Below are positions 1-64,000 of a stretch of DNA of 64,000 bases, one piece after another. The position numbers and the translations under genes were made by a program. Positions within the stretch are counted from its first letter, which is position 1. Each line of letters begins with the position of its first letter. Below the pieces are notes generated by a model, which saw nothing but the letters and a program-made list of their open reading frames with translations, did not search any database and was not told the origin of the DNA. The stretch is from assembly GCF_013282215.1 (NCBI RefSeq), contig NZ_CP048103.1, positions 3,038,001 to 3,102,000 of the forward strand, written 5' to 3'. This stretch comes from Kroppenstedtia eburnea (lineage in GTDB: Bacteria > Bacillota > Bacilli > Thermoactinomycetales > DSM-45169).

Positions 1-119
1 AAAGAATACCGAATCCGATACGAAATGAACAAAGAAGGAAGCCGGGTGATCTGATATTATCCCCTCTGAGTAGACAGTAAAAAGCAAGCCCCTTACTGTA
101 TACTTGGAGGGGATTTGTT

Positions 120-428
120 ATGGGGAATACTCGGAGAACATATACAAAAGAGCTAAAGATGCAAGCGGTTCAGTTGTATCTCGAAGGAGAGCTCAGTTAT
201 CAGGCGGTCGCTAAAGAGTTAGGAATCGCCGATGATCGGAGTGTGCGCCGATGGGTCCGGCATTATGAAAACGAAGGGATGAAAGGATTGGAGGAAAAGC
301 GGGGAAAATCGACGCACTTACGGAAAGGGAGGCCCCGAAAACATCCTGCCAGCCTAGAAGAGGAAGTGCGCCGGCTCCGAGCGGAGAATGAATTTCTAAA
401 AAAGTGGCTGGGTCTGGAGGGGAGGTGA
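120..428 (+). CDS. IS3-family transposase OrfA (HTH protein)
   Basis: This is a 102-residue basic protein with an N-terminal helix-turn-helix (YTKELKMQAVQLYLEG, then a YQAVAKELG helix and the RSVRRWVRHYE region) and a C-terminal leucine-zipper-like helix (LEEEVRRLRAENEFLKKW). This is the normal layout of IS3/IS150 OrfA, which binds the element ends and becomes the N-terminus of the OrfAB fusion transposase. The start is ATG with GGAGGGGATTTGTT upstream. Near the end a run of six A followed by G (398-404) is a typical slippery site for -1 frameshifting into OrfB. Confidence 0.9.
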   Translation: MGNTRRTYTKELKMQAVQLYLEGELSYQAVAKELGIADDRSVRRWVRHYENEGMKGLEEKRGKSTHLRKGRPRKHPASLEEEVRRLRAENEFLKKWLGLEGR

Positions 429-1297
429 GACGTCAGGGGAAGGTCTATACGGTGATTCAGGAAATGGCTACACGGTTCCCGATTTCCCTACTGTGTGCAG
501 TGGCTCGTGTTTCACGAAGCGGGTTCTATAAGTGGGTACGAAGGCAGCAGCACCCGTCTTTAAAAAGCGTGGAAGATGAAAAACTGAAGTCCAGGATCCT
601 TGAATGTCACCAAGAAGTAAGCGGGATCTACGGATATCCGAGGGTTACTGTATGGCTTCGTCGCCAGTATGGGATCCATGTCAACCGAAAAAGGGTGTAC
701 CGGCTGATGAAGGAATTAGGAATCCAGGCAGTGATCCGAAAGAAGCGGAGATATTTCGGTGCCAAGGAAGCGTTGGTGATCTCGGAAAACCGGTTAAATC
801 GGGAGTTTTCCGCATCCCGTCCCAACGAAAAATGGGTAACGGATATCACCTATCTCCCCATTCAGGGAAGGTTTTATTACCTATCCGCCATCATCGATTT
901 ATTTAACAACGAAGTCATCGCCTACCGGATCAGTAAACGGAACAATGTCCGCTTGGTTCTCGACACTGTAAAAGCAGCCATAAAAAAACGAGAAGTGAAT
1001 GGAGTCCTCTTACACAGCGATCGAGGATTCCAGTACACCTCTCGACAATACAATCACCTACTTCAACGATACAATATCACGCCAAGTATGTCCAGGAAAG
1101 GGAACTGTTTGGACAATGCTTGCATCGAAAGTTTTTTTGGCCATTTCAAGAGTGAATGTCTGTATTTGCATTCATTCACCACCATCGATGAAGCACGCCT
1201 TGTTTTTCGTGACTACATACGATTTTACAATCATGAACGTTTTCAGTCTCGTTTACATAACTTGAGCCCGGTCGAATACCGGGCCCAAGTTGCGTGA
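404..1297 (+). CDS. IS3-family transposase OrfB (DDE integrase core)
   Basis: OrfB is a 297-residue protein with an N-terminal HTH_21-like region (ISLLCAVARVSRSGFYKW) and an rve/DDE catalytic core. The three acidic residues are visible in WVTDITYLP, LHSDRGFQYTS and NACIESFFGHFKSE. It overlaps OrfA in the -1 frame. In IS3 elements the active transposase is the OrfAB fusion made by programmed frameshifting, and the A6G stretch just before this frame fits that. The C-terminus (YNHERFQSRLHNLSPVEYR) is the usual end of the family, so the gene looks complete. Confidence 0.92.
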   Translation: MAGSGGEVRRQGKVYTVIQEMATRFPISLLCAVARVSRSGFYKWVRRQQHPSLKSVEDEKLKSRILECHQEVSGIYGYPRVTVWLRRQYGIHVNRKRVYRLMKELGIQAVIRKKRRYFGAKEALVISENRLNREFSASRPNEKWVTDITYLPIQGRFYYLSAIIDLFNNEVIAYRISKRNNVRLVLDTVKAAIKKREVNGVLLHSDRGFQYTSRQYNHLLQRYNITPSMSRKGNCLDNACIESFFGHFKSECLYLHSFTTIDEARLVFRDYIRFYNHERFQSRLHNLSPVEYRAQVA

Positions 1298-1354
1298 TTC
1301 TCATTTAATACAACCGGCTTGTTTTAACATGTCTACTTGACAGGGATAATATCA

Positions 1355-1378
1355 GATCACCCGGCTTCCTTCTTTGTT
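1355..1378 (-). terminator. Terminator of the NUDIX gene, split by the IS
   Basis: Positions 28-51 and 1355-1378 are reverse complements of each other. If the IS and one GATC copy are removed, the site becomes a perfect hairpin with arms GAAGGAAGCCGGGT and ACCCGGCTTCCTTC and a GATC loop, starting right after the NUDIX stop codon and followed by a T-rich stretch (TTCTTTGTT). The two arms now lie 1.3 kb apart. Confidence 0.75.
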
Positions 1379-2005
1379 TCACTCCTGGTTCCCTTGGGCT
1401 TCCAATGCCTGGAACACCGTCCGATAGTACTCTTTGGAGTGGGGAACCAACTCATCCCAGGTCACTCGCCGCTCCTCATGCCTGCCGGTGGAAGCCTCCG
1501 TCCCGGTAAACCCCTGGAAACGGGCTGTGCCCCTTTTTCCTTCCATCAGTTGGACCACCTCCGACAGCTCCGCCTCAAACAGACCGGAGACCTCAGACGG
1601 TTGAAGTCGGAAGTCTTCCCATCCCCCCCTGAATTGATGGAGATGGACATGACGATGCTCCCGGTCGATCCATCCCTCTCCCCGCATCTCTTCCCGATGA
1701 ACACCGAGGTAGACCAGCTCCTCCGGATGCAACGAAAGTCCCAACTCCTCCTCCAACTCCCGCACCCCGTCTTTCCGGCCTTCCCCGCTCAGGAGATGAC
1801 CGGCGGCGGTGATATCCAGTTGATGGGGATGAGCCTTCTTGTCGGGATGGCGCAGTTGAAACAAAGGATAGATCTTTCCTTCCACACGTCGATACAACCA
1901 ACAGTCAAAGGTATGATGCCACAGCCCTTCCCGGTGCACCCGTTCCCGGTCGGCCACCCCGATCACCTGCAGATCCGGCCCCATGATATCCAGCATTTCC
2001 GCCAT
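1379..2005 (-). CDS. NUDIX hydrolase
   Basis: The product is about 208 residues. It carries the full NUDIX box, starting GHLLSGEGRKDG and ending VRELEEELG, which fits Gx5Ex7REUxEExGU; the glutamates bind the metal for phosphoanhydride hydrolysis. The flanking WHHTFDCWLYRR and the overall length resemble the IPP-isomerase-like/YfcD group, but the substrate cannot be told. I chose the ATG at 2005 because GGAGGGG lies 5-7 nt before it; an upstream ATG at 2020 has no ribosome site. It is the last gene of a pepV-MOSC-NUDIX operon, 44 nt after the MOSC gene. Confidence 0.85.
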   Translation of the reverse strand: MAEMLDIMGPDLQVIGVADRERVHREGLWHHTFDCWLYRRVEGKIYPLFQLRHPDKKAHPHQLDITAAGHLLSGEGRKDGVRELEEELGLSLHPEELVYLGVHREEMRGEGWIDREHRHVHLHQFRGGWEDFRLQPSEVSGLFEAELSEVVQLMEGKRGTARFQGFTGTEASTGRHEERRVTWDELVPHSKEYYRTVFQALEAQGNQE

Positions 2006-2049
2006 GCGATCCCCTCCCATTAATACGTGAGCCCTCCCGGTGGAGAAGA

Positions 2050-2703
2050 TCAGTTCATCCCCTCCAACCGGTTGGACAGGATGCGGCGCACACTTTCAGC
2101 CAGAGGCGGGAAAGCGGCCAATTCCCGGATCGTCCCGGGATCCCGGTCCCGTTTGTGGAGGATATCGTTCACCTTGCGGACAGTCCAGCGGGGATCGGAA
2201 CGTTCCACCAGTTCCACCGCCTGCCCTGCCGCCACTCTGCCTTCCTCCAGTACCCGCAGGTACCAGCCGCTGTATCCGTAATCCCCCACACGCCCGGCCA
2301 ATCCCTCCACTCCCCAGCGCCGATCCAGTTTCCAACAGGGGAGCCGGGGTTGAGATACCTGAATCCGGGCCTCTCCCACCTGATAGATATCCCCGATACA
2401 AACCTTTTCTTCATCTTGGTCGGACAGGGTGAGGTTCTCCCCGAAGCCGCCGGGGCCGATCCCCGGAAGATCCGGTTGCCGTCTCCACACCTCATAGTGG
2501 GAGGCGGCGTAGGCGAGCACAGCCTTATCCGGGCCGCCATGGTGCTTGCGATCCGCCTGTCCGTCCCCCTCCAGGTTGAACTTCCCGAGGAAAACCGATC
2601 CTTCCACCGCCTGTTTGGCAATGGCACTGATCCACTCTTTACCGTCCGTCCTGTATACCTGAGGTTTCCCCACCTGAACCGACAGGAGTCTCGCCTTTTG
2701 CAA
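2050..2703 (-). CDS. MOSC domain protein, YiiM-like
   Basis: The 217-residue protein has the MOSC fold seen at the C-terminus of molybdenum cofactor sulfurase and in E. coli YiiM. Typical stretches are NLEGDGQADRKHHGGPDKAV, GPGGFGENLT and the single conserved cysteine in QPRLPCWKLDRRW. YiiM-type proteins reduce N-hydroxylated compounds with a molybdenum cofactor; that this one does so is inferred from family. The start is TTG, preceded by GAGGGGGG at about 9 nt. It begins only 15 nt after pepV, so the two are co-transcribed. Confidence 0.82.
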   Translation of the reverse strand: MQKARLLSVQVGKPQVYRTDGKEWISAIAKQAVEGSVFLGKFNLEGDGQADRKHHGGPDKAVLAYAASHYEVWRRQPDLPGIGPGGFGENLTLSDQDEEKVCIGDIYQVGEARIQVSQPRLPCWKLDRRWGVEGLAGRVGDYGYSGWYLRVLEEGRVAAGQAVELVERSDPRWTVRKVNDILHKRDRDPGTIRELAAFPPLAESVRRILSNRLEGMN

Positions 2704-2718
2704 ACCTCCCAGCCCCCC

Positions 2719-4131
2719 TCATTTTGCTAATTCATAAATGGCCCGGGCATAGAGAGCTGCTGCTTTCACCAATTCATCCACCGGAATGAACTCATCTTTT
2801 TGGTGTGCTGTCTCGGCGGTTCCCGGAAAGAGGGGGCCGAAGACGACCCCGGTCTTGAGCGCCCGGGCATAAGTGGCTCCCCCGATGGCGAAGGGCTCGC
2901 CGGTTTTCCCCGTCTCCTCTTCGTACACCTTGCGAAGGGTCTGTACCAGAGGATGCTCCGGATCAACGAAATGACCCGGCTTGTGATCCTCTTCGGCGAT
3001 CAAAAGGCCGTATGCCTTTGTTTTTTCTTCCACCTGTCGACGGATCGCCTCCACATCACCGGAGATGGGATAACGGATATTCAGCTCCGCATGCTGTCCT
3101 TCCCCGGGCTCATAGCGAAAGACACCGCCGTTCACCGTCAACCGGCCGACACGTTCATCCGCTTGCTCGATACCCAGATGCTCACCGAAGAAGGCATCTG
3201 CCAGGAGGTCGTTAATGAAGGCGATATACCGTCCTCCCCGTTCATCCAGGGAGAGTCCGTCCAGAAACCGGGTTAATCGATAGGCGGCATTCACCCCCCG
3301 ATCCGGTTCCGATCCGTGATGGGCCACCCCTTCCACCACCAGCATCAGGTGATCATCCGCCTCTTCAGCATATCCCCGGATACCATGGCTGAGAAGGTAT
3401 TCCTGATACTTCTCCTTCAACGCAAAAACATCGCCTTCCCCTTCCAAGCGGGCGGCGGCCAGTTCCGGCACCATGTTGACCCGTTGGCCCGCTTCAAACC
3501 GAGCCAACGTCCAGTCACTCTCCCCGTCGGTGGCTGCCGGGGCCGTCCCGGTCAGAGTGAGATCGAGCAATCCTTTTTCCGCGTGGATGATGGGAAAGTC
3601 CGCATCGGGGGTAAATCCCGTCTCAGGCATCGGTTCCCGCTGGAAGTAGTAGTCCATGTCCCGCCAGTGAGTCTCCTCATCTGTGCCGAGGATGAGACGG
3701 ACCCGTTTGTTCAGTGGCAGTCCCAGCTCTTTCACCAGCTTCAGTGCAAAAAAAGCAGCCATGGCCGGTCCTTTGTCATCCTGGGCTCCCCGGGCGTAAA
3801 ACTTCCCATCCCGAATCTCCGGCGAAAAAGGGGGCGATGTCCAGCCTTCCCCTGTCGGCACCACATCGAGATGGGCCAGGATCCCGAGGATCTCCTCCCC
3901 TTCACCGTACTCCACATGGCCGGCGTAACCGTCCACATTTTTGGTGCGAAACCCCTCTTTTTCCCCCAGATCCAACATATAGTTGAGAGCCTCGGCGATT
4001 CCTTTGCCAAAGGGTGCCCCCGGTCCGGCAGTGGACTCGTCCAAGACACTCTCGATGGAGCAAAGTTCCTGCAACCGTTCCATCATCTCATCCTGTCGCC
4101 TGCTCATCTCTTGCTGCCAATCAATCGACAC
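2719..4131 (-). CDS. pepV: Dipeptidase PepV (M20 metallopeptidase)
   Basis: This 470-residue zinc peptidase is of normal PepV length. Metal-site motifs are visible in order: LAHLDVVPTGEGW (first His/Asp), ARGAQDDKGPAMAA (bridging Asp), GTDEETHWRDM (catalytic Glu pair) and, near the C-terminus, GGATYARAL with a final HQKDEF. It cleaves short peptides in the cytoplasm for amino-acid supply. The start is GTG, 8 nt after AAAGGAGG. It is the first gene of an operon with the MOSC and NUDIX genes. Upstream lies a cluster of palindromic repeats with no gene. Confidence 0.92.
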   Translation of the reverse strand: MSIDWQQEMSRRQDEMMERLQELCSIESVLDESTAGPGAPFGKGIAEALNYMLDLGEKEGFRTKNVDGYAGHVEYGEGEEILGILAHLDVVPTGEGWTSPPFSPEIRDGKFYARGAQDDKGPAMAAFFALKLVKELGLPLNKRVRLILGTDEETHWRDMDYYFQREPMPETGFTPDADFPIIHAEKGLLDLTLTGTAPAATDGESDWTLARFEAGQRVNMVPELAAARLEGEGDVFALKEKYQEYLLSHGIRGYAEEADDHLMLVVEGVAHHGSEPDRGVNAAYRLTRFLDGLSLDERGGRYIAFINDLLADAFFGEHLGIEQADERVGRLTVNGGVFRYEPGEGQHAELNIRYPISGDVEAIRRQVEEKTKAYGLLIAEEDHKPGHFVDPEHPLVQTLRKVYEEETGKTGEPFAIGGATYARALKTGVVFGPLFPGTAETAHQKDEFIPVDELVKAAALYARAIYELAK

Positions 4132-4165
4132 CTTTGCATCCTCCTTTACAACTTCCCCGTATAGC

Positions 4166-4323
4166 TAGTGCCCCTTCAGGCAACTTTGATCTTGTTTTTC
4201 AGCATGGCGGGGGCAGGACGGTGAGGCGGCTCCGATCTCTTGCAAAGAGCGCAAAGGCTCTTCGCCTCCTCACCGTCCTCGCCTTCTGTGATTTTCCACA
4301 CAATCTTCTCTGAAGGGGCACTA
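4166..4323. repeat. MITE-like palindrome, type 3 (GTGCCCCTTCAG ends)
   Basis: The 158-bp unit is bounded by a perfect inverted repeat, CTAGTGCCCCTTCAG at the left and CTGAAGGGGCACTAG at the right (outer limits 4165-4324). It contains a second hairpin, GGACGGTGAGG against CCTCACCGTCC. If TA is taken as the target duplication, the terminal repeats are GTGCCCCTTCAG. No coding frame of note lies inside. It shares its right TA with the next element. Confidence 0.7.
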
Positions 4324-4430
4324 GAAGCGTTGTGATTTACTGCGAGAAGGCGGTCGGGATGGGGTTTCACAAAATCACTCCATGTGAAACCCAACCCTCC
4401 CTTTGAGGGACCTTTTCACAACGCTCCCAG
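4322..4430. repeat. MITE-like repeat, copy A (TAGAAGC ends)
   Basis: It starts TAGAAGCGTTGTGATTTACTG and ends TTTTCACAACGCTCCCAG. The centre holds the hallmark of the family, GGTTTCACA and CATGTGAAACCCAACCCTCC as an inverted pair around ACTCCATG. The same core recurs at 12.9, 13.8, 32.9, 37.0 and 52.7 kb. Confidence 0.75.
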
Positions 4431-4723
4431 AGGGGGCAGGTCGGTTTCCGGTCCGGCGACCGCCATCCCAGGTGGCTGGGACCGGATCTCCCTCTGGTTC
4501 CGACTCATGTGATGGCATTCATCTTATCACAACTGACCACAATGAAAACAGCAGTCACCAACTTTTTGATGGGGATCGTCCCGGTTTCCCTTTGCTCCGT
4601 ACAGGACCTTCTTTTTTTCGCAAATGGAGAAAGGAATGAAGTCGCAAAAAACGAATAGAGATTGATAAGCCCTTTTCCCTTTCCGACCCGGCATTCATCC
4701 AGCCTTGAAAGGAGCTGATCCCT
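4431..4723. other. Non-coding gap with a large hairpin
   Basis: No gene is seen. At 4427-4498 there is a nested inverted repeat (CCAGAGGG with CCCTCTGG outside, TCCGGTCC with GGACCGGA inside). The remaining part probably contains the promoter of the phospholipase-like gene, but I could not pick a convincing -35/-10 pair. Confidence 0.5.
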
Positions 4724-5629
4724 TTGCCCAATGTATGGAGTCACATCCTGTTCGGAGACCGGGTCCGGAAGCAGGCGGGATTGTCCGCTGCGGGAGACTT
4801 ACGCTCCTTCCACCTCGGCTGTCAGGGTCCCGATTTTCTCCTGTATCATAACTTTTGGCCCTGGAAGCGGGACAAATCGGTGAGTCGATTGGGCGGAGTC
4901 ATTCATCAGAAGCACTGCGGACCTTTCTTGATGGACCTGATCTTGGCGGCAGCGGAACATCCCGGCATGCGGGACTATGTGTCCGGATTCCTGACCCATC
5001 ATATCCTGGATCGTCGTACCCATCCTTATATCATCTATAAATCCGGAGATGGAAAATATAAACATCAGAAACTGGAGGTTATTATCGACACCCTGTTGGC
5101 GCAGCGCCTGGAAGGGATCCGGACATGGAAGAGCCCGGTGGTGCCACGAATCGATATCGGAACCTCTCTTCCCCGACAATGGGTGGAAGTGTTGCAAGGT
5201 GCCGCCCAAAAACATTTCCCAAAAGAGACGGAGCCTGTGTTACCCCATCACTGGAATGAAGGCTATCAAGACATGAAGCGGGCACTCTCCCTCTTCCATG
5301 ATCCGACCGGTGTCAAATGGCTGTTCACCCTGGGAGCCATCTCTCCCTTCCGCTACCGGCCCATTCGGGACGGGATTGATTACCTGAATGAGTCAGGTGA
5401 AGAGTGGGTGCATCCCCATTTTCCCAAAGAGAAACACCGGGAGAGCTTCCTCACACTCTGGGAGTCCGCCCTGAGGGAAGGAGCCGATCTTCTCAACCGG
5501 ACCATCGCCTTCTGGAAAGGCGAGACCGCTGAGGACACCCTCTGCGATTTATTGGGAAACATCTCCTACGACACAGGAAAGGATTGCAGCTCCAAAAAAG
5601 AGCGACCGGTGTTCGCTCCAGTGGTCTGA
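4724..5629 (+). CDS. Zinc-dependent phospholipase C-like protein
   Basis: The 301-residue protein begins MPNVWSHILFGDRV and has a chain of histidines and aspartates in helical context: FHLGCQGPDFLLYHNFWPW, IHQKHCGPFL, GFLTHHILDRRTHPYI and KYKHQKLEVIIDTLLAQR. This is the signature of the Zn_dep_PLPC family (PF00882), related to bacterial phospholipase C. No signal peptide is seen, so it is probably cytoplasmic, and the substrate is not known for this subgroup. The start is TTG, 9 nt after AAAGGAG. It stands alone and ends at a strong hairpin shared with the convergent phosphate transporter. Confidence 0.8.
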   Translation: MPNVWSHILFGDRVRKQAGLSAAGDLRSFHLGCQGPDFLLYHNFWPWKRDKSVSRLGGVIHQKHCGPFLMDLILAAAEHPGMRDYVSGFLTHHILDRRTHPYIIYKSGDGKYKHQKLEVIIDTLLAQRLEGIRTWKSPVVPRIDIGTSLPRQWVEVLQGAAQKHFPKETEPVLPHHWNEGYQDMKRALSLFHDPTGVKWLFTLGAISPFRYRPIRDGIDYLNESGEEWVHPHFPKEKHRESFLTLWESALREGADLLNRTIAFWKGETAEDTLCDLLGNISYDTGKDCSSKKERPVFAPVV

Positions 5630-5637
5630 ATCGAGTA

Positions 5638-5662
5638 AAGGCCCTCCCGGCGGGAGGGCCTT
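5638..5662. terminator. Bidirectional hairpin terminator
   Basis: A GGCCCTCCCG/CGGGAGGGCC stem, flanked by AA and TT, lies between the convergent phospholipase-like and phosphate-transporter genes. Confidence 0.8.
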
Positions 5663-5714
5663 CCGTTGCGGACAAGCGTGAAAGAAAGGTCGTTGTCCCA
5701 AAAAATCACCTGTT

Positions 5715-6710
5715 CTACTCCAAAACCCTCAATACCTGATAGATCAGCCAGCTCATCACAGCCGTTCCGGGGAGGGTGAATACCCAGGCATACACAATTT
5801 TTCCCGCGACCCCCCACCGGACCGATTTAACCCGTTCTGCAGCCCCCACCCCGATGATGGAGCCGGTGATCGTATGGGTGGTGCTGACGGGAACCCCGAT
5901 CTTGGCAATCGTCGCCAGCAGAGCCGCCGCCGCCGTTTCCGCTGCAAACCCCTGGGCCGTGTTCAGATGGTTGAGGCGCATGCCCAGGGTCTTGATCACA
6001 CGCCACCCGCCGACGGCCGTTCCGAGGGCCATGGCCAGCCCGGCGGATGCGATGACCCACAAGGGAACCACTCCATTATCGGGGATCATTCCCCCCGTAA
6101 TCAGAGCCAGAGTAATGATTCCCATCGCTTTCTGCGCGTCTGAAGTCCCATGGCTAAAAGCCATAAATGAGGCCGACAAAATCTGCAGAGGACGGAAGAT
6201 GCGCTTGACCTTGGACGGGGCGGTGTTCCGAAACAGATCCCGGATCAGCTTCATCAAGAGCCATGACAAGAGCGCTCCCAGGAGCGGCGAAACCAGGAGG
6301 GCGACCAGGATCATCGTGATCCCACCCCATTGCAGGACGGCAAATCCTTTAAAGGCAACAGCCGCCCCGACCAATGACCCGATCAATCCGTGGGAAGCGC
6401 TGATGGGAAGTCCCATCAATGTCATCACTACGTTCCAGATGATTGCGGCCACCAGCGTGGCCACGATCACCAGCTGGGTGACATGCTCGGGGTCAACGAT
6501 GCCTTTTGCTATCGTCTTTGCGACAGCAGTGGAAAAGAATGCCCCGGCCAGGTTGAGCGCAGCAGCCAACATCAACGCCTTGAAGGGAGTGAGGGCACGG
6601 GTCCCGATCACGGTGGCGATCGCATTGGCCGAGTCGTTCCAACCGTTGGTGAAATCAAAGATCAGAGCAAGGACGACGACCAGAACGATCAACACGGTCG
6701 GGTCAAGCAT
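5715..6710 (-). CDS. pit: Low-affinity inorganic phosphate transporter (Pit family)
   Basis: This is a 331-residue integral membrane protein with about ten hydrophobic segments. It has the duplicated PiT signature: FDFTNGWNDSANAIATVIGT near the N-terminus and SASFMAFSHGTSDAQKAMG in the second half. It moves phosphate, probably as a metal-phosphate complex, with protons. The start ATG overlaps the stop of the DUF47 gene by 8 nt (ATGCTTGA), so the two are translationally coupled, as in many Bacillota. Confidence 0.92.
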   Translation of the reverse strand: MLDPTVLIVLVVVLALIFDFTNGWNDSANAIATVIGTRALTPFKALMLAAALNLAGAFFSTAVAKTIAKGIVDPEHVTQLVIVATLVAAIIWNVVMTLMGLPISASHGLIGSLVGAAVAFKGFAVLQWGGITMILVALLVSPLLGALLSWLLMKLIRDLFRNTAPSKVKRIFRPLQILSASFMAFSHGTSDAQKAMGIITLALITGGMIPDNGVVPLWVIASAGLAMALGTAVGGWRVIKTLGMRLNHLNTAQGFAAETAAAALLATIAKIGVPVSTTHTITGSIIGVGAAERVKSVRWGVAGKIVYAWVFTLPGTAVMSWLIYQVLRVLE

Positions 6711-7323
6711 ACTTCATGACCACACTTTCCAGCACATCGGCCAAATCTTCAGCGGTGTCGGTCACATCTTCCAACCGCTCATACACTTCTTTCATCTTGA
6801 TCAATTCGATCGGATCCACCGGATTTTCAAACAGGGAACCGACCGACTCCCGCATCAGTCGATCCGCCTGGTTTTCGAGCAGATTGATTTCCACCACATA
6901 CTTCTGGATGCTGTTAAAGTCACGCTTTTCCAGTGAAATAAAAGCCTCTTGCAGGAACTCAGCCGACTTTTCCAGAATCTCCGCAAACTGCATCAGATAA
7001 GGTGTGGTCTTGTCCACATGGCAATAGACAAACCGGGAAGCGCAGGCCTCCACTCCGTCCAGCACGTCATCCAGTTTTAAAGCCAACTGCAGGATATCCT
7101 CCCGGTCCATGGGTGTGACAAAGGTCTGGTTCAGTTCACGCACCAGAAGGTGGGTGAATTCGTCCCCTTTGTTCTCCAGATCCTTCAGCTTCTCTGCATA
7201 CTCTTCCTTGTGCTCCAGCGTCTCCACGTTTTGGCGGAAAAGCTGCATCGCTTCGACGATGTTCCCGGCCGCCTCCACAAGTGTCTGATAGAACACGGAG
7301 TCTTTTGAGCGATTAAACAGCAA
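6703..7323 (-). CDS. DUF47 / PhoU-like partner of the Pit transporter
   Basis: The 206-residue all-helical protein resembles B. subtilis YkaA and the PhoU fold: FYQTLVEAAGNIVEAMQLF, LENKGDEFTHLLVRELNQ, PMDREDILQLALKLDDVLDG and YERLEDVTDTAEDLADVLES. The acidic E/DxxxD pairs are the metal-cluster motif of PhoU-like proteins. It probably gates or regulates the downstream transporter. The start is TTG with AGGGGG about 7 nt upstream. Confidence 0.87.
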   Translation of the reverse strand: MLFNRSKDSVFYQTLVEAAGNIVEAMQLFRQNVETLEHKEEYAEKLKDLENKGDEFTHLLVRELNQTFVTPMDREDILQLALKLDDVLDGVEACASRFVYCHVDKTTPYLMQFAEILEKSAEFLQEAFISLEKRDFNSIQKYVVEINLLENQADRLMRESVGSLFENPVDPIELIKMKEVYERLEDVTDTAEDLADVLESVVMKYA

Positions 7324-7517
7324 ACCGGTTACCCCCTAATGGACGGCAATTTTTTACTCCTAATGGACTCAACCTCGAACCAATCCTATCTTATAATAAT
7401 CATTTTGTGTTGGGAAGCAAATAATAATCCTGCTGAAACACCCATTTACACATATTTTCCTGCTGTGTTTGCAGGGAAAAGTCATGGCAAATGGTCACGC
7501 GGTTTTGCAAGCACCAC
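7324..7517. other. AT-rich intergenic region
   Basis: This stretch lies between the end of the RND gene and the start of the DUF47-pit operon, both on the minus strand. It should hold the promoter of that operon; no clear operator or RNA was recognised. Confidence 0.4.
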
Positions 7518-7518
7518 A

Positions 7519-7541
7519 CAAAAAAGCCCCCGCAGGGGCTT
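7519..7541 (-). terminator. Terminator of the RND gene
   Basis: On the minus strand AAGCCCCTGCGGGGGCTT is followed by TTTT, directly after the stop codon. Confidence 0.88.
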
Positions 7542-7544
7542 GAG

Positions 7545-10500
7545 TCAGGAATTCTCTTTCCGTGTCTGTGTCGGCACCGTATTCAGTCTCTCCGTGACAG
7601 AGATCATCGCGGGGAGGAAAATGGGCAACATGACAAAGGCCAAGAGGAACAGTCCGATGATCACCACCGTGGCGATCTGGGTCAGAGTCAACACACCGGA
7701 GGGATACAGGGCCGCGAAGGTGAGGGCGAGAATCAACGCTGCAGAGATCACCACCGACCCGATTTTTTTTGCCGAAAGGGCGAATGCCTCACCTGGTGTG
7801 AGCATCGGATATTCCCGGAAGCGCATCATGAGAAAGATGCTGTAGTCCACTCCCAGTGCGATCACCATGATCATGGAGAAGAAGGGGACCGTCCAGGTCA
7901 GTTCACCGATTCCCAGCCAAGCGGAGAAAATTTGCTCCGTCGTCGCCAAAGCGGTGAAATAGGACAAAATCAGAGAGCCGATGATATAGACTGTGTTCCA
8001 AAAAGAACGCAGGATCCACAACAGAACCAATGTAATCCCCGCCAACATCAACATAGCCGTCCGGTTCAGGTCCCCGGTGGAGATCTGGTTGAGGTCCCGG
8101 TTCTGGGAGGAGACCCCGCCCACCCCATGACGCGCATGGGCAAATTCCGACTTTTCCAGTTTCCCGGTGACAGTGGAATCCAGTTCAGCCGCCGTTTTCA
8201 TCGCGTCCTTGGAATAGGGATCCCCCTCCAAAATAACCTGCCATTTCATTACCTTGCGGTCATCGGACATATACGCATCCAGGCTTTTTTGGAACTCCTC
8301 ACCCTTGAGAACCTTTTCCGGAACAAAGAAAGTGTGGGAAGCCTCTGTCCGTGCCAAATCCCCGAGGTATCCCTCCGCTTGTTGCAACCCTTCCGTAATC
8401 TGATCCAGCCCTTCGGCACTTTTGCCGAGACCGTTTCTCAACTGGCTCAGGTTGCTTTCCAGCCCTTGCAGGCCGGTGTTCAGTTGCTTTTGCCCTTGGG
8501 CGATCTCTCCGAGACCGTTTTCCACTGCAAACAGACTGTCAGCGACCTGCCCCTGTCCCTGGGCCCCTTTTTGCAACCCCTCGGTCAACTGGGAAGAGCC
8601 TGCTTTCAGTTTGCGAACACCTGATAACATCTTCCGTTGCCCTTCGGCCACTTGTTTCAGGCCGGCATGGGCTTCGGACAATCCCGCATTGGTATTTCCC
8701 ATGTTGCTGTTCAGCGTGTGCAAGCCGGCTTCCAGTCGGCCCAGAGATTCTTCCAGGTTTTGTGACATCTGCTTCAGTTGCTGAAAGTTCGGATCACCGG
8801 ACAGTTCCGGATGAGTTTGCTCCAGGTTTTGCACCTGTTTCCCCATTTGAAGGGCAAGGGCTTTGATACTGCCCACATGATCCTCCAGTTTTTTGTACTC
8901 GCTTCCCAGACGCTGGTACCCGGTGTTCAGTTGACCCATCCCCCCGGATAACCTGTCCGTGGAGACGGAGAGTTGTTCCATTCCCGTTTCCAGTTGTTTC
9001 AGGCCGGAATGAATCTCCCCGGCTCCCCCGGCGCCTTGATCCACTCCCCCCCGGATTTGCTCCATCGCCTGCCGGATCCGGGAAACTCCGAACCGGGCCG
9101 ATTCCGTGCCCTCCACCAGATCTTCCACCCGGGAGAAATCCTTGTCTGTTCCCTTCCGGATCTGTCGAACGGTTTCATCCAGCCCTTTCTGAATCTGTCC
9201 CGTCCCTTTGCCGGCCTTGCCAATCCCTTCTTTGGTCTGTTCCGTCTGCTTGTCGATGTACAACTCTTCAATGGGCTCCCCTTTGGGACGCGTGGGGCCG
9301 AAGACAGCCTCCACCCCCTGCACCCGGATCAGTGATTCTGTCATCTGATCGATAAAAGCCAGCCCCTCCTGGCTGTCCAAAGGCTTGTCACTCTCCAGCA
9401 TCACAGACACGGGCATGGTCTTTCCCGGGCCGAAGTGATCAGAGATCATATTGAAACCCCGGACAGAGGGAGATTTATCATCCATCTCCTCCAGGCTGTT
9501 GTAGGAGAGATTGCCCTCATAGAGAAAAAGAACCGGCACCGTCAAGATCAACACAAGCAAGAGGGAGACCAACGGCCGGCGATAGGAAGTTGCAGACAAA
9601 AACGTCCACAACCGGTTTTCCGTTTGTTCCCCCACTTTGCGGGAGGGCCAGAACATTTTTTTCCCCAGAATCGCCATAAAAAAAGGAATGATCGTGAAAA
9701 GAGACAACAGCAAAAACAGCACCCCGATGGCCACAGCGACGCCCGCCTGGTAGATGGAGAATTGGGCCAACCCCAGGCTGGCAAATCCGATCAGGACGGC
9801 CAAAGCACTGTAAACCACAGTTTTCCCGGCCGTCCGGTACGTTTCCACAATGGAGAGAGAGACGGATTTGCGCCGGGCCATTTCCTCCTTGAACCGGGAG
9901 AAAAGCAGGATGTTATAGTCGGTCCCGATCCCAAACAGGACGAGTACCAGAAATATCTGCGTGAAATTGGCAAAGGGAAAATCAAACCGATCCACCAGAT
10001 GGGCCACCACTGCCAGCGACACCAGATAGGATGCCGCCACTGAAATCAGTGAGACCAAGGGTGCCAGTGGGGAGCGAAACACGAGCAACAGCACCAGGAT
10101 GATAAAAATCACGGTGATCTGTTCGGTTTTGCGAACCCCGTCCAGAGTGGTTCGGGCAAAATCCTCATTGATCAGTTCGGCACCGGTCAATTCATGTTTT
10201 ACGCCGGGATCCCCCAGGGCTTCTTCCACCTGGTCCCGTACTTCCTGAACTGAGCGTTGCCCCCGATCCACCGAAAGAGCGGCGAGCACCGTGGTCCCGT
10301 CTTTGGAGACCAACTGATCTTTCAACTCTTTTTCCTCAAAATGGGTCAATACCTGAGTGATCCCCAATTCCCGGTCTCGATCTCTCAGATCCTGGATGGC
10401 TTCCCGAATATTTTTCAGATCTGCTGAGCTCAGCTTTTCCCGTTCTCCCGAGAATACGACCATCATGGTCATCTCTTTGCCTTTGGCGGAGGTATCATTC

Positions 10501-10670
10501 AGTTTTTTCTCCAGATCCCCCGCGATTTGGGAAGAATACTCTTCCCGGATCCCCGGCTGCCCCTTTTCCCTCACCAACTCGCCCAAATCCGGCAGGGTGA
10601 TGACAGCTGAGGCGGCGATAACCGCCCACAAAGCAAGGATCCACCACTTCCAACGGATGATTTTCCTCAA
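7545..10670 (-). CDS. MMPL/RND-family exporter with a long coiled-coil insert
   Basis: The protein has 1041 residues. Two MMPL transporter halves are seen, each with a first TM helix, a large extracellular loop and a bundle of five more TM helices (about residues 180-350 and 860-1025). Typical motifs are FGIGTDYNILLFSRF and IALGVDYSIFLMMRF. The first extracellular loop is expanded by a heptad-rich stalk (about 480-780) full of LxxGLxxLxxG repeats like those of YhgE/Pip proteins. It is probably an exporter of lipids or hydrophobic toxic compounds; the substrate is unknown. The start is TTG. It lies just downstream of a two-component system and behind a triple direct repeat that could be its operator. 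Confidence 0.88.
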   Translation of the reverse strand: MRKIIRWKWWILALWAVIAASAVITLPDLGELVREKGQPGIREEYSSQIAGDLEKKLNDTSAKGKEMTMMVVFSGEREKLSSADLKNIREAIQDLRDRDRELGITQVLTHFEEKELKDQLVSKDGTTVLAALSVDRGQRSVQEVRDQVEEALGDPGVKHELTGAELINEDFARTTLDGVRKTEQITVIFIILVLLLVFRSPLAPLVSLISVAASYLVSLAVVAHLVDRFDFPFANFTQIFLVLVLFGIGTDYNILLFSRFKEEMARRKSVSLSIVETYRTAGKTVVYSALAVLIGFASLGLAQFSIYQAGVAVAIGVLFLLLSLFTIIPFFMAILGKKMFWPSRKVGEQTENRLWTFLSATSYRRPLVSLLLVLILTVPVLFLYEGNLSYNSLEEMDDKSPSVRGFNMISDHFGPGKTMPVSVMLESDKPLDSQEGLAFIDQMTESLIRVQGVEAVFGPTRPKGEPIEELYIDKQTEQTKEGIGKAGKGTGQIQKGLDETVRQIRKGTDKDFSRVEDLVEGTESARFGVSRIRQAMEQIRGGVDQGAGGAGEIHSGLKQLETGMEQLSVSTDRLSGGMGQLNTGYQRLGSEYKKLEDHVGSIKALALQMGKQVQNLEQTHPELSGDPNFQQLKQMSQNLEESLGRLEAGLHTLNSNMGNTNAGLSEAHAGLKQVAEGQRKMLSGVRKLKAGSSQLTEGLQKGAQGQGQVADSLFAVENGLGEIAQGQKQLNTGLQGLESNLSQLRNGLGKSAEGLDQITEGLQQAEGYLGDLARTEASHTFFVPEKVLKGEEFQKSLDAYMSDDRKVMKWQVILEGDPYSKDAMKTAAELDSTVTGKLEKSEFAHARHGVGGVSSQNRDLNQISTGDLNRTAMLMLAGITLVLLWILRSFWNTVYIIGSLILSYFTALATTEQIFSAWLGIGELTWTVPFFSMIMVIALGVDYSIFLMMRFREYPMLTPGEAFALSAKKIGSVVISAALILALTFAALYPSGVLTLTQIATVVIIGLFLLAFVMLPIFLPAMISVTERLNTVPTQTRKENS

Positions 10671-10719
10671 GATTCTCTCTCACTCCCGTATAGTTGAGTT
10701 CATGGGTTTATGTTACCAA

Positions 10720-10752
10720 TGAAAACTGAACCAAAGATGAAACAAAAATGAA
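10720..10752 (-). promoter_or_regulatory. Three 11-bp direct repeats, likely response-regulator site
   Basis: Three units occur in a row with an exact 11-bp period: TGAAAACTGAA, CCAAAGATGAA and ACAAAAATGAA. They lie about 50-80 nt upstream of the RND gene start. OmpR-type regulators bind direct repeats of 10-11 bp, and such a regulator is encoded by the adjacent upstream operon. The link is inference. Confidence 0.5.
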
Positions 10753-10781
10753 GAAAGGTAAACTTCACCCCTCCACAGGAC

Positions 10782-12107
10782 TTACGATGGATGGACTACA
10801 GGTAGGCTGAAAGTGATCCCCAACCCTCCCCTGGAAGAGGAAAAGGCGGAGATCTCCCCCCCGTGCCGCTGGATGATCGAACGACAGGTGGCCAATCCCA
10901 ATCCGGAACCCTTACCGCTCCCCCGGGAGGGATCCACCGTATAAAAACGCTGGAACAGTTCAGGCAAGTTCTCCTTCGGAACCCCTTTTCCGTCATCTTC
11001 CAGTCGAAAACAGACCCGTCCCTCCTCATAAAAGGCCGTCCAGGTCAAGGTCAGCCGCGCTCTGCCACCGTGCCGGACCGAGTTGCTGACGATGTTGGCA
11101 AACACCCGTCTCAGCATCCCTTCATGAATCCGAACCTGCTCCTGTCCCAGGTGGTGCCGACAAACCAAACGATGTCCCAAACCTGAGAGCTCCGCCTCAT
11201 ATTCTTCCACTGCCGATCGAAACAGGGGAGCCACCGGGATCAGGCTCAACTCCACATCCTTCAGCAACATTTCATTTTGGGTATACCCGGAAAAGGAGTT
11301 GAGCAATTGGTTCATCTGATCCGCTTTTTTCCGGATCAGTTGAAGATATTCCTTCTCTTCCGCAGACATGTCGTGACGGGTGAGCAACAGTTCCAGAAAG
11401 CCCCGAATGGAAGTCAAGGGAGTCTTGAGATCATGAGTGATGGCGGCCACCATATCCACCTGCTCCCGATGTGCATGGTGAAGTCTCTCTTCCATCTCAC
11501 CGAACCGGCGGTAAAGATCCCCGATTTCATCCCTCCGTTCACTGGTGAGAGGGGTCATCGGGTTTTCCAGATTCACCTGGTCCAGACGTTGATTGAGCCG
11601 GGCCAAGGGTCGGGTGATCAATGTGTTGAAGTAGAGAGCCAACAGGAGGATCAGCCCCGACAGAAGCATCATCAGAAATCCGAATGTGTCTGTCAATGCC
11701 TCTTTCAACCCGATCTCTTCTTCCCGGAAAGGGCGGATCACCTGGATAAAATAGACCGTTTTCCCTTGGCTTCTGACAGGAAACCACCTTTCTTCCGAGG
11801 TTTTCCCGTCTTGTGCAGAGGGAACCCGCAGGAGGGGGGTCACCCCATCCGCCTTGAACAAAGTCAGGGAGAGTTGCTCCCGGCCGGCCCTCCGTTGCAG
11901 ATAAGAGTGAATCCTCTCCATGTCCGGATGGAGACTGGCCACCTGGTCCGTCATTTGCGCCTCGCTCTCACGGTGGGCCTGCTGTCGATCGGAGACCCGC
12001 TCCCAGATTCGCTCAATCACCTCCACCCGGAGATAGAAAACACTGATAAAAAACAACACAAAGGCCAACAAGAAAAAGAGGAATGGGATCTTCCACTCCA
12101 GCTTCAC
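10782..12107 (-). CDS. Sensor histidine kinase (OmpR-partner class)
   Basis: The protein has 441 residues. TM1 spans about 7-27, an extracellular domain 28-140, TM2 about 142-165, then HAMP (to about 212). HisKA has the phospho-His at 225 (AAITHDLKTPLTSIRGF), followed by HATPase_c with N box (VFANIVSNSVRHG), G1 (EDDGKGVP) and G2 (GKGSGLGLATCR). The GTG start overlaps the regulator stop (GTGA). The signal is unknown; adjacency to the MMPL exporter suggests a cell-envelope or drug stress role. Confidence 0.92.
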   Translation of the reverse strand: MKLEWKIPFLFFLLAFVLFFISVFYLRVEVIERIWERVSDRQQAHRESEAQMTDQVASLHPDMERIHSYLQRRAGREQLSLTLFKADGVTPLLRVPSAQDGKTSEERWFPVRSQGKTVYFIQVIRPFREEEIGLKEALTDTFGFLMMLLSGLILLLALYFNTLITRPLARLNQRLDQVNLENPMTPLTSERRDEIGDLYRRFGEMEERLHHAHREQVDMVAAITHDLKTPLTSIRGFLELLLTRHDMSAEEKEYLQLIRKKADQMNQLLNSFSGYTQNEMLLKDVELSLIPVAPLFRSAVEEYEAELSGLGHRLVCRHHLGQEQVRIHEGMLRRVFANIVSNSVRHGGRARLTLTWTAFYEEGRVCFRLEDDGKGVPKENLPELFQRFYTVDPSRGSGKGSGLGLATCRSIIQRHGGEISAFSSSRGGLGITFSLPVVHPS

Positions 12108-12787
12108 CCTTCCTCACTCTCCCAGGCAAATTTGTACCCCACTCCCCAGATGGTTTTGATGCAATCCCGACCCAGCTTTTTTCGGATATTTTTGATATGG
12201 ACCGTCACCGTATTCAGATCTCCGAATTCCTGTCCCCAAATTTTTTGATACAACTGTTCCCTTGATAAGACTTGATTGGGATGTTTGGCGAGAAAGGAAA
12301 GGATTTGAAACTCCTTTGCAGACAGATCCACCTTCTCCCCATCCATAAACACTTCGTAAGTCTGTTCATTGATGGATAAGGGCCCCGACCGGGTGTAAGG
12401 TCCCATCTCCCGCTTCATGCGTTCCACCCGCCGAAAGTGTGCCTTCACCCTCGCCAATAACTCACGGGGACTGAAAGGCTTGGTCAGATAGTCATCTGCA
12501 CCGATTTCCAATCCGATCACTTTGTCCAGCTCTCTGTCCCGGGCACTCAACAGCAGAATCGGAACGGTATGCTGTTGCCGGATTCGCCGGCAGGTCTCCA
12601 TCCCGTCCAATCCGGGCAACATGATATCGAGAATGACAAAATCGACAGAACGGCTGTCCACGATTTTCAAGGCTTCTTCCCCTGTATAGGCGGGAATCAC
12701 CTCAAAAGATGACTCATACCGAAATCCCTCCCTGATCAGGTGTACGATATCCCGGTCATCGTCCACTGCCAAAATGGTACGCATCAT
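12104..12787 (-). CDS. OmpR/PhoB-family response regulator
   Basis: The protein has about 227 residues. The receiver domain contains the acidic pocket VDDDRD, phospho-Asp near 54 (FVILDIMLPGLDG), the Ser of LLLSARD and the Lys of DYLTKPFSP. A winged-helix DNA-binding domain follows (LSAKEFQILSFLAKHP, then the VTVHIKNIRKKL recognition region). The start is one of two adjacent ATGs at 12787/12784, placed after GGGAGGGGGG; a farther ATG at 12817 lacks a site. It probably controls the downstream RND exporter through the 11-bp repeats at 10720-10752. Confidence 0.92.
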   Translation of the reverse strand: MMRTILAVDDDRDIVHLIREGFRYESSFEVIPAYTGEEALKIVDSRSVDFVILDIMLPGLDGMETCRRIRQQHTVPILLLSARDRELDKVIGLEIGADDYLTKPFSPRELLARVKAHFRRVERMKREMGPYTRSGPLSINEQTYEVFMDGEKVDLSAKEFQILSFLAKHPNQVLSREQLYQKIWGQEFGDLNTVTVHIKNIRKKLGRDCIKTIWGVGYKFAWESEEG

Positions 12788-12898
12788 CTTCCCCCCTCCC
12801 GAAGCTGTCTCCGTCATCCGTTGTTCTCATTTTGATACATTTCCGGGATGGATGAAAGACCATAAAACTTCAGCAAAGGGAATGCTGATTCAATCCAT

Positions 12899-12928
12899 AT
12901 AAAAAAGCCGTCGACTTATACAACGGCT
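12899..12928 (-). terminator. Terminator downstream of the CstR-like gene
   Basis: On the minus strand AGCCGT(N)11ACGGCT runs into TTTTTT. It lies on the far side of a repeat element that follows the cstR-like stop codon. Confidence 0.65.
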
Positions 12929-13093
12929 AGGGCGTGGCAGGTCAATTCAAATTTCCGTGGAATGTGAGACGTTGTAGGAGTAACAGAGGGAGGGGGGGTT
13001 CCCATGGAGTGATTTTGGATCGTCAGAACAACGAAAACAACATGTGAAGCCCCATCCCGACCGTCTTCTGGCGCAGTAAATCACAAACTTCTA
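12928..13093. repeat. MITE-like repeat, copy B (mosaic ends)
   Basis: The left end is TAGGGCGTGGCAGG (type 1) and the right end is GCAGTAAATCACAAACTTCTA (type 2), so this copy joins two end types. The core contains CCATGGAGTGATTTTGGAT and ACATGTGAAGCCCCATCCC. The right TA is inside the stop codon of the cstR-like gene. Confidence 0.72.
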
Positions 13094-13357
13094 ATGGCTC
13101 TTCACCAGCAGATGGATCGCTTCTTCCACCAACTTCCCGGTATCTTGGTCTTCCCCCTTTTCCAACTCCTCCCGGATGCATCGCTCCAAATTGCGACTGA
13201 CGATATAGGCGCTGGCCCGATCCACCGCTGACCGAACTGCGGAGAGTTGGGAAACCACGTCTTTACACGGTTGTTCTTCCTCCATCATTCGCAGAACCCC
13301 GCGCAGCTGCCCTTCCACCCGACGCAAGCGTTTTTTCATGTCTTCACTGTACTCCAT
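13091..13357 (-). CDS. CsoR/FrmR-family repressor, CstR-like (persulfide type)
   Basis: This is an 88-residue, all-helical DUF156 protein (MKKRLRRVEGQLRGVLRMM, then SQLSAVRSAVDRASAYIVSRN). Counted from the ATG at 13357 (AAAGGAG 7 nt upstream), the only cysteines are Cys31 (QPCKD) and Cys60 (LERCIRE). The position that is His in copper-sensing CsoR, four residues before the second Cys, is Asn56. That pattern matches the persulfide sensor CstR, whose two Cys form a polysulfide bridge, rather than a copper sensor. No sulfide-oxidation genes are adjacent; a TauE/SafE gene, which belongs to some cst regulons, lies at 57.6 kb. Its TAG stop is formed by the end of a repeat element. Confidence 0.8.
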   Translation of the reverse strand: MEYSEDMKKRLRRVEGQLRGVLRMMEEEQPCKDVVSQLSAVRSAVDRASAYIVSRNLERCIREELEKGEDQDTGKLVEEAIHLLVKSH

Positions 13358-13437
13358 GCCCCTGCTCCTTTCCTGTGGACCGTTGACATCCATTTTATCA
13401 TATACGAACCTGAAGCCCCCATGTCCAGACATCCCTA

Positions 13438-13525
13438 TAGAAGCATTGTGAAAAAGCCGTCATACCCATAGGGCACAAGTCGTGCCCAGGGTCGCTTCGC
13501 TCCCCGCATCCCTTTATGGTGTCGC
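13438..13525. repeat. MITE-like fragment, copy C
   Basis: It begins TAGAAGCATTGTGAAAAAG and continues with CATACCCATAGGGCACAAG and GGGTCGCTTCGCTCCCC. This is the reverse complement of the right half of copy H at 52.7-52.8 kb. The other half is missing. Confidence 0.65.
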
Positions 13526-13602
13526 ATAAGTTCTCTGCCCGCATGGCAAACTGATAACCGGGTCCCCACCCGAATCCCAGGTTCCGAGGAGGCTGTCTAA
13601 GA

Positions 13603-13761
13603 ATGAACGAGGAAGAGCGCAGGGAGGACAAAAAGGATCTTGATTTTGATCCGGTGCAATTCGCATACGAACAAAGCGGTGAATTGGCCGACATCGCCCC
13701 GGAAGTGGCAGATCGGTTACGGAAACCGGAGGCACCGCGAAGGGATCGTAAACATAGATAA
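13603..13761 (+). CDS. Small charged protein, 52 residues, unknown
   Basis: The frame starts at ATG with CGAGGAGG about 11 nt upstream and runs MNEEERREDKKDLDFDPVQF, then AYEQSGELADIAPEVADRLR, ending in a basic tail. It has no membrane segment or recognisable domain. It sits between two repeat copies, where random sequence would not be expected to keep such a well-behaved frame and ribosome site, so I think it is real. The next plus-strand hairpin terminator is at 14061. Confidence 0.5.
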   Translation: MNEEERREDKKDLDFDPVQFAYEQSGELADIAPEVADRLRKPEAPRRDRKHR

Positions 13762-13771
13762 CAGGGCGGTT

Positions 13772-13929
13772 TAGGGCGTGGCAGGTCGATTCAATTTTCC
13801 GTGGAATGTGAGACAGAGGGAGGGTTGGGTTTCACATGGAGTGATTTTGGATCGTCAGAACAACGAAAAGATCATGTGAAACCCAATCCCGACCGGCTCG
13901 GCCACAGAGATTTATCAGACACACCCTGA
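13772..13929. repeat. MITE-like repeat, copy D (type 1 ends)
   Basis: The left end is TAGGGCGTGGCAGGTCGATTC and the right end is TTTATCAGACACACCCTGA. The core is GGGAGGGTTGGGTTTCACAT ... ATGTGAAACCCAATCCCGAC, separated by TTTGGATCGTCAGAACAACG. It is the cleanest copy of the family with type 1 ends at both sides. Confidence 0.78.
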
Positions 13930-14060
13930 CCGGAAACACTGGCGTTGGAAAGGGAGCGGTACTGTCGCAGCGGGCGGGAACGCGATCTTGGTGTGACTTA
14001 CTTGTGCCCTGAAGGTGCAACAGCATGGTTCCCCCGGACATGCCCAAATCCGAACGCCCG

Positions 14061-14091
14061 GCCGCGCGCTTTTTTTCAGGCGCGGTTTTTT
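14061..14091 (+). terminator. Plus-strand terminator
   Basis: CCGCGC and GCGCGG pair around a T-rich loop and are followed by TTTTTT. It would end any transcript from the small plus-strand gene at 13603. Confidence 0.6.
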
Positions 14092-14094
14092 GTA

Positions 14095-14124
14095 CAAAAA
14101 ACCCACCATCCGAATCCGGGGTGG
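14095..14124 (-). terminator. Terminator of the TPR gene
   Basis: On the minus strand CCACC pairs with GGTGG around a GC-rich loop and is followed by GTTTTTT. Confidence 0.7.
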
Positions 14125-14137
14125 CGGGACCTGTATT

Positions 14138-15040
14138 TTAAGCGTTTTCAGGGATCCGATCCAACTGTTGCATCCGGAGTCGGACCATGTTTTGATAATC
14201 TGGCTCAATATATTCCATCATCCGGGCGAGAATATCCACAGCTCCTTTGGGATTACCCGAGTCGAACAGAGCCTGGGCGTAATCCATGCCGTGGAAAGGG
14301 GTCATATAGGCCGGTGTCCAGTATTTCTCACTGAACTGAATCAGTTCTTCAGTCAAGCCTTCCTTGCGAAGTAAGGATGAGACCGTCATCGCCGCCACTT
14401 CTTCTTCCCATTCCGGGAAACTCTCCTCGGCACGATCGCCTCGGATCCGATCCAAAGCCCTTTGAAAACAATCCATCGCATCGGAAGAGTTCTTCTTTTT
14501 CAAGTGTAATTTTCCAAGTTCCAGCAAAGGCCACCAAGAGTCGGCGGTTTCCGACAACTGCTCCAAAAAAGAGGCCGCCTCCTCCGGATCGCCCACCCAT
14601 TCTGTAAACATACGAAGGGCTGTCTCCTGATTCGGCTCTTTGGACAAACCCTCCTTCAACTGTTGGACCGCCTGTTCCCGGTCTCCGCGGGCGGCAAAAA
14701 TTCGGGCCAAATATGTATGGGCTACCCCCCTGTCCGGATACTTATCGATACATTCGAGCAACACCCGCTCCCCTTCCTCAGGCTTGTCCTCTTTCATCAG
14801 GACCAGAGCCTGCAACAGAAGGACCTCCTCCTCCCGGTCAGTCAATTCCAAGAGACGGTTCACTCCCTGTTCCGCCTCTTCCAGAAAACCATCCTTATAC
14901 AACTGCACTGCAAAGGTATAAAGATTGTGGGGATTGTCCCAGTCCGCCTGTATGTTTTCCGGGATGACATGTGTTCGAAACTCTTCCCTGTCCATCCAAA
15001 TGGGGTGGCCCAACTCATCAAACAAGGGTGTATTTCCCAT
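14138..15040 (-). CDS. Tetratricopeptide repeat protein
   Basis: The protein has about 300 residues, is acidic and soluble. It carries several TPR-like helical pairs from residue 45 on (LYKDGFLEEAEQGVNRLLE, LMKEDKPEEGERVLLECI, IFAARGDREQAVQQLKEGL and LHLKKKNSSDAMDCFQRAL). It begins MGNTPLFDELGHPIWM. TPR proteins act as protein-binding scaffolds and no partner can be read here. I chose the ATG at 15040, which follows TGGGAGGTG; the ATG at 15055 is upstream of that site. It is monocistronic with its own terminator. Confidence 0.82.
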   Translation of the reverse strand: MGNTPLFDELGHPIWMDREEFRTHVIPENIQADWDNPHNLYTFAVQLYKDGFLEEAEQGVNRLLELTDREEEVLLLQALVLMKEDKPEEGERVLLECIDKYPDRGVAHTYLARIFAARGDREQAVQQLKEGLSKEPNQETALRMFTEWVGDPEEAASFLEQLSETADSWWPLLELGKLHLKKKNSSDAMDCFQRALDRIRGDRAEESFPEWEEEVAAMTVSSLLRKEGLTEELIQFSEKYWTPAYMTPFHGMDYAQALFDSGNPKGAVDILARMMEYIEPDYQNMVRLRMQQLDRIPENA

Positions 15041-16568
<1,528 letters not shown>

Positions 16569-16585
16569 AACCGTGCCTGTACCCA

Positions 16586-16615
16586 CCGTCCCGGTTTGAT
16601 CGGGACGGTTTTTTT
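16586..16615 (+). terminator. Terminator of mnmA
   Basis: CCGTCCCG pairs with CGGGACGG and is followed by seven T. Confidence 0.92.
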
Positions 16616-16759
16616 CCGCCTCAAGACGGAGAGATTCCCCGTCTCTTGGTGCTGGTCTCTTCTTTCCCCCTGTTTTACAATGAAATCAAGATGCGACCAT
16701 GGGTTGATCTTTTGCCACCACGCCCTTTCGTTGCTGAGAGAAAGGAGTTTACCAATTCC

Positions 16760-17560
16760 ATGCAGACCCGTCACCGGTGGAACCGATTGATTGTCGCCCT
16801 GTTGGTGATTGGGGCGGGCACCTTGTTTTTACTTGATAATTTTTATGTGATCGACATCTCCCCTGGTGAAATTATCGCCGATTTCTGGCCTTTGATCCTT
16901 GTCTATTTCGGCTTGGTCAATTTGCTTCAAAGTCTCCGTGGAGTTTTTGACGGTCGGAGGATCTGTTCCGGCGAACTCCTTTTCGGCCTTCTGCTCCTCT
17001 TTCTCGGAGCCAATTTTCTGGCCATGAATCTGGGATTTCCCCATGTATCCTGGTTGGATATCTGGAAACTTTGGCCTTTGATTCTCATCTACTTGGGAAT
17101 CCGACTCCTGCTCTCCCCGCGGATCAAGTCACGGAGTTCATCCCATTCCGATCAGAGAAAAGGCGGACAATGGTACCGACATGAACACGGAGATGGCTAT
17201 GAATACAATCTCTTCGGGGAAATCAACGTCGGCAAGGTGCCTTTTTCCTTGGAGAACAAGCATTACTGGGTTGGATTCGGCTCCATTGATCTCAACCTGA
17301 CCCAAGCCATCATCCCCAACGGGGAGACGTTGTTGCGGGCCAATGGAATGTTCGGTTCCATCAACGTTTATCTTCCCAGCCAACTGCCGACCCGGGTCAA
17401 CGGCCTGTGTCAATTGGGAAGCATCGACATCATGGGTGTGGAAGACGGCGGAATTATCAAGCAGACCTCCTTTCAAAGCCCTGATTTTGAGGAAGCCGAG
17501 CAACGACTCGTCCTCGACTTGTCCATGGTTTGTGGAGAAATCCGCGTCGTGCGCGTGTAA
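16760..17560 (+). CDS. liaF: LiaF-like membrane protein of a three-component system
   Basis: The protein has 266 residues. The N-terminal half has four hydrophobic helices (about residues 12-95) with the duplicated pattern FWPLILVYFGLVNLL and LWPLILIYLGIRLLL. The C-terminal half is a soluble beta-rich LiaF/YvqF domain (GFGSIDLNLTQAIIPNGETL, then ANGMFGSINVYLP and LGSIDIMGVED). LiaF restrains the kinase LiaS until cell-wall stress occurs. The start ATG at 16760 follows AAAGGAG at 12 nt. It lies directly before liaS and liaR, with 13 nt to liaS. Confidence 0.88.
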   Translation: MQTRHRWNRLIVALLVIGAGTLFLLDNFYVIDISPGEIIADFWPLILVYFGLVNLLQSLRGVFDGRRICSGELLFGLLLLFLGANFLAMNLGFPHVSWLDIWKLWPLILIYLGIRLLLSPRIKSRSSSHSDQRKGGQWYRHEHGDGYEYNLFGEINVGKVPFSLENKHYWVGFGSIDLNLTQAIIPNGETLLRANGMFGSINVYLPSQLPTRVNGLCQLGSIDIMGVEDGGIIKQTSFQSPDFEEAEQRLVLDLSMVCGEIRVVRV

Positions 17561-17573
17561 AGGAAGGACTGTC

Positions 17574-18665
17574 ATGAACAGACGCTTTCACAGCCTGCAG
17601 TGGAAAATCCTGATCGCCCTCATTCTGAACAGCGCATTCTCCATCATCATCCTGCTGGTGGTCACCGGTTGGATCTCCCGGATCTTCGGCGACTCCCCCG
17701 GCCGGGATCTGTTCGACGGATTCCTGTCCCTGAATCCCCTCATATGGATCGCCACCCTGTCCGGAGTCGCCCTTTGCAGTCTTCCCTTCGGTTTTTATGT
17801 AACACAGGGCCTGCGCAGAAAAATCCAGACTTTGAGTGACGGCGCAGTCTTCTGGTCCAACGGGAAATATGATCATCGGGTGAATCTGCCCGGCGATGAT
17901 GAGTTTGCCCAGATCGCCTCCCAATGGAATCGGATGGCGGACCGGATGGAATCCCAGATCGATACTTTGCAAAATCTGCTCCAAAAAAACAAGGAGCTGG
18001 CGGACCGTTCCCGAAAGTTGGCCGTGATGGAGGAACGCCAACTGCTGGCCCGGGAACTCCACGATTCCGTCAGCCAACAACTGTTTGCCCTCTCGATGAT
18101 GTCAGCCGCCTTGGCCCGAAACGCGGAGCGGGAGCAGCTCTCCATCCACCCCTCTTTGCAAAGCTTGAACACCATGGCTGTGGAAGCCCAGACGGAGATG
18201 CGGGCCCTTCTCTTACACCTCAGACCTGCCGGGTTGGAAGACCGGGACCTGAAACCCGCCTTGGAGCACTTGTTGCAAGAGTTGTCGGAAAAGCATCCCA
18301 TCCGCTACCGGTGGCAGGTGGATGATTTGCCTCCCTTGGGAAAAGGAGTGGAGGAACACCTGTTCAGAATCGTACAGGAAGGTCTGTCCAATGTCCTTCG
18401 CCACAGTCAGGCCACCCAGGTCCATTTGGCGCTGAAATCCTTTGCCCACAGCCTGTTGCTTTCCATCGAAGATAACGGGGTGGGGTTCTCCGATGAGGAG
18501 AACCGTAAGTCTTCCTACGGACTTTCCCATATGGAGGAACGGGCAAGAGAGATGGGCGGCACCTTCAAAATTCTCTCCGTGGAAGGGAAGGGCACCCGTC
18601 TGGAAGTGATCATCCCGATCAAAAAGGAGGAGAAAGAACTTGCCCATCCGAACACTGATCGTTGA
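17574..18665 (+). CDS. liaS: LiaS-type sensor histidine kinase
   Basis: This is a 363-residue NarL-class kinase with TM1 at about 11-32 and TM2 at 57-77, separated by only a short extracellular loop (an intramembrane-sensing layout), then HAMP, a coiled linker, HisKA_3 with phospho-His163 (LLARELHDSVSQQLFALSMM) and HATPase_c (EDNGVGFSDEE, YGLSHMEERARE). The start ATG at 17574 follows AAGGAAGG. The ATPase end overlaps the start of liaR by 26 nt, so expression is coupled. It senses cell-envelope stress together with LiaF. Confidence 0.92.
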   Translation: MNRRFHSLQWKILIALILNSAFSIIILLVVTGWISRIFGDSPGRDLFDGFLSLNPLIWIATLSGVALCSLPFGFYVTQGLRRKIQTLSDGAVFWSNGKYDHRVNLPGDDEFAQIASQWNRMADRMESQIDTLQNLLQKNKELADRSRKLAVMEERQLLARELHDSVSQQLFALSMMSAALARNAEREQLSIHPSLQSLNTMAVEAQTEMRALLLHLRPAGLEDRDLKPALEHLLQELSEKHPIRYRWQVDDLPPLGKGVEEHLFRIVQEGLSNVLRHSQATQVHLALKSFAHSLLLSIEDNGVGFSDEENRKSSYGLSHMEERAREMGGTFKILSVEGKGTRLEVIIPIKKEEKELAHPNTDR

Positions 18666-19314
18666 CGATCACGAGTTGGTTCGCAGAGGGCTTTCCACTT
18701 ACCTGATGACCGAAGAAGGGATTGAAGTGGTCGGTGAGGCGGCAAACGGCAAAGAGGCGCTGGCTTCCATCCGTAAAACCCGTCCCGATGTGGTGCTGAT
18801 GGATCTGGTGATGGAAGAGATGGACGGGGTGGAGGCAACCCGGGAAGCGGTGCAAATCCATCCCGGGATCCGGGTGATCGTCCTCACCAGCTACATCAAC
18901 GATGATAAAGTGTTTCCCGTACTGGAAGCGGGGGCCTTCAGCTACCTCTTGAAAACGGCCCGGGCCGAAGAGATCGCAGCCGCCATTCGATCCGCCCATC
19001 GCGGTGAGTCCACCCTGGAGCCCAAGGTATCCGCCAGACTGCTGAAACGGGTGCGCAAACCGCAACCCCTTCCCCACGAGGATCTGACCATCCGGGAGGG
19101 GGAGGTGCTGCGTCTCCTCGGCCAGGCAAAAACCAACCAGCAGATTGCCGACATTCTGATGATCGGAATTAAAACGGTCAAGACTCATGTAAGCAATATT
19201 TTATCCAAACTGGGCTTGGAAGATCGCACCCAGGCCGCCGTCTACGCCGTCAAACACGGGCTCGCGGAGGAAACCGACCTTCGCTGGAATTCCCCCGACA
19301 GACCCTCCCGGTGA
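18640..19314 (+). CDS. liaR: LiaR-type response regulator (NarL/FixJ)
   Basis: The protein has 224 residues. The receiver has VDDHELVRRG and phospho-Asp55 (VVLMDLVMEEMDG). The LuxR-type HTH lies at about 150-205 (LTIREGEVLRLLGQAKTNQQ, then TVKTHVSNILSKLGL). The start is TTG, 9 nt after AAAGGAGG, inside the end of liaS. In Bacillus LiaR activates envelope-defence genes; no LiaR operator was recognised here. A terminator follows immediately. Confidence 0.93.
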   Translation: MPIRTLIVDDHELVRRGLSTYLMTEEGIEVVGEAANGKEALASIRKTRPDVVLMDLVMEEMDGVEATREAVQIHPGIRVIVLTSYINDDKVFPVLEAGAFSYLLKTARAEEIAAAIRSAHRGESTLEPKVSARLLKRVRKPQPLPHEDLTIREGEVLRLLGQAKTNQQIADILMIGIKTVKTHVSNILSKLGLEDRTQAAVYAVKHGLAEETDLRWNSPDRPSR

Positions 19315-19324
19315 GGGTCTTTAT
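19300..19324 (+). terminator. Terminator of liaFSR
   Basis: AGACCCTC pairs with GAGGGTCT and is followed by TTATTG. It overlaps the 3' end of liaR. Confidence 0.8.
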
Positions 19325-19370
19325 TGTTGGAACAGGTCTTCACCCCGGCAACAGGGTGGTCAACTGTTGT

Positions 19371-19400
19371 TTTGTTGGGTATGACGACTTTTTCACAACT
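19371..19400. repeat. Remnant of a MITE-like repeat end
   Basis: TTGGGTATGACGACTTTTTC followed by ACAACT resembles the right end of copy H (ATGGGTATGAATGACTTTTT, then CACAATGC). Only about 30 bp are left. Confidence 0.45.
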
Positions 19401-19402
19401 CC

Positions 19403-19436
19403 AAAAAAACAGGCTGTCGAGAAACTCCGACAGCCT
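19403..19436 (-). terminator. Terminator of the subtilisin-like protease gene
   Basis: On the minus strand AGGCTGTCGGAG pairs with CTCGACAGCCT in its outer part and is followed by seven T. Confidence 0.9.
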
Positions 19437-19476
19437 GATCCATTCTCTTGAAAAGGAATGGCGCCTTCCTGTGTGA

Positions 19477-21594
19477 TTATCGGTTCACTGTGCGGAAATG
19501 ATACGGGATACGGATGCTTTTGCCATTGTCAGCCTTGATATTGATGTAGCCCTGATAGTCGGTGTCCGCTTTTCCTTTGCCCTCCACTGTGACGGTGAAC
19601 TTACCGGACTCACCTTTTTTCAGGTTGAGGGACTTTTTGCTGAGATCCACATCTTTATCGCCGGAGAGCTTATACTTCAGTTTTTTGGCGTTGGAGGTAT
19701 TTTTCAAGGTCACTTCAATCTTCTTCTTATCCCCTTTCTTGACCAGACCGAAGCTGAGGCTGGCAGGGGAAGACATCGCCGGCGTGTTCAGGGCATTGGC
19801 AACATCGATCACACCACCGCCCACTTCCAGAGGCAGCGTCGGGCCGCCTTTGATGTCGGTCCCGGTTCCGATCAAAGCTGCTTTGATCTCCTGGGATGTC
19901 CAGTCAGGGCGGGCGTGTTTCAGAAGAGCAACTGCACCTGCCACATGGGGAGCAGACATGGATGTTCCGTTCATGGAGGCCAAGCCGCCGCCCACGACGC
20001 TGGAGTAGACGTTAACCCCCACCGCCGCCACGTCCGGCTTCAGGGTGTAGTTGATGGTGGGACCGCGGGAGGAGAAGGCGGCCAGTGTCTTTCCGTTCTC
20101 ACTGTCGAACTCTTCCAGGCCGGCGGGATCCAGAACCGCAGAGCCTTCGCTGCCTTTCATGATCCACTCACCATCCGGCTGAGAAACCATGACTGCGGGA
20201 ATGGTCACCTTCTCTTCCAGGGACATCCCGGAGGGATCGCCGGGGACATTGTTGGCGATGATCACACCGGCGGCACCCTTCTGCTGGGCGTTGAAAGCCT
20301 TATCGGTAAAGGAGCAATCGCCGCGCTTGATCACCGCAATCTTACCTGTCAAGTCTTCGGAAATACCGGAGCAGGCGAGGCCGTTATCATCCTTCACCAC
20401 GGCCAGGGAACCCTCTGTTTTTTCCGTAAGCTGACCACCTGGATCGGAAGTGGCCACAGGCAGGGCTTTCTGCTCCCCGTTCACGGTGATATTGATCACT
20501 TGACCGATGAAATGGCTGTTGGCCACGGCAGCCACGGTAATCACCTTATCGGCGGTTCCCGGTGAGCCGATCGTCATTGGACCCGGGCCTTCATTGCCGG
20601 CAGAGATGACCGTCGTCATCCCGGCATCCGAGGCCGCGTTGACGATTTCCGCCAAGAGATCGAAGCCAGGCTCCGCTTCGCCACCCAGACTGAGGTTGGC
20701 CACATCCATTCCGTCGCGAACGGCCGCTTCTACAGCGGCGGCGATGTGAATGCTTTCTGCGCTGCAGTCATTACAAGGAAACACATTGTAGTTGCCGAGA
20801 TAAGCTTTGGGAGCCACACCGGAGAGAGGATTCTTGGCTGCACCGGTGGGGTCTTTGTAACCCTCCACCCCGGCAATGGTTCCGGCCACATGGGTGCCGT
20901 GGCTGCCGATCGCTTCCGGTGTCGCCTTGGCATCAGGGCTGAACACCTTGGCCACGATCACTTTGTTTGAGGTGAAACGCTGATCCCCTTTCGGGAACCC
21001 GACCGGCATCCTCAGGTTGGGATCCTGGAAGAAGGGATGATCCTGGTCGATCCCACTATCGATCACTGCCACTTTGATCCGATCCCCCTGGTAACCCATA
21101 TTCCATAGAGGTTTGTCATTGATGATCGAGTGGCTCGTACTCATCGCCGGTTTATACTTGAGGCTCTTTACAACCTTCTTGACACCCGGGCCTTTCCGCA
21201 AGATATCGGGGTTGATTCCCTCCGCCTTGACGGCGACCCCGTTCAGAGTGACGGAATATTCCTCGACCACTTTGGCTTTGGAGGATTTCTCTTTCAGCCA
21301 ACTTTTATAGCTGGACCGTTTTTTGGATAAGTAACTTTGATAACGTTGTACATCGTTGTTCTTCATTTCCAGCTTCTTTTGTCCTTCCACCTGGGTGGCT
21401 TTATACCCCTTTACATCACCCTCATAGGTGGCGACCGGATCATTTTCCAGCTCGACGAAGTAATAATCGCCCTCCGATTTCGTCGGTGCCGCTTTCCCAT
21501 CCGTATCGATCTGGGCCTGAACAGGCAGAGCCGTAATGGACAGGGCCAAGACGAGCAGAAGTGCCAACATCCAACCACGGGATACTTTGTTCAT
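19477..21594 (-). CDS. Secreted subtilisin-family (S8) serine protease with PA domain, Vpr-like
   Basis: The protein has 705 residues. The signal peptide is about 1-28 (MNKVSRGWMLALLLVLALSI, cleavage after QAQ). An I9-type propeptide follows (YYFVELENDPVATYEG to about 155). The S8 catalytic domain has Asp179 (VAVIDSGID), His235 (GSHGTHVAG), the oxyanion Asn (SAGNEGPG) and Ser545 (NGTSMSAPHVAG). A PA domain is inserted at about 375-470 (GKIAVIKRGDCSFTDKAFNA). The C-terminal 100 residues form a beta domain (PASLSFGLVKKGDKKKIEV). This matches the minor extracellular protease Vpr. Start ATG follows AAGGGGG. It is monocistronic with its own terminator. Confidence 0.92.
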   Translation of the reverse strand: MNKVSRGWMLALLLVLALSITALPVQAQIDTDGKAAPTKSEGDYYFVELENDPVATYEGDVKGYKATQVEGQKKLEMKNNDVQRYQSYLSKKRSSYKSWLKEKSSKAKVVEEYSVTLNGVAVKAEGINPDILRKGPGVKKVVKSLKYKPAMSTSHSIINDKPLWNMGYQGDRIKVAVIDSGIDQDHPFFQDPNLRMPVGFPKGDQRFTSNKVIVAKVFSPDAKATPEAIGSHGTHVAGTIAGVEGYKDPTGAAKNPLSGVAPKAYLGNYNVFPCNDCSAESIHIAAAVEAAVRDGMDVANLSLGGEAEPGFDLLAEIVNAASDAGMTTVISAGNEGPGPMTIGSPGTADKVITVAAVANSHFIGQVINITVNGEQKALPVATSDPGGQLTEKTEGSLAVVKDDNGLACSGISEDLTGKIAVIKRGDCSFTDKAFNAQQKGAAGVIIANNVPGDPSGMSLEEKVTIPAVMVSQPDGEWIMKGSEGSAVLDPAGLEEFDSENGKTLAAFSSRGPTINYTLKPDVAAVGVNVYSSVVGGGLASMNGTSMSAPHVAGAVALLKHARPDWTSQEIKAALIGTGTDIKGGPTLPLEVGGGVIDVANALNTPAMSSPASLSFGLVKKGDKKKIEVTLKNTSNAKKLKYKLSGDKDVDLSKKSLNLKKGESGKFTVTVEGKGKADTDYQGYINIKADNGKSIRIPYHFRTVNR

Positions 21595-21826
21595 GATTTT
21601 CCCCCTTGTGAAGTTTTAGAACACTTCAAATTAGTACTCCAAAACTATTACTCTCCAAGAGGGGATGAATCCTGCCTCTCTTCCAAATAAAAAAGCAATT
21701 TGACTAACTTAGATATAAAGCACTAGATTCATATGGTACGAAGTATCTATTCTCGTGTCGAAATATGGCAATCTTTAGACGATCGGGATAAAATGTGGTG
21801 TATATGGAAAGGAGGGAAACTCTCTC
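21595..21826. other. Divergent promoter region of protease and GH18-like gene
   Basis: It is AT-rich and has no coding frame of note. A TTGACT near 21700 could be a plus-strand -35, but the matching -10 is unclear. Confidence 0.4.
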
Positions 21827-23296
21827 TTGCGAAACCAATTTCACCTCCAACAGAAAACGCCTTCCCGGGAGCAACGGCATCCTCCCAACAAGAGATCCAA
21901 GAGAAGGAAAACCGCCAAACACAGGCGGAAAAGAATGTTTGCCTGGCTGCTCTGCATGATTGCAATCCCTGCCGGTGGCTGGCTCATTCTGTCCGCTGCC
22001 GACCATCCCGGTGAGAGGGAAAAGGTCAAGCATGGACCCTCTCCCGCAACCGCCGGGCATCCGGAAGAGCCTGCCGATCCCATCGTCCCCGGGGCGGAGG
22101 ATTGGTGGGATCCGACAGACCCTTCCATCATACCCGATAAAAAACCCACCCCGAAGGATGGAAAAAAGCCGGTCACTCAACCGCCACCCACCACCTCTTC
22201 CCGACACATCCTCCACAACAACTGGCGAAATCCGGATCTGACCCGCTCTCCCAAGGAAGAGGTCAGATCCGGCGGCGTCTCTCCCTCCATCCCACAACTG
22301 TCGAATCCTCCGGTGCGGCCGGCACCCTTCGAGAGGCCGCCCAACAGAAGGTTGCAGATCGCAGCCCGGGTTCCCTACTGGGACCCTGTTGCGACAGACC
22401 GGTTGGAACAGGTGGCAGATCAGATCGATGAACTCAATTTTCCTTGGTACGACATGCAATCCGACGGCACCCTCACCCTTCGGAAGGCGGATGAAGCGGG
22501 ACGGGTTCTGGAGATGGCCGAAAAAAACAGAATCCGGCTCCTTCCCATCATCGGCAACCAATACTCGCCCGTCCTCCTCCACGAGGTGTTGAATCAGCCG
22601 GAGAAACGAAACAAGCTGATACAGGAAATTGCTCAGACGGTCCTGAAACAGGGCTATGCGGGGGTTGAACTTCAGTTTGAACCGATCCTGGAAGAAGACC
22701 GGGATGCCTTCTCCCTCTTTGTCGAAGAGTTGTCCGGCCAACTGCATGAACAGCAGCATTGGCTCAGTGTAGCTCTCCACCCCAAGACAGGTTCAAAACA
22801 AGATACCCCTTCCCAACGTGCACAGGACTGGAGACGCATCGGCGAGGCGGCGGACAGTGTCAAGATTATGGCCTATCATTACAGTTTGGAACATCCGGGG
22901 CCTGCCGCTCCCGTCCCTTGGCTGGAGGACATCCTGAAACAGGCCAAGGCCGACATCCCTCCCAACAAGGTATATGTCAGCCTTTCCGCTCAAGGTTATA
23001 TTTGGACCGGGCCTGATCAGCTGGCCCCCTTGACGTTTAACAATGCGCAAGATCTGATCCGTACTCACAATGTGTCCCCGCAACGAAAGGGGGACCAACC
23101 CTGGTTTCAATATTCTGTCGGAAAACAGACCCACACCGGATATTATCAGGATGCCGTCGGATATGGACAGAAAATGCGCTTCCTCCTGAAGCATCATCCA
23201 GACCTCGCAGGAATCGCCCATTGGTATCTGGGTGCGGAAGATCCCGATACATGGAAGACCGTCCGGGAGGCCAACACACTGAAAAACAGTGATTAA
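21827..23296 (+). CDS. Membrane-anchored GH18-like (YaaH/SleL fold) protein
   Basis: The 489-residue protein has a very basic cytoplasmic N-terminus (about 1-37), one TM helix (about 37-57), a Pro-rich linker (to about 172) and a glycosyl-hydrolase 18-like barrel (LQIAARVPYWDP ... VKIMAYHYSLEHPGPAAPVP ... KVYVSLSAQGYIW). The barrel strand that normally reads DGxDxDxE reads GVELQFEP: Glu285 is kept but the two aspartates are Glu281 and Gln283. It may still cut peptidoglycan, have altered activity, or only bind sugars. The start is TTG, 11 nt after AAAGGAGG. The outer-surface location fits a spore or cell-wall role. Confidence 0.75.
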   Translation: MRNQFHLQQKTPSREQRHPPNKRSKRRKTAKHRRKRMFAWLLCMIAIPAGGWLILSAADHPGEREKVKHGPSPATAGHPEEPADPIVPGAEDWWDPTDPSIIPDKKPTPKDGKKPVTQPPPTTSSRHILHNNWRNPDLTRSPKEEVRSGGVSPSIPQLSNPPVRPAPFERPPNRRLQIAARVPYWDPVATDRLEQVADQIDELNFPWYDMQSDGTLTLRKADEAGRVLEMAEKNRIRLLPIIGNQYSPVLLHEVLNQPEKRNKLIQEIAQTVLKQGYAGVELQFEPILEEDRDAFSLFVEELSGQLHEQQHWLSVALHPKTGSKQDTPSQRAQDWRRIGEAADSVKIMAYHYSLEHPGPAAPVPWLEDILKQAKADIPPNKVYVSLSAQGYIWTGPDQLAPLTFNNAQDLIRTHNVSPQRKGDQPWFQYSVGKQTHTGYYQDAVGYGQKMRFLLKHHPDLAGIAHWYLGAEDPDTWKTVREANTLKNSD

Positions 23297-23396
23297 AGTG
23301 GGTCTCACAACCGGGCTTGTTCTTAGCTGCCCAAGGAACGATCCGTGCAACTCCACCTTTTCCGCAATGACGTTCCGCCGGGATTTTGGAGACCAA

Positions 23397-23430
23397 CAAA
23401 AAAACGCACCATCATTTTGGTGCGTTTTTT
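23397..23430 (-). terminator. Terminator of the tRNA cluster
   Basis: AACGCACC and GGTGCGTT form the stem, with A and T runs on both sides, so it works in both directions. It ends the minus-strand tRNA transcript and may also serve the convergent GH18-like gene. Confidence 0.88.
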
Positions 23431-23506
23431 GGCGTGCCCTGAGAGATTCGAACTCCCGACCTTCTGATTCGTAGTCAGACGCTCTATCCAGCTGAGCTAA
23501 GGGCAC
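23430..23506 (-). tRNA. tRNA-Arg (ACG)
   Basis: A 77-nt cloverleaf with acceptor GTGCCCT/AGGGCAC, anticodon loop CTACGAA, T-loop GTTCGAATC and encoded CCA. It is the last tRNA of the cluster and one of two near-identical copies. Confidence 0.95.
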
Positions 23507-23509
23507 ATA

Positions 23510-23596
23510 TGGTGCGGACGAGAGGACTTGAACCTCCACGGTCTAATGACCACTAGATCCTGAATCTAGCGCGTCTGCCGATTCCGCCACGTCCGC
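23510..23596 (-). tRNA. tRNA-Leu (CAG)
   Basis: An 87-nt class II tRNA with acceptor GCGGACG/CGTCCGC, anticodon loop TTCAGGA, a long variable arm and encoded CCA. A second copy lies at 24031. Confidence 0.95.
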
Positions 23597-23667
23597 GGGA
23601 TTTTGTGTCACAAGAGATATTATATAACATCTGGAGAAACAGGTCAAGAGCTTTAAAAAATAAGAAA

Positions 23668-23742
23668 TGGAGCGGAAGGCTGGACTCGAACCCGCGACCC
23701 CCACCTTGGGAAGGTGGTGCTCTACCACTGAGCTACTTCCGC
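23668..23742 (-). tRNA. tRNA-Gly (CCC)
   Basis: A 75-nt cloverleaf with acceptor GCGGAAG/CTTCCGC, anticodon loop TTCCCAA and encoded CCA. It is the first of two tandem copies that share their flanking sequence as well. Confidence 0.94.
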
Positions 23743-23838
23743 GTCTGCAGTACGATGCGCACCCATGAAGAGTGCATGTGGCGCGCCCCGGGATCTTGGA
23801 AATCCGGAGAAACAGTCAAGAGCTTAAAAAAAGAAAGA

Positions 23839-23913
23839 TGGAGCGGAAGGCTGGACTCGAACCCGCGACCCCCACCTTGGGAAGGTGGTGCTCTACCGCT
23901 GAGCTACTTCCGC
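23839..23913 (-). tRNA. tRNA-Gly (CCC), second copy
   Basis: It differs from the copy at 23668 by single bases (for example in the D-arm) and has the same anticodon loop and CCA. The surrounding 170 bp are also duplicated. Confidence 0.94.
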
Positions 23914-23950
23914 GTCTGTAGTATGATGCGCACCGATGGAGCAGTGCATG

Positions 23951-24027
23951 TGGCGTGCCCTGAGAGATTCGAACTCCCGACCTTCTGATTCGTAGTCAGA
24001 CGCTCTATCCAGCTGAGCTAAGGGCAC
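23951..24027 (-). tRNA. tRNA-Arg (ACG), second copy
   Basis: Same sequence as the tRNA at 23430, with anticodon loop CTACGAA and encoded CCA. It forms a repeated Leu-Arg pair with its neighbour. Confidence 0.95.
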
Positions 24028-24030
24028 ACA

Positions 24031-24117
24031 TGGTGCGGACGAGAGGACTTGAACCTCCACGGTCTAATGACCACTAGATCCTGAATCTAGCGCGTCTGCC
24101 GATTCCGCCACGTCCGC
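24031..24117 (-). tRNA. tRNA-Leu (CAG), second copy
   Basis: Same sequence as the tRNA at 23510, class II, with anticodon loop TTCAGGA and encoded CCA. Confidence 0.95.
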
Positions 24118-24128
24118 TTACAATGATT

Positions 24129-24202
24129 TGGAGGCGGCACCCGGATTCGAACCGGGGGTAAAGGATTTGCAGTCCTCTGCCTTACCACTTGGCTATGCCG
24201 CC
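24129..24202 (-). tRNA. tRNA-Cys (GCA)
   Basis: A 74-nt cloverleaf with acceptor GGCGGCA, anticodon loop CTGCAAA and encoded CCA. Confidence 0.95.
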
Positions 24203-24268
24203 ATGATTAAAGTATGAAGATCCAACTGCCGGGAATTATAAAAGCAAATCAGGAAAGGAGAGTGTCCT

Positions 24269-24697
24269 GTGATCCCGCTACAGTCAACCATCGAAAACTT
24301 GAAGGGAAGCTTCATCCAGTTGGACCGCCTGTTCAATGAAAAAGGATTTGTCCTTGGCGGCGGTTATGAATACGATCACGGTTACTACGATAAAGCTCTG
24401 GATTGGGAAGAGAATAAAGAACATCAAGCATATCTGCGAATCCCCGTGACTGCCACCGATGGCAGCATCGGGACCCGTAAGGCAACCCTTCAGATCGGCA
24501 AGCCCTTCATCCTGAAACATGTGTATCAAACCAAGTCGGATGACCAGGCGAGCGCAGGTCTGATCTCCGCCTCCTTCGACCAGTTTGCCGAACCGGAGGA
24601 TCCAGATGACCACGTGGAATCCAAGTGGATTCAAAGAGGTCAGTCAGAACTGGAACAGTTGGAAAATCACCTTAAAGAAAACTTCAATGCTGAATGA
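24269..24697 (+). CDS. YugN-like family protein
   Basis: The 142-residue acidic soluble protein begins MIPLQSTIENLKGSFIQLDR and contains GGGYEYDHGYYDKALDWEE and AYLRIPVTATDGSIGTR, like the Bacillus YugN family (PF08868). The function of that family is not established. The start is GTG with AAAGGAG 8 nt upstream. It lies on the plus strand, opposite to and inside the tRNA cluster, and the tRNA-Trp gene begins 3 nt past its stop on the other strand. Confidence 0.75.
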   Translation: MIPLQSTIENLKGSFIQLDRLFNEKGFVLGGGYEYDHGYYDKALDWEENKEHQAYLRIPVTATDGSIGTRKATLQIGKPFILKHVYQTKSDDQASAGLISASFDQFAEPEDPDDHVESKWIQRGQSELEQLENHLKENFNAE

Positions 24698-24699
24698 AA

Positions 24700-24773
24700 T
24701 GGCAGGGGCGGCAGGAATCGAACCCGCATTTGAGGTTTTGGAGACCTCTGTTCTGCCATTGAACTACGCCCCT
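24700..24773 (-). tRNA. tRNA-Trp (CCA)
   Basis: A 74-nt cloverleaf with acceptor AGGGGCG/CGCCCCT, anticodon loop CTCCAAA and encoded 3' CCA. Confidence 0.95.
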
Positions 24774-24784
24774 GTAACAGCGAG

Positions 24785-24860
<76 letters not shown>

Positions 24861-24868
24861 AAACAAAG

Positions 24869-24944
<76 letters not shown>

Positions 24945-25018
24945 ACAGCAGATCTAATCATAACACAAACCAGCTGGATCGTCAAGATCAGATCGACTGA
25001 CAAGTCCTGCTGTCAATT

Positions 25019-25113
<95 letters not shown>

Positions 25114-25268
25114 ACAGATCGGCTCCAACATTTTTACGAGCCAACGAAGTTTATTATATGATGGACAAGGAATTATGTCAAGAGGGTTTTCCGATCTCTT
25201 TCCGGGAGTTGCAGAGATTTTTTCAACGTATTACTATATACGGGTAGGGGTATAAGGAGGGAAGACCA

Positions 25269-25583
25269 TTGAACATTCATGTTACAACCACAGCCGCAAA
25301 AAAACTAACGGACATCATCAAAAACCAGGGATCCGCCAGTGATCGGATTTATATTCGGCTGTATTTCGACGGAATCGGGTGAGGAGGTCCCCGTTACGGT
25401 ATGACTCTGGAAGAGTCATCTCAGCCTGGCGACACTGTCGTTGAAGCGGACTCTTTACGCTTTTTGGTCGCAGAACGGGACCAACAGGCGGTGGATGGAG
25501 CCCAAGTCGATTTCACCCACAGCTGGCTAGGTGATCGCTTCCACATTCGGCCCCCCAGCCATCTGCCTGCAGTTGACTGCTGA
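25269..25583 (+). CDS. HesB/IscA-like protein with in-frame UGA, predicted selenoprotein
   Basis: The frame starts at TTG, 8 nt after AAGGAGG, and runs 104 codons if UGA at 25380-25382 is read as selenocysteine (residue 38). The N-terminal part is TTAAKKLTDIIKNQ and IYIRLYFDGIG; after the UGA the same frame continues GGPRYGMTLEESSQPGDTVV, VVEADSLRFLVAERDQQAVD and DRFHIRPPSH. In HesB/IscA proteins the GxGCGGP cysteine binds iron or the Fe-S cluster, and the UGA stands exactly at that Cys. HesB-like selenoproteins with GUGGP are a known bacterial family. A hairpin fitting a bacterial SECIS follows. The C-terminus ends DC, not CGC, so it is not a classic A-type carrier. If the organism lacks Sec machinery it would instead be a pseudogene. 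Confidence 0.78.
25401..25419 (+). promoter_or_regulatory. Predicted bacterial SECIS hairpin
   Basis: ATGACTCT pairs perfectly with AGAGTCAT and closes a GGA loop. The loop begins 26 nt after the UGA, and its first base is G. As I recall the bacterial SECIS model, it asks for an apical loop some 16-37 nt after the UGA with a G in its first two bases. The stem is inside the reading frame, as in all bacterial SECIS elements. Confidence 0.65.
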
Positions 25584-25590
25584 GATTCGC

Positions 25591-25615
25591 CCCTCCCCTG
25601 CCCTGGCAGGGGGGG
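25591..25615 (+). terminator. Hairpin after the HesB-like gene
   Basis: CCCCTGCC pairs with GGCAGGGG, followed by GGGACAATATTT. The U-tract is poor, so termination is only likely. Confidence 0.5.
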
Positions 25616-25644
25616 ACAATATTTCATGCCTATAGAGACAACAA

Positions 25645-25670
25645 CCCCCTGATCCGGTTGGATCAGGGGG
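25645..25670 (-). terminator. Terminator of the rRNA operon
   Basis: CCCCCTGATCC pairs with GGATCAGGGGG; on the minus strand it is followed by TTGTTGT. It lies about 60 nt past the 3' end of 23S, with no 5S gene before it. Confidence 0.7.
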
Positions 25671-25855
25671 ATGCGACCCTGAAAACCGGATACAGCATGA
25701 AGAGCAAATGATTTACGAAGCAATTCAGGAGAAGTCCTCGACCGATTCGTATCCGTCAGCTGAACGTGTTGCCACGCGTACACCCCGGACCGATCTACCT
25801 CGTCATCTTCGAGGGGTCTTACTCCATAAAGGATGGGAAATCTCATCTTGAGGGG

Positions 25856-25888
<33 letters not shown>

Positions 25889-26005
25889 CTTCCGCACTTG
25901 GCTACCCAGCGATGCATCTGGCGACACAACTGGTACACCAGCGGTGCGTCCATCCCGGTCCTCTCGTACTAAGGACGGCTCCTCTCAAATTTCCTGCGCC
26001 TGTGA

Positions 26006-26089
<84 letters not shown>

Positions 26090-26094
26090 GACTA

Positions 26095-26149
<55 letters not shown>

Positions 26150-26355
26150 GACTCTTGGGGGAGATCAGCCTGTTATCCCCGGAGTAGCTTTTATCCGTTG
26201 AGCGATGGCCCTTCCACTCGGAACCACCGGATCACTAAGCCCGACTTTCGTCCCTGCTCGACTTGTAGGTCTCGCAGTCAAGCTCCCTTCTGCCTTTGCA
26301 CTCTACCGCGCGATTTCCAACCGCGCTGAGGGAACCTTGGGGCGCCTCCGTTACG

Positions 26356-26393
<38 letters not shown>

Positions 26394-26641
26394 ACACGGT
26401 CCCGACACCGGATCACGGTGCTCGGTTAGAACCCCGGCACGATCAGGGTGGTATCCCACCAGTGCCTCCTCCGAACCTGGCGGCCCGGACTCCACGGCTC
26501 CCACCTATCCTGTACAAACCGTACCAAGATCCAATATCAGGCTACAGTAAAGCTTCACGGGGTCTTTCCGTCCTGTCACAGGTAACCCGCATCTTCACGG
26601 GTACTACGATTTCACCGGGTCTCTCGTTGAGACAGCGCCCA

Positions 26642-26728
<87 letters not shown>

Positions 26729-26764
26729 TGGGGCTTCGGTTCAGAGCTTCGCTCCCCCCGGGGT

Positions 26765-26789
26765 CCCCAAAAAGTAGTGCTTTTTGGGG
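26765..26789 (-). repeat. Hairpin insertion in 23S rRNA (site 1)
   Basis: CCCCAAAAAG and CTTTTTGGGG form a 10-bp stem around TAGTG, placed where Bacillus 23S has a short loop in the helix 68 region. The same stem occurs at 28421. Confidence 0.7.
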
Positions 26790-27478
26790 TGGGAGTGCTA
26801 ACCCTTCCCCTTAACCTTCCAGCACCGGGCAGGCGTCAGCCCCTATACTTCGCCTTGCGGCTTCGCAGAGACCTGTGTTTTTGCTAAACAGTCGCTTGGG
26901 CCTATTCACTGCGGCCCCCTCGAGCAGTCCGAAGACCACCCTGCCGGGGCACCCCTTCTCCCGAAGTTACGGGGTCATTTTGCCGAGTTCCTTAACGAGA
27001 GTTTTCCCGCGCGCCTGAGGATTCTCTCCTCGCCTACCTGTGTCGGTTTGCGGTACGGGCACCTTCCGCCTCGCTAGAGGCTTTTCTTGGCAGTGTGAGA
27101 TCAAAGACTTCGGTACTGTCATTTCCCTCGCCATCACGGCCCAGCCTTAAAGGGATGGATTTGCCTCTCCCTTCAGCCTCACCGCTTGGACGCGCATATC
27201 CAACAGCGCGATCTCCTACCCTCCTGCGTCCCCCCGTCACTCAAACGGCGGAAGGTGGTACAGGAATTTCCACCTGTTGTCCATCGCCTACGCTTTTCAG
27301 CCTCGGCTTAGGTCCCGACTTACCCTGAGCGGACGAACCTTCCTCAGGAAACCTTAGGCTTTCGGCGGAGGGGATTCTCACCCCTCTTTTCGTTACTCAC
27401 ACCGGCATTCTCACTCCCCAGCACTCCACCGCGCCTCACGACACGACTTCGATGCACTGGGGACGCTCCCCTACCACA

Positions 27479-27902
27479 CTGGAGGTCAGAAGTAAGAGGT
27501 CAGATGTTGGACTTCCATTTATCCAGCAGGCTGTGAAGTTGCCTGCCCAGTTTACTGTATGACTGCTCCCATCGTTGATACAAAGCTTGATCAACATAAC
27601 CGAGGTCATGAGCCATATCCAAGTAAACCTGGACTTCATTGCATGATCCAAGAGCAATTCCTATAAAGCGCTTAAAATCAGCAGTTGACCTTCGTTTCCC
27701 ATACCCTTCAGCTATATTAGCCGGTATAGAAACCGCAGCTCGCCTTAATTGAGCTCCCAGTTCATACTTCTCAAAGTCCGGAAAGGTTCGGGTGGCTTTG
27801 TGTACTTCGAGTGCCAGACTATAAGATGCCTGATACACACGGAAATCACGAAAGCTCCGAATCATCCCTTCTTACCTCCAACTTCTTACTTCCAACCTCC
27901 AG
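27479..27902 (-). other. 23S rRNA intervening sequence (IVS) with ORF
   Basis: It replaces the tip of helix 45. Flanking 23S sequence (CCCCTACCACA on one side, CGTCCACAGCTTCGG on the other) resumes cleanly. The IVS ends are inverted repeats, CTGGAGGTCAGAAGTAAGAG and CTTACTTCCAACCTCCAG. Such IVSs are excised by RNase III without re-ligation, leaving a fragmented but working 23S. A complete IVS protein gene lies inside. Confidence 0.85.
27500..27865 (-). CDS. 23S IVS-encoded four-helix-bundle protein
   Basis: The protein has 121 residues and is fully helical: MIRSFRDFRVYQASYSLALE, EKYELGAQLRRAAVSIPANI, AEGYGKR and DFKRFIGIALGSCNEVQVYL. This is the S23/IVP family (four helix bundle protein, TIGR02436), found in 23S intervening sequences of Leptospira, Coxiella and others. 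Its role is unknown; RNA binding has been proposed because of conserved basic residues. The start ATG follows GGAGGTAAGAAGGG. It is transcribed as part of the pre-rRNA, so its translation must compete with IVS excision. Confidence 0.88.
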   Translation of the reverse strand: MIRSFRDFRVYQASYSLALEVHKATRTFPDFEKYELGAQLRRAAVSIPANIAEGYGKRRSTADFKRFIGIALGSCNEVQVYLDMAHDLGYVDQALYQRWEQSYSKLGRQLHSLLDKWKSNI

Positions 27903-27982
27903 CGTCCACAGCTTCGGTGGCGTGTTTAGCCCCGTTACATTTTCGGCGCAGAGTCCCTGGACCAGTGAGCTATTACGCACTC

Positions 27983-28014
<32 letters not shown>

Positions 28015-28420
28015 TGGTTGTCTGAGCAACTCCACATCCTTTCCCACTTAACACGCACTTGGGGACCTTAGCTGGTGGTCTGGGCTGTTTCCCTTTCGAC
28101 TACGAATCTTAGCACCCGCAGTCTGACTCCCGGATGATGAGTCTGCGGCATTCGGAGTTTGACTGAGTTCGGTAACCCTTGACAGGCCCCTAGCCCAATC
28201 AGTGCTCTACCTCCGCGACTCCGGTTCCGAGGCTAGCCCTAAAGCTATTTCGGGGAGAACCAGCTATCTCCGGGTTCGATTGGCATTTCACCCCTACCCA
28301 CACCTCATCCCCCGATTTTTCAACATCGGTGGGTTCGGGCCTCCATTGAGTGTTACCTCAACTTCACCCTGGACATGGGTAGATCACCCGGTTTCGGGTC
28401 GACGACGACCTACTAGGGAC

Positions 28421-28446
28421 CCCCAAAAAGTAATTACTTTTTGGGG
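28421..28446 (-). repeat. Hairpin insertion in 23S rRNA (site 2)
   Basis: CCCCAAAAAG and CTTTTTGGGG form the same 10-bp stem as at 26765, here with loop TAATTA. It lies just 5' (in the RNA) of the conserved GACCCGAAACC block, where Bacillus has a short loop. Confidence 0.7.
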
Positions 28447-29302
28447 AACCCGGCTCGCCCTGTTCAGACTCGCTTTCGCTGCGGCTCCGGCTTCTCGCCT
28501 TAACCTTGCAGGCCATCGTCACTCGCCGGTTCATTCTACAAAAGGCACGCCGTCACCCTTCAAGAGGGCTCCGACTGCTTGTAAGCACACGGTTTCAGGT
28601 TCTTTTTCACTCCCCTCCCGGGGTGCTTTTCACCTTTCCCTCACGGTACTGGTTCACTATCGGTCGCCAGGGAGTATTTAGCCTTGGGAGGTGGTCCTCC
28701 CGGATTCCCACGGGGTTTCACGTGTCCCGTGGTACTCGGGGTCCGTCCCGGAGAGCGAAGCGTTTCGGCTACCGGGCTGTTACCGTCTCTGGCGGGCCGT
28801 TCCAGGCCACTTCGCCTACGCTTCGCTTTTCTGACTCCATACAGGACGCCCCACAACCCCGAAGGGGAATCCCTTCGGTTTGGGCTTCTCCCGTTTCGCT
28901 CGCCGCTACTCGGGGAATCGAGGTTTCTTTCTCTTCCTCGGGGTACTAAGATGTTTCAGTTCCCCCGGTCTGCCTCTCGCTGCCCTATGGATTCAGGCAG
29001 GAGTACCGGCGGTTCGCCGCCGGTGGGTTGCCCCATTCGGAAATCCCCGGATCAAAGCCCGCTTACGGCTCCCCGGGGCATATCGGTGTTCGCCCCGTCC
29101 TTCATCGGCTCCTGGCGCCAAGGCATCCACCGTGTGCCCTTTCTAACTTCTCCTCAGTTGCTTCGGTGAAATCTTTCTTGGCTCTCTTCTGTATCCGGTT
29201 TTCAAGGTGCATCCAAACCCTTTGAGGGCAAGCATTCCCTCAAAACCGAAGAGCGAAAGGTTCGACCCTGTCTTACCGTTTGTGTATCCGAAGATACTCC
29301 GT

Positions 29303-30930
<1,628 letters not shown>

Positions 30931-31046
30931 TTGATTGCTCATTTATGACAGGGTCGTTCTTTCGCTCTTCAGTTTTCAAGGAACGCTCGATCTCGCTGTT
31001 TCTGCCGCTCCAGGAGGCGAGTGCCTCTCTCGCGGCGACAAGAACT

Positions 31047-31075
31047 ATCTTATCATGCTCCGTCGTTCCTGTCAA
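31047..31075 (-). promoter_or_regulatory. rRNA promoter P2 (proximal)
   Basis: On the minus strand TTGACA (31070-31075) and TAAGAT (31047-31052) are separated by exactly 17 bp. It lies about 120 nt upstream of 16S. Confidence 0.85.
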
Positions 31076-31146
31076 CAGCTTTTTTATTTTTACTCGTGTC
31101 TGCCTCGGATCCGGCCGGTCAGGCCGATCTTGCGGCGACAGATATT

Positions 31147-31175
31147 AATTTACCACGAACTCCTTCCTTCGTCAA
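31147..31175 (-). promoter_or_regulatory. rRNA promoter P1 (distal)
   Basis: On the minus strand TTGACG (31170-31175) and TAAATT (31147-31152) are separated by 17 bp, 100 bp upstream of P2. Tandem promoters are usual for rrn operons. Confidence 0.8.
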
Positions 31176-31209
31176 CACCTTTTTTCACCTGATGTGGAAT
31201 CCCGTCTTT

Positions 31210-32079
31210 TTAACGATGTTTGCGGATCAGACGATATTTTTGTTCAGCATGGGATCCACCGACCACCACCTCTTCCACCCATGCACGGCGCACCAACTCC
31301 TCCATCACCTGAGTCACATCGAGGGAGATCTGATCCCGTTCCAATCGACGGTGGATTTCACGCAAGCTCCAGTTGCCGCCTTCGGTGGTAAGCAACTCCA
31401 GCAGATACTCGCAATACTGCTCCGGCTTGGTCAACACCGCGTATTCCTCAGCCAGCAGCACAAGTCTCATCCGCTGTTCCAGAGGTTCTTCGCCCGTCGC
31501 CAATTCCCTGTATAACTTATAAACCGCCGGATTGATCGGTTTCACCTGTGGCCACAGCCGGAAACGGGGATATTCACCGGATTCGATTGCCGCCAACCGC
31601 GCCCAATGGAGGAGGCTTTTTTGAATGGCGAGATAAGCATCGAGCAAATGCCCTTCCTTCAGTAAGAGTTTGCTCTCCAGATGACATTTTAATAATGCGG
31701 CAAACTCCAAGCACATTTTTTTACATTTCAATTCCCTGGGAAATGAGAGTAGTCGTTCATGCAGTTTTACAAGTTTGTTCTCCGGGTCATACAAAACCTC
31801 CCCTTTCAGCAAGCAGTCGATCACATCTTGCCGTTCCCCCGCAATCACTTCGGCTGTCAATCCCTGTAACGGGATCCGCAGCTCCTTTACCTTCCAGATC
31901 TCCGTCATATAGGAAAGTACCGATCTCCCGTTCACCTTCTCATGAAAAACCAACAGGATCAGATCCACCGGTTCCGGAACGGAAGAGGAGTCCAACCCCG
32001 CGGGAAGGATGATCGCCCCTTCCACATGGGGATTGCCTTGCAACTGCTTTCTCAATTTCGGATATATGGTTTGGATCAT
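31210..32079 (-). CDS. ygxA: YgxA-like nucleotidyltransferase-fold protein
   Basis: The product has 289 residues, starting MIQTIYPKLRKQLQGNPHVE, then EGAIILPAGLDS and VDLILLVFHEK. It continues with a helical middle (CLEFAALLKCHLESKLLLKE, LAIQKSLLHWARL) and a C-terminal winged-helix-like part (LREIHRRLERDQISLDVTQV). It resembles B. subtilis YgxA, which likewise sits near an rRNA operon and ygzB/perR. The catalytic GS...DxD of active nucleotidyltransferases is not obvious, so activity is doubtful. I prefer the ATG at 32079 (GGGGGGAG just upstream) over one at 32127, which is within 10 nt of a repeat element and lacks a ribosome site. Confidence 0.78.
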   Translation of the reverse strand: MIQTIYPKLRKQLQGNPHVEGAIILPAGLDSSSVPEPVDLILLVFHEKVNGRSVLSYMTEIWKVKELRIPLQGLTAEVIAGERQDVIDCLLKGEVLYDPENKLVKLHERLLSFPRELKCKKMCLEFAALLKCHLESKLLLKEGHLLDAYLAIQKSLLHWARLAAIESGEYPRFRLWPQVKPINPAVYKLYRELATGEEPLEQRMRLVLLAEEYAVLTKPEQYCEYLLELLTTEGGNWSLREIHRRLERDQISLDVTQVMEELVRRAWVEEVVVGGSHAEQKYRLIRKHR

Positions 32080-32134
32080 CTTCTCCCCCCATTCCCCATG
32101 CGGGTCCAAGGTCTTCACCGGAAACATCGTGATT

Positions 32135-32264
32135 TAGGTCGTGTTTGATCATGCTGGGGTCGGGATGATGGGATTTCACATTCCGATGCCAAAGTTCTGA
32201 CAATCCCAAGACACTCCATGGGAAGCCCGACCCTCCCGGTGACGATTTTTTCACAACGTTTCTA
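32135..32264. repeat. MITE-like repeat, copy E (mosaic, degenerate)
   Basis: The left end TAGGTCGTGTTTGATCATG is type 1 and the right end TTTTTTCACAACGTTTCTA is type 2. The core is diverged (GGGATTTCACATTCC and CACTCCATGGGAAGCCCGAC). Confidence 0.65.
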
Positions 32265-32430
32265 GAAGACTTTCGACGGCTGCTGAAGAATTCCTGCTCT
32301 CCCTCCATTTTCGGTGAATTTTTCGGGAAAGCTTCATTTTTCTCCCTCAGGTTCCGTGGTATACTGTTGGTTGACATGAAGGAAAAGAGAGCCGACTTCA
32401 ACCAAGGTTCGGTCAGAGGAGGGAACCCTG

Positions 32431-32766
32431 TTGTTGTTTGCCAGTAAGATCAACAAATTTCGTACCATCGCCCTCCTGATGATTTTTGTGGGCATGGGCA
32501 TTATGTACCTCGGTTTTGTATGGCCGGCGGCCATGATGTTATTCTTTATCCTTGGGTTGCTCGGGGTGGGTTCCAGTGTGGCCATCTATTTTTGGGTGGG
32601 GATCTTATCCACCCAGGCTCTGCAAGTGGAATGTCCGGAATGCGGGCGAACCACCAAAATCCTCGGGAAGATGGACCAATGCATGTATTGCCGGGCCCAT
32701 TTGACATTGGACAGGAATTTGGCAACGGAAAAAACCACCCCGGAACCCCCGGGTCAGAACGGTTAG
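32431..32766 (+). CDS. ygzB: YgzB-like membrane protein (UPF0295)
   Basis: The protein has 111 residues with two TM helices (about 10-30 and 34-58) and then a cytoplasmic zinc-ribbon-like part, VECPECGRTTKILGKMDQ followed by CMYCRAHLTL (CxxC...CxxC). It matches B. subtilis YgzB in length and order and has the same neighbours (ygxA, perR). Function is unknown. The start is TTG, 8 nt after GAGGAGG. Its stop TAG is the first three bases of a repeat element (copy F). Confidence 0.87.
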   Translation: MLFASKINKFRTIALLMIFVGMGIMYLGFVWPAAMMLFFILGLLGVGSSVAIYFWVGILSTQALQVECPECGRTTKILGKMDQCMYCRAHLTLDRNLATEKTTPEPPGQNG

Positions 32767-33022
32767 GGTATGTCTGATCATTCAAGTTGTCTAAGGAAAG
32801 ACGGCACCACCCGGTTTGCATCAAAGCAAGACCCGTCCCGGAAGCGTGGTGAAAACATCGTCATACCCACAGGGCACAAGTCTCGCCAGGGTCGCTTCGC
32901 TCCCCGGTCTCGCTATGGGAGGGTTGGGTTTCACATGGAGTGACTTTGGCTCGCAAGAACAACGGAACGCAATGTGAAACCCAATCCCGACCGGTCCCAG
33001 CTATGGATTTTCAGACACACTA
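32764..33022. repeat. MITE-like repeat, copy F (type 1 ends)
   Basis: The left end is TAGGGTATGTCTGATCATTC and the right end is TTTTCAGACACACTA. The core GGGAGGGTTGGGTTTCACAT ... ATGTGAAACCCAATCCCGAC matches copies D and G, and an inner block CATACCCACAGGGCACAAG matches copies C and H. At about 259 bp it is the longest copy. Confidence 0.75.
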
Positions 33023-33027
33023 GAAGC

Positions 33028-33054
33028 AAATGCCTCCGCTGGGGGCATTTTTTC
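33028..33054 (+). terminator. Terminator beyond ygzB
   Basis: AAATGCCTCC and GGGGGCATTT pair around GCT, followed by TTTCT. The MITE-like copy F lies between it and ygzB. Confidence 0.78.
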
Positions 33055-33212
33055 TGTTGTTACAAGGGGTACACCGACGCAGTCCCGGAAGGATATCAGA
33101 GATCTGCTCACCCTGCCGTTTCCGTGGCGGGAATCCGGAACCCTGATCGACAGGGGGTCCATTCGGGAACTGGCCCGGATCGATTTGACCTGATGGAAAA
33201 TGGAAACCACAC
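33055..33212. other. Gap between ygzB and perR terminators
   Basis: No convincing gene. A 44-codon open stretch (including QSRKDIRDLLTLPFPWRESG) ends in TGA near 33193 but has no start codon or ribosome site; it may be a remnant. Confidence 0.3.
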
Positions 33213-33243
33213 AAAAAACCTGCCCTCTGTCTCAGGCAGGTTT
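33213..33243 (-). terminator. Terminator of perR
   Basis: On the minus strand AACCTGCCTGAG ... AGGGCAGGTT is followed by TTTTG. Confidence 0.9.
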
Positions 33244-33244
33244 C

Positions 33245-33682
33245 TTAAACTGCTTTTTCTTTTTGGCAGGAATTGCAGACGCCGTAAAATTCCATCCGAT
33301 GGGTCTCCACCCGGAAGCCGGTTTTTTCTTCGGCTTCCTTCTCCACCTGAAACAAAGGAGGATACTCAAAGTCCACGATCTTGCCACATTCCCGGCAGAT
33401 GATATGATAGTGCTCTGTCATGTTGGCGTCAAAACGGCTGGAAGCATCACCGTAAGTCAGCTCCCGAACCATGCCCGCTTCCTTGAATACGCGCAGGTTA
33501 TTGTATACCGTCGCAACACTCATATTGGGGAATTTGTCCTCCAATGCCCTGTAGATCTCATCGGCGGTGGGATGGCCCAGAGAGGTAAGCAAGTATTCCA
33601 AAATGGCATACCGCTGCGGCGTCACTCGCACACCTGTCGATTTCAGCACTTCAATCGCCTGATTGACGCGGTTGTTTTCCAT
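33245..33682 (-). CDS. perR: Peroxide-responsive repressor PerR (Fur family)
   Basis: With the ATG at 33682 (GGGG 8 nt upstream) the protein has 145 residues, and all key positions take the B. subtilis PerR numbers: regulatory-metal ligands His37, Asp85, His91, His93 and Asp104, and structural zinc Cys96, Cys99, Cys136, Cys139. Asp at 104, rather than Glu, marks PerR within the Fur family. The winged helix is N-terminal ([15 protein letters not shown] ... [13 protein letters not shown]). Metal-catalysed oxidation of His37/His91 by peroxide releases it from DNA. Upstream ATGs at 33709 and 33688 are less likely starts. The bcp peroxiredoxin nearby is a plausible target. Confidence 0.93.
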
Positions 33683-33755
33683 TGCCATCACCCCGTTGTG
33701 TTCCGCCATCGAAAGGGCAAGAAGTGATTCTTTGATTAGAATATATATAAATAGT

Positions 33756-34436
33756 CTACTCCCCTTTTGTGGAGTTTGTCAATGGTTCCACATCGTGACG
33801 GTTTTTTCCGTACCAGCAAAAGGGAAGCAAATCACACTCTCCGCACTTCGGATTGCGGGCAGTGCAAACCCTGCGTCCGTGCCAGATCAGCCGGTGATGG
33901 GTATCGGTCCATTCCGAGCGGGGCACTTTCCGGGTCAATTGTTTCTCCGTTTCCAAAGGTTGGTTGCTGTTGGCCAGGGCCAATCGATTGGAAACCCGAA
34001 GTACATGGGTATCCACCGCAAGAGCTGGAACACCGAAAGCGTTGCTCAGCACTACATTGGCTGTTTTTCGCCCCACTCCGGGCAACGCCTCCAGATCCTT
34101 CCGTCGCTCCGGCACTTTTCCACCGTGGGTATCCACCAGGATGCGACACGTCAGCAGGATGTTCCGACTTTTGTTGCGGAACAACCCCAGCCCGCGAATC
34201 TCCTCTGCCAATTCCTCCTCCGTCAAAGGCAGAAAAGCCTCTGGTGAAGGGTATTTGGCAAACAGCTTTTCCGTCACAATGTTTACCTGACGATCCGTCG
34301 ATTGGGCAGAAAGGATAGTGGCGATCAAAAGCTCAAACGGATTTCGAAAATGAAGTTCACAATGGGCATCGGGATACATCCTGGCAAGAGTGTCCAGGAT
34401 TTTTCGTGTCTGCACACGCTTCGGTTTTTTTATCAT
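33756..34436 (-). CDS. nth: Endonuclease III (DNA glycosylase/AP lyase)
   Basis: The protein has 226 residues. It removes oxidised pyrimidines and cuts the AP site. The helix-hairpin-helix is [18 protein letters not shown] with catalytic Lys124, the catalytic Asp142 is in [12 protein letters not shown], and the [4Fe-4S] ligands are C-x6-C-x2-C-x5-C ([17 protein letters not shown]). The substrate-groove motif SAQSTD is present. It is preceded by the 2-hydroxyacid dehydrogenase gene on the same strand, ending 12 nt before this start. Confidence 0.95.
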
Positions 34437-34448
34437 CCGGTTACCTCC

Positions 34449-35402
34449 TCAGTATCCCCGATCCAGATCCAAAAGATTTAAATAATCCCCTCTCCCGGAA
34501 GTGTACACGCTCAGATTGTGGATGAAAAGATCCAAGGCCCGACTCATATACAGAGGAGACCGGCCTGATATATGGGGAGTGATCAATACATTTTTCAGGG
34601 ACCAAAAAGGATGGTCCTCAGGGAGAGGCTCCTGTTCAAACACATCCAAAATCGCCCCACCGATCCTCTCCTTGGACAGAGCGTCCAGCAATGCGGCCTC
34701 GTCCACCACCGCCCCGCGGGCCATGTTGATCAGACAGGCAGTGGGCTTCATCCAAGCCAGTTCCCGCGCTCCGATGAACCCCCGGGTATGAGGGGTTAAG
34801 GGAAGGGTCACCACCACAAAATCAGAGCACCTCATCAGCCTCTCCAGATCATGGGGTGCCACCGTTTCATCGAAGAGGGAATGGGGGGTTCCATCTGTGT
34901 TCATTCCCAGTACTCTCACCCCGAAGGCTTTCAGTCGTGCGGCGATTCCCCGGCCGATGGCCCCTGTCCCGAGAATGGAGACTGTTTTTCCCGATAATTC
35001 TTCGACGCGCAGAGATCGATCCCACACCCCCCGCCTTTGTCGATCCACAAACTGATGAAGCTTCCGTGTCCATTGCAAGATGACGGCCACTGCATATTCT
35101 CCCATGGGAGTTTCATGAATCCCGCGGGCATTGGTCACCCGGATCCCTCTTTTTTTAAGTGCGGCGAAAGGAAGAAGCTCCACTCCGGCACTGATCACAT
35201 GGATCCAACGGAGTTCGGGGAAACCACCCACCTTCTCCTCATCCAGGTCTTCCCCGTAAGTGATCAGAATCCCGGCATCGGAAGCGACCTTCATCGCATC
35301 CCGGATCCCTTCAAAAAAGGAAAATCGAACACCGGGAAATTCCCGACACAGCCGGCTTTGGTGCTTTTCACTGATCCGTGCCGTGGACACCACATGGGTC
35401 AT
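34449..35402 (-). CDS. D-2-hydroxyacid dehydrogenase, NAD(P)-dependent
   Basis: The protein has 317 residues. The Rossmann motif is ILGTGAIGRGIAARLKAFG. The catalytic triad of the family is visible as Arg in LINMARGAVVDEAAL, Glu in VFEQEPLPEDHPFW and His in ITPHISG. The GxHxTPMGEYAVAVILQW-like stretch (GIHETPMGEYAV) is also typical. It reduces or oxidises a 2-keto/2-hydroxy acid; substrate unknown (glyoxylate/hydroxypyruvate-like enzymes are close). I chose the ATG at 35402, which follows GAGGAGGAG at 5-6 nt. It starts 13 nt after the methyltransferase gene. Confidence 0.88.
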   Translation of the reverse strand: MTHVVSTARISEKHQSRLCREFPGVRFSFFEGIRDAMKVASDAGILITYGEDLDEEKVGGFPELRWIHVISAGVELLPFAALKKRGIRVTNARGIHETPMGEYAVAVILQWTRKLHQFVDRQRRGVWDRSLRVEELSGKTVSILGTGAIGRGIAARLKAFGVRVLGMNTDGTPHSLFDETVAPHDLERLMRCSDFVVVTLPLTPHTRGFIGARELAWMKPTACLINMARGAVVDEAALLDALSKERIGGAILDVFEQEPLPEDHPFWSLKNVLITPHISGRSPLYMSRALDLFIHNLSVYTSGRGDYLNLLDLDRGY

Positions 35403-35415
35403 CCAAATCTCCTCC

Positions 35416-36195
35416 TCAATGATGTGCCGTCTTGGTTGCTTCAATCACCAATTCAGTGCTTTCGGGACCGAAAGGTTCCTTCCGGAAGCCACCGTAACGT
35501 TTGACCACCTCAAAGCCGGTCAGACGGAGCAGGTGGAAAAGTTCCGTGGGAAACACATAGCGCATGGAAAACCGGGTGCGCAACCGTTCCAGCAGCCTGC
35601 CATCCTTCTCAACCCGTTCATAATAGCGAATCACAGCCGCCTGCTGGCGAAAGTGGTCAAACTCCATGTAATCATACACTTCCACTGTCTGACCCGTCCC
35701 CGGAACAGAAAACACGCCACGGTGAACCAACCTCCCCTCCTCCTCCACCAGTTGGGAGATCTCGGGCACGAATACATTGAAGGCCAGGCAACCCCCATCC
35801 TCCAAATGGCGGCGGATTGTCTGCAGGGCAGCCACCTGGTCCCGCACATGAAGAAGATGGAGAAAAGAACGGTATGGGATCACCACCAAATTAAAGCGAC
35901 GCCCCAGCTTCAAGGCGGTCATGTCTTCACATATCCAACGGCATCGATCGGACAATCCCATCTCATTCGCCTTCTTTTCAGCCACAGCCAACATCTCAGG
36001 CTGCTTGTCCACTCCGACCACTTCAACTCCATGCCGGGCCATACCCAGGGAGCAGCGCCCGGTCCCACAACCCAGTTCCAGCACCGGTCCCTTTGCCTTC
36101 ATGGCCAGATCGGCATAATAGGTGACATCCCCGTCGAGACCCTCTGAGGTCCAGTCATAATAGTCCGGCCATCGGTACATATGATCTTCAGACAA
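35416..36195 (-). CDS. Class I SAM-dependent methyltransferase
   Basis: The protein has about 259 residues. SAM-binding motif I is VLELGCGTGRCSLGMARHG, followed by the acidic VVGVDKQPEML and a second DMTALKLGRRFNLVVIPYRS block. It is typical of small-molecule methyltransferases with a Methyltransf_25-like fold; the substrate is not evident. The start is uncertain: TTG at 36195 has GGGAGGGAGG at 8 nt and avoids the upstream bcp terminator, whereas an ATG at 36255 would be inside that terminator. It is probably co-transcribed with the dehydrogenase and nth. Confidence 0.82.
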   Translation of the reverse strand: MSEDHMYRWPDYYDWTSEGLDGDVTYYADLAMKAKGPVLELGCGTGRCSLGMARHGVEVVGVDKQPEMLAVAEKKANEMGLSDRCRWICEDMTALKLGRRFNLVVIPYRSFLHLLHVRDQVAALQTIRRHLEDGGCLAFNVFVPEISQLVEEEGRLVHRGVFSVPGTGQTVEVYDYMEFDHFRQQAAVIRYYERVEKDGRLLERLRTRFSMRYVFPTELFHLLRLTGFEVVKRYGGFRKEPFGPESTELVIEATKTAHH

Positions 36196-36217
36196 AGCCA
36201 CATCCTCCCTCCCCATC

Positions 36218-36250
36218 AAAAAGGGGTGAAGAAGCGATTCCTTCACCCCT
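36218..36250 (-). terminator. Terminator of bcp
   Basis: On the minus strand AGGGGTGAAG ... CTTCACCCCT is followed by TTTTTGATG. Confidence 0.9.
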
Positions 36251-36270
36251 GCCAATTCGGCGGTCAGCGA

Positions 36271-36741
36271 TCAATCCAAGTGCTGCCGCACCCAGTTCAA
36301 GGCATCATCCACATGCCCGTCCACTTTCACTTTGCGCCAAGCTTTGGCGATTTTGCCTTCTTTATCGATAATGAAGGTGGAACGTTCAATTCCCCATTTC
36401 TTCTTCCCAAAGACATTCTTTTCTTTGTATACGCCATACGCCTTGGATACTTCGGCAGATGAATCACTGAGAAGAAGAAAGGGAAGATTGTATTTCTGAA
36501 TAAATTTTTCATGGGATTCCAGATCGTCCAGACTCAGTCCCAAAATCACCGTGTCCAGATCGGCGAAATCCTTCTCCCGATCACGAAAATCGCAGGACTC
36601 GGCGGTGCAGCCCGGGGTATTGTCCTTGGGGTAAAAATAGAGAACCACATGTTTCTTTCCCCTGTAGTCCGAGAGGGAAACCTCTGCTCCATTGGATGCC
36701 GGCAGGCTGAACTCAGGTGCCTGATCCCCTTCTTTGACCAT
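36271..36741 (-). CDS. bcp: Thioredoxin-dependent peroxiredoxin Bcp/PrxQ
   Basis: The protein has 156 residues. The peroxidatic Cys45 is in DNTPGCTAESCDFRD and the likely resolving Cys50 lies five residues on, the alpha-type PrxQ arrangement. Other family stretches are GDQAPEFSLPASNG, KHVVLYFYPKD and GIERSTFIIDKEGK. It reduces organic and hydrogen peroxides with thioredoxin. The start ATG at 36741 lies 7 nt after GGAGG; an ATG at 36759 lies before that site. PerR control is plausible from its neighbourhood, but no Per box was identified. Confidence 0.94.
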   Translation of the reverse strand: MVKEGDQAPEFSLPASNGAEVSLSDYRGKKHVVLYFYPKDNTPGCTAESCDFRDREKDFADLDTVILGLSLDDLESHEKFIQKYNLPFLLLSDSSAEVSKAYGVYKEKNVFGKKKWGIERSTFIIDKEGKIAKAWRKVKVDGHVDDALNWVRQHLD

Positions 36742-36926
36742 ATGGCCACCTCCATTCATCGTTTATCTTTATTGTAACAGATCGCCGGGGAAGTATCCCG
36801 TCAACGAAAGTAACCGTTCCCCGCGTCGGCCGCGACCCATCCGGACAATTCCCCCTTGATGAAGTCTGGGTGATGTACCGACTCCCCCAACCGCCCACCG
36901 GTTCCCGGGAAACCATCTTGCCAATC
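36742..36926. other. Gap upstream of bcp
   Basis: It must hold the bcp promoter. A plus-strand open stretch (including FPLDEVWVMYRLPQPPTGSR) ends in TAA near 36943, but no start codon with ribosome site is seen; a gene remnant is possible. Confidence 0.3.
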
Positions 36927-37091
36927 CAGGGTGTCTGGTAATTCATTTCCGTGGAATGTGAGACGTTGTGAGAGTAACAGAGGGAGGGTTGGGTTTCACA
37001 TGGAGTGATTTTGGATCGTCAGAACAACGAAAACGACATGTGAAACCCCATCCCGACCGGCTCGGCCCAGAGTTTTACCAGACACGCCCTA
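36927..37091. repeat. MITE-like repeat, copy G (type 1 ends)
   Basis: The left end CAGGGTGTCTGGTAATTC and right end GTTTTACCAGACACGCCCTA are inverted. The core matches copies B and D (CATGGAGTGATTTTGGATCG, then CAGAACAACGAAAACGAC). The right end gives the TAG stop of the gerP-like gene. Confidence 0.77.
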
Positions 37092-37439
37092 ATCCCACCG
37101 CGGCATGGGCGGGATGCATAAGGGGGGATGGACAGGTGTCGGAATCGAATAAAACACTCCGTCGGCGGTGGATTCCCCTTCACTTTCCCGTTCCCGCATT
37201 CTCGGTGTGACTCCAGGTGGGTTGGTGGGCGGGATGGGTTGTTGACCCGGGGGAATCTGCGGTGGGGTGGCCGGAGGGCGTGTGGGCTCTTGTCCGGGAG
37301 GGTGTGCGTCCGGGGGCCTGGATTGCCTCCGCCGATTCCTGTCGGAGTATTGGATATTCATCGTGCTCCCAATATTGACGGAGCCGTGATTTGCCACCGT
37401 GGTGACATTGAGACTGTACGTTTTTATACAAATATCCAT
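37089..37439 (-). CDS. GerP-like spore protein with Pro-rich tail
   Basis: The protein has 116 residues. The N-terminus (SLNVTTVANHGSVNIGSTMN) resembles the short GerPA/GerPB/GerPF spore germination proteins. It is followed by a low-complexity Pro-rich tail (PPGQEPTRPPATPPQIPPG) not found in those. GerP proteins help germinants cross the spore coat. It starts 15 nt after the preceding gerP-like gene with AGGCAGG upstream. The TAG stop is the end of repeat copy G, so the Pro-rich C-terminus may have been altered by insertion. Confidence 0.6.
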   Translation of the reverse strand: MDICIKTYSLNVTTVANHGSVNIGSTMNIQYSDRNRRRQSRPPDAHPPGQEPTRPPATPPQIPPGQQPIPPTNPPGVTPRMRERESEGESTADGVFYSIPTPVHPPLCIPPMPRWD

Positions 37440-37454
37440 CCCAATACACCTGCC

Positions 37455-37658
37455 TTAAACCTGGTCGATGATATCAGGATCGATGGCTTGGTTGGTTTCA
37501 AAATCGATATTGCGGGCAAAATCACCGATGGGTGAAGAACCTCCCAGGGATTTTGAATTGCTCTCGGCTCCGATATTGACGGTGTTTCCAAAGTTGACAG
37601 ACCCGGCGCTGGATACGCTGTGGATTTTCAGATTAAAGATGTTGTTGATGGTTCCCAT
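37455..37658 (-). CDS. GerPA/GerPF-like spore germination protein
   Basis: The protein has 67 residues: MGTINNIFNLKIHSVSSAGS, VNFGNTVNIGAESNSKSLGG and an acidic end (FETNQAIDPDIIDQV). The SxGSVNFGNxxNI block and the size fit the GerPA/GerPF family of inner spore-coat proteins needed for germinant access. The start ATG follows GGGGAGGATGG at 5 nt. It lies 69 nt after an Hsp20 gene and just before a second GerP-like gene on the same strand, forming a likely late-sporulation operon. Confidence 0.72.
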   Translation of the reverse strand: MGTINNIFNLKIHSVSSAGSVNFGNTVNIGAESNSKSLGGSSPIGDFARNIDFETNQAIDPDIIDQV

Positions 37659-37727
37659 GATCCATCCTCCCCGCTGGGGTCTATCCCATGGTATGTACCG
37701 GAAAAGGGCCTTGTGCCTGTTTCCGGT

Positions 37728-38147
37728 TCAGTCACGGATCCGGATGGTGTGGGAATCCGTATCCATACCGGCTCGTAATAACCGCACTTCCAATACCCCT
37801 TTCCGGTAGCGTGCACTGCTGTTTTTTCTCACGACGGAGGTCCCCAACTTGATTCTGCGTTCGAAATCGCCGTAGAACCGTTCCTGGAGATTGGCTTGAT
37901 AGTGGGTATGCCGGGGATTCACCCTGCCCTTGATCAAGAGAACGTCATCTTCCACCCGCAGCTGAATCTGATTGATATCCTCCACCCCGGGAAGATCGAT
38001 CAAGACCAGCACTTCATCGTGTCCATGATAAACATCCGCCTTTGGACCCGATGACGGCATCGTTTCCATCATATCGCCCCAAAAATCGTTCCCCAAAAAT
38101 TTGCGGGCCATTTCTCCCCATTTCATAAAATTCTGGTGGGGATCCAT
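37728..38147 (-). CDS. Hsp20/alpha-crystallin family protein, spore-coat type
   Basis: The protein has 139 residues. The alpha-crystallin domain runs from about residue 36 to 130 (ADVYHGHDEVLVLIDLPGVE, then INQIQLRVEDDVLLIKGRV and the late RYRKGVLEVRLLRA, a variant of the GVL motif). Bacillus spore proteins CotM and CotP share this fold, and the neighbouring GerP-like genes suggest a similar coat role rather than heat shock. The start ATG follows GGGGAGGGG at 5 nt. Confidence 0.82.
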   Translation of the reverse strand: MDPHQNFMKWGEMARKFLGNDFWGDMMETMPSSGPKADVYHGHDEVLVLIDLPGVEDINQIQLRVEDDVLLIKGRVNPRHTHYQANLQERFYGDFERRIKLGTSVVRKNSSARYRKGVLEVRLLRAGMDTDSHTIRIRD

Positions 38148-38299
38148 ATTTCCCCTCCTCCCCGGCTACAGTTTTTCTCAACCCCAGTCTATTCAAAAAG
38201 CACTTGCTCTGATACTGAAATCAGTCCGGGGCATGATCAGCGGCAAATCAGCCATATACTGAAGCAAAGCCTCGATGAGAAACGGAGGTGCCACGGGAT

Positions 38300-38674
38300 A
38301 TGTATGCCTATTTATGGGATCGGATCAACCGGCTGGAGCAGGAAATGGAAACCCTCCGTAAAGAGAATGAAGAGTTAAAGAGACAAATGGACACCATTCA
38401 ACCGGTCACCATCGAAAGCTTGGTGTACAAAATACAGGAACTGAATGTACAAACCCTGAGCGGGACGCTCAACGTCGGATTGACCACCCAGGGGGAAGGG
38501 GAAAATGTGAATGAGCTGATCGAAAAATTGCAGCGGGAAGGAAAAGCCCAGTTTGATCTTGGAGAGCCGACCCCCTCATCCCCCACCATTCCCACAGTGG
38601 ATGAAGAAAGCTCCTCCGTCCAAGTCCCTCCTCCCGAAGGTCCTCCCTCCGAGTCAGACACAGACCCCTCCTGA
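38300..38674 (+). CDS. GerPC-like spore germination protein
   Basis: The protein has 124 residues. It starts MYAYLWDRINRLEQEMETLR and continues as a coiled coil (to about 35), then a core (VTIESLVYKIQELNVQTLSG, TLNVGLTTQGEGENVNELIE) and an acidic Pro/Ser-rich tail. The coiled-coil start and the LSGTLNVGL segment are the marks of GerPC. It is divergent from the Hsp20/GerP-like operon, with which it probably shares sporulation control. The ATG at 38300 lies 11 nt after CGGAGG; a GTG at 38288 is too close to that site. Confidence 0.7.
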   Translation: MYAYLWDRINRLEQEMETLRKENEELKRQMDTIQPVTIESLVYKIQELNVQTLSGTLNVGLTTQGEGENVNELIEKLQREGKAQFDLGEPTPSSPTIPTVDEESSSVQVPPPEGPPSESDTDPS

Positions 38675-38709
38675 TTACCAAAAGGGCATCGGGATCCTCC
38701 CGGAATATG

Positions 38710-38735
38710 AAAAGGCGGCCTCATGCCGCCCAAAA
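38710..38735. terminator. Bidirectional terminator between gerPC-like and spo0M genes
   Basis: GGCGGC pairs with GCCGCC around CTCAT, with AAAA on one side and CAAAAC on the other; on the minus strand the stem is followed by TTTT. Confidence 0.75.
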
Positions 38736-38744
38736 CAGGGTTGA

Positions 38745-39506
38745 TCAAGTTGCATACCCACGGATCAGGTCTGACAGCTTGGTCTCCAGCTCCTGATCCC
38801 CTCCTTGGATATCCTCTTCGGTCACAGTCATGCGAAACGTCTTTTTATCCAGATCCAGAGCTTCTTCCAAGGAGGTCATCAGATCAGTGGCCCGCCGATC
38901 CACCTGGAAAATCGCCTCCAGATGCTCTGCTCCGATATAGAACATCAGTTCCAGTTCATCGAGAGCCCCCCGCAAATCCCCCGTGGGTTTAAACTGAAAT
39001 CTTTGGATGAAGGGGTGACGGGAGAAAAAATGATCAAATTCAAAATCGATGTGCACCAATTGAAACCCGACCCGTTCCACCAGCTGGAGCACTTTTTCCA
39101 CCAAGGGGTGGGGCAACACCTCGATCCCGTCGGTGTCGTCGGGGTCCACCGCCATTGCGATATCCAATCCCGTTTTGAGATATACCGGGCACCCACCTGT
39201 GGTGACCGGGGTATCAAATGGGAGCATAAACTCAAAAGGGATCACTTTGGTTTCCCGGGGGGCGATTTTAAACACCTCTGTCAACCGGTGCTCTTCCATT
39301 ATATACTCTTTTTGCGAGCTCTCCTGAAAATATAAAACGACCAAATACAGATAAATTTCATCAATCTCCTGCTCCACTTGACCGCCCTGGATAAAAATTT
39401 CCCCTTCGACCAGATCCCCCTGCCGGTAACGGGATTGTTTGAGGCGGGTATCCACCTTGGCATTGCCGATCCCGATGCTGGCCAACGCCTTGTTGAAAAA
39501 TGACAT
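38745..39506 (-). CDS. spo0M: Sporulation-control protein Spo0M (paralog 2)
   Basis: The protein has 253 residues with an arrestin-like beta fold: MSFFNKALASIGIGNAKVDT, RYRQGDLVEGEIFIQGGQVE, EIYLYLVV and FEFMLPFDTPVTTGG. A C-terminal Asp-rich segment (VDPDDTDGIEVLPHP) and a basic FSRHPFIQRFQFKP stretch are typical of Spo0M. In B. subtilis Spo0M influences sporulation and cytoskeletal organisation. The start follows AAAGGAGG at 7 nt. It is the second of two tandem copies; the sequences are clearly diverged. Confidence 0.9.
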   Translation of the reverse strand: MSFFNKALASIGIGNAKVDTRLKQSRYRQGDLVEGEIFIQGGQVEQEIDEIYLYLVVLYFQESSQKEYIMEEHRLTEVFKIAPRETKVIPFEFMLPFDTPVTTGGCPVYLKTGLDIAMAVDPDDTDGIEVLPHPLVEKVLQLVERVGFQLVHIDFEFDHFFSRHPFIQRFQFKPTGDLRGALDELELMFYIGAEHLEAIFQVDRRATDLMTSLEEALDLDKKTFRMTVTEEDIQGGDQELETKLSDLIRGYAT

Positions 39507-39522
39507 CGATGTCCTCCTTTCC

Positions 39523-40272
39523 TCAGGATGTCAGTAGGGACTGGATGGTTTCAACCGGGCTGGACGCGGGTTGGTTTGGATCCCCGTGATCAGAGGTCAG
39601 GGTCCCGTCCGGATCGTCCAACAACCAACTGAAGGATGTGTTCAATGTCCTCGTTCCCCGGCTGATTTCCACCTCCATACGAACCTCGCCTTCATCCACA
39701 TCGAAGAAAAGGTTTAACTCGTCCAAGTATCCATGATATTGTTCCGCCGGCCGGAACTGAAAGATTTGAATGAAGGGAAGCGATTTGGAACCGGGCAGGA
39801 ACTCATTGAACAGGCGGTACATGATAAAACCGGAGCTCTCAATTTCACCGAGCACCCTCTCCACTGTCGGATGGGGGAACACCTCAATCCGGTCCAAATC
39901 GGTCGGATCCTTCGCCATTTTGATATCCAGGCCCGTTTTCAGATAAATGGGGAAGCGGCCACAGGACATCGGGGTTTGCAGGGGCATCCGAAACTGAAAC
40001 GGGATAATTTTGTACTCCTTGGCATCAATCTCAAAGGTTTCGCTCAGATGAAACTCCTCCAAAACATGGGGGACACTTTTATCGTTCTTCAGATAATGGA
40101 TCAACAAGTACATATAGATGTCGTCCACCTTTTGACCGACTTCTCCCCCCCGGACCACCACCTCCCCGCGAACGATATCTCCCGGCTGGTACTGGGGAGA
40201 TTCCAGCCGGGTGTCCACCCGGGCACCGCCCACTCCGAGACTGGCCAAAGCTTTGTTAAAAATGGTTTCCAT
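39523..40272 (-). CDS. spo0M: Sporulation-control protein Spo0M (paralog 1)
   Basis: The protein has 249 residues: METIFNKALASLGVGGARVD, QYQPGDIVRGEVVVRGGEVG, DDIYMYLLIHYLK and FQFRMPLQTPMSCGRFPIYL. It has the same domain layout as the copy 16 nt downstream, with a longer Ser/Asp-rich C-terminus. The start ATG follows GGAGGTGAAAGAAGG. The order lyase - spo0M - spo0M on one strand, with 40 and 16 nt gaps, suggests one transcript. Confidence 0.9.
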   Translation of the reverse strand: METIFNKALASLGVGGARVDTRLESPQYQPGDIVRGEVVVRGGEVGQKVDDIYMYLLIHYLKNDKSVPHVLEEFHLSETFEIDAKEYKIIPFQFRMPLQTPMSCGRFPIYLKTGLDIKMAKDPTDLDRIEVFPHPTVERVLGEIESSGFIMYRLFNEFLPGSKSLPFIQIFQFRPAEQYHGYLDELNLFFDVDEGEVRMEVEISRGTRTLNTSFSWLLDDPDGTLTSDHGDPNQPASSPVETIQSLLTS

Positions 40273-40312
40273 CCTTCTTTCACCTCCTTTAAGAAATGGG
40301 AGACCCGAAGAC

Positions 40313-41710
40313 TCAATCGTCTCCGGGAATCAGGTTGTTCGGGTTCAGGATCCGATCCGCATCTTCCTTGGACAGAATCTTCTCCTCCAAGATGACTTGG
40401 CGAACAGTCTTCCCTTCCTGGTAAGCCTTTTTCGCCACTTCCGCCGCCCGGTCATATCCGATCACCGGGTTGAGAGCCGTCACCAGGGCGAGGGATTTTT
40501 CCATCCACTCACCGCATCGATCCGGGTCCACCTCCAACCCATCGATACAACGGCGACGCAAAGCTTCCATCCCATGAGTCAGAATCCGAATGGAGTGGAG
40601 CAGATTGTGGGCGATTACCGGCATCATCACATTCAGCTCCAACTGAGCATGTTGGCCGGCGGCGGTGATCGCTGCATCATTTCCGATCACTTGCACCGTG
40701 ATCATATTCATCATCTCTGCCATGACGGGATTCACTTTGCCCGGCATGATGGAAGATCCCGGCTGAACCGGCGGCAGGCGGAATTCGGCCAATCCCGTCC
40801 GTGGACCCGAACCGAGCAGTCGCAAATCGCTGGCCAATTTATCCAAGTGGACAGCCAACACCTTCAATGCCCCACTCGCTTTGAGAGCCCCGCCTGTATT
40901 TTGCATAAATGAGAAGCGGGATTCCGCCTGCCGAAAGGGAAGCCCGGTCCTGCGGGCAATCTCTTCCACGGCCGTTTCTGCATAACCGGCAGGGGTGTTG
41001 ATCCCGGTGCCGACGGCATTTCCGCCGAGACCCAGCTGATACAGGAGGTCAAGGCTTTCCTTAATCCCCTCCACAGCCTGTTCCAAAGCCCCGATGTACC
41101 CGGACAATTCCTGCCCCACCCGGAGGGGGACCGCATCCTGCAAATGGGTACGTCCCGATTTGACGATATGTCCGTATTGATCTTTCTTGTTCCTCAGGCT
41201 TTGGATCAGGCTGTCTGCAGAGGGGAGCAAACCGTGAACCAACTCTTCAGCTGCGGCAATATTGATGGCGGTATGGATGGTGTCATTGGTGGATTGACCC
41301 CGGTTGACATCGTCGTTGGGATGAACCAATGAGGTGTCCCCCACCCGCCCCCCGAGGACTTCAACGGCCCGGTTGGCGATCACTTCGTTGGCATTCATAT
41401 TCTGGGATGTTCCCGCTCCGGCTTGGTATACATCCACCACAAAGTGGTCATCCCAACGCCCAGCGATCACTTCTTCCGCAGCTTGAATGATGGCTGCCGC
41501 TTTTTTCTCATTCAACTCGCCACACTTTTGGTTCGCATAAGCCGCGGCCGCTTTGATCAATGCCTGAGCGCGAATAAATCTGCGGGGAAGTCGCTGACCG
41601 CTGATGGGGAAATTCTCCACGGCACGCTGGGTCTGGGCACCGTAATAACGATCAGCGGGGATCCGCACTTCCCCCATCGAGTCCCGCTGAATCCGGTATT
41701 CATTCGACAT
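40313..41710 (-). CDS. Fumarase/aspartase superfamily lyase
   Basis: The protein has 465 residues, the usual length for class II fumarases and aspartases. The superfamily signature GSSIMPGKVNPVMAE is intact, with the catalytic Ser loop. Two other active-site blocks are mixed: DVYQAGAGTSQNMNANEV and SGRTHLQDAVPLRVGQEL are closer to aspartase (GGAGTS, GRTHLQDAVP) than to fumarase (TGSGTQSNMN), while HPNDDVNRGQSTND resembles fumarase. So it makes either fumarate plus ammonia from aspartate, or malate from fumarate. The start ATG follows CGGAGG. It lies between the pseudokinase gene (33 nt gap) and spo0M. Confidence 0.82.
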   Translation of the reverse strand: MSNEYRIQRDSMGEVRIPADRYYGAQTQRAVENFPISGQRLPRRFIRAQALIKAAAAYANQKCGELNEKKAAAIIQAAEEVIAGRWDDHFVVDVYQAGAGTSQNMNANEVIANRAVEVLGGRVGDTSLVHPNDDVNRGQSTNDTIHTAINIAAAEELVHGLLPSADSLIQSLRNKKDQYGHIVKSGRTHLQDAVPLRVGQELSGYIGALEQAVEGIKESLDLLYQLGLGGNAVGTGINTPAGYAETAVEEIARRTGLPFRQAESRFSFMQNTGGALKASGALKVLAVHLDKLASDLRLLGSGPRTGLAEFRLPPVQPGSSIMPGKVNPVMAEMMNMITVQVIGNDAAITAAGQHAQLELNVMMPVIAHNLLHSIRILTHGMEALRRRCIDGLEVDPDRCGEWMEKSLALVTALNPVIGYDRAAEVAKKAYQEGKTVRQVILEEKILSKEDADRILNPNNLIPGDD

Positions 41711-41742
41711 GGAAACACCTCCGGCGTTATAATCCCTCTGCC

Positions 41743-43893
41743 TTAGTCATTTCCCGGGGACTGCCGATTGAACACATGGCGAACATATTCTTCAAATTGG
41801 GCGGCGAGCCGGTCATGATGCAACCTTTCCGCTCGTGCTCTTTCCAACTGCTCCTCGTGACCCGCAGGCACCCGCTCCCGCTCCAGACGGGCCGCTTCCT
41901 CCTGAGCCCGGCGTTCCGCCTCTTCCCGTTCCCGGCGCTCCTGTTCCTGGCGCTCCCGCTCCTGGCGCTCCCGCTCCAGGCGGGCTGCTTCCTCCTGGGC
42001 CCGGCGTTCCGCCTCTTCCCGTTCCCGACGCTCCTGTTCCTGGCGCTCCCGCTCCAGGCGGGCCGCTTCCTCCTGGGCCCGGCGTTCCGCTTCTTCCCGC
42101 TCCCGGCGCTCCTGTTCCAAGCGTTCTTGCTCCAGGCGGGCCGCTTCCTCCTGGGCCCGGCGTTCCGCTTCTTCCCGTTCCCGGCGCTCCTGTTCCAAGC
42201 GTTCTTGCTCCAGGCGGGCCGCTTCCTCCTGGGCCCGGCGTTCCGCTTCTTCCCGCTCCCGGCGCTCCTGTTCCAGGCGCTTTTGCTCCAGGCGGGCCGC
42301 TTCCTCCTGAGCCCGGCGTTCCGCTTCTTCCCGTTCCCGGCGCTCCTGTTCCTGGCGCTCTTGCTCCAGGCGGGCCGCTTTCTCCTGAGCCCGGCGTTCC
42401 GCCTCTTCCCGTTCCCGGCGCTCCTGTTCCTGACGCTCTTGCTCCAGACGGGCTGCTTCCTCCTGAGCCCGGCGTTCCGCCTCTTCCCGTTCCCGGCGCT
42501 CCTGTTCCCGGCGCTCTTGCTCCAGACGGGCTGCTTCCTCCTGAGCCCGGCGTTCCGCCTCTTCCCGTTCCCGGCGCTCCTGTTCCCGGCGCTCTTGCTC
42601 CAGACGGGCTGCTTCTTCCTGAGCCCGGCGTTCCGCCTCTTCCCGTTCCCGGCGCTCCTGTTCCTGACGCTCTTGCTCCAGACGGGCCGCTTTCTCCTGG
42701 GCCCGGCGTTCCGCCTCTTCCCGTTCCCGGCGCTCCTGTTCCTGACGCTCTTGCTCCAGACGGGCCGCTTCTTCCTGAGCCCGGCGTTCCGCCTCTTCCC
42801 GCTCCCGGCGCTCCTGTTCCAGGCGCTCTTGCTCCAGGCGGGCCGCTTCCTCCTGAGCCCGGCGTTCCGCTTCTTCCCGCTCCCGGCGCTCCTGTTCCTG
42901 GCGCTCCCGTTCCAGGCGCTCTTGCTCCAGGCGGGCCGCTTCCTCCTGGGCCCGGCGTTCCGCCTCTTCCCGCTCCCGGCGCTCCTGTTCCTGGCGCTCC
43001 CGTTCCAGGCGCTCTTGCTCCAGGCGGGCCGCTTCCTCCTGGGCCCGGCGTTCCGCCTCTTCCTTCGCACGGCGGGTTTCTTCCAACCTGCGTCGAAGTA
43101 CATCGGATGAAGGCCCCTCCGGAGGGAAAGAGCTTTCGGATGCTGCCGAATCTGGCGGGGATTCAGCCGGGGGCTCTTGGGACGGGGTCTCTTTTGGGCT
43201 GAACTTCGGTTTTAAAAAGTCGAAGAAGCCCTTGGCATCCCGTTTTTTCAGATAGCTGTCCAAATTGGAGGCCACGGAGCCTGCCGGTCGATGAAAAGAT
43301 CGTTGGATCAGTTTTTCCAAGGGCTTTGAAAACCCGTGATCCGGTGGGAGCTTTTTAATCGGTTGATCCAGCATTTCGCCTGAAAACAACATATAGAGAA
43401 GGTTTCCCCAATCCACCTTGGGATCGGGAAGGGTTCTCCCCTCGACTCCGCAATAAAGCACTTGAACCTGGCCCGATTCTGTCAACCCGATATTGGCGGG
43501 ATGCAGTACCGTGTACATCCGCAGGGGTTTCTCTTTCAAGACCTCTTCCACCGGGAACAGGCGTCTCACCCAATCCAGGATCTGATCTTCTTCCAGCCCT
43601 CCGCGGGCGATCCGTTCATGCAAACGTTCCGCAAAGGGAACAAAAGGACGGATCATGACCAAGGAACGCTCCTCCGAATACACCTGGAGATAGGGTACGA
43701 TCAGTGGATGATCCTTCAGGGAAAGGTATTGCTGAATGGCCCGGGGCGGGGCCGGTTTCTGAAGGCGGGTCAGCTGAAGAAAAAAGCGTTCCCCTCCTGA
43801 AGAGGCAACGGCCAATTCACCTTCAAAAAACGGTTCCACAGATTCAATTTGATATGTACCACGGTAGTTATCCCCGATAGAAAAAAAAGCCAA
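41743..43893 (-). CDS. Pseudokinase-like protein with long ER-rich helical repeat
   Basis: The protein has about 716 residues. The N-terminal 230 residues look like a degenerate protein kinase: [11 protein letters not shown] for the Lys strand, [20 protein letters not shown], and [20 protein letters not shown] where the HRDxxxxN catalytic loop should be. The catalytic Asp is absent and DFG is YCG, so it is probably inactive. After a Pro/Ser linker come 15 copies of a 26- or 31-residue unit ([18 protein letters not shown] ...), a charged single alpha-helix, then a 40-residue tail. The start is probably TTG after GGGGGAG; a GTG at 43908 overlaps the site. No signal peptide or TM segment. Confidence 0.7.
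41861..43086 (-). repeat. Tandem 78/93-bp repeats in the pseudokinase gene
   Basis: Fifteen units of 78 bp (some with a 15-bp extra block, 93 bp) are nearly identical. The unit has no stop codon in several frames, so long open frames also exist on the other strand and in a second minus frame. These are by-products of the repeat, not genes. Confidence 0.9.
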
Positions 43894-44078
43894 CTTCCTC
43901 TCCCCCACTCCTGTATTTCCGGACTGTACAATAGCTACAAAACACCATTTTCAGAATACCACAGCGGCCCTCAATCGTACAGCCGATTCCGACGAATCTC
44001 TTTCGATTTCGACAGTCTCCGACACAATCGCAACGCTTTCTCCGGGGACGGAAACAACCCAGGCGATGATAAGAGGGA
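43894..44078. other. Gap between DUF1835 and pseudokinase genes
   Basis: It holds the promoter or leader of the pseudokinase operon. A minus-strand open stretch runs through it, but I found no start codon with a ribosome site. Confidence 0.35.
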
Positions 44079-45005
44079 TTATTCCCTCCTCACCAACATC
44101 CCCCCGGCTGTTCTGCACCAGCAGGAATCCTCCCGCAGGTGGACCCCACCCAGCCACCGATCGATACCGCAGACCCGCAGACGATTTTGCTCCCCGGTCA
44201 ACACCTGTTCTCCCAAGGGTGTCAAGATCATTACCGACTCCCCTTCAAATCGGATCAACGGGGGAGAGATGCCGCCCAGTTCATTCAATATGACGGCCAA
44301 ATGGACCTCACTGAGGCCATCCTCTTGCCGAAGGAGGGATATCTCCCGAAACAGTTCCCGGAATTCCAGGGGCTGCTCCCTGATCTTTTGCAGGATCAGC
44401 TCCTCCACCACATTCAAACCATTGGATGTGGACGGAAAATATTCGAGATGACGCCGAAATACGGTCCGAAGATCGGGAAGAGAAGAGGGAGTGGTCTTCA
44501 GCCAATCTTCGATATCACGGGGATCGGGGGAGATGTAGGACCGCCAAGCCGATACTGCCTGCTCCAGATGTCGTTGTCCCAATGGCCGACGGTTTTCAAA
44601 GCGTTGAACCAAGTCCGGATCGGTTAAACCGGAGGGAGGCTGAACCCCCGGCAATTCCACCCATTCCGCACGTTGCAGACCCCGATCCGACAATCGGGAC
44701 AGAAGATAGGTCAACATCATCTGATCATGCCGATGGGGAGCACACCAGAAGACCACCCGGGCGTCAAGGGGGAGCCGGTTTAAACGTTGTTCTTGATATC
44801 GCAATACCATTTCCATCCGATCCACCGGCATTCCCAGAGTCTCTTCCAAAAACAGCGCCCGCCGGGCCGCCATCTCCTGTTCATCCCAATCCGGAGAGAA
44901 GGGACCCAGGTCATACAGCTCCCGCCAAACGAAGACTTCTCCGTTCAACCCGGGGCATTCGCGGAGGCGTTCCCCAAACTCATCACCGTTGACGATATGG
45001 ATCAT
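44079..45005 (-). CDS. DUF1835 domain protein
   Basis: The protein has 308 residues. It begins [20 protein letters not shown] with a DUF1835-type N-terminus ([18 protein letters not shown]) and a DUF3658-like C-terminal part ([20 protein letters not shown], then the helix-rich [20 protein letters not shown]). It is found in many Bacilli and its function is unknown. The start ATG follows GGGGGAG at 4 nt. It is divergent from hemL, with 183 nt between starts. Confidence 0.8.
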
Positions 45006-45188
45006 GGCTCTCCCCCTCTTCCTTTTCGATTCTTCTATCAGGATGACATATCACGTCTTTTCTTTCCAGTGGAATCGACGCCATTGAAAATCCCCCCTTC
45101 TGCTGCAGACCGCCTCCTCCCCTTGCCCCTCACTTCCCGGGACCTGTACAATGGACATGAATGGGAATCTGATGAGGGAGGCATCCAA

Positions 45189-46487
45189 TTGTCATATCCA
45201 CAATCCGAAAACTTACATAAACAAGCGCTGGACGTGATCGTCGGCGGTGTGAACAGCCCGTCGCGGTCCTTCCGTGCCGTCGGCATGGAGCATCCGGTGT
45301 TTATGAAAAAAGCGAAAGGCCCTTATTTCTGGGATGAAGACGGTCACCGCTATATCGATTATCTGGCCGCCTTTGGTCCCATCATTCTGGGACACGCCCA
45401 TCCCCGGGTGACGGAAGCGATCCAAAAGACTGCGGAGACAGGGGTTCTCTACGGTACCCCGACGGAAAAAGAAATCCGGCTGGCCCGGATGTTGCGGGAA
45501 GCGATCCCTTCCTGTGAGCAGATCCGTTTTGTCAACAGCGGGACGGAAGCGGTGATGAGTACGATCCGCCTCGCCAGGGCTGTTACCGGAAGGGATAAAA
45601 TCATCAAATTCGCCGGCTGTTATCACGGGCATTCCGATCTGGTGCTGGTGGCGGCCGGCTCCGGCCCGTCCACATTGGGAACACCGGACAGCGCAGGGAT
45701 TCCCCAGAGCATCGCCAAGGAAGTGATCACGGTTCCCTTTAACGATCCTGAGGGGCTGAAGCAAGCCCTCTCCCGGTGGGGGGATCAGGTGGCCGCCGTC
45801 CTCGTGGAGCCCCTGGTGGGCAACTTTGGCATCGTGGAGCCGGCCCCCGGTTTCCTCGAAACCGTCCGGGAACAAGCCCACCAGGCCGGTGCTCTCGTGA
45901 TCTACGATGAAGTGATCACCGCTTTCCGCTTCCAATACGGCGGCGTTCAAACCCTGTATGACGTGGAACCCGATTTGACCGCACTCGGTAAAATCATCGG
46001 AGGCGGACTGCCCATCGGTGCTTATGGAGGACGGCGGGAGATCATGGAAAAAGTGGCTCCGACAGGACCCACCTACCAAGCCGGCACCATGGCGGGCAAT
46101 CCCCTGTCCATCGCGGCGGGAATCGCCTGTCTGGAAGCCCTCTCCGAACCGGGAACCTATGAAGAGCTCGACCGGAAAGGATCGGTCCTGGAAGAAGGAC
46201 TTCGCTCCCGTGCCAAGCAGGCGGGAATCCCTGTGCAGATCAATCGGAAAGGCGGTGCACTCACCCTTTATTTCACCGATCGCCCCGTCACAGACTATGA
46301 GGGCGCCCAACAGGCGGACGGAGACCGGTTTGCCCGCTTCTTCCAAGGGATGCTCCGGGAAGGGGTTTACCTCGCCCCCTCCAAATACGAGGCCTGGTTC
46401 CTCACTATCACCCACTCCGACCAGGACCTGGAGGATACTCTTCAGGCGGCGGAAAAAGCTTTTGGATATGTTGCCACAGGGAGGTGA
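45189..46487 (+). CDS. hemL: Glutamate-1-semialdehyde 2,1-aminomutase
   Basis: This 432-residue PLP enzyme turns glutamate-1-semialdehyde into 5-aminolevulinate for haem synthesis. Motifs include [30 protein letters not shown], the aspartate that binds the PLP ring nitrogen in [10 protein letters not shown], and the Schiff-base Lys in [18 protein letters not shown] with the following THG-like GTMAGNPLS. The start is TTG, 7 nt after GGGAGG. The haem link with the downstream globin, 4 nt away, is apparent. It is a second-type (GsaB-like) or sole copy; that cannot be told here. Confidence 0.92.
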
Positions 46488-46491
46488 TCTG

Positions 46492-46890
46492 ATGGACCAA
46501 GCTCCTTTGACGATATATGAGCGCATCGGCGGCGATGAAACCATCACCCGGATCGTGGAGTCCTTTTATCCCCGGGTGCAGAAAGACCCCCTGTTGGCCC
46601 CGATCTTCCCGAAGGGGGACGAGATCCGACCGGTCATGGAAAAACAGAGACGGTTTCTCACCCAGTTCTTCGGGGGACCCCCTCTGTACAGCCAACTGTA
46701 CGGACATCCCCGGATGCGTGCCCGCCACCTCCCTTTTCCCATCACCCCCCGGCGGGCGGAAGCCTGGCTTCGCTGTATGGCGAAAGCTCTGGATGAAACC
46801 GGGATCCAAGGCCAGGTCCGGGAAGAGATGTGGAGCCGGCTGTACACCACCGCCGCCCATATGGTGAACCAGCCTGACCCGCAATCCTGA
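46492..46890 (+). CDS. Truncated haemoglobin, group II (YjbI-like)
   Basis: The protein has 132 residues: TIYERIGGDETITRIVESFY, RFLTQFFGGPPLYSQLYGHP, MRARHLPFPI and EAWLRCMAKALDE. The proximal His (F8) is in MRARHLPF and the conserved Trp (G8) in EAWLRCM, the mark of group II globins. It binds oxygen and helps against oxidative or nitrosative stress. It begins 4 nt after hemL with GGGAGGTGATCTG before the ATG, so both are co-expressed. Confidence 0.92.
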   Translation: MDQAPLTIYERIGGDETITRIVESFYPRVQKDPLLAPIFPKGDEIRPVMEKQRRFLTQFFGGPPLYSQLYGHPRMRARHLPFPITPRRAEAWLRCMAKALDETGIQGQVREEMWSRLYTTAAHMVNQPDPQS

Positions 46891-46907
46891 CCGGATACAA
46901 TTGAACC

Positions 46908-46938
46908 CCAAGCCACCCCGTGATGAGGTGGCTTTTTG
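46908..46938 (+). terminator. Terminator of hemL-globin
   Basis: AAGCCACC pairs with GGTGGCTT and is followed by TTTGG. Confidence 0.88.
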
Positions 46939-47091
46939 GTTTATACGATGCGATGTACATATTTGATTGTTGCATCACTTCGGATTTAATGGAAATATCA
47001 TTTGCATGGAATCCGTCACTGGTTGAAGCAGAAGGATCATCGACGGCCATCAGCGAAAAACAGGAATAGTTTCCTGCGGGAGGGATTTTGA

Positions 47092-47610
47092 TTGAGCTTT
47101 CTTCATTTGACCTTGACCTTGAACCCCGTGCCTCCGGAGTTGAACACCCGTCTTCAATCCGCCCGCTCCCTGCCGGGAGTCCGTTTCTTCACACTGGCGG
47201 AAATTCCCGATGACCAAGCCTGCCGTCAGCGTCTGTACCCCCTGGTTCGGGAAGGCGTCCTGGACGATCCCGGACATGGGTCCGGTTTTGAGAGCTATGC
47301 CGATTTTTGTGAGAAGATTTATCCCCGGTGCTACCGGGACCACGCCGCCACCCAGTTTCTCGCCGCCTCGGGGGAAGAATGGATCGGATTGTGCAGTCTC
47401 ATCCTCAACGGAGACCACACCGCCCGCGCCGGTCTGACTGTGGTGAAACAACCGGGTCGCGGTCAGGGCATTGCCACGGAGCTGAAACGCCGGTCCATCC
47501 TCGCTTGCCTGAATCACGGGATTCGCAGGGTCACCACCCGTGTGTATGAGACCAACCACCCCATGCTGACCATCAATCGGCGTCTCGGTTTTACAGAAGA
47601 GACGGGTTGA
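47092..47610 (+). CDS. GNAT-family acetyltransferase
   Basis: The protein has 172 residues. The acetyl-CoA pyrophosphate loop is VKQPGRGQGIATELKRR, followed by ETNHPMLTINRRLGF. The N-terminal part (LPGVRFFTLAEIP) is not conserved enough to name a substrate. The start is TTG, 8 nt after GGGAGG. An HD-domain gene follows 28 nt downstream and is probably co-transcribed. Confidence 0.83.
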   Translation: MSFLHLTLTLNPVPPELNTRLQSARSLPGVRFFTLAEIPDDQACRQRLYPLVREGVLDDPGHGSGFESYADFCEKIYPRCYRDHAATQFLAASGEEWIGLCSLILNGDHTARAGLTVVKQPGRGQGIATELKRRSILACLNHGIRRVTTRVYETNHPMLTINRRLGFTEETG

Positions 47611-47637
47611 CCCGTTTCCAAGGGAGGAAAAGCATCC

Positions 47638-48540
47638 ATGATCATCGATGATCCGATTTACGGCTGGTGGAGAGTGGAAGAGGTGCTGAGTGATCTGATT
47701 CGCTCCCGACCGGTTCAGCGCTTGAAAAAAATCCATCAGGGCGGGGCGGCCCATTTGGTCCATCCCGCCTGGAACGTCACCCGGTTTGAGCATTCGGTGG
47801 GAGTGATGCTGTTGATCCGTCGCTTGGGCGGATCACTGGAGGAACAGATCGCCGGCTTGCTCCACGATGTCTCTCATACAGCTTTTTCCCATGTGGTCGA
47901 CATCGTGGTCGCCTGTCCCGAGGAAGATTTCCACGACCGGTTTTTGGAGACGGTGGTCCGCCAATCGGAGATCCCCGCCATTCTGAGAAAGCACAGCTTC
48001 CACCTGAATCCGATCCTGGATCTCTCCCGCTGGCCCCTGTTGGAACAGCCCGCTCCCGATCTGTGTGCCGACCGGATCGACTACACACTAAGAGATCGCT
48101 TCCACTACGAGGGAATGGACAGGCAAACCCTTTCATGGTTTCTCGATCAGCTGACGGTTTGCGGGGAAAAGGTCTGTCTGTCATCAGTGGAAGCCGGGGA
48201 ATGGTTCACAGAGCTGTATGATCGGGAAGTGATCGGCTTTTTCCGGGATCCCTTAAACGTCTTTGCCTACGAACAGTTGGCCTCTGCATTGAAAAAGGCT
48301 CTCGCAGAGGGAAGTCTGGACATGGCCGACCTGTTCACCGACGACGAGGCCGTGCTGCAAAAACTGCGTTCCCGGGGCAGCAAAGAAGTCCAAGTCATGT
48401 TGAACCGGATTCATCCCGGGGTGGCCGTGGCAAAAGACAACCCATGCAACCATCCGAGCAAACTCCGCTGGATCGACCCCCTGGGAAGGGCGACCTGTCA
48501 GAGGGTCTGTGCTGTCGGAGCGAATCCGGGGGATGAATGA
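47638..48540 (+). CDS. HD-domain phosphohydrolase
   Basis: The protein has 300 residues. The metal-binding HD motifs are TRFEHSVGVMLLIRRL, then AGLLHDVSHTAFSHVVD, with a late Asp in DLCADRIDYTLRD, a dGTPase/SpoT-like arrangement (DNA or nucleotide phosphohydrolase). The opening IIDDPIYGWW and RLKKIHQGG are typical of HD proteins near YdhJ. The substrate is unknown. The start ATG follows AGGGAGG. Confidence 0.85.
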   Translation: MIIDDPIYGWWRVEEVLSDLIRSRPVQRLKKIHQGGAAHLVHPAWNVTRFEHSVGVMLLIRRLGGSLEEQIAGLLHDVSHTAFSHVVDIVVACPEEDFHDRFLETVVRQSEIPAILRKHSFHLNPILDLSRWPLLEQPAPDLCADRIDYTLRDRFHYEGMDRQTLSWFLDQLTVCGEKVCLSSVEAGEWFTELYDREVIGFFRDPLNVFAYEQLASALKKALAEGSLDMADLFTDDEAVLQKLRSRGSKEVQVMLNRIHPGVAVAKDNPCNHPSKLRWIDPLGRATCQRVCAVGANPGDE

Positions 48541-48619
48541 AGCTGTGCTGAAAAAGACAGGTGAGAAAGGACCCGCTTCTCGTCCAGGGTAAACCCCTTG
48601 CCTCTCCTCCCCTTCATAG

Positions 48620-49235
48620 TTATCCTCCCTGCCCGGCCAGGGGCAACCGGATGCTGAATTGAAGCTCCCTCTCCACCAGCCCGGCACGAATCTCTCCTCC
48701 ATGGAGTTCGGCTGCGCTGTGGGCAATGGCGAGGCCCAGGCCGGATCCTCCCTTACTCCGGGATGCGTCACCCATTACAAAAGTGTCAAAGAGACGCTCC
48801 AACAAGGCAGGATCCAGATCTTCCACCGGATTGGCAACTGTGATTTCAGCCCATTCCCCTTCCCGGATTGCGTGCACCCGGATCGGGCCTCCGGTCCCGT
48901 GATAGAGAGCGTTATCCAGCAGATTTCCGAACAGACGAACCAACAGGGAGGGATCACCGGTCAACATCAGGGGATCATCGGACAGTGCAGTTTTCAGCGG
49001 GATCCCCTTTGCTTCTGCCGAAACGGAAGTCTCTTCCACAAGTTGCTCCAACAGACGGGTGAGGGAGATCCGTTCCCTCAACATCCGTGGGTTGGGATGG
49101 GTCAGTTTGGCATACTCAAACAGGTCGTCAATCAACCGCTGCAATCCGCGGGCTTTACTGAGGGCAATCCCGCCGTAGTGGAGAAGTTCCTCCCTGTCCG
49201 CATCGGGTTTGTCCCGCATCACCTGCAGATAACCG
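48620..49235 (-). pseudogene. Histidine kinase truncated by an IS605-type element
   Basis: About 205 codons remain. They start in the H-box helix (GYLQVMRDKPDADREELLHY) right after the IS end, and include the linker helices and the complete HATPase_c domain (LLDNALYHG, GGSGLGLAIAHSAAELHGGE). The phospho-His, HAMP and sensor parts are missing; they are not found on the other side of the element, so insertion was followed by loss. Expression as a kinase is not possible. Confidence 0.85.
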
Positions 49236-49400
49236 TTGACACTCCACACGCCTGAAGGCGTGGGATTCTTGGGTAATCTCCCAGTAACCCGGAGAAATGG
49301 ACCAAGCTTAGACCGCATGCCCTGCGGCAATGATCCTCAAACCTTCCCGCAAAATATTCGTTGCGGCATTGATGTCCCGGTCGTAATGCTCGTGACACTC
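49236..49400 (-). ncRNA. Probable omegaRNA from the TnpB right end
   Basis: In TnpB systems the 3' part of tnpB and the right end form the guide scaffold. Here the tnpB stop is followed by about 70 nt with a hairpin (ACGCCTTCAGGCGT) ending in TCAA. The guide would be the adjoining flank, CGGTTATCTGCAGGTGATGC, from the kinase gene. Inference by analogy. Confidence 0.5.
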
Positions 49401-50441
49401 AGGACAGGTCCATTCTCTGAGGCTCAGCTTCTTGACCTCTCGGTTTCGATATTTACAACCGGAGCAAAGTTGACTGGACGGAAAGTCTCTCCCCACTTTC
49501 ACCAGAGTTCTCCCATGCCATTTCGCTTTGTACTCCAGCATGGAACCAAACTCCGACCACGAGGCATCGCTGATGCTCTTTGCCAGCTTGTGATTCTGGA
49601 CCAAATTCTTCACAGGCAAGTCTTCGACGCTGATCACTTGGTTTTCGTGAATCAGCTTGGAAGACAGCTTGTGAAGAAAATCATGGCGGGCATTCACGAT
49701 CTTTTCATGGATTCGGGCCACCTTCACCCGTGCCTTGTGCCAATTGGAACCCCCTTTCGTGCGTCGGGACATGATTTTTTGCGCTTTTGCCAGTTTCTTT
49801 TCGTATGTACGAAAGGATCGGGGGGGCTTGACCTTGGGTGTTCCGTCTGAGAAGATGGCAAAGTCCGTTAAGCCCAGATCGATTCCAACAGCCTTCTCCT
49901 TGTTTACCGGTTGATATGGACAACGATCCATCTCACATTGAACCGAAACAAAGTATTTACCGGATGGGTTGCGTCGAATCGTGGCAGAGAGAATTCTCCC
50001 TTCCACTTCACGTGATTTGGCAAACTTCACCCAACCTAACTTCGGAAGCTTGATCCGATTCCCGGCCACTTCAATCGAAGGCTTCCTTCCCTTTGGGTGG
50101 TTGCACTGTGAAGTGTAGGATTGGACTCGATTCCTTCTGCTTTTGAAACGGGGTTTGTCATTTTGCTTCTTGAAGAAGCGTGAAAAGGCATCCGCCAAAT
50201 TCTTCAACGAATTTTGCAGAGACGTGGAATCCACTTCGTTCAGCCAGTCGATCTCTTTTTTCAACTGAGTTAATTGTCTGGAACAAGCATTATATGTAAG
50301 ACCTTTTCCTGTATGCTGATAGTTCTCATTCCATTTGGCCAGAAATTGATTGAACACAAAACGGCTGCAACCCATGGATTTGTGGATCAAGGTGGCTTGC
50401 TTGGGTGTTGGATACAGACGAAATTTATATGCTTTGTGCAT
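49308..50441 (-). CDS. tnpB: RNA-guided nuclease TnpB
   Basis: The protein has 377 residues. An N-terminal helix-rich part ([20 protein letters not shown]) leads to a split RuvC nuclease: Asp188 ([10 protein letters not shown]), Glu273 ([11 protein letters not shown]) and the DRD of [12 protein letters not shown] at about 354-356. The zinc ribbon has CSGC and CPEC (326-349). All catalytic residues are kept. TnpB uses an RNA made from the element's right end (omegaRNA) to cut DNA next to a short target motif. The ATG at 50441 follows GGAAGGAGG. Confidence 0.92.
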
Positions 50442-50520
50442 TTTTTCACCTCCTTCCGTCATCACCACCGTTTCATCGGGAATGGGCATTCCCCAACCAC
50501 AGACAGAAAAATAACGCCAT

Positions 50521-50636
50521 TTGACACTCCACACGCCTGAAGGCGTGGGATGCTTGGGTAATCCCCAGTGACCCGGAGAAATGGACCAAGCGATCCCCGT
50601 GTGCCCCACGGTTAAAAAACGGAGTTTAGTTGCCAT
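50521..50636 (-). repeat. Second TnpB right end with tnpB 3' remnant
   Basis: Positions 50521-50590 match 49236-49306 almost base for base. Just before it (on the minus strand) stands [15 protein letters not shown], which looks like the last codons of another tnpB. So an earlier or tandem copy was here and lost nearly everything but its right end. Confidence 0.65.
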
Positions 50637-50961
50637 GTCTCAGTCTGGAATGATTGCTTGGTTTTCGCATCTCATCCCAGCCATGAAGGTACGCATAGCA
50701 TTTTACATGCAAGACGATTGGCTTGCACAACCCCATATGCTATCCACTTTTCAAAGAGCAACTAAGCTTAGCTTAACAACAGAACACATGTTTGTAAATG
50801 ACTTTTCAGAATTTGTTGTTCTAAGTATCTCCACAAGGGGGACACCGAACTACGCTCGCTTTCATCCCAGCCCTAAAGGGCTGGGTTTTCTCGCTCGCCT
50901 TTTATAACCGACTTCCGAGATCCAGTGGACCAACCCATCCACTTCCATCACCCATCCCTCC
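50637..50961. other. Remnant region with IS200-like hairpin
   Basis: No gene is seen. CCCAGCCC/GGGCTGGG at 50874-50893, with TTTC before and TTTTCTCGCTCGC after, resembles the end of an IS200/IS605 element on the plus strand. No transposase is left. Confidence 0.45.
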
Positions 50962-51528
50962 TCATCGGATCGGTTCCCGGCAGATATAAATGAAGGCAGG
51001 CGGAAGGTTCCAGGGAACAAAGCGGATCTTTACATCCCGAAACCGTTCGCCCAGGAGCTTTTTCATTTGCGGGGTATACTGGTACGCCGTAAACACGCCA
51101 TCCTTTGTCAGCCCATCCCGCACCTGATCCAGAATGGAACCCCTGACCTCCTCCGGAAAATTGGCAAAGGGCAGTGAAGAAAGGATGACATCGGCCCCGG
51201 CCCGTCCCCGGGTCTCCATGGCGGCACCCATGAGCGCCGCTTCCGCAACATGCTGAAATTCCGGGTAATCCCGGCGCAACTCCGTCTGAAGCACCGGATC
51301 ATTCTCAAAGATGAACGCAGTTGCATCCGGTCGCAACCGTCGTCTCAGCTCCCGGGTCACCACTCCGGTCCCGGCACCCAATTCCACCGCCGTCCGGACC
51401 TCATTCCATGATACCGGCTCCAGCATCGCCCGCACCAGTCGTCTGGAACTGGGAGTGACACTTCCGATCCGAAGCGGGGACCGAAAAAACCGGAGCAGAA
51501 ATTTTCGACGGTCAGCAAAGGAATTCAT
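50962..51528 (-). CDS. SAM-dependent methyltransferase, phospholipid N-methylase-like
   Basis: The protein has 188 residues: MNSFADRRKFLLRFFRSPLR, IGSVTPSSRRLVRAML, then SAM motif I AVELGAGTGVVTRELRRRL and VILSSLPFANFPEEVR. The GSVTPSSRxLxRxM block is shared with PmtA-type phospholipid methyltransferases and the KsgA-like fold. Real substrate unknown. The start ATG follows GGGAGC at 7 nt. Confidence 0.8.
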   Translation of the reverse strand: MNSFADRRKFLLRFFRSPLRIGSVTPSSRRLVRAMLEPVSWNEVRTAVELGAGTGVVTRELRRRLRPDATAFIFENDPVLQTELRRDYPEFQHVAEAALMGAAMETRGRAGADVILSSLPFANFPEEVRGSILDQVRDGLTKDGVFTAYQYTPQMKKLLGERFRDVKIRFVPWNLPPAFIYICREPIR

Positions 51529-51710
51529 TCAATCAGCTCCCTTCAGAAGACAAATCCATCATAGGGGGAAATGCTGAAGGAAACAGGTGATAAATTCTTA
51601 TGATTTCCTTAATCCGTCCTGCCTGTTTATCACCGGTATACCCGGAAATCCGCCGCGACCCGGACCCCGCCTTCAATCCCCGCCAATGACCCATATGATA
51701 TCCCGAACCA

Positions 51711-52592
51711 TCACTTCAGATCTTCCCGCTCCTCCACGCCTCCCCTGTTCCACTCCACCGATGGCACGGGCACCGGTTCATCGGGTACCCCGTACACATT
51801 CTTCTTCCCTTCCTGGCGAACCCACTGCAGGAAGACATGCCCCAGCGCCACCCCATAGGCAATCTCCTGCATGATCTTCATCACCACCCCGCCCAACTGT
51901 TGATCATTGCGGGGAGTCAGAAGAGGAAACAGCCGGGCAGTCCCGTCAAAGGAGGCAAAAATCAACCCCTCGGAGAAGATGATCAGGGCACAGGCCGGGG
52001 TCAACAGCACCCCGGCGGCGGCGATATAACCCAGTTTCCGAAGTGGAGACAAGACAGTCTCCTCCTTCAGGGGGGTCATCACTGGCCACCACATCAGAGC
52101 AGCGGCTGACATCAACACCCCGTGGGACAACAATTGATAAAAATCATCCCCCATCAGAAAATCGAACACTGGAGGGATATGGTAGAAGGAAAAGAGCCCA
52201 TTGAACAGGATCAGGGAGACAAAGGGACGACGTCCCCATGCCGCCCACTTCCTCACAGGGGCGATCTTCAGCCAGCGTCTCCACATCCAATCGGGAATGC
52301 CCCGGATGATCAGGGGCGGCACGATCAGGTACAGGATGGATTGCTGCAGCATGTGAATACTGAACAATTCATGTCCGATCGTTTCCATCGGACTCCCCAA
52401 AGCGAGGTAAAAGAGAGCCAGTCCGATGAGAAACAACAGTTTCTGTCCCGGGGGAACCGGTTTCCCGGCGGCAAGACTCTCCCTTCTCCGGGTCGTCACC
52501 ACCAAATACCAACTTCCGAGGGCAACCACCACCAGATTGAGCCCCACATTCCATAAATCCGGAGTAAGCCACGTCCGAATCAAGGCGTCCAA
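51711..52592 (-). CDS. ctaG: Cytochrome c oxidase assembly factor CtaG (caa3 type)
   Basis: The protein has 293 residues with about seven TM helices and the caa3_CtaG family stretches: LFYLALGSPMETIGHELFSI, HMLQQSILYLIVPPLIIRG, and QIAYG-like MQEIAYGVALGHVFLQW. It helps form the CuA/oxidase complex. It is the last gene of the first oxidase cluster; a repeat (copy H) separates it from COX III. The start is TTG after AAGGAGG. Confidence 0.9.
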   Translation of the reverse strand: MDALIRTWLTPDLWNVGLNLVVVALGSWYLVVTTRRRESLAAGKPVPPGQKLLFLIGLALFYLALGSPMETIGHELFSIHMLQQSILYLIVPPLIIRGIPDWMWRRWLKIAPVRKWAAWGRRPFVSLILFNGLFSFYHIPPVFDFLMGDDFYQLLSHGVLMSAAALMWWPVMTPLKEETVLSPLRKLGYIAAAGVLLTPACALIIFSEGLIFASFDGTARLFPLLTPRNDQQLGGVVMKIMQEIAYGVALGHVFLQWVRQEGKKNVYGVPDEPVPVPSVEWNRGGVEEREDLK

Positions 52593-52628
52593 TCCCGTTT
52601 CCTCCTTCCAAACAAACCCGCTTTCACC

Positions 52629-52819
52629 TAGAAGCGTTGTGATTTACTGCCTTTGAAGGCGGTCGGGATTGGGTTTCACATTTCGTTCCGTTGTTCTTAC
52701 GAGCCAAAGTCACTCCATGTGAAACCCAACCCTCTCTGCATAGCGTGACTGGGGAGCGAAGCGACCCTAGGCACGACTTGTGCCCTATGGGTATGAATGA
52801 CTTTTTCACAATGCTTCTA
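52629..52819. repeat. MITE-like repeat, copy H (type 2 ends)
   Basis: The left end is TAGAAGCGTTGTGATTTACT and the right end is GACTTTTTCACAATGCTTCTA, which are inverted. The core carries GGGTTTCACA and CATGTGAAACCC, and the right part (GGGGAGCGAAGCGACC, GCACGACTTGTGCCC) is shared with copies C and F. The right TA is part of the COX III stop codon. Confidence 0.78.
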
Positions 52820-53440
52820 GATCATGCCCATCAGGTAAACCACTGTGAAGATGAAGATCCAGACCACATCGATAAAGTGCCAGTACAGGCTGGCCAAGTA
52901 AAATTTGGGTGCTGTATGCACGGTGATTCCCTTCTTCGCCCCTTGAATCACCAACCCCAGAATCCACAGCACTCCAAACAACACGTGGGCCCCATGGGTC
53001 CCGAGCAACAGGTAGAAGGAAGAGGCGAAGGCGCTTCCGGTGAGAGTGTGCCCTTCGTGGACATACTCCATAAATTCATAGGTTTCCAGCCCGAGGAAGG
53101 CAGCCCCCAGCAGAACGGTCAGACCAAACCAAGTCAACATTTTTCTTGCATCCCCGGTGTGCATCGACATGACACCCAGCACACTGGTCAAGCTGCTGAC
53201 CAACAGGATCAGGGTGGACAACGCCACCATCGGCAGTTGGAACAACTCCTGGGAGGGAGGGCCGTTCAGATGGGATCCCTTCAGGGCGACATAAGCACCC
53301 ATTTCCGTGGCGAAGAGAGTCGACTCCGCCGCAAGGAACAGCCAGAATCCCACAATTTTATTTTTCCCCTCCAGTGTGGCTTTCTCCGGCTCCGCAGGAA
53401 GTCCTCCCACCACGGTGCCGGTTTGCTCCTCGATTCGCAT
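52817..53440 (-). CDS. ctaE: Cytochrome c oxidase subunit III (cluster A)
   Basis: The protein has 207 residues with five TM helices (KNKIVGFWLFLAAESTLFAT, LLGTHGAHVLFGVLWILGLV, HFIDVVWIFIFTVVYLMGM). The conserved Glu of the third helix pair (LGLETYEFMEYVHEG) and HGAHV are present. The start ATG overlaps the COX I stop by one base. The TAG stop is the end of repeat copy H, two residues earlier than in the cluster B copy. Confidence 0.93.
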   Translation of the reverse strand: MRIEEQTGTVVGGLPAEPEKATLEGKNKIVGFWLFLAAESTLFATEMGAYVALKGSHLNGPPSQELFQLPMVALSTLILLVSSLTSVLGVMSMHTGDARKMLTWFGLTVLLGAAFLGLETYEFMEYVHEGHTLTGSAFASSFYLLLGTHGAHVLFGVLWILGLVIQGAKKGITVHTAPKFYLASLYWHFIDVVWIFIFTVVYLMGMI

Positions 53441-55350
53441 CAGCTTTCCACCCCCTGCGGCTTCAATTCATCCGGTTGGATATGAAATCCGTGATCCTCC
53501 TCAAAGGAACGGATATACATGGTGACAAAGACGACCACCAGTCCCAGCGCACCCACCTGCCAACTGTGGAAAACAAAGCCGAATCCGGAGATGAAAAAGC
53601 CCACAGCCATGATGAAAGGGAGATATGACGGGGATGGCATATGGATCGGACCCAATGGTTCCGCCGGCTTCAGCTTCCCATCGCCTTGCACTTTTTCCAA
53701 CCACCAGGCATCCAGTCCCCTCACCCGGGGCGTCTGCGCAAAATTGTATGCCGGTGGCGGGGAAGAGACCGCCCACTCCAGGGAGCGCCCGTCCCAGGGG
53801 TCTCCGCTGGCAGGCTCCCCCTTCCGAATGGATTTCGCAACGTTGTAAAGTAAGATGAGAAGCGCAATCGTCATCAGGAACGTCCCGATCGTACTCACAA
53901 GGTTGCCAGTCTCCAATCCTTTATTCGCTTCAAAGGTGTACACCCTGCGGGGCATCCCGTTCAGCCCCAGGAAGTGTTGTGGAAAGAAGGTGAGGTGAAA
54001 CCCGAAAAAGAAGAGCCAGAAATTCCACTTTCCCAACTTCTCGTTGAGTACAGTGCCAAACATCTTGGGCCACCAGTAGTAAAAGCCGGTCATGATCCCA
54101 AAGACGGTTCCGCCGATGATGACATAGTGGAAGTGGGCCACCACGAAGTAGGTGTCATGAAATTGTAAATCCGCCGGTACCACTCCCAGCATCACTCCGG
54201 TCACCCCACCCATGACAAAGCTGACAATAAAACCGGCGGCATAAAGCATCGCCGTGGTGAAGCGGATTCGTCCCCCCCACATGGTGAACAACCAGTTGAA
54301 GATCTTGATCCCTGTGGGGACTGCGATGGCCATGGTGGAGATGGCGAAGATACTGTTGGCGACCGGGCCCAACCCCACGGTAAACATGTGGTGCAACCAG
54401 ACCATGAAGCCCAGGAAACCGATCAAAACCACGGCAAACACCATGGAGTGATATCCGAACAGCCGCTTCCTGGAAAAGGTGCTGATCACATCGGAGAAAA
54501 CACCGAAAGCCGGGAGAATCAGGATATACACTTCAGGATGTCCGAAGATCCAGAAGATGTGTTGCCAAACTGTGACGTTTCCCCCACCTGTGGTAGTGAA
54601 AAAGTTGGCGCCGAAGATCCGGTCGAACATCATCATGAACAACCCGGCGGTCAACGGGGGAAAGGCAAACATGATCAGCGCCGAGGTGACAAATGTGGTC
54701 CAGGTGAACATGGGCAGACGCAGGTAGGACATCCCCGGAGCCCGCATGTTGACGATTGTCGTGATAAAGTTGATCGCGCTCATCAACGTCCCGAGGCCGG
54801 CGATCTGAAGGCCGAGGACATAGTAGTTGACTCCCGGCCCCGGACTGTAATCGTTCAAGGCCAGCGTGGCATAGTTGGTCCAGCCGGCATCGGGTGCCCC
54901 GCCGAACAACCAACTCAGATTGAGCAAGAGCCCTCCGGAAATGTAAAGCCAGAATCCGAGATTATTGAGAAAGGGAAAGGCGACATCCCGTGCCCCGATC
55001 TGCAGGGGCACCACAAAATTCATAAAACCGAACAGTATGGGCAACGCCACCAGAAAGAGCATGGTGGTGCCGTGCATGGTGAACAGCTGGTTAAATGTGT
55101 CGCCAACGATAAAGGAGTTGTCGGGGAACATCAGCTGAATCCGGATCAGCAACGCTTCCAACCCGGCCACGGCGAAAAAGAAGCCCCCGCCGATCAGATA
55201 AAGAATCCCGATCCGTTTGTGATCCACCGTGGTGATCCAACTCCACAGCCAATTCTCCCGCATCCGTTCCAGGTACTTTTTGTTGTAGCCCCCGGTCAGG
55301 ATCGCTCCGAGGAACAACACAAATACGAGTAAGACGATCAGGGTGGCCAA
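53440..55350 (-). CDS. ctaD: Cytochrome c oxidase subunit I (cluster A)
   Basis: The protein has 636 residues with about fourteen TM segments. Haem and CuB ligands are seen: HGTTMLF, FGHPEVYILILPAFG (CuB His with the Glu of the D-channel end and the cross-linked Tyr), HHMF, and the pair of His in YFVVAHFHYV. The HPEVY pattern marks an A1-type proton-pumping oxidase. The start is TTG after GGAGGGAG. It lies between COX II and COX III. Confidence 0.95.
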   Translation of the reverse strand: MATLIVLLVFVLFLGAILTGGYNKKYLERMRENWLWSWITTVDHKRIGILYLIGGGFFFAVAGLEALLIRIQLMFPDNSFIVGDTFNQLFTMHGTTMLFLVALPILFGFMNFVVPLQIGARDVAFPFLNNLGFWLYISGGLLLNLSWLFGGAPDAGWTNYATLALNDYSPGPGVNYYVLGLQIAGLGTLMSAINFITTIVNMRAPGMSYLRLPMFTWTTFVTSALIMFAFPPLTAGLFMMMFDRIFGANFFTTTGGGNVTVWQHIFWIFGHPEVYILILPAFGVFSDVISTFSRKRLFGYHSMVFAVVLIGFLGFMVWLHHMFTVGLGPVANSIFAISTMAIAVPTGIKIFNWLFTMWGGRIRFTTAMLYAAGFIVSFVMGGVTGVMLGVVPADLQFHDTYFVVAHFHYVIIGGTVFGIMTGFYYWWPKMFGTVLNEKLGKWNFWLFFFGFHLTFFPQHFLGLNGMPRRVYTFEANKGLETGNLVSTIGTFLMTIALLILLYNVAKSIRKGEPASGDPWDGRSLEWAVSSPPPAYNFAQTPRVRGLDAWWLEKVQGDGKLKPAEPLGPIHMPSPSYLPFIMAVGFFISGFGFVFHSWQVGALGLVVVFVTMYIRSFEEDHGFHIQPDELKPQGVES

Positions 55351-55383
55351 GAATCTCCCTCCTCCGAGTACATGCTTCCTTTG

Positions 55384-56397
55384 CTATTTCAGATCCTCCA
55401 GGTATTTCACAATCGCCCGCAGTTGTTTCTCCGATAAATGATCAAAGGCCGGCATTCGGTTCCCCGGTTTTAACCCCTGAGGATTTTTCAACCAGTCCGT
55501 CACATTTTTCCGGTTGTTCTCCATGATACCGGCCACCCGGGTCCGCTGACTGAACCCCGTCAGTTCGGGGGCAGTGGTTCCTTCCACCTGGAAGCCGGCT
55601 CCCCGTACCGCATGGCAACCGATGCAATTTTGTCCGACCAGGCGCTTGCCTTCCCGCGCTTCTGCTGTTTTGGCAGTGGAATCCGGCTTCTGCCGCGATG
55701 CGACCCATCGGTCAAAATCAGCCGGTCGATGAGCGATCACCCGGAAGTTCATCAATGCGTGGGAGGCGCCGCACAACTCCGTGCATTTTCCTTCATAGAC
55801 ACCCGGTCGGTCCGCCTGCAGGACCAACCGGGTGTTCCGTCCCGGGTTCAAGTCCAGTTTCCCCCCCAGACTGGGCACCCAGAAAGCATGAACCACATCC
55901 TGGGAGGTCATGTTGAATTCCACTTTCTTTCCCGTGGGGATATGGACCTCGTTTGCAGTGGTCACCCGTAAATCGGGGTATTTAAAAGCCCACCAATACT
56001 GATATCCGGTCACATTGACCCGGATTGTTTCCGCCGGGTCCGGCCTCTCTTCCAGACGGAAGGTGGTGGTGATCGTGGGTACTGCCAGGATCACCAGCAG
56101 AATCACGGGGATCACAGTCCATAAAATCTCCAGCTTTTTGCTGCCGGATATCTGTTCCGGAATTCCCTTCTTTTCATCCCCCGGCCGTTCCCGGTACCGG
56201 GTCACGACGTAAATGTAAATCACAGCCACCACAATCACGACAAAGGCCATAATCGCGGTGCTGAGATAAATCAGATTCAGCTGTGTTTTTCCGACCGGAC
56301 CCTGGGGATCGAGTGCGGACATATTGTTACGGCTGACACATCCGGCCAACAGACCGGGAATCGTTAACAGCCACCAGGCCGGTGAGCGTCGTTTCAT
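55384..56397 (-). CDS. ctaC: Cytochrome c oxidase subunit II with haem c domain (cluster A)
   Basis: The protein has 337 residues. The lipobox is LLAGC (Cys20). Two TM helices follow, then the cupredoxin with CuA ligands (HAFWVPSL; CTELCGASHALM), then a fused cytochrome c domain (CIGCHAVRG, distal Met in GNRMPAFDHLS), so the oxidase is of caa3 type. The start ATG follows GGGGAG at 9 nt. Confidence 0.94.
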   Translation of the reverse strand: MKRRSPAWWLLTIPGLLAGCVSRNNMSALDPQGPVGKTQLNLIYLSTAIMAFVVIVVAVIYIYVVTRYRERPGDEKKGIPEQISGSKKLEILWTVIPVILLVILAVPTITTTFRLEERPDPAETIRVNVTGYQYWWAFKYPDLRVTTANEVHIPTGKKVEFNMTSQDVVHAFWVPSLGGKLDLNPGRNTRLVLQADRPGVYEGKCTELCGASHALMNFRVIAHRPADFDRWVASRQKPDSTAKTAEAREGKRLVGQNCIGCHAVRGAGFQVEGTTAPELTGFSQRTRVAGIMENNRKNVTDWLKNPQGLKPGNRMPAFDHLSEKQLRAIVKYLEDLK

Positions 56398-56449
56398 TCG
56401 GATTCACTCCCCATTCATCACCACGTAATAAAATTGAAAGACCCGTCGA

Positions 56450-57391
56450 TCATCCGGGGAAGGGAGCAGTAAAAACCGCAACTGCCGTCAGGATCAAGGT
56501 AAGGTAGATCAGTGAGTAGCGAAACATCCACCGGGCCCAACGCTTCTCCCCGCCCCCCTTGAATCTCAGCAGTGCCAACATCAAGTAACTCACCCCCAAG
56601 ACCAAGGCTGTCACCGAATAACCCCGGCTCACAGTCCCGGTCCCCCCCAACAACAGGGAAACAGGAAGCAATATCCAGACGAATAGCAACATCTGTCTGC
56701 GGGTGTTCCGTTCCCCCTTCACCACCGGAAGCATGGGAATTCCAGCTCTTCGGTAATCCTCCGTTTTCAACAGAGCCAAAGCAAAAAAGTGTGGGGGTTG
56801 CCACAGAAACAGGATGAAAAACAGAATCCACGCCGTCCATGTCAGTCCTTGACCTGCAGCCGCCCACCCGATTAACGGGGGAATCGCCCCGGACAGACTG
56901 CCGATCACTGTGTTGGAGGTGGAGATCCGCTTCAGCCACAGGGTGTATACGACCACATACAGAAAAGATCCGGCCGCCGCCAACCAGGCCGCCAGGGGAT
57001 TCACTCCCACCGCCAACAACCACACCCCCGCCCCGACCAGGATCAATCCCAGCAGAACAGCCGCTCTCCGGTCGACCCTTCCGGAAGGCACCGGTCGGTG
57101 CTTGGTCCGCTCCATTTTGCGATCGAAATCCCGGTCAATTCCGTTATTCAAGGCACAACTGCCTCCCACCACCAGGGCAGTCCCCAGCAGTGCCCAACTT
57201 AGGCTCATCCATTCCGGGATTCCACCGGAAGCGAGCCAATACCCCGCCAGACAGGCAAACAGGTTGGATAGATTAATCCCCGGTTTGGTGAGGGAAAGAA
57301 CATCTCTTCCGGAAGAGAGGACCCTTTCGGAGAAGGGCAGTCTGTTTGCCGGACGGGACTTGCGCGGAGTGGTGGCGAAGGGTTGATCCAT
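56450..57391 (-). CDS. ctaB: Protohaem IX farnesyltransferase (cluster A)
   Basis: The protein has about 313 residues, a UbiA-type membrane prenyltransferase that makes haem O. Both Asp motifs are present: NNGIDRDFDRKMERTKHRPV and the second-half LFFILFLWQPPHFFALALLK. It opens with DVLSLTKPGINLSNLF. I placed the start at the ATG at 57391, 9 nt after GGGAAAGG; two earlier Met codons have no room for the site. It heads the first oxidase cluster. Confidence 0.93.
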   Translation of the reverse strand: MDQPFATTPRKSRPANRLPFSERVLSSGRDVLSLTKPGINLSNLFACLAGYWLASGGIPEWMSLSWALLGTALVVGGSCALNNGIDRDFDRKMERTKHRPVPSGRVDRRAAVLLGLILVGAGVWLLAVGVNPLAAWLAAAGSFLYVVVYTLWLKRISTSNTVIGSLSGAIPPLIGWAAAGQGLTWTAWILFFILFLWQPPHFFALALLKTEDYRRAGIPMLPVVKGERNTRRQMLLFVWILLPVSLLLGGTGTVSRGYSVTALVLGVSYLMLALLRFKGGGEKRWARWMFRYSLIYLTLILTAVAVFTAPFPG

Positions 57392-57499
57392 GGTTTCCAT
57401 CCTTTCCCAATGACGTCCCTGATAGAACGTCGGGTGATATTCCACTCACGCTTAACTTTCCAATAATGTGGATTGAATATGTAAAAAGTGGGGTGTAAA

Positions 57500-57525
57500 G
57501 AAAAAAACCCCGCTGTATGGGGGGC
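57500..57525 (-). terminator. Terminator of the TauE/SafE gene
   Basis: On the minus strand CCCC(N)8GGGG pairs and is followed by TTTTTTT. Confidence 0.8.
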
Positions 57526-57557
57526 TCAGGAGATGGAATGGAGGTTTTCTCCCTCGA

Positions 57558-58421
57558 TTATTTACCTTTCCTTCCTTTCCACAGGGCCGCTCCCAGACAA
57601 GCCACCCAGAACACGGACAAACAGGTATAAACCACCGTTTGATTCCACTCCGTAAAAAGCGCGGAGGATTTCAGCAAGGTTTGGGTGTTGGTGGTGATGA
57701 TCAGACCACCCACCAGCACCCCCAACAGATAAGATGGAACCACCCGGACAAACCAAGCGGCGATCGGTGCGGCCACGACCCCTCCCGCCATCAGCATGCC
57801 CACCCATAACCAGTTCACTTCATTCCAACCCAGGGAAATGAGAAACCCCAGCGTGGCAAAGAGAGCGACAGCAAATTCACTGGCATCCACAGACCCGATC
57901 ACCTTCCGCGGTTCCATCTCTTTCCGGGATAAAAGGATGGGAGTGGTCAGGGGACCCCATCCGCCTCCACCGGTGGAATCAGCAAATCCGGCGATCAAGC
58001 CCAGGGGGGCCATCCATCTCCCACGTTTGCTCCCGGCCGCCCTCCGGGGTTGATTTTTCCCAAACAAAAAACGGAATATAACAAAAAAACCTAACAGGAA
58101 CAGAAAAGCGGCGATAAATGGTTTTACCGATTCCCCCGGCAGACTGCTGAGAAAGCAGGCCCCCAAAAAAGCACCGATGGAACCGGGAATCATCAATTTT
58201 TTCACAACGGACTTGTCAACGTTGCCAAACTTCCAATGGGAGAGTCCGGATGCGGCAGTGGTCACCAGCTCCGCCATGTGGACCGAAGCGGAAGCAACTG
58301 CCGGTGCAATCCCATAGGCCAACAAAAATGAGGTGGAAGAAACACCGTAAGCCATCCCGAGTGCACCGTCGATCAATTGGGCAACAAATCCGATAAAAGC
58401 GAGGACAATCAGTCTTTGCAT
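57558..58421 (-). CDS. TauE/SafE-family anion transporter
   Basis: The protein has 287 residues with eight TM helices in two repeats: GFVAQLIDGALGMAYGVSST, then the second GLIAGFADSTGGGGWGPLTT. Such proteins carry sulfite, sulfide or organic sulfonates across the membrane. It sits between the two oxidase clusters and has its own terminator. The start ATG follows AAGG. Some cst regulons controlled by CstR contain a TauE-type gene, and a CstR-like protein is encoded at 13.1 kb; no operator was recognised. Confidence 0.9.
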   Translation of the reverse strand: MQRLIVLAFIGFVAQLIDGALGMAYGVSSTSFLLAYGIAPAVASASVHMAELVTTAASGLSHWKFGNVDKSVVKKLMIPGSIGAFLGACFLSSLPGESVKPFIAAFLFLLGFFVIFRFLFGKNQPRRAAGSKRGRWMAPLGLIAGFADSTGGGGWGPLTTPILLSRKEMEPRKVIGSVDASEFAVALFATLGFLISLGWNEVNWLWVGMLMAGGVVAAPIAAWFVRVVPSYLLGVLVGGLIITTNTQTLLKSSALFTEWNQTVVYTCLSVFWVACLGAALWKGRKGK

Positions 58422-58918
58422 AAGCCTTGGTTCCCTCCCCGATGCGATAAAAGTGGGGGATTCACCCAGGCGTGTTGATTAGCCATATTTTGGGTGGGGA
58501 GATCGTGTTCTACCACGCTCCGGTTGCCACCCTGCAAGGAAGTAATGACTGGCCGCTCCGAATCTTCCGGTCGGGGCAGGGGCAAAGCCTTTCGGAAGTA
58601 TTGCAAGGAAGAATGTTGCCCCTAAACGCCCCTCCCTCCAGATTCTCCGCTGGGTAGGATGGCAAAGGTCGCTTTGGCAGCACACGACTCCCTTCCACCG
58701 CCCATTTTCTGGTTAATCGACAGTCCTGGCATTCACCCCTGTTTGATGAACCATCGATTGAATCAAGGGTTCAATCCGCTTTGCAGGATAACGTATCTTA
58801 TGCTTGGGAGGGGGAGTGGGTTCCCGCCTGCATTGTCTCATTTCATTCTTATGGGAAACGGAAAAGCACACCTCATATGAAGCGTGCTTGTGGTTTACAC
58901 AGGAGCGGTTTGTTAAAT
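58422..58918. other. Long non-coding stretch upstream of the TauE gene
   Basis: About 500 bp without a convincing gene. Several hairpins and two similar blocks (CTTCCTTGCA near 58537 and 58600 on the minus strand, the latter as TTCCTTGCAA) suggest a structured leader for the TauE gene. I could not match it to a known riboswitch or T-box. Confidence 0.35.
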
Positions 58919-58946
58919 AAAAAAACCCTCGTCCGGTGACGAGGGT
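58919..58946 (-). terminator. Terminator of oxidase cluster B
   Basis: ACCCTCGTC pairs with GACGAGGGT around ACCG and, on the minus strand, is followed by TTTTTTT. Confidence 0.9.
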
Positions 58947-58966
58947 CATTTACATGGACTGATGAC

Positions 58967-59272
58967 TCAGGAAAGGTATGCCACAGCCACGGCGCAAATC
59001 AAACCCAGAAAAACTCCTGAATACATAAAGGACACAATGACGGCTTCCTTCTTCAGGTGAAGATGCATAAAAGAGAAGAACTGCATCAGCACCTGCACCG
59101 TCGCCAGGGCCAGGATCAGCGGAATGATCCAACTCTGGGGCACAATGTTCATGGCCACTGCTGCGAAGGAGAGCCCCGTCAACAGCAGCATCACGACAAA
59201 AGAGGCCACATATTTGAACCCACCCGACTGCTTTCCGGTCTGGGGTCGGTTTTGTTCTGCCTTGGCTTCCAT
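58967..59272 (-). CDS. ctaF: Cytochrome c oxidase subunit IV (cluster B)
   Basis: The protein has 101 residues and three TM helices (FKYVASFVVMLLLTGLSFAA, WIIPLILALATVQVLMQFF, EAVIVSFMYSGVFLGLICAV), with HLHLK between the second and third, as in Bacillus CtaF. The ATG at 59272 lies after AAGGTGGG, 4 nt past the COX III stop. Cluster A has no counterpart. Confidence 0.9.
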   Translation of the reverse strand: MEAKAEQNRPQTGKQSGGFKYVASFVVMLLLTGLSFAAVAMNIVPQSWIIPLILALATVQVLMQFFSFMHLHLKKEAVIVSFMYSGVFLGLICAVAVAYLS

Positions 59273-59276
59273 GATT

Positions 59277-59906
59277 TTAACCCACCTTCCCCATGAGATA
59301 GACGACGGTGAAGATAAACACCCATACCACATCGATAAAGTGCCAGTAAAGGCTGGCCACATAGAACTTGGGCGCCATTTGCTGGCTTAAGCCCTGTTTC
59401 CGGGCCTGGAACAACAGCCCGGTGATCCAGCAAACCCCGAACAGTACGTGGGCCCCGTGGGTTCCCAGCAGGGTGTAAAAGGCGGAACCGAAGGCACTGC
59501 TGGTAAAGGTGTGTCCTTCGCCCACATACACGAAGAACTCATAAATCTCCAGTGCGAGGAAAGAAGCACCCAGCAGGACCGTCACTCCGAACCAGAACAT
59601 GGTCTTTTTGTAATGATGTTGTTGCATCCCCACCACACCGAGAACGCTGGTCAAGCTGCTGAACAGCAGGATCAGTGTGGAGGCAGCCACCATGGGAATA
59701 TGATACAGCTCCTGGGTGGTGGGGCCGTCCATGGAGGAGTTGCGCAGTGCGAGATAGACTCCGAAGAAACAGGCGAACATGACGGTCTCGGCACCGAGGA
59801 AGAGCCAGAAACCGAGGATTTTGTTCCGTCCTTCCATGGTTGCCCGCTCCGGATGAAGAGGCAGAGACGTCGATGTATCCGTGTGCTCAACCTGTGCGGT
59901 ACTCAT
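59277..59906 (-). CDS. ctaE: Cytochrome c oxidase subunit III (cluster B)
   Basis: The protein has 209 residues and five TM helices (KILGFWLFLGAETVMFACFF, LLGTHGAHVLFGVCWITGLL, HFIDVVWVFIFTVVYLMGK). The ATG start shares its A with the COX I stop (TGATG). It is clearly homologous along its length to the cluster A subunit, as are the other subunits. Confidence 0.94.
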   Translation of the reverse strand: MSTAQVEHTDTSTSLPLHPERATMEGRNKILGFWLFLGAETVMFACFFGVYLALRNSSMDGPTTQELYHIPMVAASTLILLFSSLTSVLGVVGMQQHHYKKTMFWFGVTVLLGASFLALEIYEFFVYVGEGHTFTSSAFGSAFYTLLGTHGAHVLFGVCWITGLLFQARKQGLSQQMAPKFYVASLYWHFIDVVWVFIFTVVYLMGKVG

Positions 59907-61822
59907 CACGCATTCACCCCTTTCTCCGTTTTGAGAACTTCGTCTGTCTCAATGTGATAGCCGTGATCCTTGTCAAAGGAACGCATAAACATGACCAGGA
60001 AGGCGCAAGCCAAGCCGAGTGCTCCCACTTCCCAGGACCGGAAGACAAATCCCAATCCGGATACAAAGAATGCGAGGCTGATCAAGAAGGGCAGAGGCGT
60101 ATTGCTCGGCATATGGATCGGTCCCAAGGGTTCCGCGGGTTCCAACTTCTTGTTCCCGTTCATCTTTTCATGCCACAGAGCATCCAAGGCACGGATCTTC
60201 GGCAGTTGGGCGAAGTTATACACCGGAGGCGGAGACGGGATCGCCCATTCCAGGGTACGTCCATCCCAGGGATCGCTCTCGGCAGGTTTCCGGTAACGAT
60301 AGCTGTAAATCACATTGACCACCATGAGGATCACACCCACCGCCTGCATGAAAGCACCCACGGTACTGATCTGGTTGATCAGGGTGATCCCGTCTTCCCC
60401 TTGGTAGGTGAAGACCCGACGCGGCATTCCGAAAAAGCCCAGGAAGTGCTGAATGAAGAAGGTGAGATGGAACCCGATAAAGAAAAGCCAGAAGTTCCAC
60501 TTGCCCAGCTTTTCGTTCAGCATGTAGCCGAACATCTTGGGCCACCAATAGTACAGGCCCGCCAAGATGCCGAATACCGTCCCACCGACCAGGACATAGT
60601 GGAAGTGAGCCACCACAAAGTAACTGTCATGATACTGGTAGTCTCCCGGCGGGGATGACAGCATGATCCCGGTTACACCACCCATGACGAAGGTGGGGAT
60701 AAAACCGATGGCATACAACATGGCCGTGGTGAAGCGGATCTTGCCGCCCCATAAGGTGAACAGCCAGTTAAACACCTTGATCCCGGTGGGCACCGCAATC
60801 GCCATCGTCGCAATCGCAAAGATGGAGTTGGCCACCGGCCCCATTCCGACGGTGAACATATGGTGAGCCCACACCATGAAGCCGAGGAAACCGATGAGCA
60901 AGGTGGCAAACACCATCGAAGTGTAACCGAAGAGACGCTTCTTGGCGAAGGTGGAGATCACTTCGGACATGACACCGAACGCCGGCAAAATCACAATGTA
61001 AACTTCCGGGTGACCGAAAATCCAGAACAAGTGCTGCCAGATCACAGGGTTTCCACCGGCCGCCACATCGAAGAAGTTGGCGCCGAAAAGACGTTCAAAC
61101 ATAATCAGGAACAATCCGGCAGTCAACGGCGGAAATCCAAACAGAATCAGAGCGGACGCGACAAATGAGGTCCAGGTGAACAGCGGCATCCGCAACAGAG
61201 ACATCCCCGGAGCCCTCATGTTGATGATCGTCGCGATAAAGTTGAGACCACCCATCAAGGTTCCGAAACCGGAGATCTGGAGACCCAGAGCATAGTAGTC
61301 CACCCCGGTTCCCGCGCTGTAGGCATTGGAGGCGATGGGAACATAGTTGGTCCATCCCGCATCCGGGGCGTTACCGAAGATCCAGCTCAGGTTCATGAGG
61401 ATTCCGCCGCTCATGAACAGCCAGAAACCCAAAGCGTTCAGAAAAGGAAATGCGACGTCCCGGGCTCCGATCTGGAGCGGAATCACCGCGTTCATCAACG
61501 CGAACAACAGCGGCATCGCCACAAAGAAGATCATGGTCGTGCCGTGCATGGACAGAAGCTCGTTAAACGTCCGTCCCACGATGAAGTCGTTGTTCGGGAA
61601 CAGGAGTTGGGTCCGCATCAGCAGTGCTTCAATACCGCCGATGACGAAGAACAAGGTGCCGCCCAACAGATACAAGACGGCAATTTTCTTATGGTCCACC
61701 GTTGTGATCCAGTCCCACAGCCAGTGGGAGCGGAAACGGGCCATCATCTGTTTGTTGTAGCCCCCGGTCAAAATCGCGCCCAAAAAGAAGGCGAACACGA
61801 TCAGGACAACAATCGTAGCCAA
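59906..61822 (-). CDS. ctaD: Cytochrome c oxidase subunit I (cluster B)
   Basis: The protein has about 638 residues. CuB and haem ligands: HGTTMIF, FGHPEVYIVILPAFG, HHMF and YFVVAHFHYVLVGG. It is an A1-type enzyme like cluster A and aligns along the full length. I put the start at the TTG at 61822 (GGAGGAGG 8 nt upstream), giving MATIVVLIVFAFFLGAIL as in cluster A; an ATG at 61840 would overlap the site. Confidence 0.95.
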   Translation of the reverse strand: MATIVVLIVFAFFLGAILTGGYNKQMMARFRSHWLWDWITTVDHKKIAVLYLLGGTLFFVIGGIEALLMRTQLLFPNNDFIVGRTFNELLSMHGTTMIFFVAMPLLFALMNAVIPLQIGARDVAFPFLNALGFWLFMSGGILMNLSWIFGNAPDAGWTNYVPIASNAYSAGTGVDYYALGLQISGFGTLMGGLNFIATIINMRAPGMSLLRMPLFTWTSFVASALILFGFPPLTAGLFLIMFERLFGANFFDVAAGGNPVIWQHLFWIFGHPEVYIVILPAFGVMSEVISTFAKKRLFGYTSMVFATLLIGFLGFMVWAHHMFTVGMGPVANSIFAIATMAIAVPTGIKVFNWLFTLWGGKIRFTTAMLYAIGFIPTFVMGGVTGIMLSSPPGDYQYHDSYFVVAHFHYVLVGGTVFGILAGLYYWWPKMFGYMLNEKLGKWNFWLFFIGFHLTFFIQHFLGFFGMPRRVFTYQGEDGITLINQISTVGAFMQAVGVILMVVNVIYSYRYRKPAESDPWDGRTLEWAIPSPPPVYNFAQLPKIRALDALWHEKMNGNKKLEPAEPLGPIHMPSNTPLPFLISLAFFVSGLGFVFRSWEVGALGLACAFLVMFMRSFDKDHGYHIETDEVLKTEKGVNA

Positions 61823-61883
61823 AGGTATTCCCTCCTCCATTCAGAGCTGCCGTGCTTTTTTGCAAACGGCACGGCAAGCCGGA

Positions 61884-62903
61884 TCACTCCAGACTTTCCA
61901 AATATGTTTTCAGGTTATTCATATCCTTTTTGCTCAGGAAGTCAAAGGACGGCATGTAAGTACCTGGTTTGATCTGATCCGGATGCTTCAGCCATTTATC
62001 CAGGTTTTCATCGTTGTTTTCAAGGAGACCCGCAATCTTTTCGCGCTCGGAAAAACCGGTCAGGTTGGGCGCTTTGCCGCCACGGGTTTTCAGCTCGGTT
62101 CCGTCAATGGCATGACAGCTCATGCAGTTTTGGCTGAACACCTTTTTACCGGCTTCCTGCTCGGCTGTTTGCGGTTCGGAGGAGGGTTTTTGCCGCTGGG
62201 CCACCCACTTGTCAAAGTCACCTTGTTCATCGGCAACCACCTCAAAGTTCATCAGAGCGTGGCTGGCGCCGCAAAGCTCAGCACAACGTCCTGCATAGAC
62301 ACCCGGTTCTTTGGCGTCCAACCACATGTGGTTGGTCCGACCGGGCACCGTATCCTGTTTTCCTCCGAGTTCAGGCACCCAGAAGGAGTGAACCACATCA
62401 TCGGAGATGAGTTCCAGGTAAACCCGCTTGCCCACCGGAATGTGCAGTTCCTGTGCTGTTTTGATCCCCAAATCCGGGTAGTTGAACTCCCACCAATATT
62501 GATGTGCCGTCACCTTCACCCGCACTGCATCTTCGTCCTTGGCAGGTTTCTCCGCCAGTGTGAAGGTGGTGGTCAACGTGGGAACCGCCAAAATCACCAG
62601 CAGGATCACCGGAATGATAATCCACAACATCTCCAGCTTCATGCTGCCTTCCACCTGCTTGGGGATGCTGTTGTCGCCCGGCTTCCGACGGTACCGGATC
62701 AAAACATAAAAATAGATCGCCATGACAACCACACAGACAAAAGTCATGATGTACACACTCAACATGATCAGGTTGAGGTTATGCTCACCGGCGCTGCCTT
62801 TGGGATCAAAGACGGATTTCGACGGTTCTTCGCACCCGGTCATCACCAAGGCGAAGATTGCAAACAAGGACAAAAGAAGCGCCAAACGTTTCCCCTGACT
62901 CAT
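61884..62903 (-). CDS. ctaC: Cytochrome c oxidase subunit II with haem c domain (cluster B)
   Basis: The protein has 339 residues. Lipobox VMTGC (Cys24), two TM helices, CuA site (HSFWVPEL; CAELCGASHALM), then the fused cytochrome c domain (CMSCHAIDG, Met ligand in GTYMPSFDFLS). The arrangement matches the cluster A subunit. The ribosome site is weak (GCGGGG). Confidence 0.94.
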   Translation of the reverse strand: MSQGKRLALLLSLFAIFALVMTGCEEPSKSVFDPKGSAGEHNLNLIMLSVYIMTFVCVVVMAIYFYVLIRYRRKPGDNSIPKQVEGSMKLEMLWIIIPVILLVILAVPTLTTTFTLAEKPAKDEDAVRVKVTAHQYWWEFNYPDLGIKTAQELHIPVGKRVYLELISDDVVHSFWVPELGGKQDTVPGRTNHMWLDAKEPGVYAGRCAELCGASHALMNFEVVADEQGDFDKWVAQRQKPSSEPQTAEQEAGKKVFSQNCMSCHAIDGTELKTRGGKAPNLTGFSEREKIAGLLENNDENLDKWLKHPDQIKPGTYMPSFDFLSKKDMNNLKTYLESLE

Positions 62904-63033
62904 ACCCGTTTAACCCCGCTTTCTCTCATCAAATCGATCAGACCGATCTCTATTTTATATCAAACAACGCCGCCGGTCTCTTCAAAAGTCAGGCGGGTGT
63001 TGAAAGCAAATGATCCTCTGCGGAAAACCGGTC

Positions 63034-63969
63034 TCACCCGAACAGGATGGGGTCGACGAACATCGCCACCTGCATCACAGTCAGGTAGAGAAGCGAATAG
63101 AGGAACATCCTTCGGGCCCAGTCTTCGTTATTCTGGGAAGACCATCCGGCAACAGCCAAGTAGATCCAAACTCCACTGATCATGATTGCCGTCACGAGAT
63201 ACAACCAGCTGACCACTCCCGTCCCGACGAGCAACAGAGACACGGGAAGCATCAGGATGATATAGAACAGGATCTGCCGCTTCGTATCCGCCAGCCCCTT
63301 CACAACCGGCCACATGGGAATTCCCGCCGCCCGGTAGTCTTCCGTCTTCATCATCGCCAAAGCGTAGAAGTGAGGCGGCTGCCAAACGAACATGAACAGG
63401 AACAACATCCAAGCCGGAAGTTCCAAAGTGCCTTCCACAGCCGCCCATCCGATCAATGGCGGGACGGCTCCGGAGATACAACCCACCACCGTATTCCAGA
63501 TGGTTGTCCGCTTGGCCCAGACGGAATACAGAAGGACATAGGCAAAGAAGCCGGTCGCTGCCAAAATCGCTGAAAGCGGGTTCACCAGAACCAACAGAAC
63601 AGCGACACCCGCAAGCGCCAACAGACAGCCCATCCATAAAGCAGACTGCGGCCGGATTCTCCCGGCAGCCACGGGGCGGTTGCGCGTCCGGTCCATGAGC
63701 GGATCAATATCCCGATCAATGTAGTTGTTGATCGTGCATGCCCCCGCGGTCACCAGTGCAGTCCCCAGCAAAGTCGCCAACAGGAGACCGAAGTGGAACA
63801 GATGATGTCCGGCCAGCCAAAAACCAGTGAACACCGCCATCTGGTTGGAGGCGTTGATCCCCGGCTTGGTCAATTCCCAATAGTCCCTCCAGGTGGCCTT
63901 CGCCGCCGCCTCTGAAGAGGGTTCCTCGGTCAAAAGCCCACCCGAGGACTGTTGAAAGGGTCGCTCCAC
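63034..63969 (-). CDS. ctaB: Protohaem IX farnesyltransferase (cluster B)
   Basis: The protein has 311 residues with nine hydrophobic helices. Asp motifs NNYIDRDIDPLMDRTRNRPV and MLFLFMFVWQPPHFYALAMM; opening WRDYWELTKPGINASNQ. It makes haem O for the second oxidase. The start is GTG, 6 nt after AAAGGAGG. It is the first gene of the cluster within the window; ctaA, if present, would lie beyond the right edge. Confidence 0.93.
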   Translation of the reverse strand: MERPFQQSSGGLLTEEPSSEAAAKATWRDYWELTKPGINASNQMAVFTGFWLAGHHLFHFGLLLATLLGTALVTAGACTINNYIDRDIDPLMDRTRNRPVAAGRIRPQSALWMGCLLALAGVAVLLVLVNPLSAILAATGFFAYVLLYSVWAKRTTIWNTVVGCISGAVPPLIGWAAVEGTLELPAWMLFLFMFVWQPPHFYALAMMKTEDYRAAGIPMWPVVKGLADTKRQILFYIILMLPVSLLLVGTGVVSWLYLVTAIMISGVWIYLAVAGWSSQNNEDWARRMFLYSLLYLTVMQVAMFVDPILFG

Positions 63970-64000
63970 GGTACCCCTCCTTTCTATGAGGGCCCACTGT

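Follow-up and report, generated by a model that had tools for sequence, protein, structure and literature searches.

A HesB-like selenoprotein gene of Kroppenstedtia eburnea and its probable place in a persulfide-sensing regulon of Bacilli

In the window (the whole 64,000-nucleotide stretch of Kroppenstedtia eburnea DNA analysed here) a HesB/IscA-like reading frame is interrupted by a UGA codon, which raises the questions of whether this codon is read as selenocysteine (Sec) and, if it is, what the resulting protein is for. Direct reading of the sequence confirmed what an earlier note on this DNA had stated, namely that one TGA, at positions 25380–25382, breaks an otherwise intact frame and that a ribosome site and an in-frame start precede it: the Shine–Dalgarno element AAGGAGGG, found by reading the sequence, occupies 25254–25261 (+ strand), the TTG start lies at 25269, and the frame continues on the same strand to a terminal TGA at 25581–25583. 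Read through, the gene (25269–25583) would encode 104 residues, the 38th of them Sec, and the product contains the stretch ...GIGUGGPRYGMTLEES..., in which the UGA is codon 38 of the motif GIGUGGP. That ordinary annotation would give a headless fragment also held true, as the ORF listing (minimum 60 aa) shows only 25401–25583 in this frame. The 60-aa fragment is what one would see if the locus were a pseudogene or a sequencing error, with translation truly ending at the TGA and the sequence behind it in decay; the results given below leave that reading a negligible chance.

We searched the genome (3.56 Mb, one contig) for selA, selB, selC and selD, and all four were present. selA scored 609 bits and selD, which has one in-frame TGA within its own frame, 396 bits; selB was above its cut-off with 298 bits for the main stretch and 322.6 bits with the neighbour in frame, and tRNA-Sec (selC) scored 66 bits, in agreement with ARAGORN, which reported the anticodon TCA. 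Among 42 genomes of the order, the selA cut-off was passed by 10 and the selD cut-off by the same 10, with tRNA-Sec detected in 11; the TGA form of the HesB-like gene was found in four of the 42, all of them among the 10 carrying selA and selD. In each of these 10 genomes selD itself (L060–L069) has one in-frame TGA, in the context KAGUGCKIGP or KAGUGCKLGP and followed by predicted hairpins. Genomes G006–G009, of the same family, have selA, selD and tRNA-Sec, and a TGA-containing HesB match was not found in them.

At the level of the class, a sample of 398 genomes was searched with a four-sequence profile (E<=1e-12). Matches were obtained in 136 genomes, 27 of which had exactly one internal TGA, and no TAA or TAG occurred inside the matches listed for this sample. 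Together with six named metagenome loci (L084–L089), the 27 genomes provided 33 loci (L083, the same record as G003, stayed outside the 33 but was kept in the fold alignment), and in 33/33 the TGA stands at the same codon of the GUGGP motif. The UGA aligns with Cys or Sec of the homologues, among which L090 and L038–L040 are Cys forms. tRNA-Sec was detected in 26 of the 27 TGA-form genomes as compared with 10 of 53 genomes in which every match was stop-free (Fisher p 7e-12), the latter being every second of 109 such genomes; the sole TGA-form genome without a detected tRNA-Sec (G119) is a draft assembly in 420 contigs.

The conservation of the TGA in 33 loci indicates that it is not a read error. 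The downstream half of the gene gave dN/dS values of 0.14, 0.16 and 0.21 in three pairs (the K. eburnea genome and two near relatives), and the upstream half a value of 0.065 in one pair with unsaturated dS; judging from these ratios, purifying selection acts on the downstream half and, in that one pair, on the upstream half too. Absence of the Sec machinery, a read error and decay of the downstream half, named in the earlier note as observations that would count against a selenoprotein, were all looked for and none appeared. The pseudogene or error reading was rejected on these grounds, that is, a TGA at one codon throughout with no TAA or TAG, downstream dN/dS of 0.14–0.21, the machinery present, and the conserved hairpin described next.

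A hairpin of SECIS type, ATGACTCT-GGA-AGAGTCAT, lies at 25401–25419 (+ strand), with stems at 25401–25408 and 25412–25419 around the loop GGA (25409–25411). Its stem begins 18 nt after the UGA and its loop, as previously proposed, 26 nt after it, at 25409. A passage in PMC1088965 describes a small apical loop with a G as a feature of bacterial SECIS elements, and the loop found here matches that description. Folding 56 nt of the window sequence alone was uninformative (z −0.36), and the fold of the mRNA, which had been put forward as a check, was therefore not significant for the single sequence, but it was for the comparison across the 33 loci. The core CTC-TGGAN-GAG occurs at a fixed distance after the UGA in 33/33 loci, with a single departure in four of them (L098, L101, L117 and L125), and all fold a hairpin there. 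The mean hairpin energy over the 33 loci was −9.2 kcal/mol as compared with −4.0 kcal/mol for random synonymous recodings; for 19/33 rows the native energy ranked in the lowest 5% among the recodings of that row, and the window row narrowly missed this band (27 of 500).

Covariation was evaluated in the 29 distinct rows against 500 shuffles. None of these reached the share of paired cells (88%), the 14 doubly changed pair cells or the covariation score (0.257), and the other two of the five measures were unremarkable (three pairs changed on both sides, with 87/500 shuffles as high, and 10 further pair types, with 30/500). When the partner strand was slid by one to three columns, only 29–54% of cells were paired and the score did not exceed 0.11, although a slide of +1 still left 12 doubly changed cells. 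The stop-free homologues (n=32) gave no hairpin signal (−2.1 vs −2.6, with 0/32 in the lowest 5%). The synonymous-codon controls, the covariation and the 32 stop-free homologues lacking the hairpin speak against both chance and decay; by this comparison the hairpin is under selection, and the selenoprotein with a SECIS-type hairpin that the earlier note had read from one sequence gained support from the 33 loci and from the negative control.

Because the UGA is conserved, the hairpin selected, the Sec machinery present and the downstream half under purifying selection, we regard the gene as a selenoprotein gene, in which UGA 25380 is almost certainly decoded as Sec. Decoding would proceed through SelB and Sec-tRNA, aided by the hairpin at 25401–25419, and would yield a 104-residue protein of the IscA fold with Sec38.

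The relationship to HesB-like proteins, which had been suggested beforehand, was supported by Pfam PF01521, for which the read-through protein scored 36.3 bits against a cut-off of 26.3; with TIGR00049 it reached 58.6 bits, the cut-off being 58.8. The two models of HesB-like selenoproteins gave scores below their cut-offs, 41.4 vs 85 for NF038090 (IscA_HesB_Se) and 32.4 vs 66.35 for TIGR01911. The structure model, built from eight sequences, had a pLDDT of 89.8 overall and of 57 in the final residue block, and predicted an IscA fold, with HI1723 and Escherichia coli IscA as the top PDB matches. Moreover, the UxGP motif, given for HesB-like selenoproteins in the relevant part of a 2026 review (PMC13188914), is present at the HesB cysteine as GIGUGGP. 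The protein thus resembles the selenoproteins of NF038090 and TIGR01911 in having Sec at the HesB cysteine, UGGP, a SECIS-type hairpin and the IscA fold, and differs from them in falling under the cut-offs of both models. Two of the 18 Sec proteins scanned (of the 33) reached E<=1e-20 with NF038090, the best value being 7.8e-26, and the group therefore looks continuous with the HesB-like selenoprotein family. As far as sequence comparison goes, the window gene is a divergent member within this known family, below the NCBI cut-offs, and since it scores under the NCBI selenoprotein models, such genes could stay split in annotation.

The family has been described for some time. Eleven HesB-like selenoproteins were counted in 2006 (PMC1794560, in the passage on this family), and the corresponding part of a 2016 survey lists 90 in 86 organisms, making it the sixth most frequent bacterial selenoprotein family by organisms (PMC5029168). 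For the HesB-like gene of Methanococcus maripaludis, a section of PMC11097638 reports that a disruption mutant was unimpaired in nitrogen fixation, and the function of this member was there called not clear in 2024.

The fold raises the possibility that the selenoprotein is a classical A-type Fe-S carrier with Sec in place of one of the ligand cysteines. PF01521, the predicted IscA fold and the PDB matches agree with this, the position of Sec is that of the first ligand cysteine of IscA, SufA and ErpA (TIGR00049, PF01521), and in a dimer the Sec and the C-terminal Cys of both chains could act together. However, the window protein differs from these carriers in lacking their C-terminal Cys-Gly-Cys pair (CGCG), and this element was absent from all 33 Sec proteins compared. 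Sec38 is the only chalcogen residue that the 33 relatives all have, and besides Sec there is no cysteine in 15/33 and exactly one, C-terminal, in 18/33, so that the three-cysteine ligand set of IscA is absent. In addition, the same genome encodes a separate A-type protein (L018) with the GGGCSG and C-terminal CGCG that mark A-type proteins. We consider an A-type carrier unlikely, and the earlier suggestion of a metal-binding scaffold drew little support, given the missing ligands and a genomic context (see below) that points to persulfide or sulfane-sulfur metabolism.

The tree of the family (125 columns, 65 rows) is poorly resolved, with 23 of 61 inner branches starred, and on it the Sec group needs three changes. 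The Cys forms L038–L040 are placed among the Sec forms with support of 91/82, on a branch that is not starred. Owing to the poor resolution, no claim of a switch between Sec and Cys is based on this tree.

Just 5′ of the Shine–Dalgarno element lies a predicted CsoR-family-like operator, ATACGGGTAGGGGTAT, of 16 bp at 25238–25253 (+ strand), with N6 spacing and an imperfect left half-site (ATACG). A weak candidate promoter, TTGCAG-17-TACTAT (25209–25237, + strand), was read by eye and ends at the operator; it is graded weak because it was not among the promoter-scan predictions. A palindrome of the same kind, ATACC-N6-GGTAT, precedes many relatives and is clear in them. We take it to be of the CsoR-family type, an assignment that here rests on where the sites occur. 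Of the 27 TGA-form genes, 12 carry ATAC[CG]-N6-[CG]GTAT no further than about 150 nt from the start, where 0.18 sites were expected from a 285 kb background and 0.035 from shuffles, and N5, N7 and N8 spacings were found at 0/27 of these genes. In the metagenome loci the palindrome had N7 spacing in five of six and N6 spacing in none. A longer palindrome, ATACCATATA-CCCC-TATATGGTAT, surrounds the N7 core upstream of the HesB-Sec gene in L086 and L089, and palindromes like it occur in L084, L085 and L087; this may be an operator of another CsoR-family kind, and the loci are from uncultured Bacillota.

A strict N6/N7 pattern gave 11 sites in the K. eburnea genome as compared with five for the reversed control; the window operator was not matched by this genome-wide pattern. 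Three of the 11 are N6 sites at a sulfur locus, and three are N7 sites at a copper locus, adjoining a copper ATPase (recognised by eye) and CsoR. The genome encodes three CsoR-family proteins. The copper-site histidine divides CsoR from CstR. Two of the three copies keep Cys-His-Cys (by eye), and the third, encoded at 13091–13357 of the window (− strand; PF02583, 85.6 bits), has two cysteines and no copper-site histidine. CstR has two cysteines according to a passage of PMC9918477. The gene at 13091–13357 is of the CstR type, lies 12 kb from the selenoprotein gene and is proposed as its regulator.

As CsoR and CstR form one family with similar palindromes, the selenoprotein could instead be under the copper sensor CsoR and take part in copper or metal handling, and the two Cys-His-Cys CsoR-type genes of the genome, together with the N7 spacing in the metagenome loci, which is that of the copper locus, fit this. 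The spacing within the genome, N7 at the copper ATPase and CsoR but N6 at the sulfur locus, argues for CstR, as does the set of 27 genomes, in which N6 was found 12 times and N7 never. On account of the spacing, and with sulfur genes among the neighbours in 9/20 loci of 12 kb, control by a copper sensor is rated quite improbable. Membership of the gene in the CstR (persulfide-sensing) regulon of Bacilli is likely.

The content of the sulfur locus agrees with such membership. In K. eburnea the N6 palindrome stands before TusA-DsrE and, separately, before rhodanese-CstA-CstB-TusA-TauE genes (identified by Pfam). These form a cst-type cluster at C1:742117-748131 (4117–10131 of L163) with three N6 palindromes, in the order rhodanese, TusA, DsrE_2, rhodanese, TusA-rhodanese (CstA-like), metallo-beta-lactamase-rhodanese (CstB-like), TusA and TauE. 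Of 20 genomes compared over 12-kb stretches, nine have cst-type genes no more than 6 kb from the one for the selenoprotein, several of them as one cluster with CstR, CstA, CstB, TauE, DsrE and rhodaneses; in L145 a rhodanese stands alone near the selenoprotein gene. Neighbouring ORFs were delimited by a simple longest-first procedure, so that some are spurious, and 95 of the 96 listed were scanned against Pfam (one of 1099 aa was left out); of 100 families, with 25 listed, the most frequent were ABC_tran (6) and Rhodanese (5). There were also three PF01521 matches among the neighbour ORFs.

To compare the TGA loci with stop-free ones, we used 47 distinct control loci (49 before two duplicates were removed). 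An N6 site or a cst-type gene was present within 1.5 kb in 17 of the 27 TGA loci, two of which (L021 and L098) are shortened by contig ends, as compared with three of the 47 controls (p 2e-7; the loci are related, so that p-values overstate independence and serve as guides only). All three positive controls (L038–L040) belong to this very subfamily as its Cys form, in genomes without tRNA-Sec and without selA or selD over the cut-off. The 44 controls outside the subfamily showed neither feature over this distance, which is a further point against an A-type carrier. Ten of the 27 TGA loci were negative over the same 1.5 kb; for one of them (G091, L117) a cst cluster lies further out, at 1.7 to 6 kb.

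A working selenoprotein gene that is also a member of a sulfur regulon is the explanation we propose, and we hold the two together to be probable, with a little less confidence than regulon membership by itself. Persulfides would modify CstR and release the palindrome; such modification has been reported for CstR and YrkD (in passages of PMC5480029 and PMC9918477). The selenol of the protein could then take up, pass on or reduce sulfane sulfur next to TusA- or rhodanese-type carriers. For Sec reacting with persulfides or sulfane sulfur, rather than taking part in three-cysteine Fe-S holding, we see an even chance, inferred as it is from the missing ligands and the neighbouring genes. The Bacilli HesB-like selenoprotein may, at about even odds, be a dedicated selenol enzyme or persulfide carrier that bears a single selenocysteine on an IscA fold, has given up the Fe-S ligands and is induced through CstR along with CstA, CstB, TusA, DsrE and rhodaneses.

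The neighbourhoods resemble the cst operon of Staphylococcus aureus (as set out in parts of PMC5480029) and the yrkD cluster of Bacillus licheniformis (PMC9918477) in combining a CstR-type repressor with CstA, CstB, TusA, DsrE, TauE and rhodanese genes. They differ from both of these CstR regulons in that, in the Bacilli studied here, cst-type genes stand beside HesB-Sec genes or under the same palindrome; the main text of the yrkD paper contains neither 'hesb' nor 'selen', and the passages of the S. aureus paper on cst genes and operators name no such protein. Among open-licence papers, a link of HesB-like selenoproteins to CstR or persulfide metabolism was not found, and a literature search with seleno- terms returned no paper on Kroppenstedtia selenoproteins by title. 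What is new is the genome-context link of HesB-Sec genes to the persulfide regulon, the family itself being already known. If true, a persulfide role would supply the function that this selenoprotein family, still described as being of unclear role, has lacked. The repeated link to the regulon, which the Cys form shows too where the Sec machinery is absent, makes the question of function testable.

In the window, the selenoprotein gene is flanked by a tRNA array and by an apparent reversed rRNA operon, the rRNA being recognised by eye. Within the array the tRNA pair Arg(acg)-Leu(cag) is present twice, at 23430–23596 and 23951–24117, and Gly(ccc) occurs twice between the two copies, perhaps as the result of a duplication within 23430–24117.
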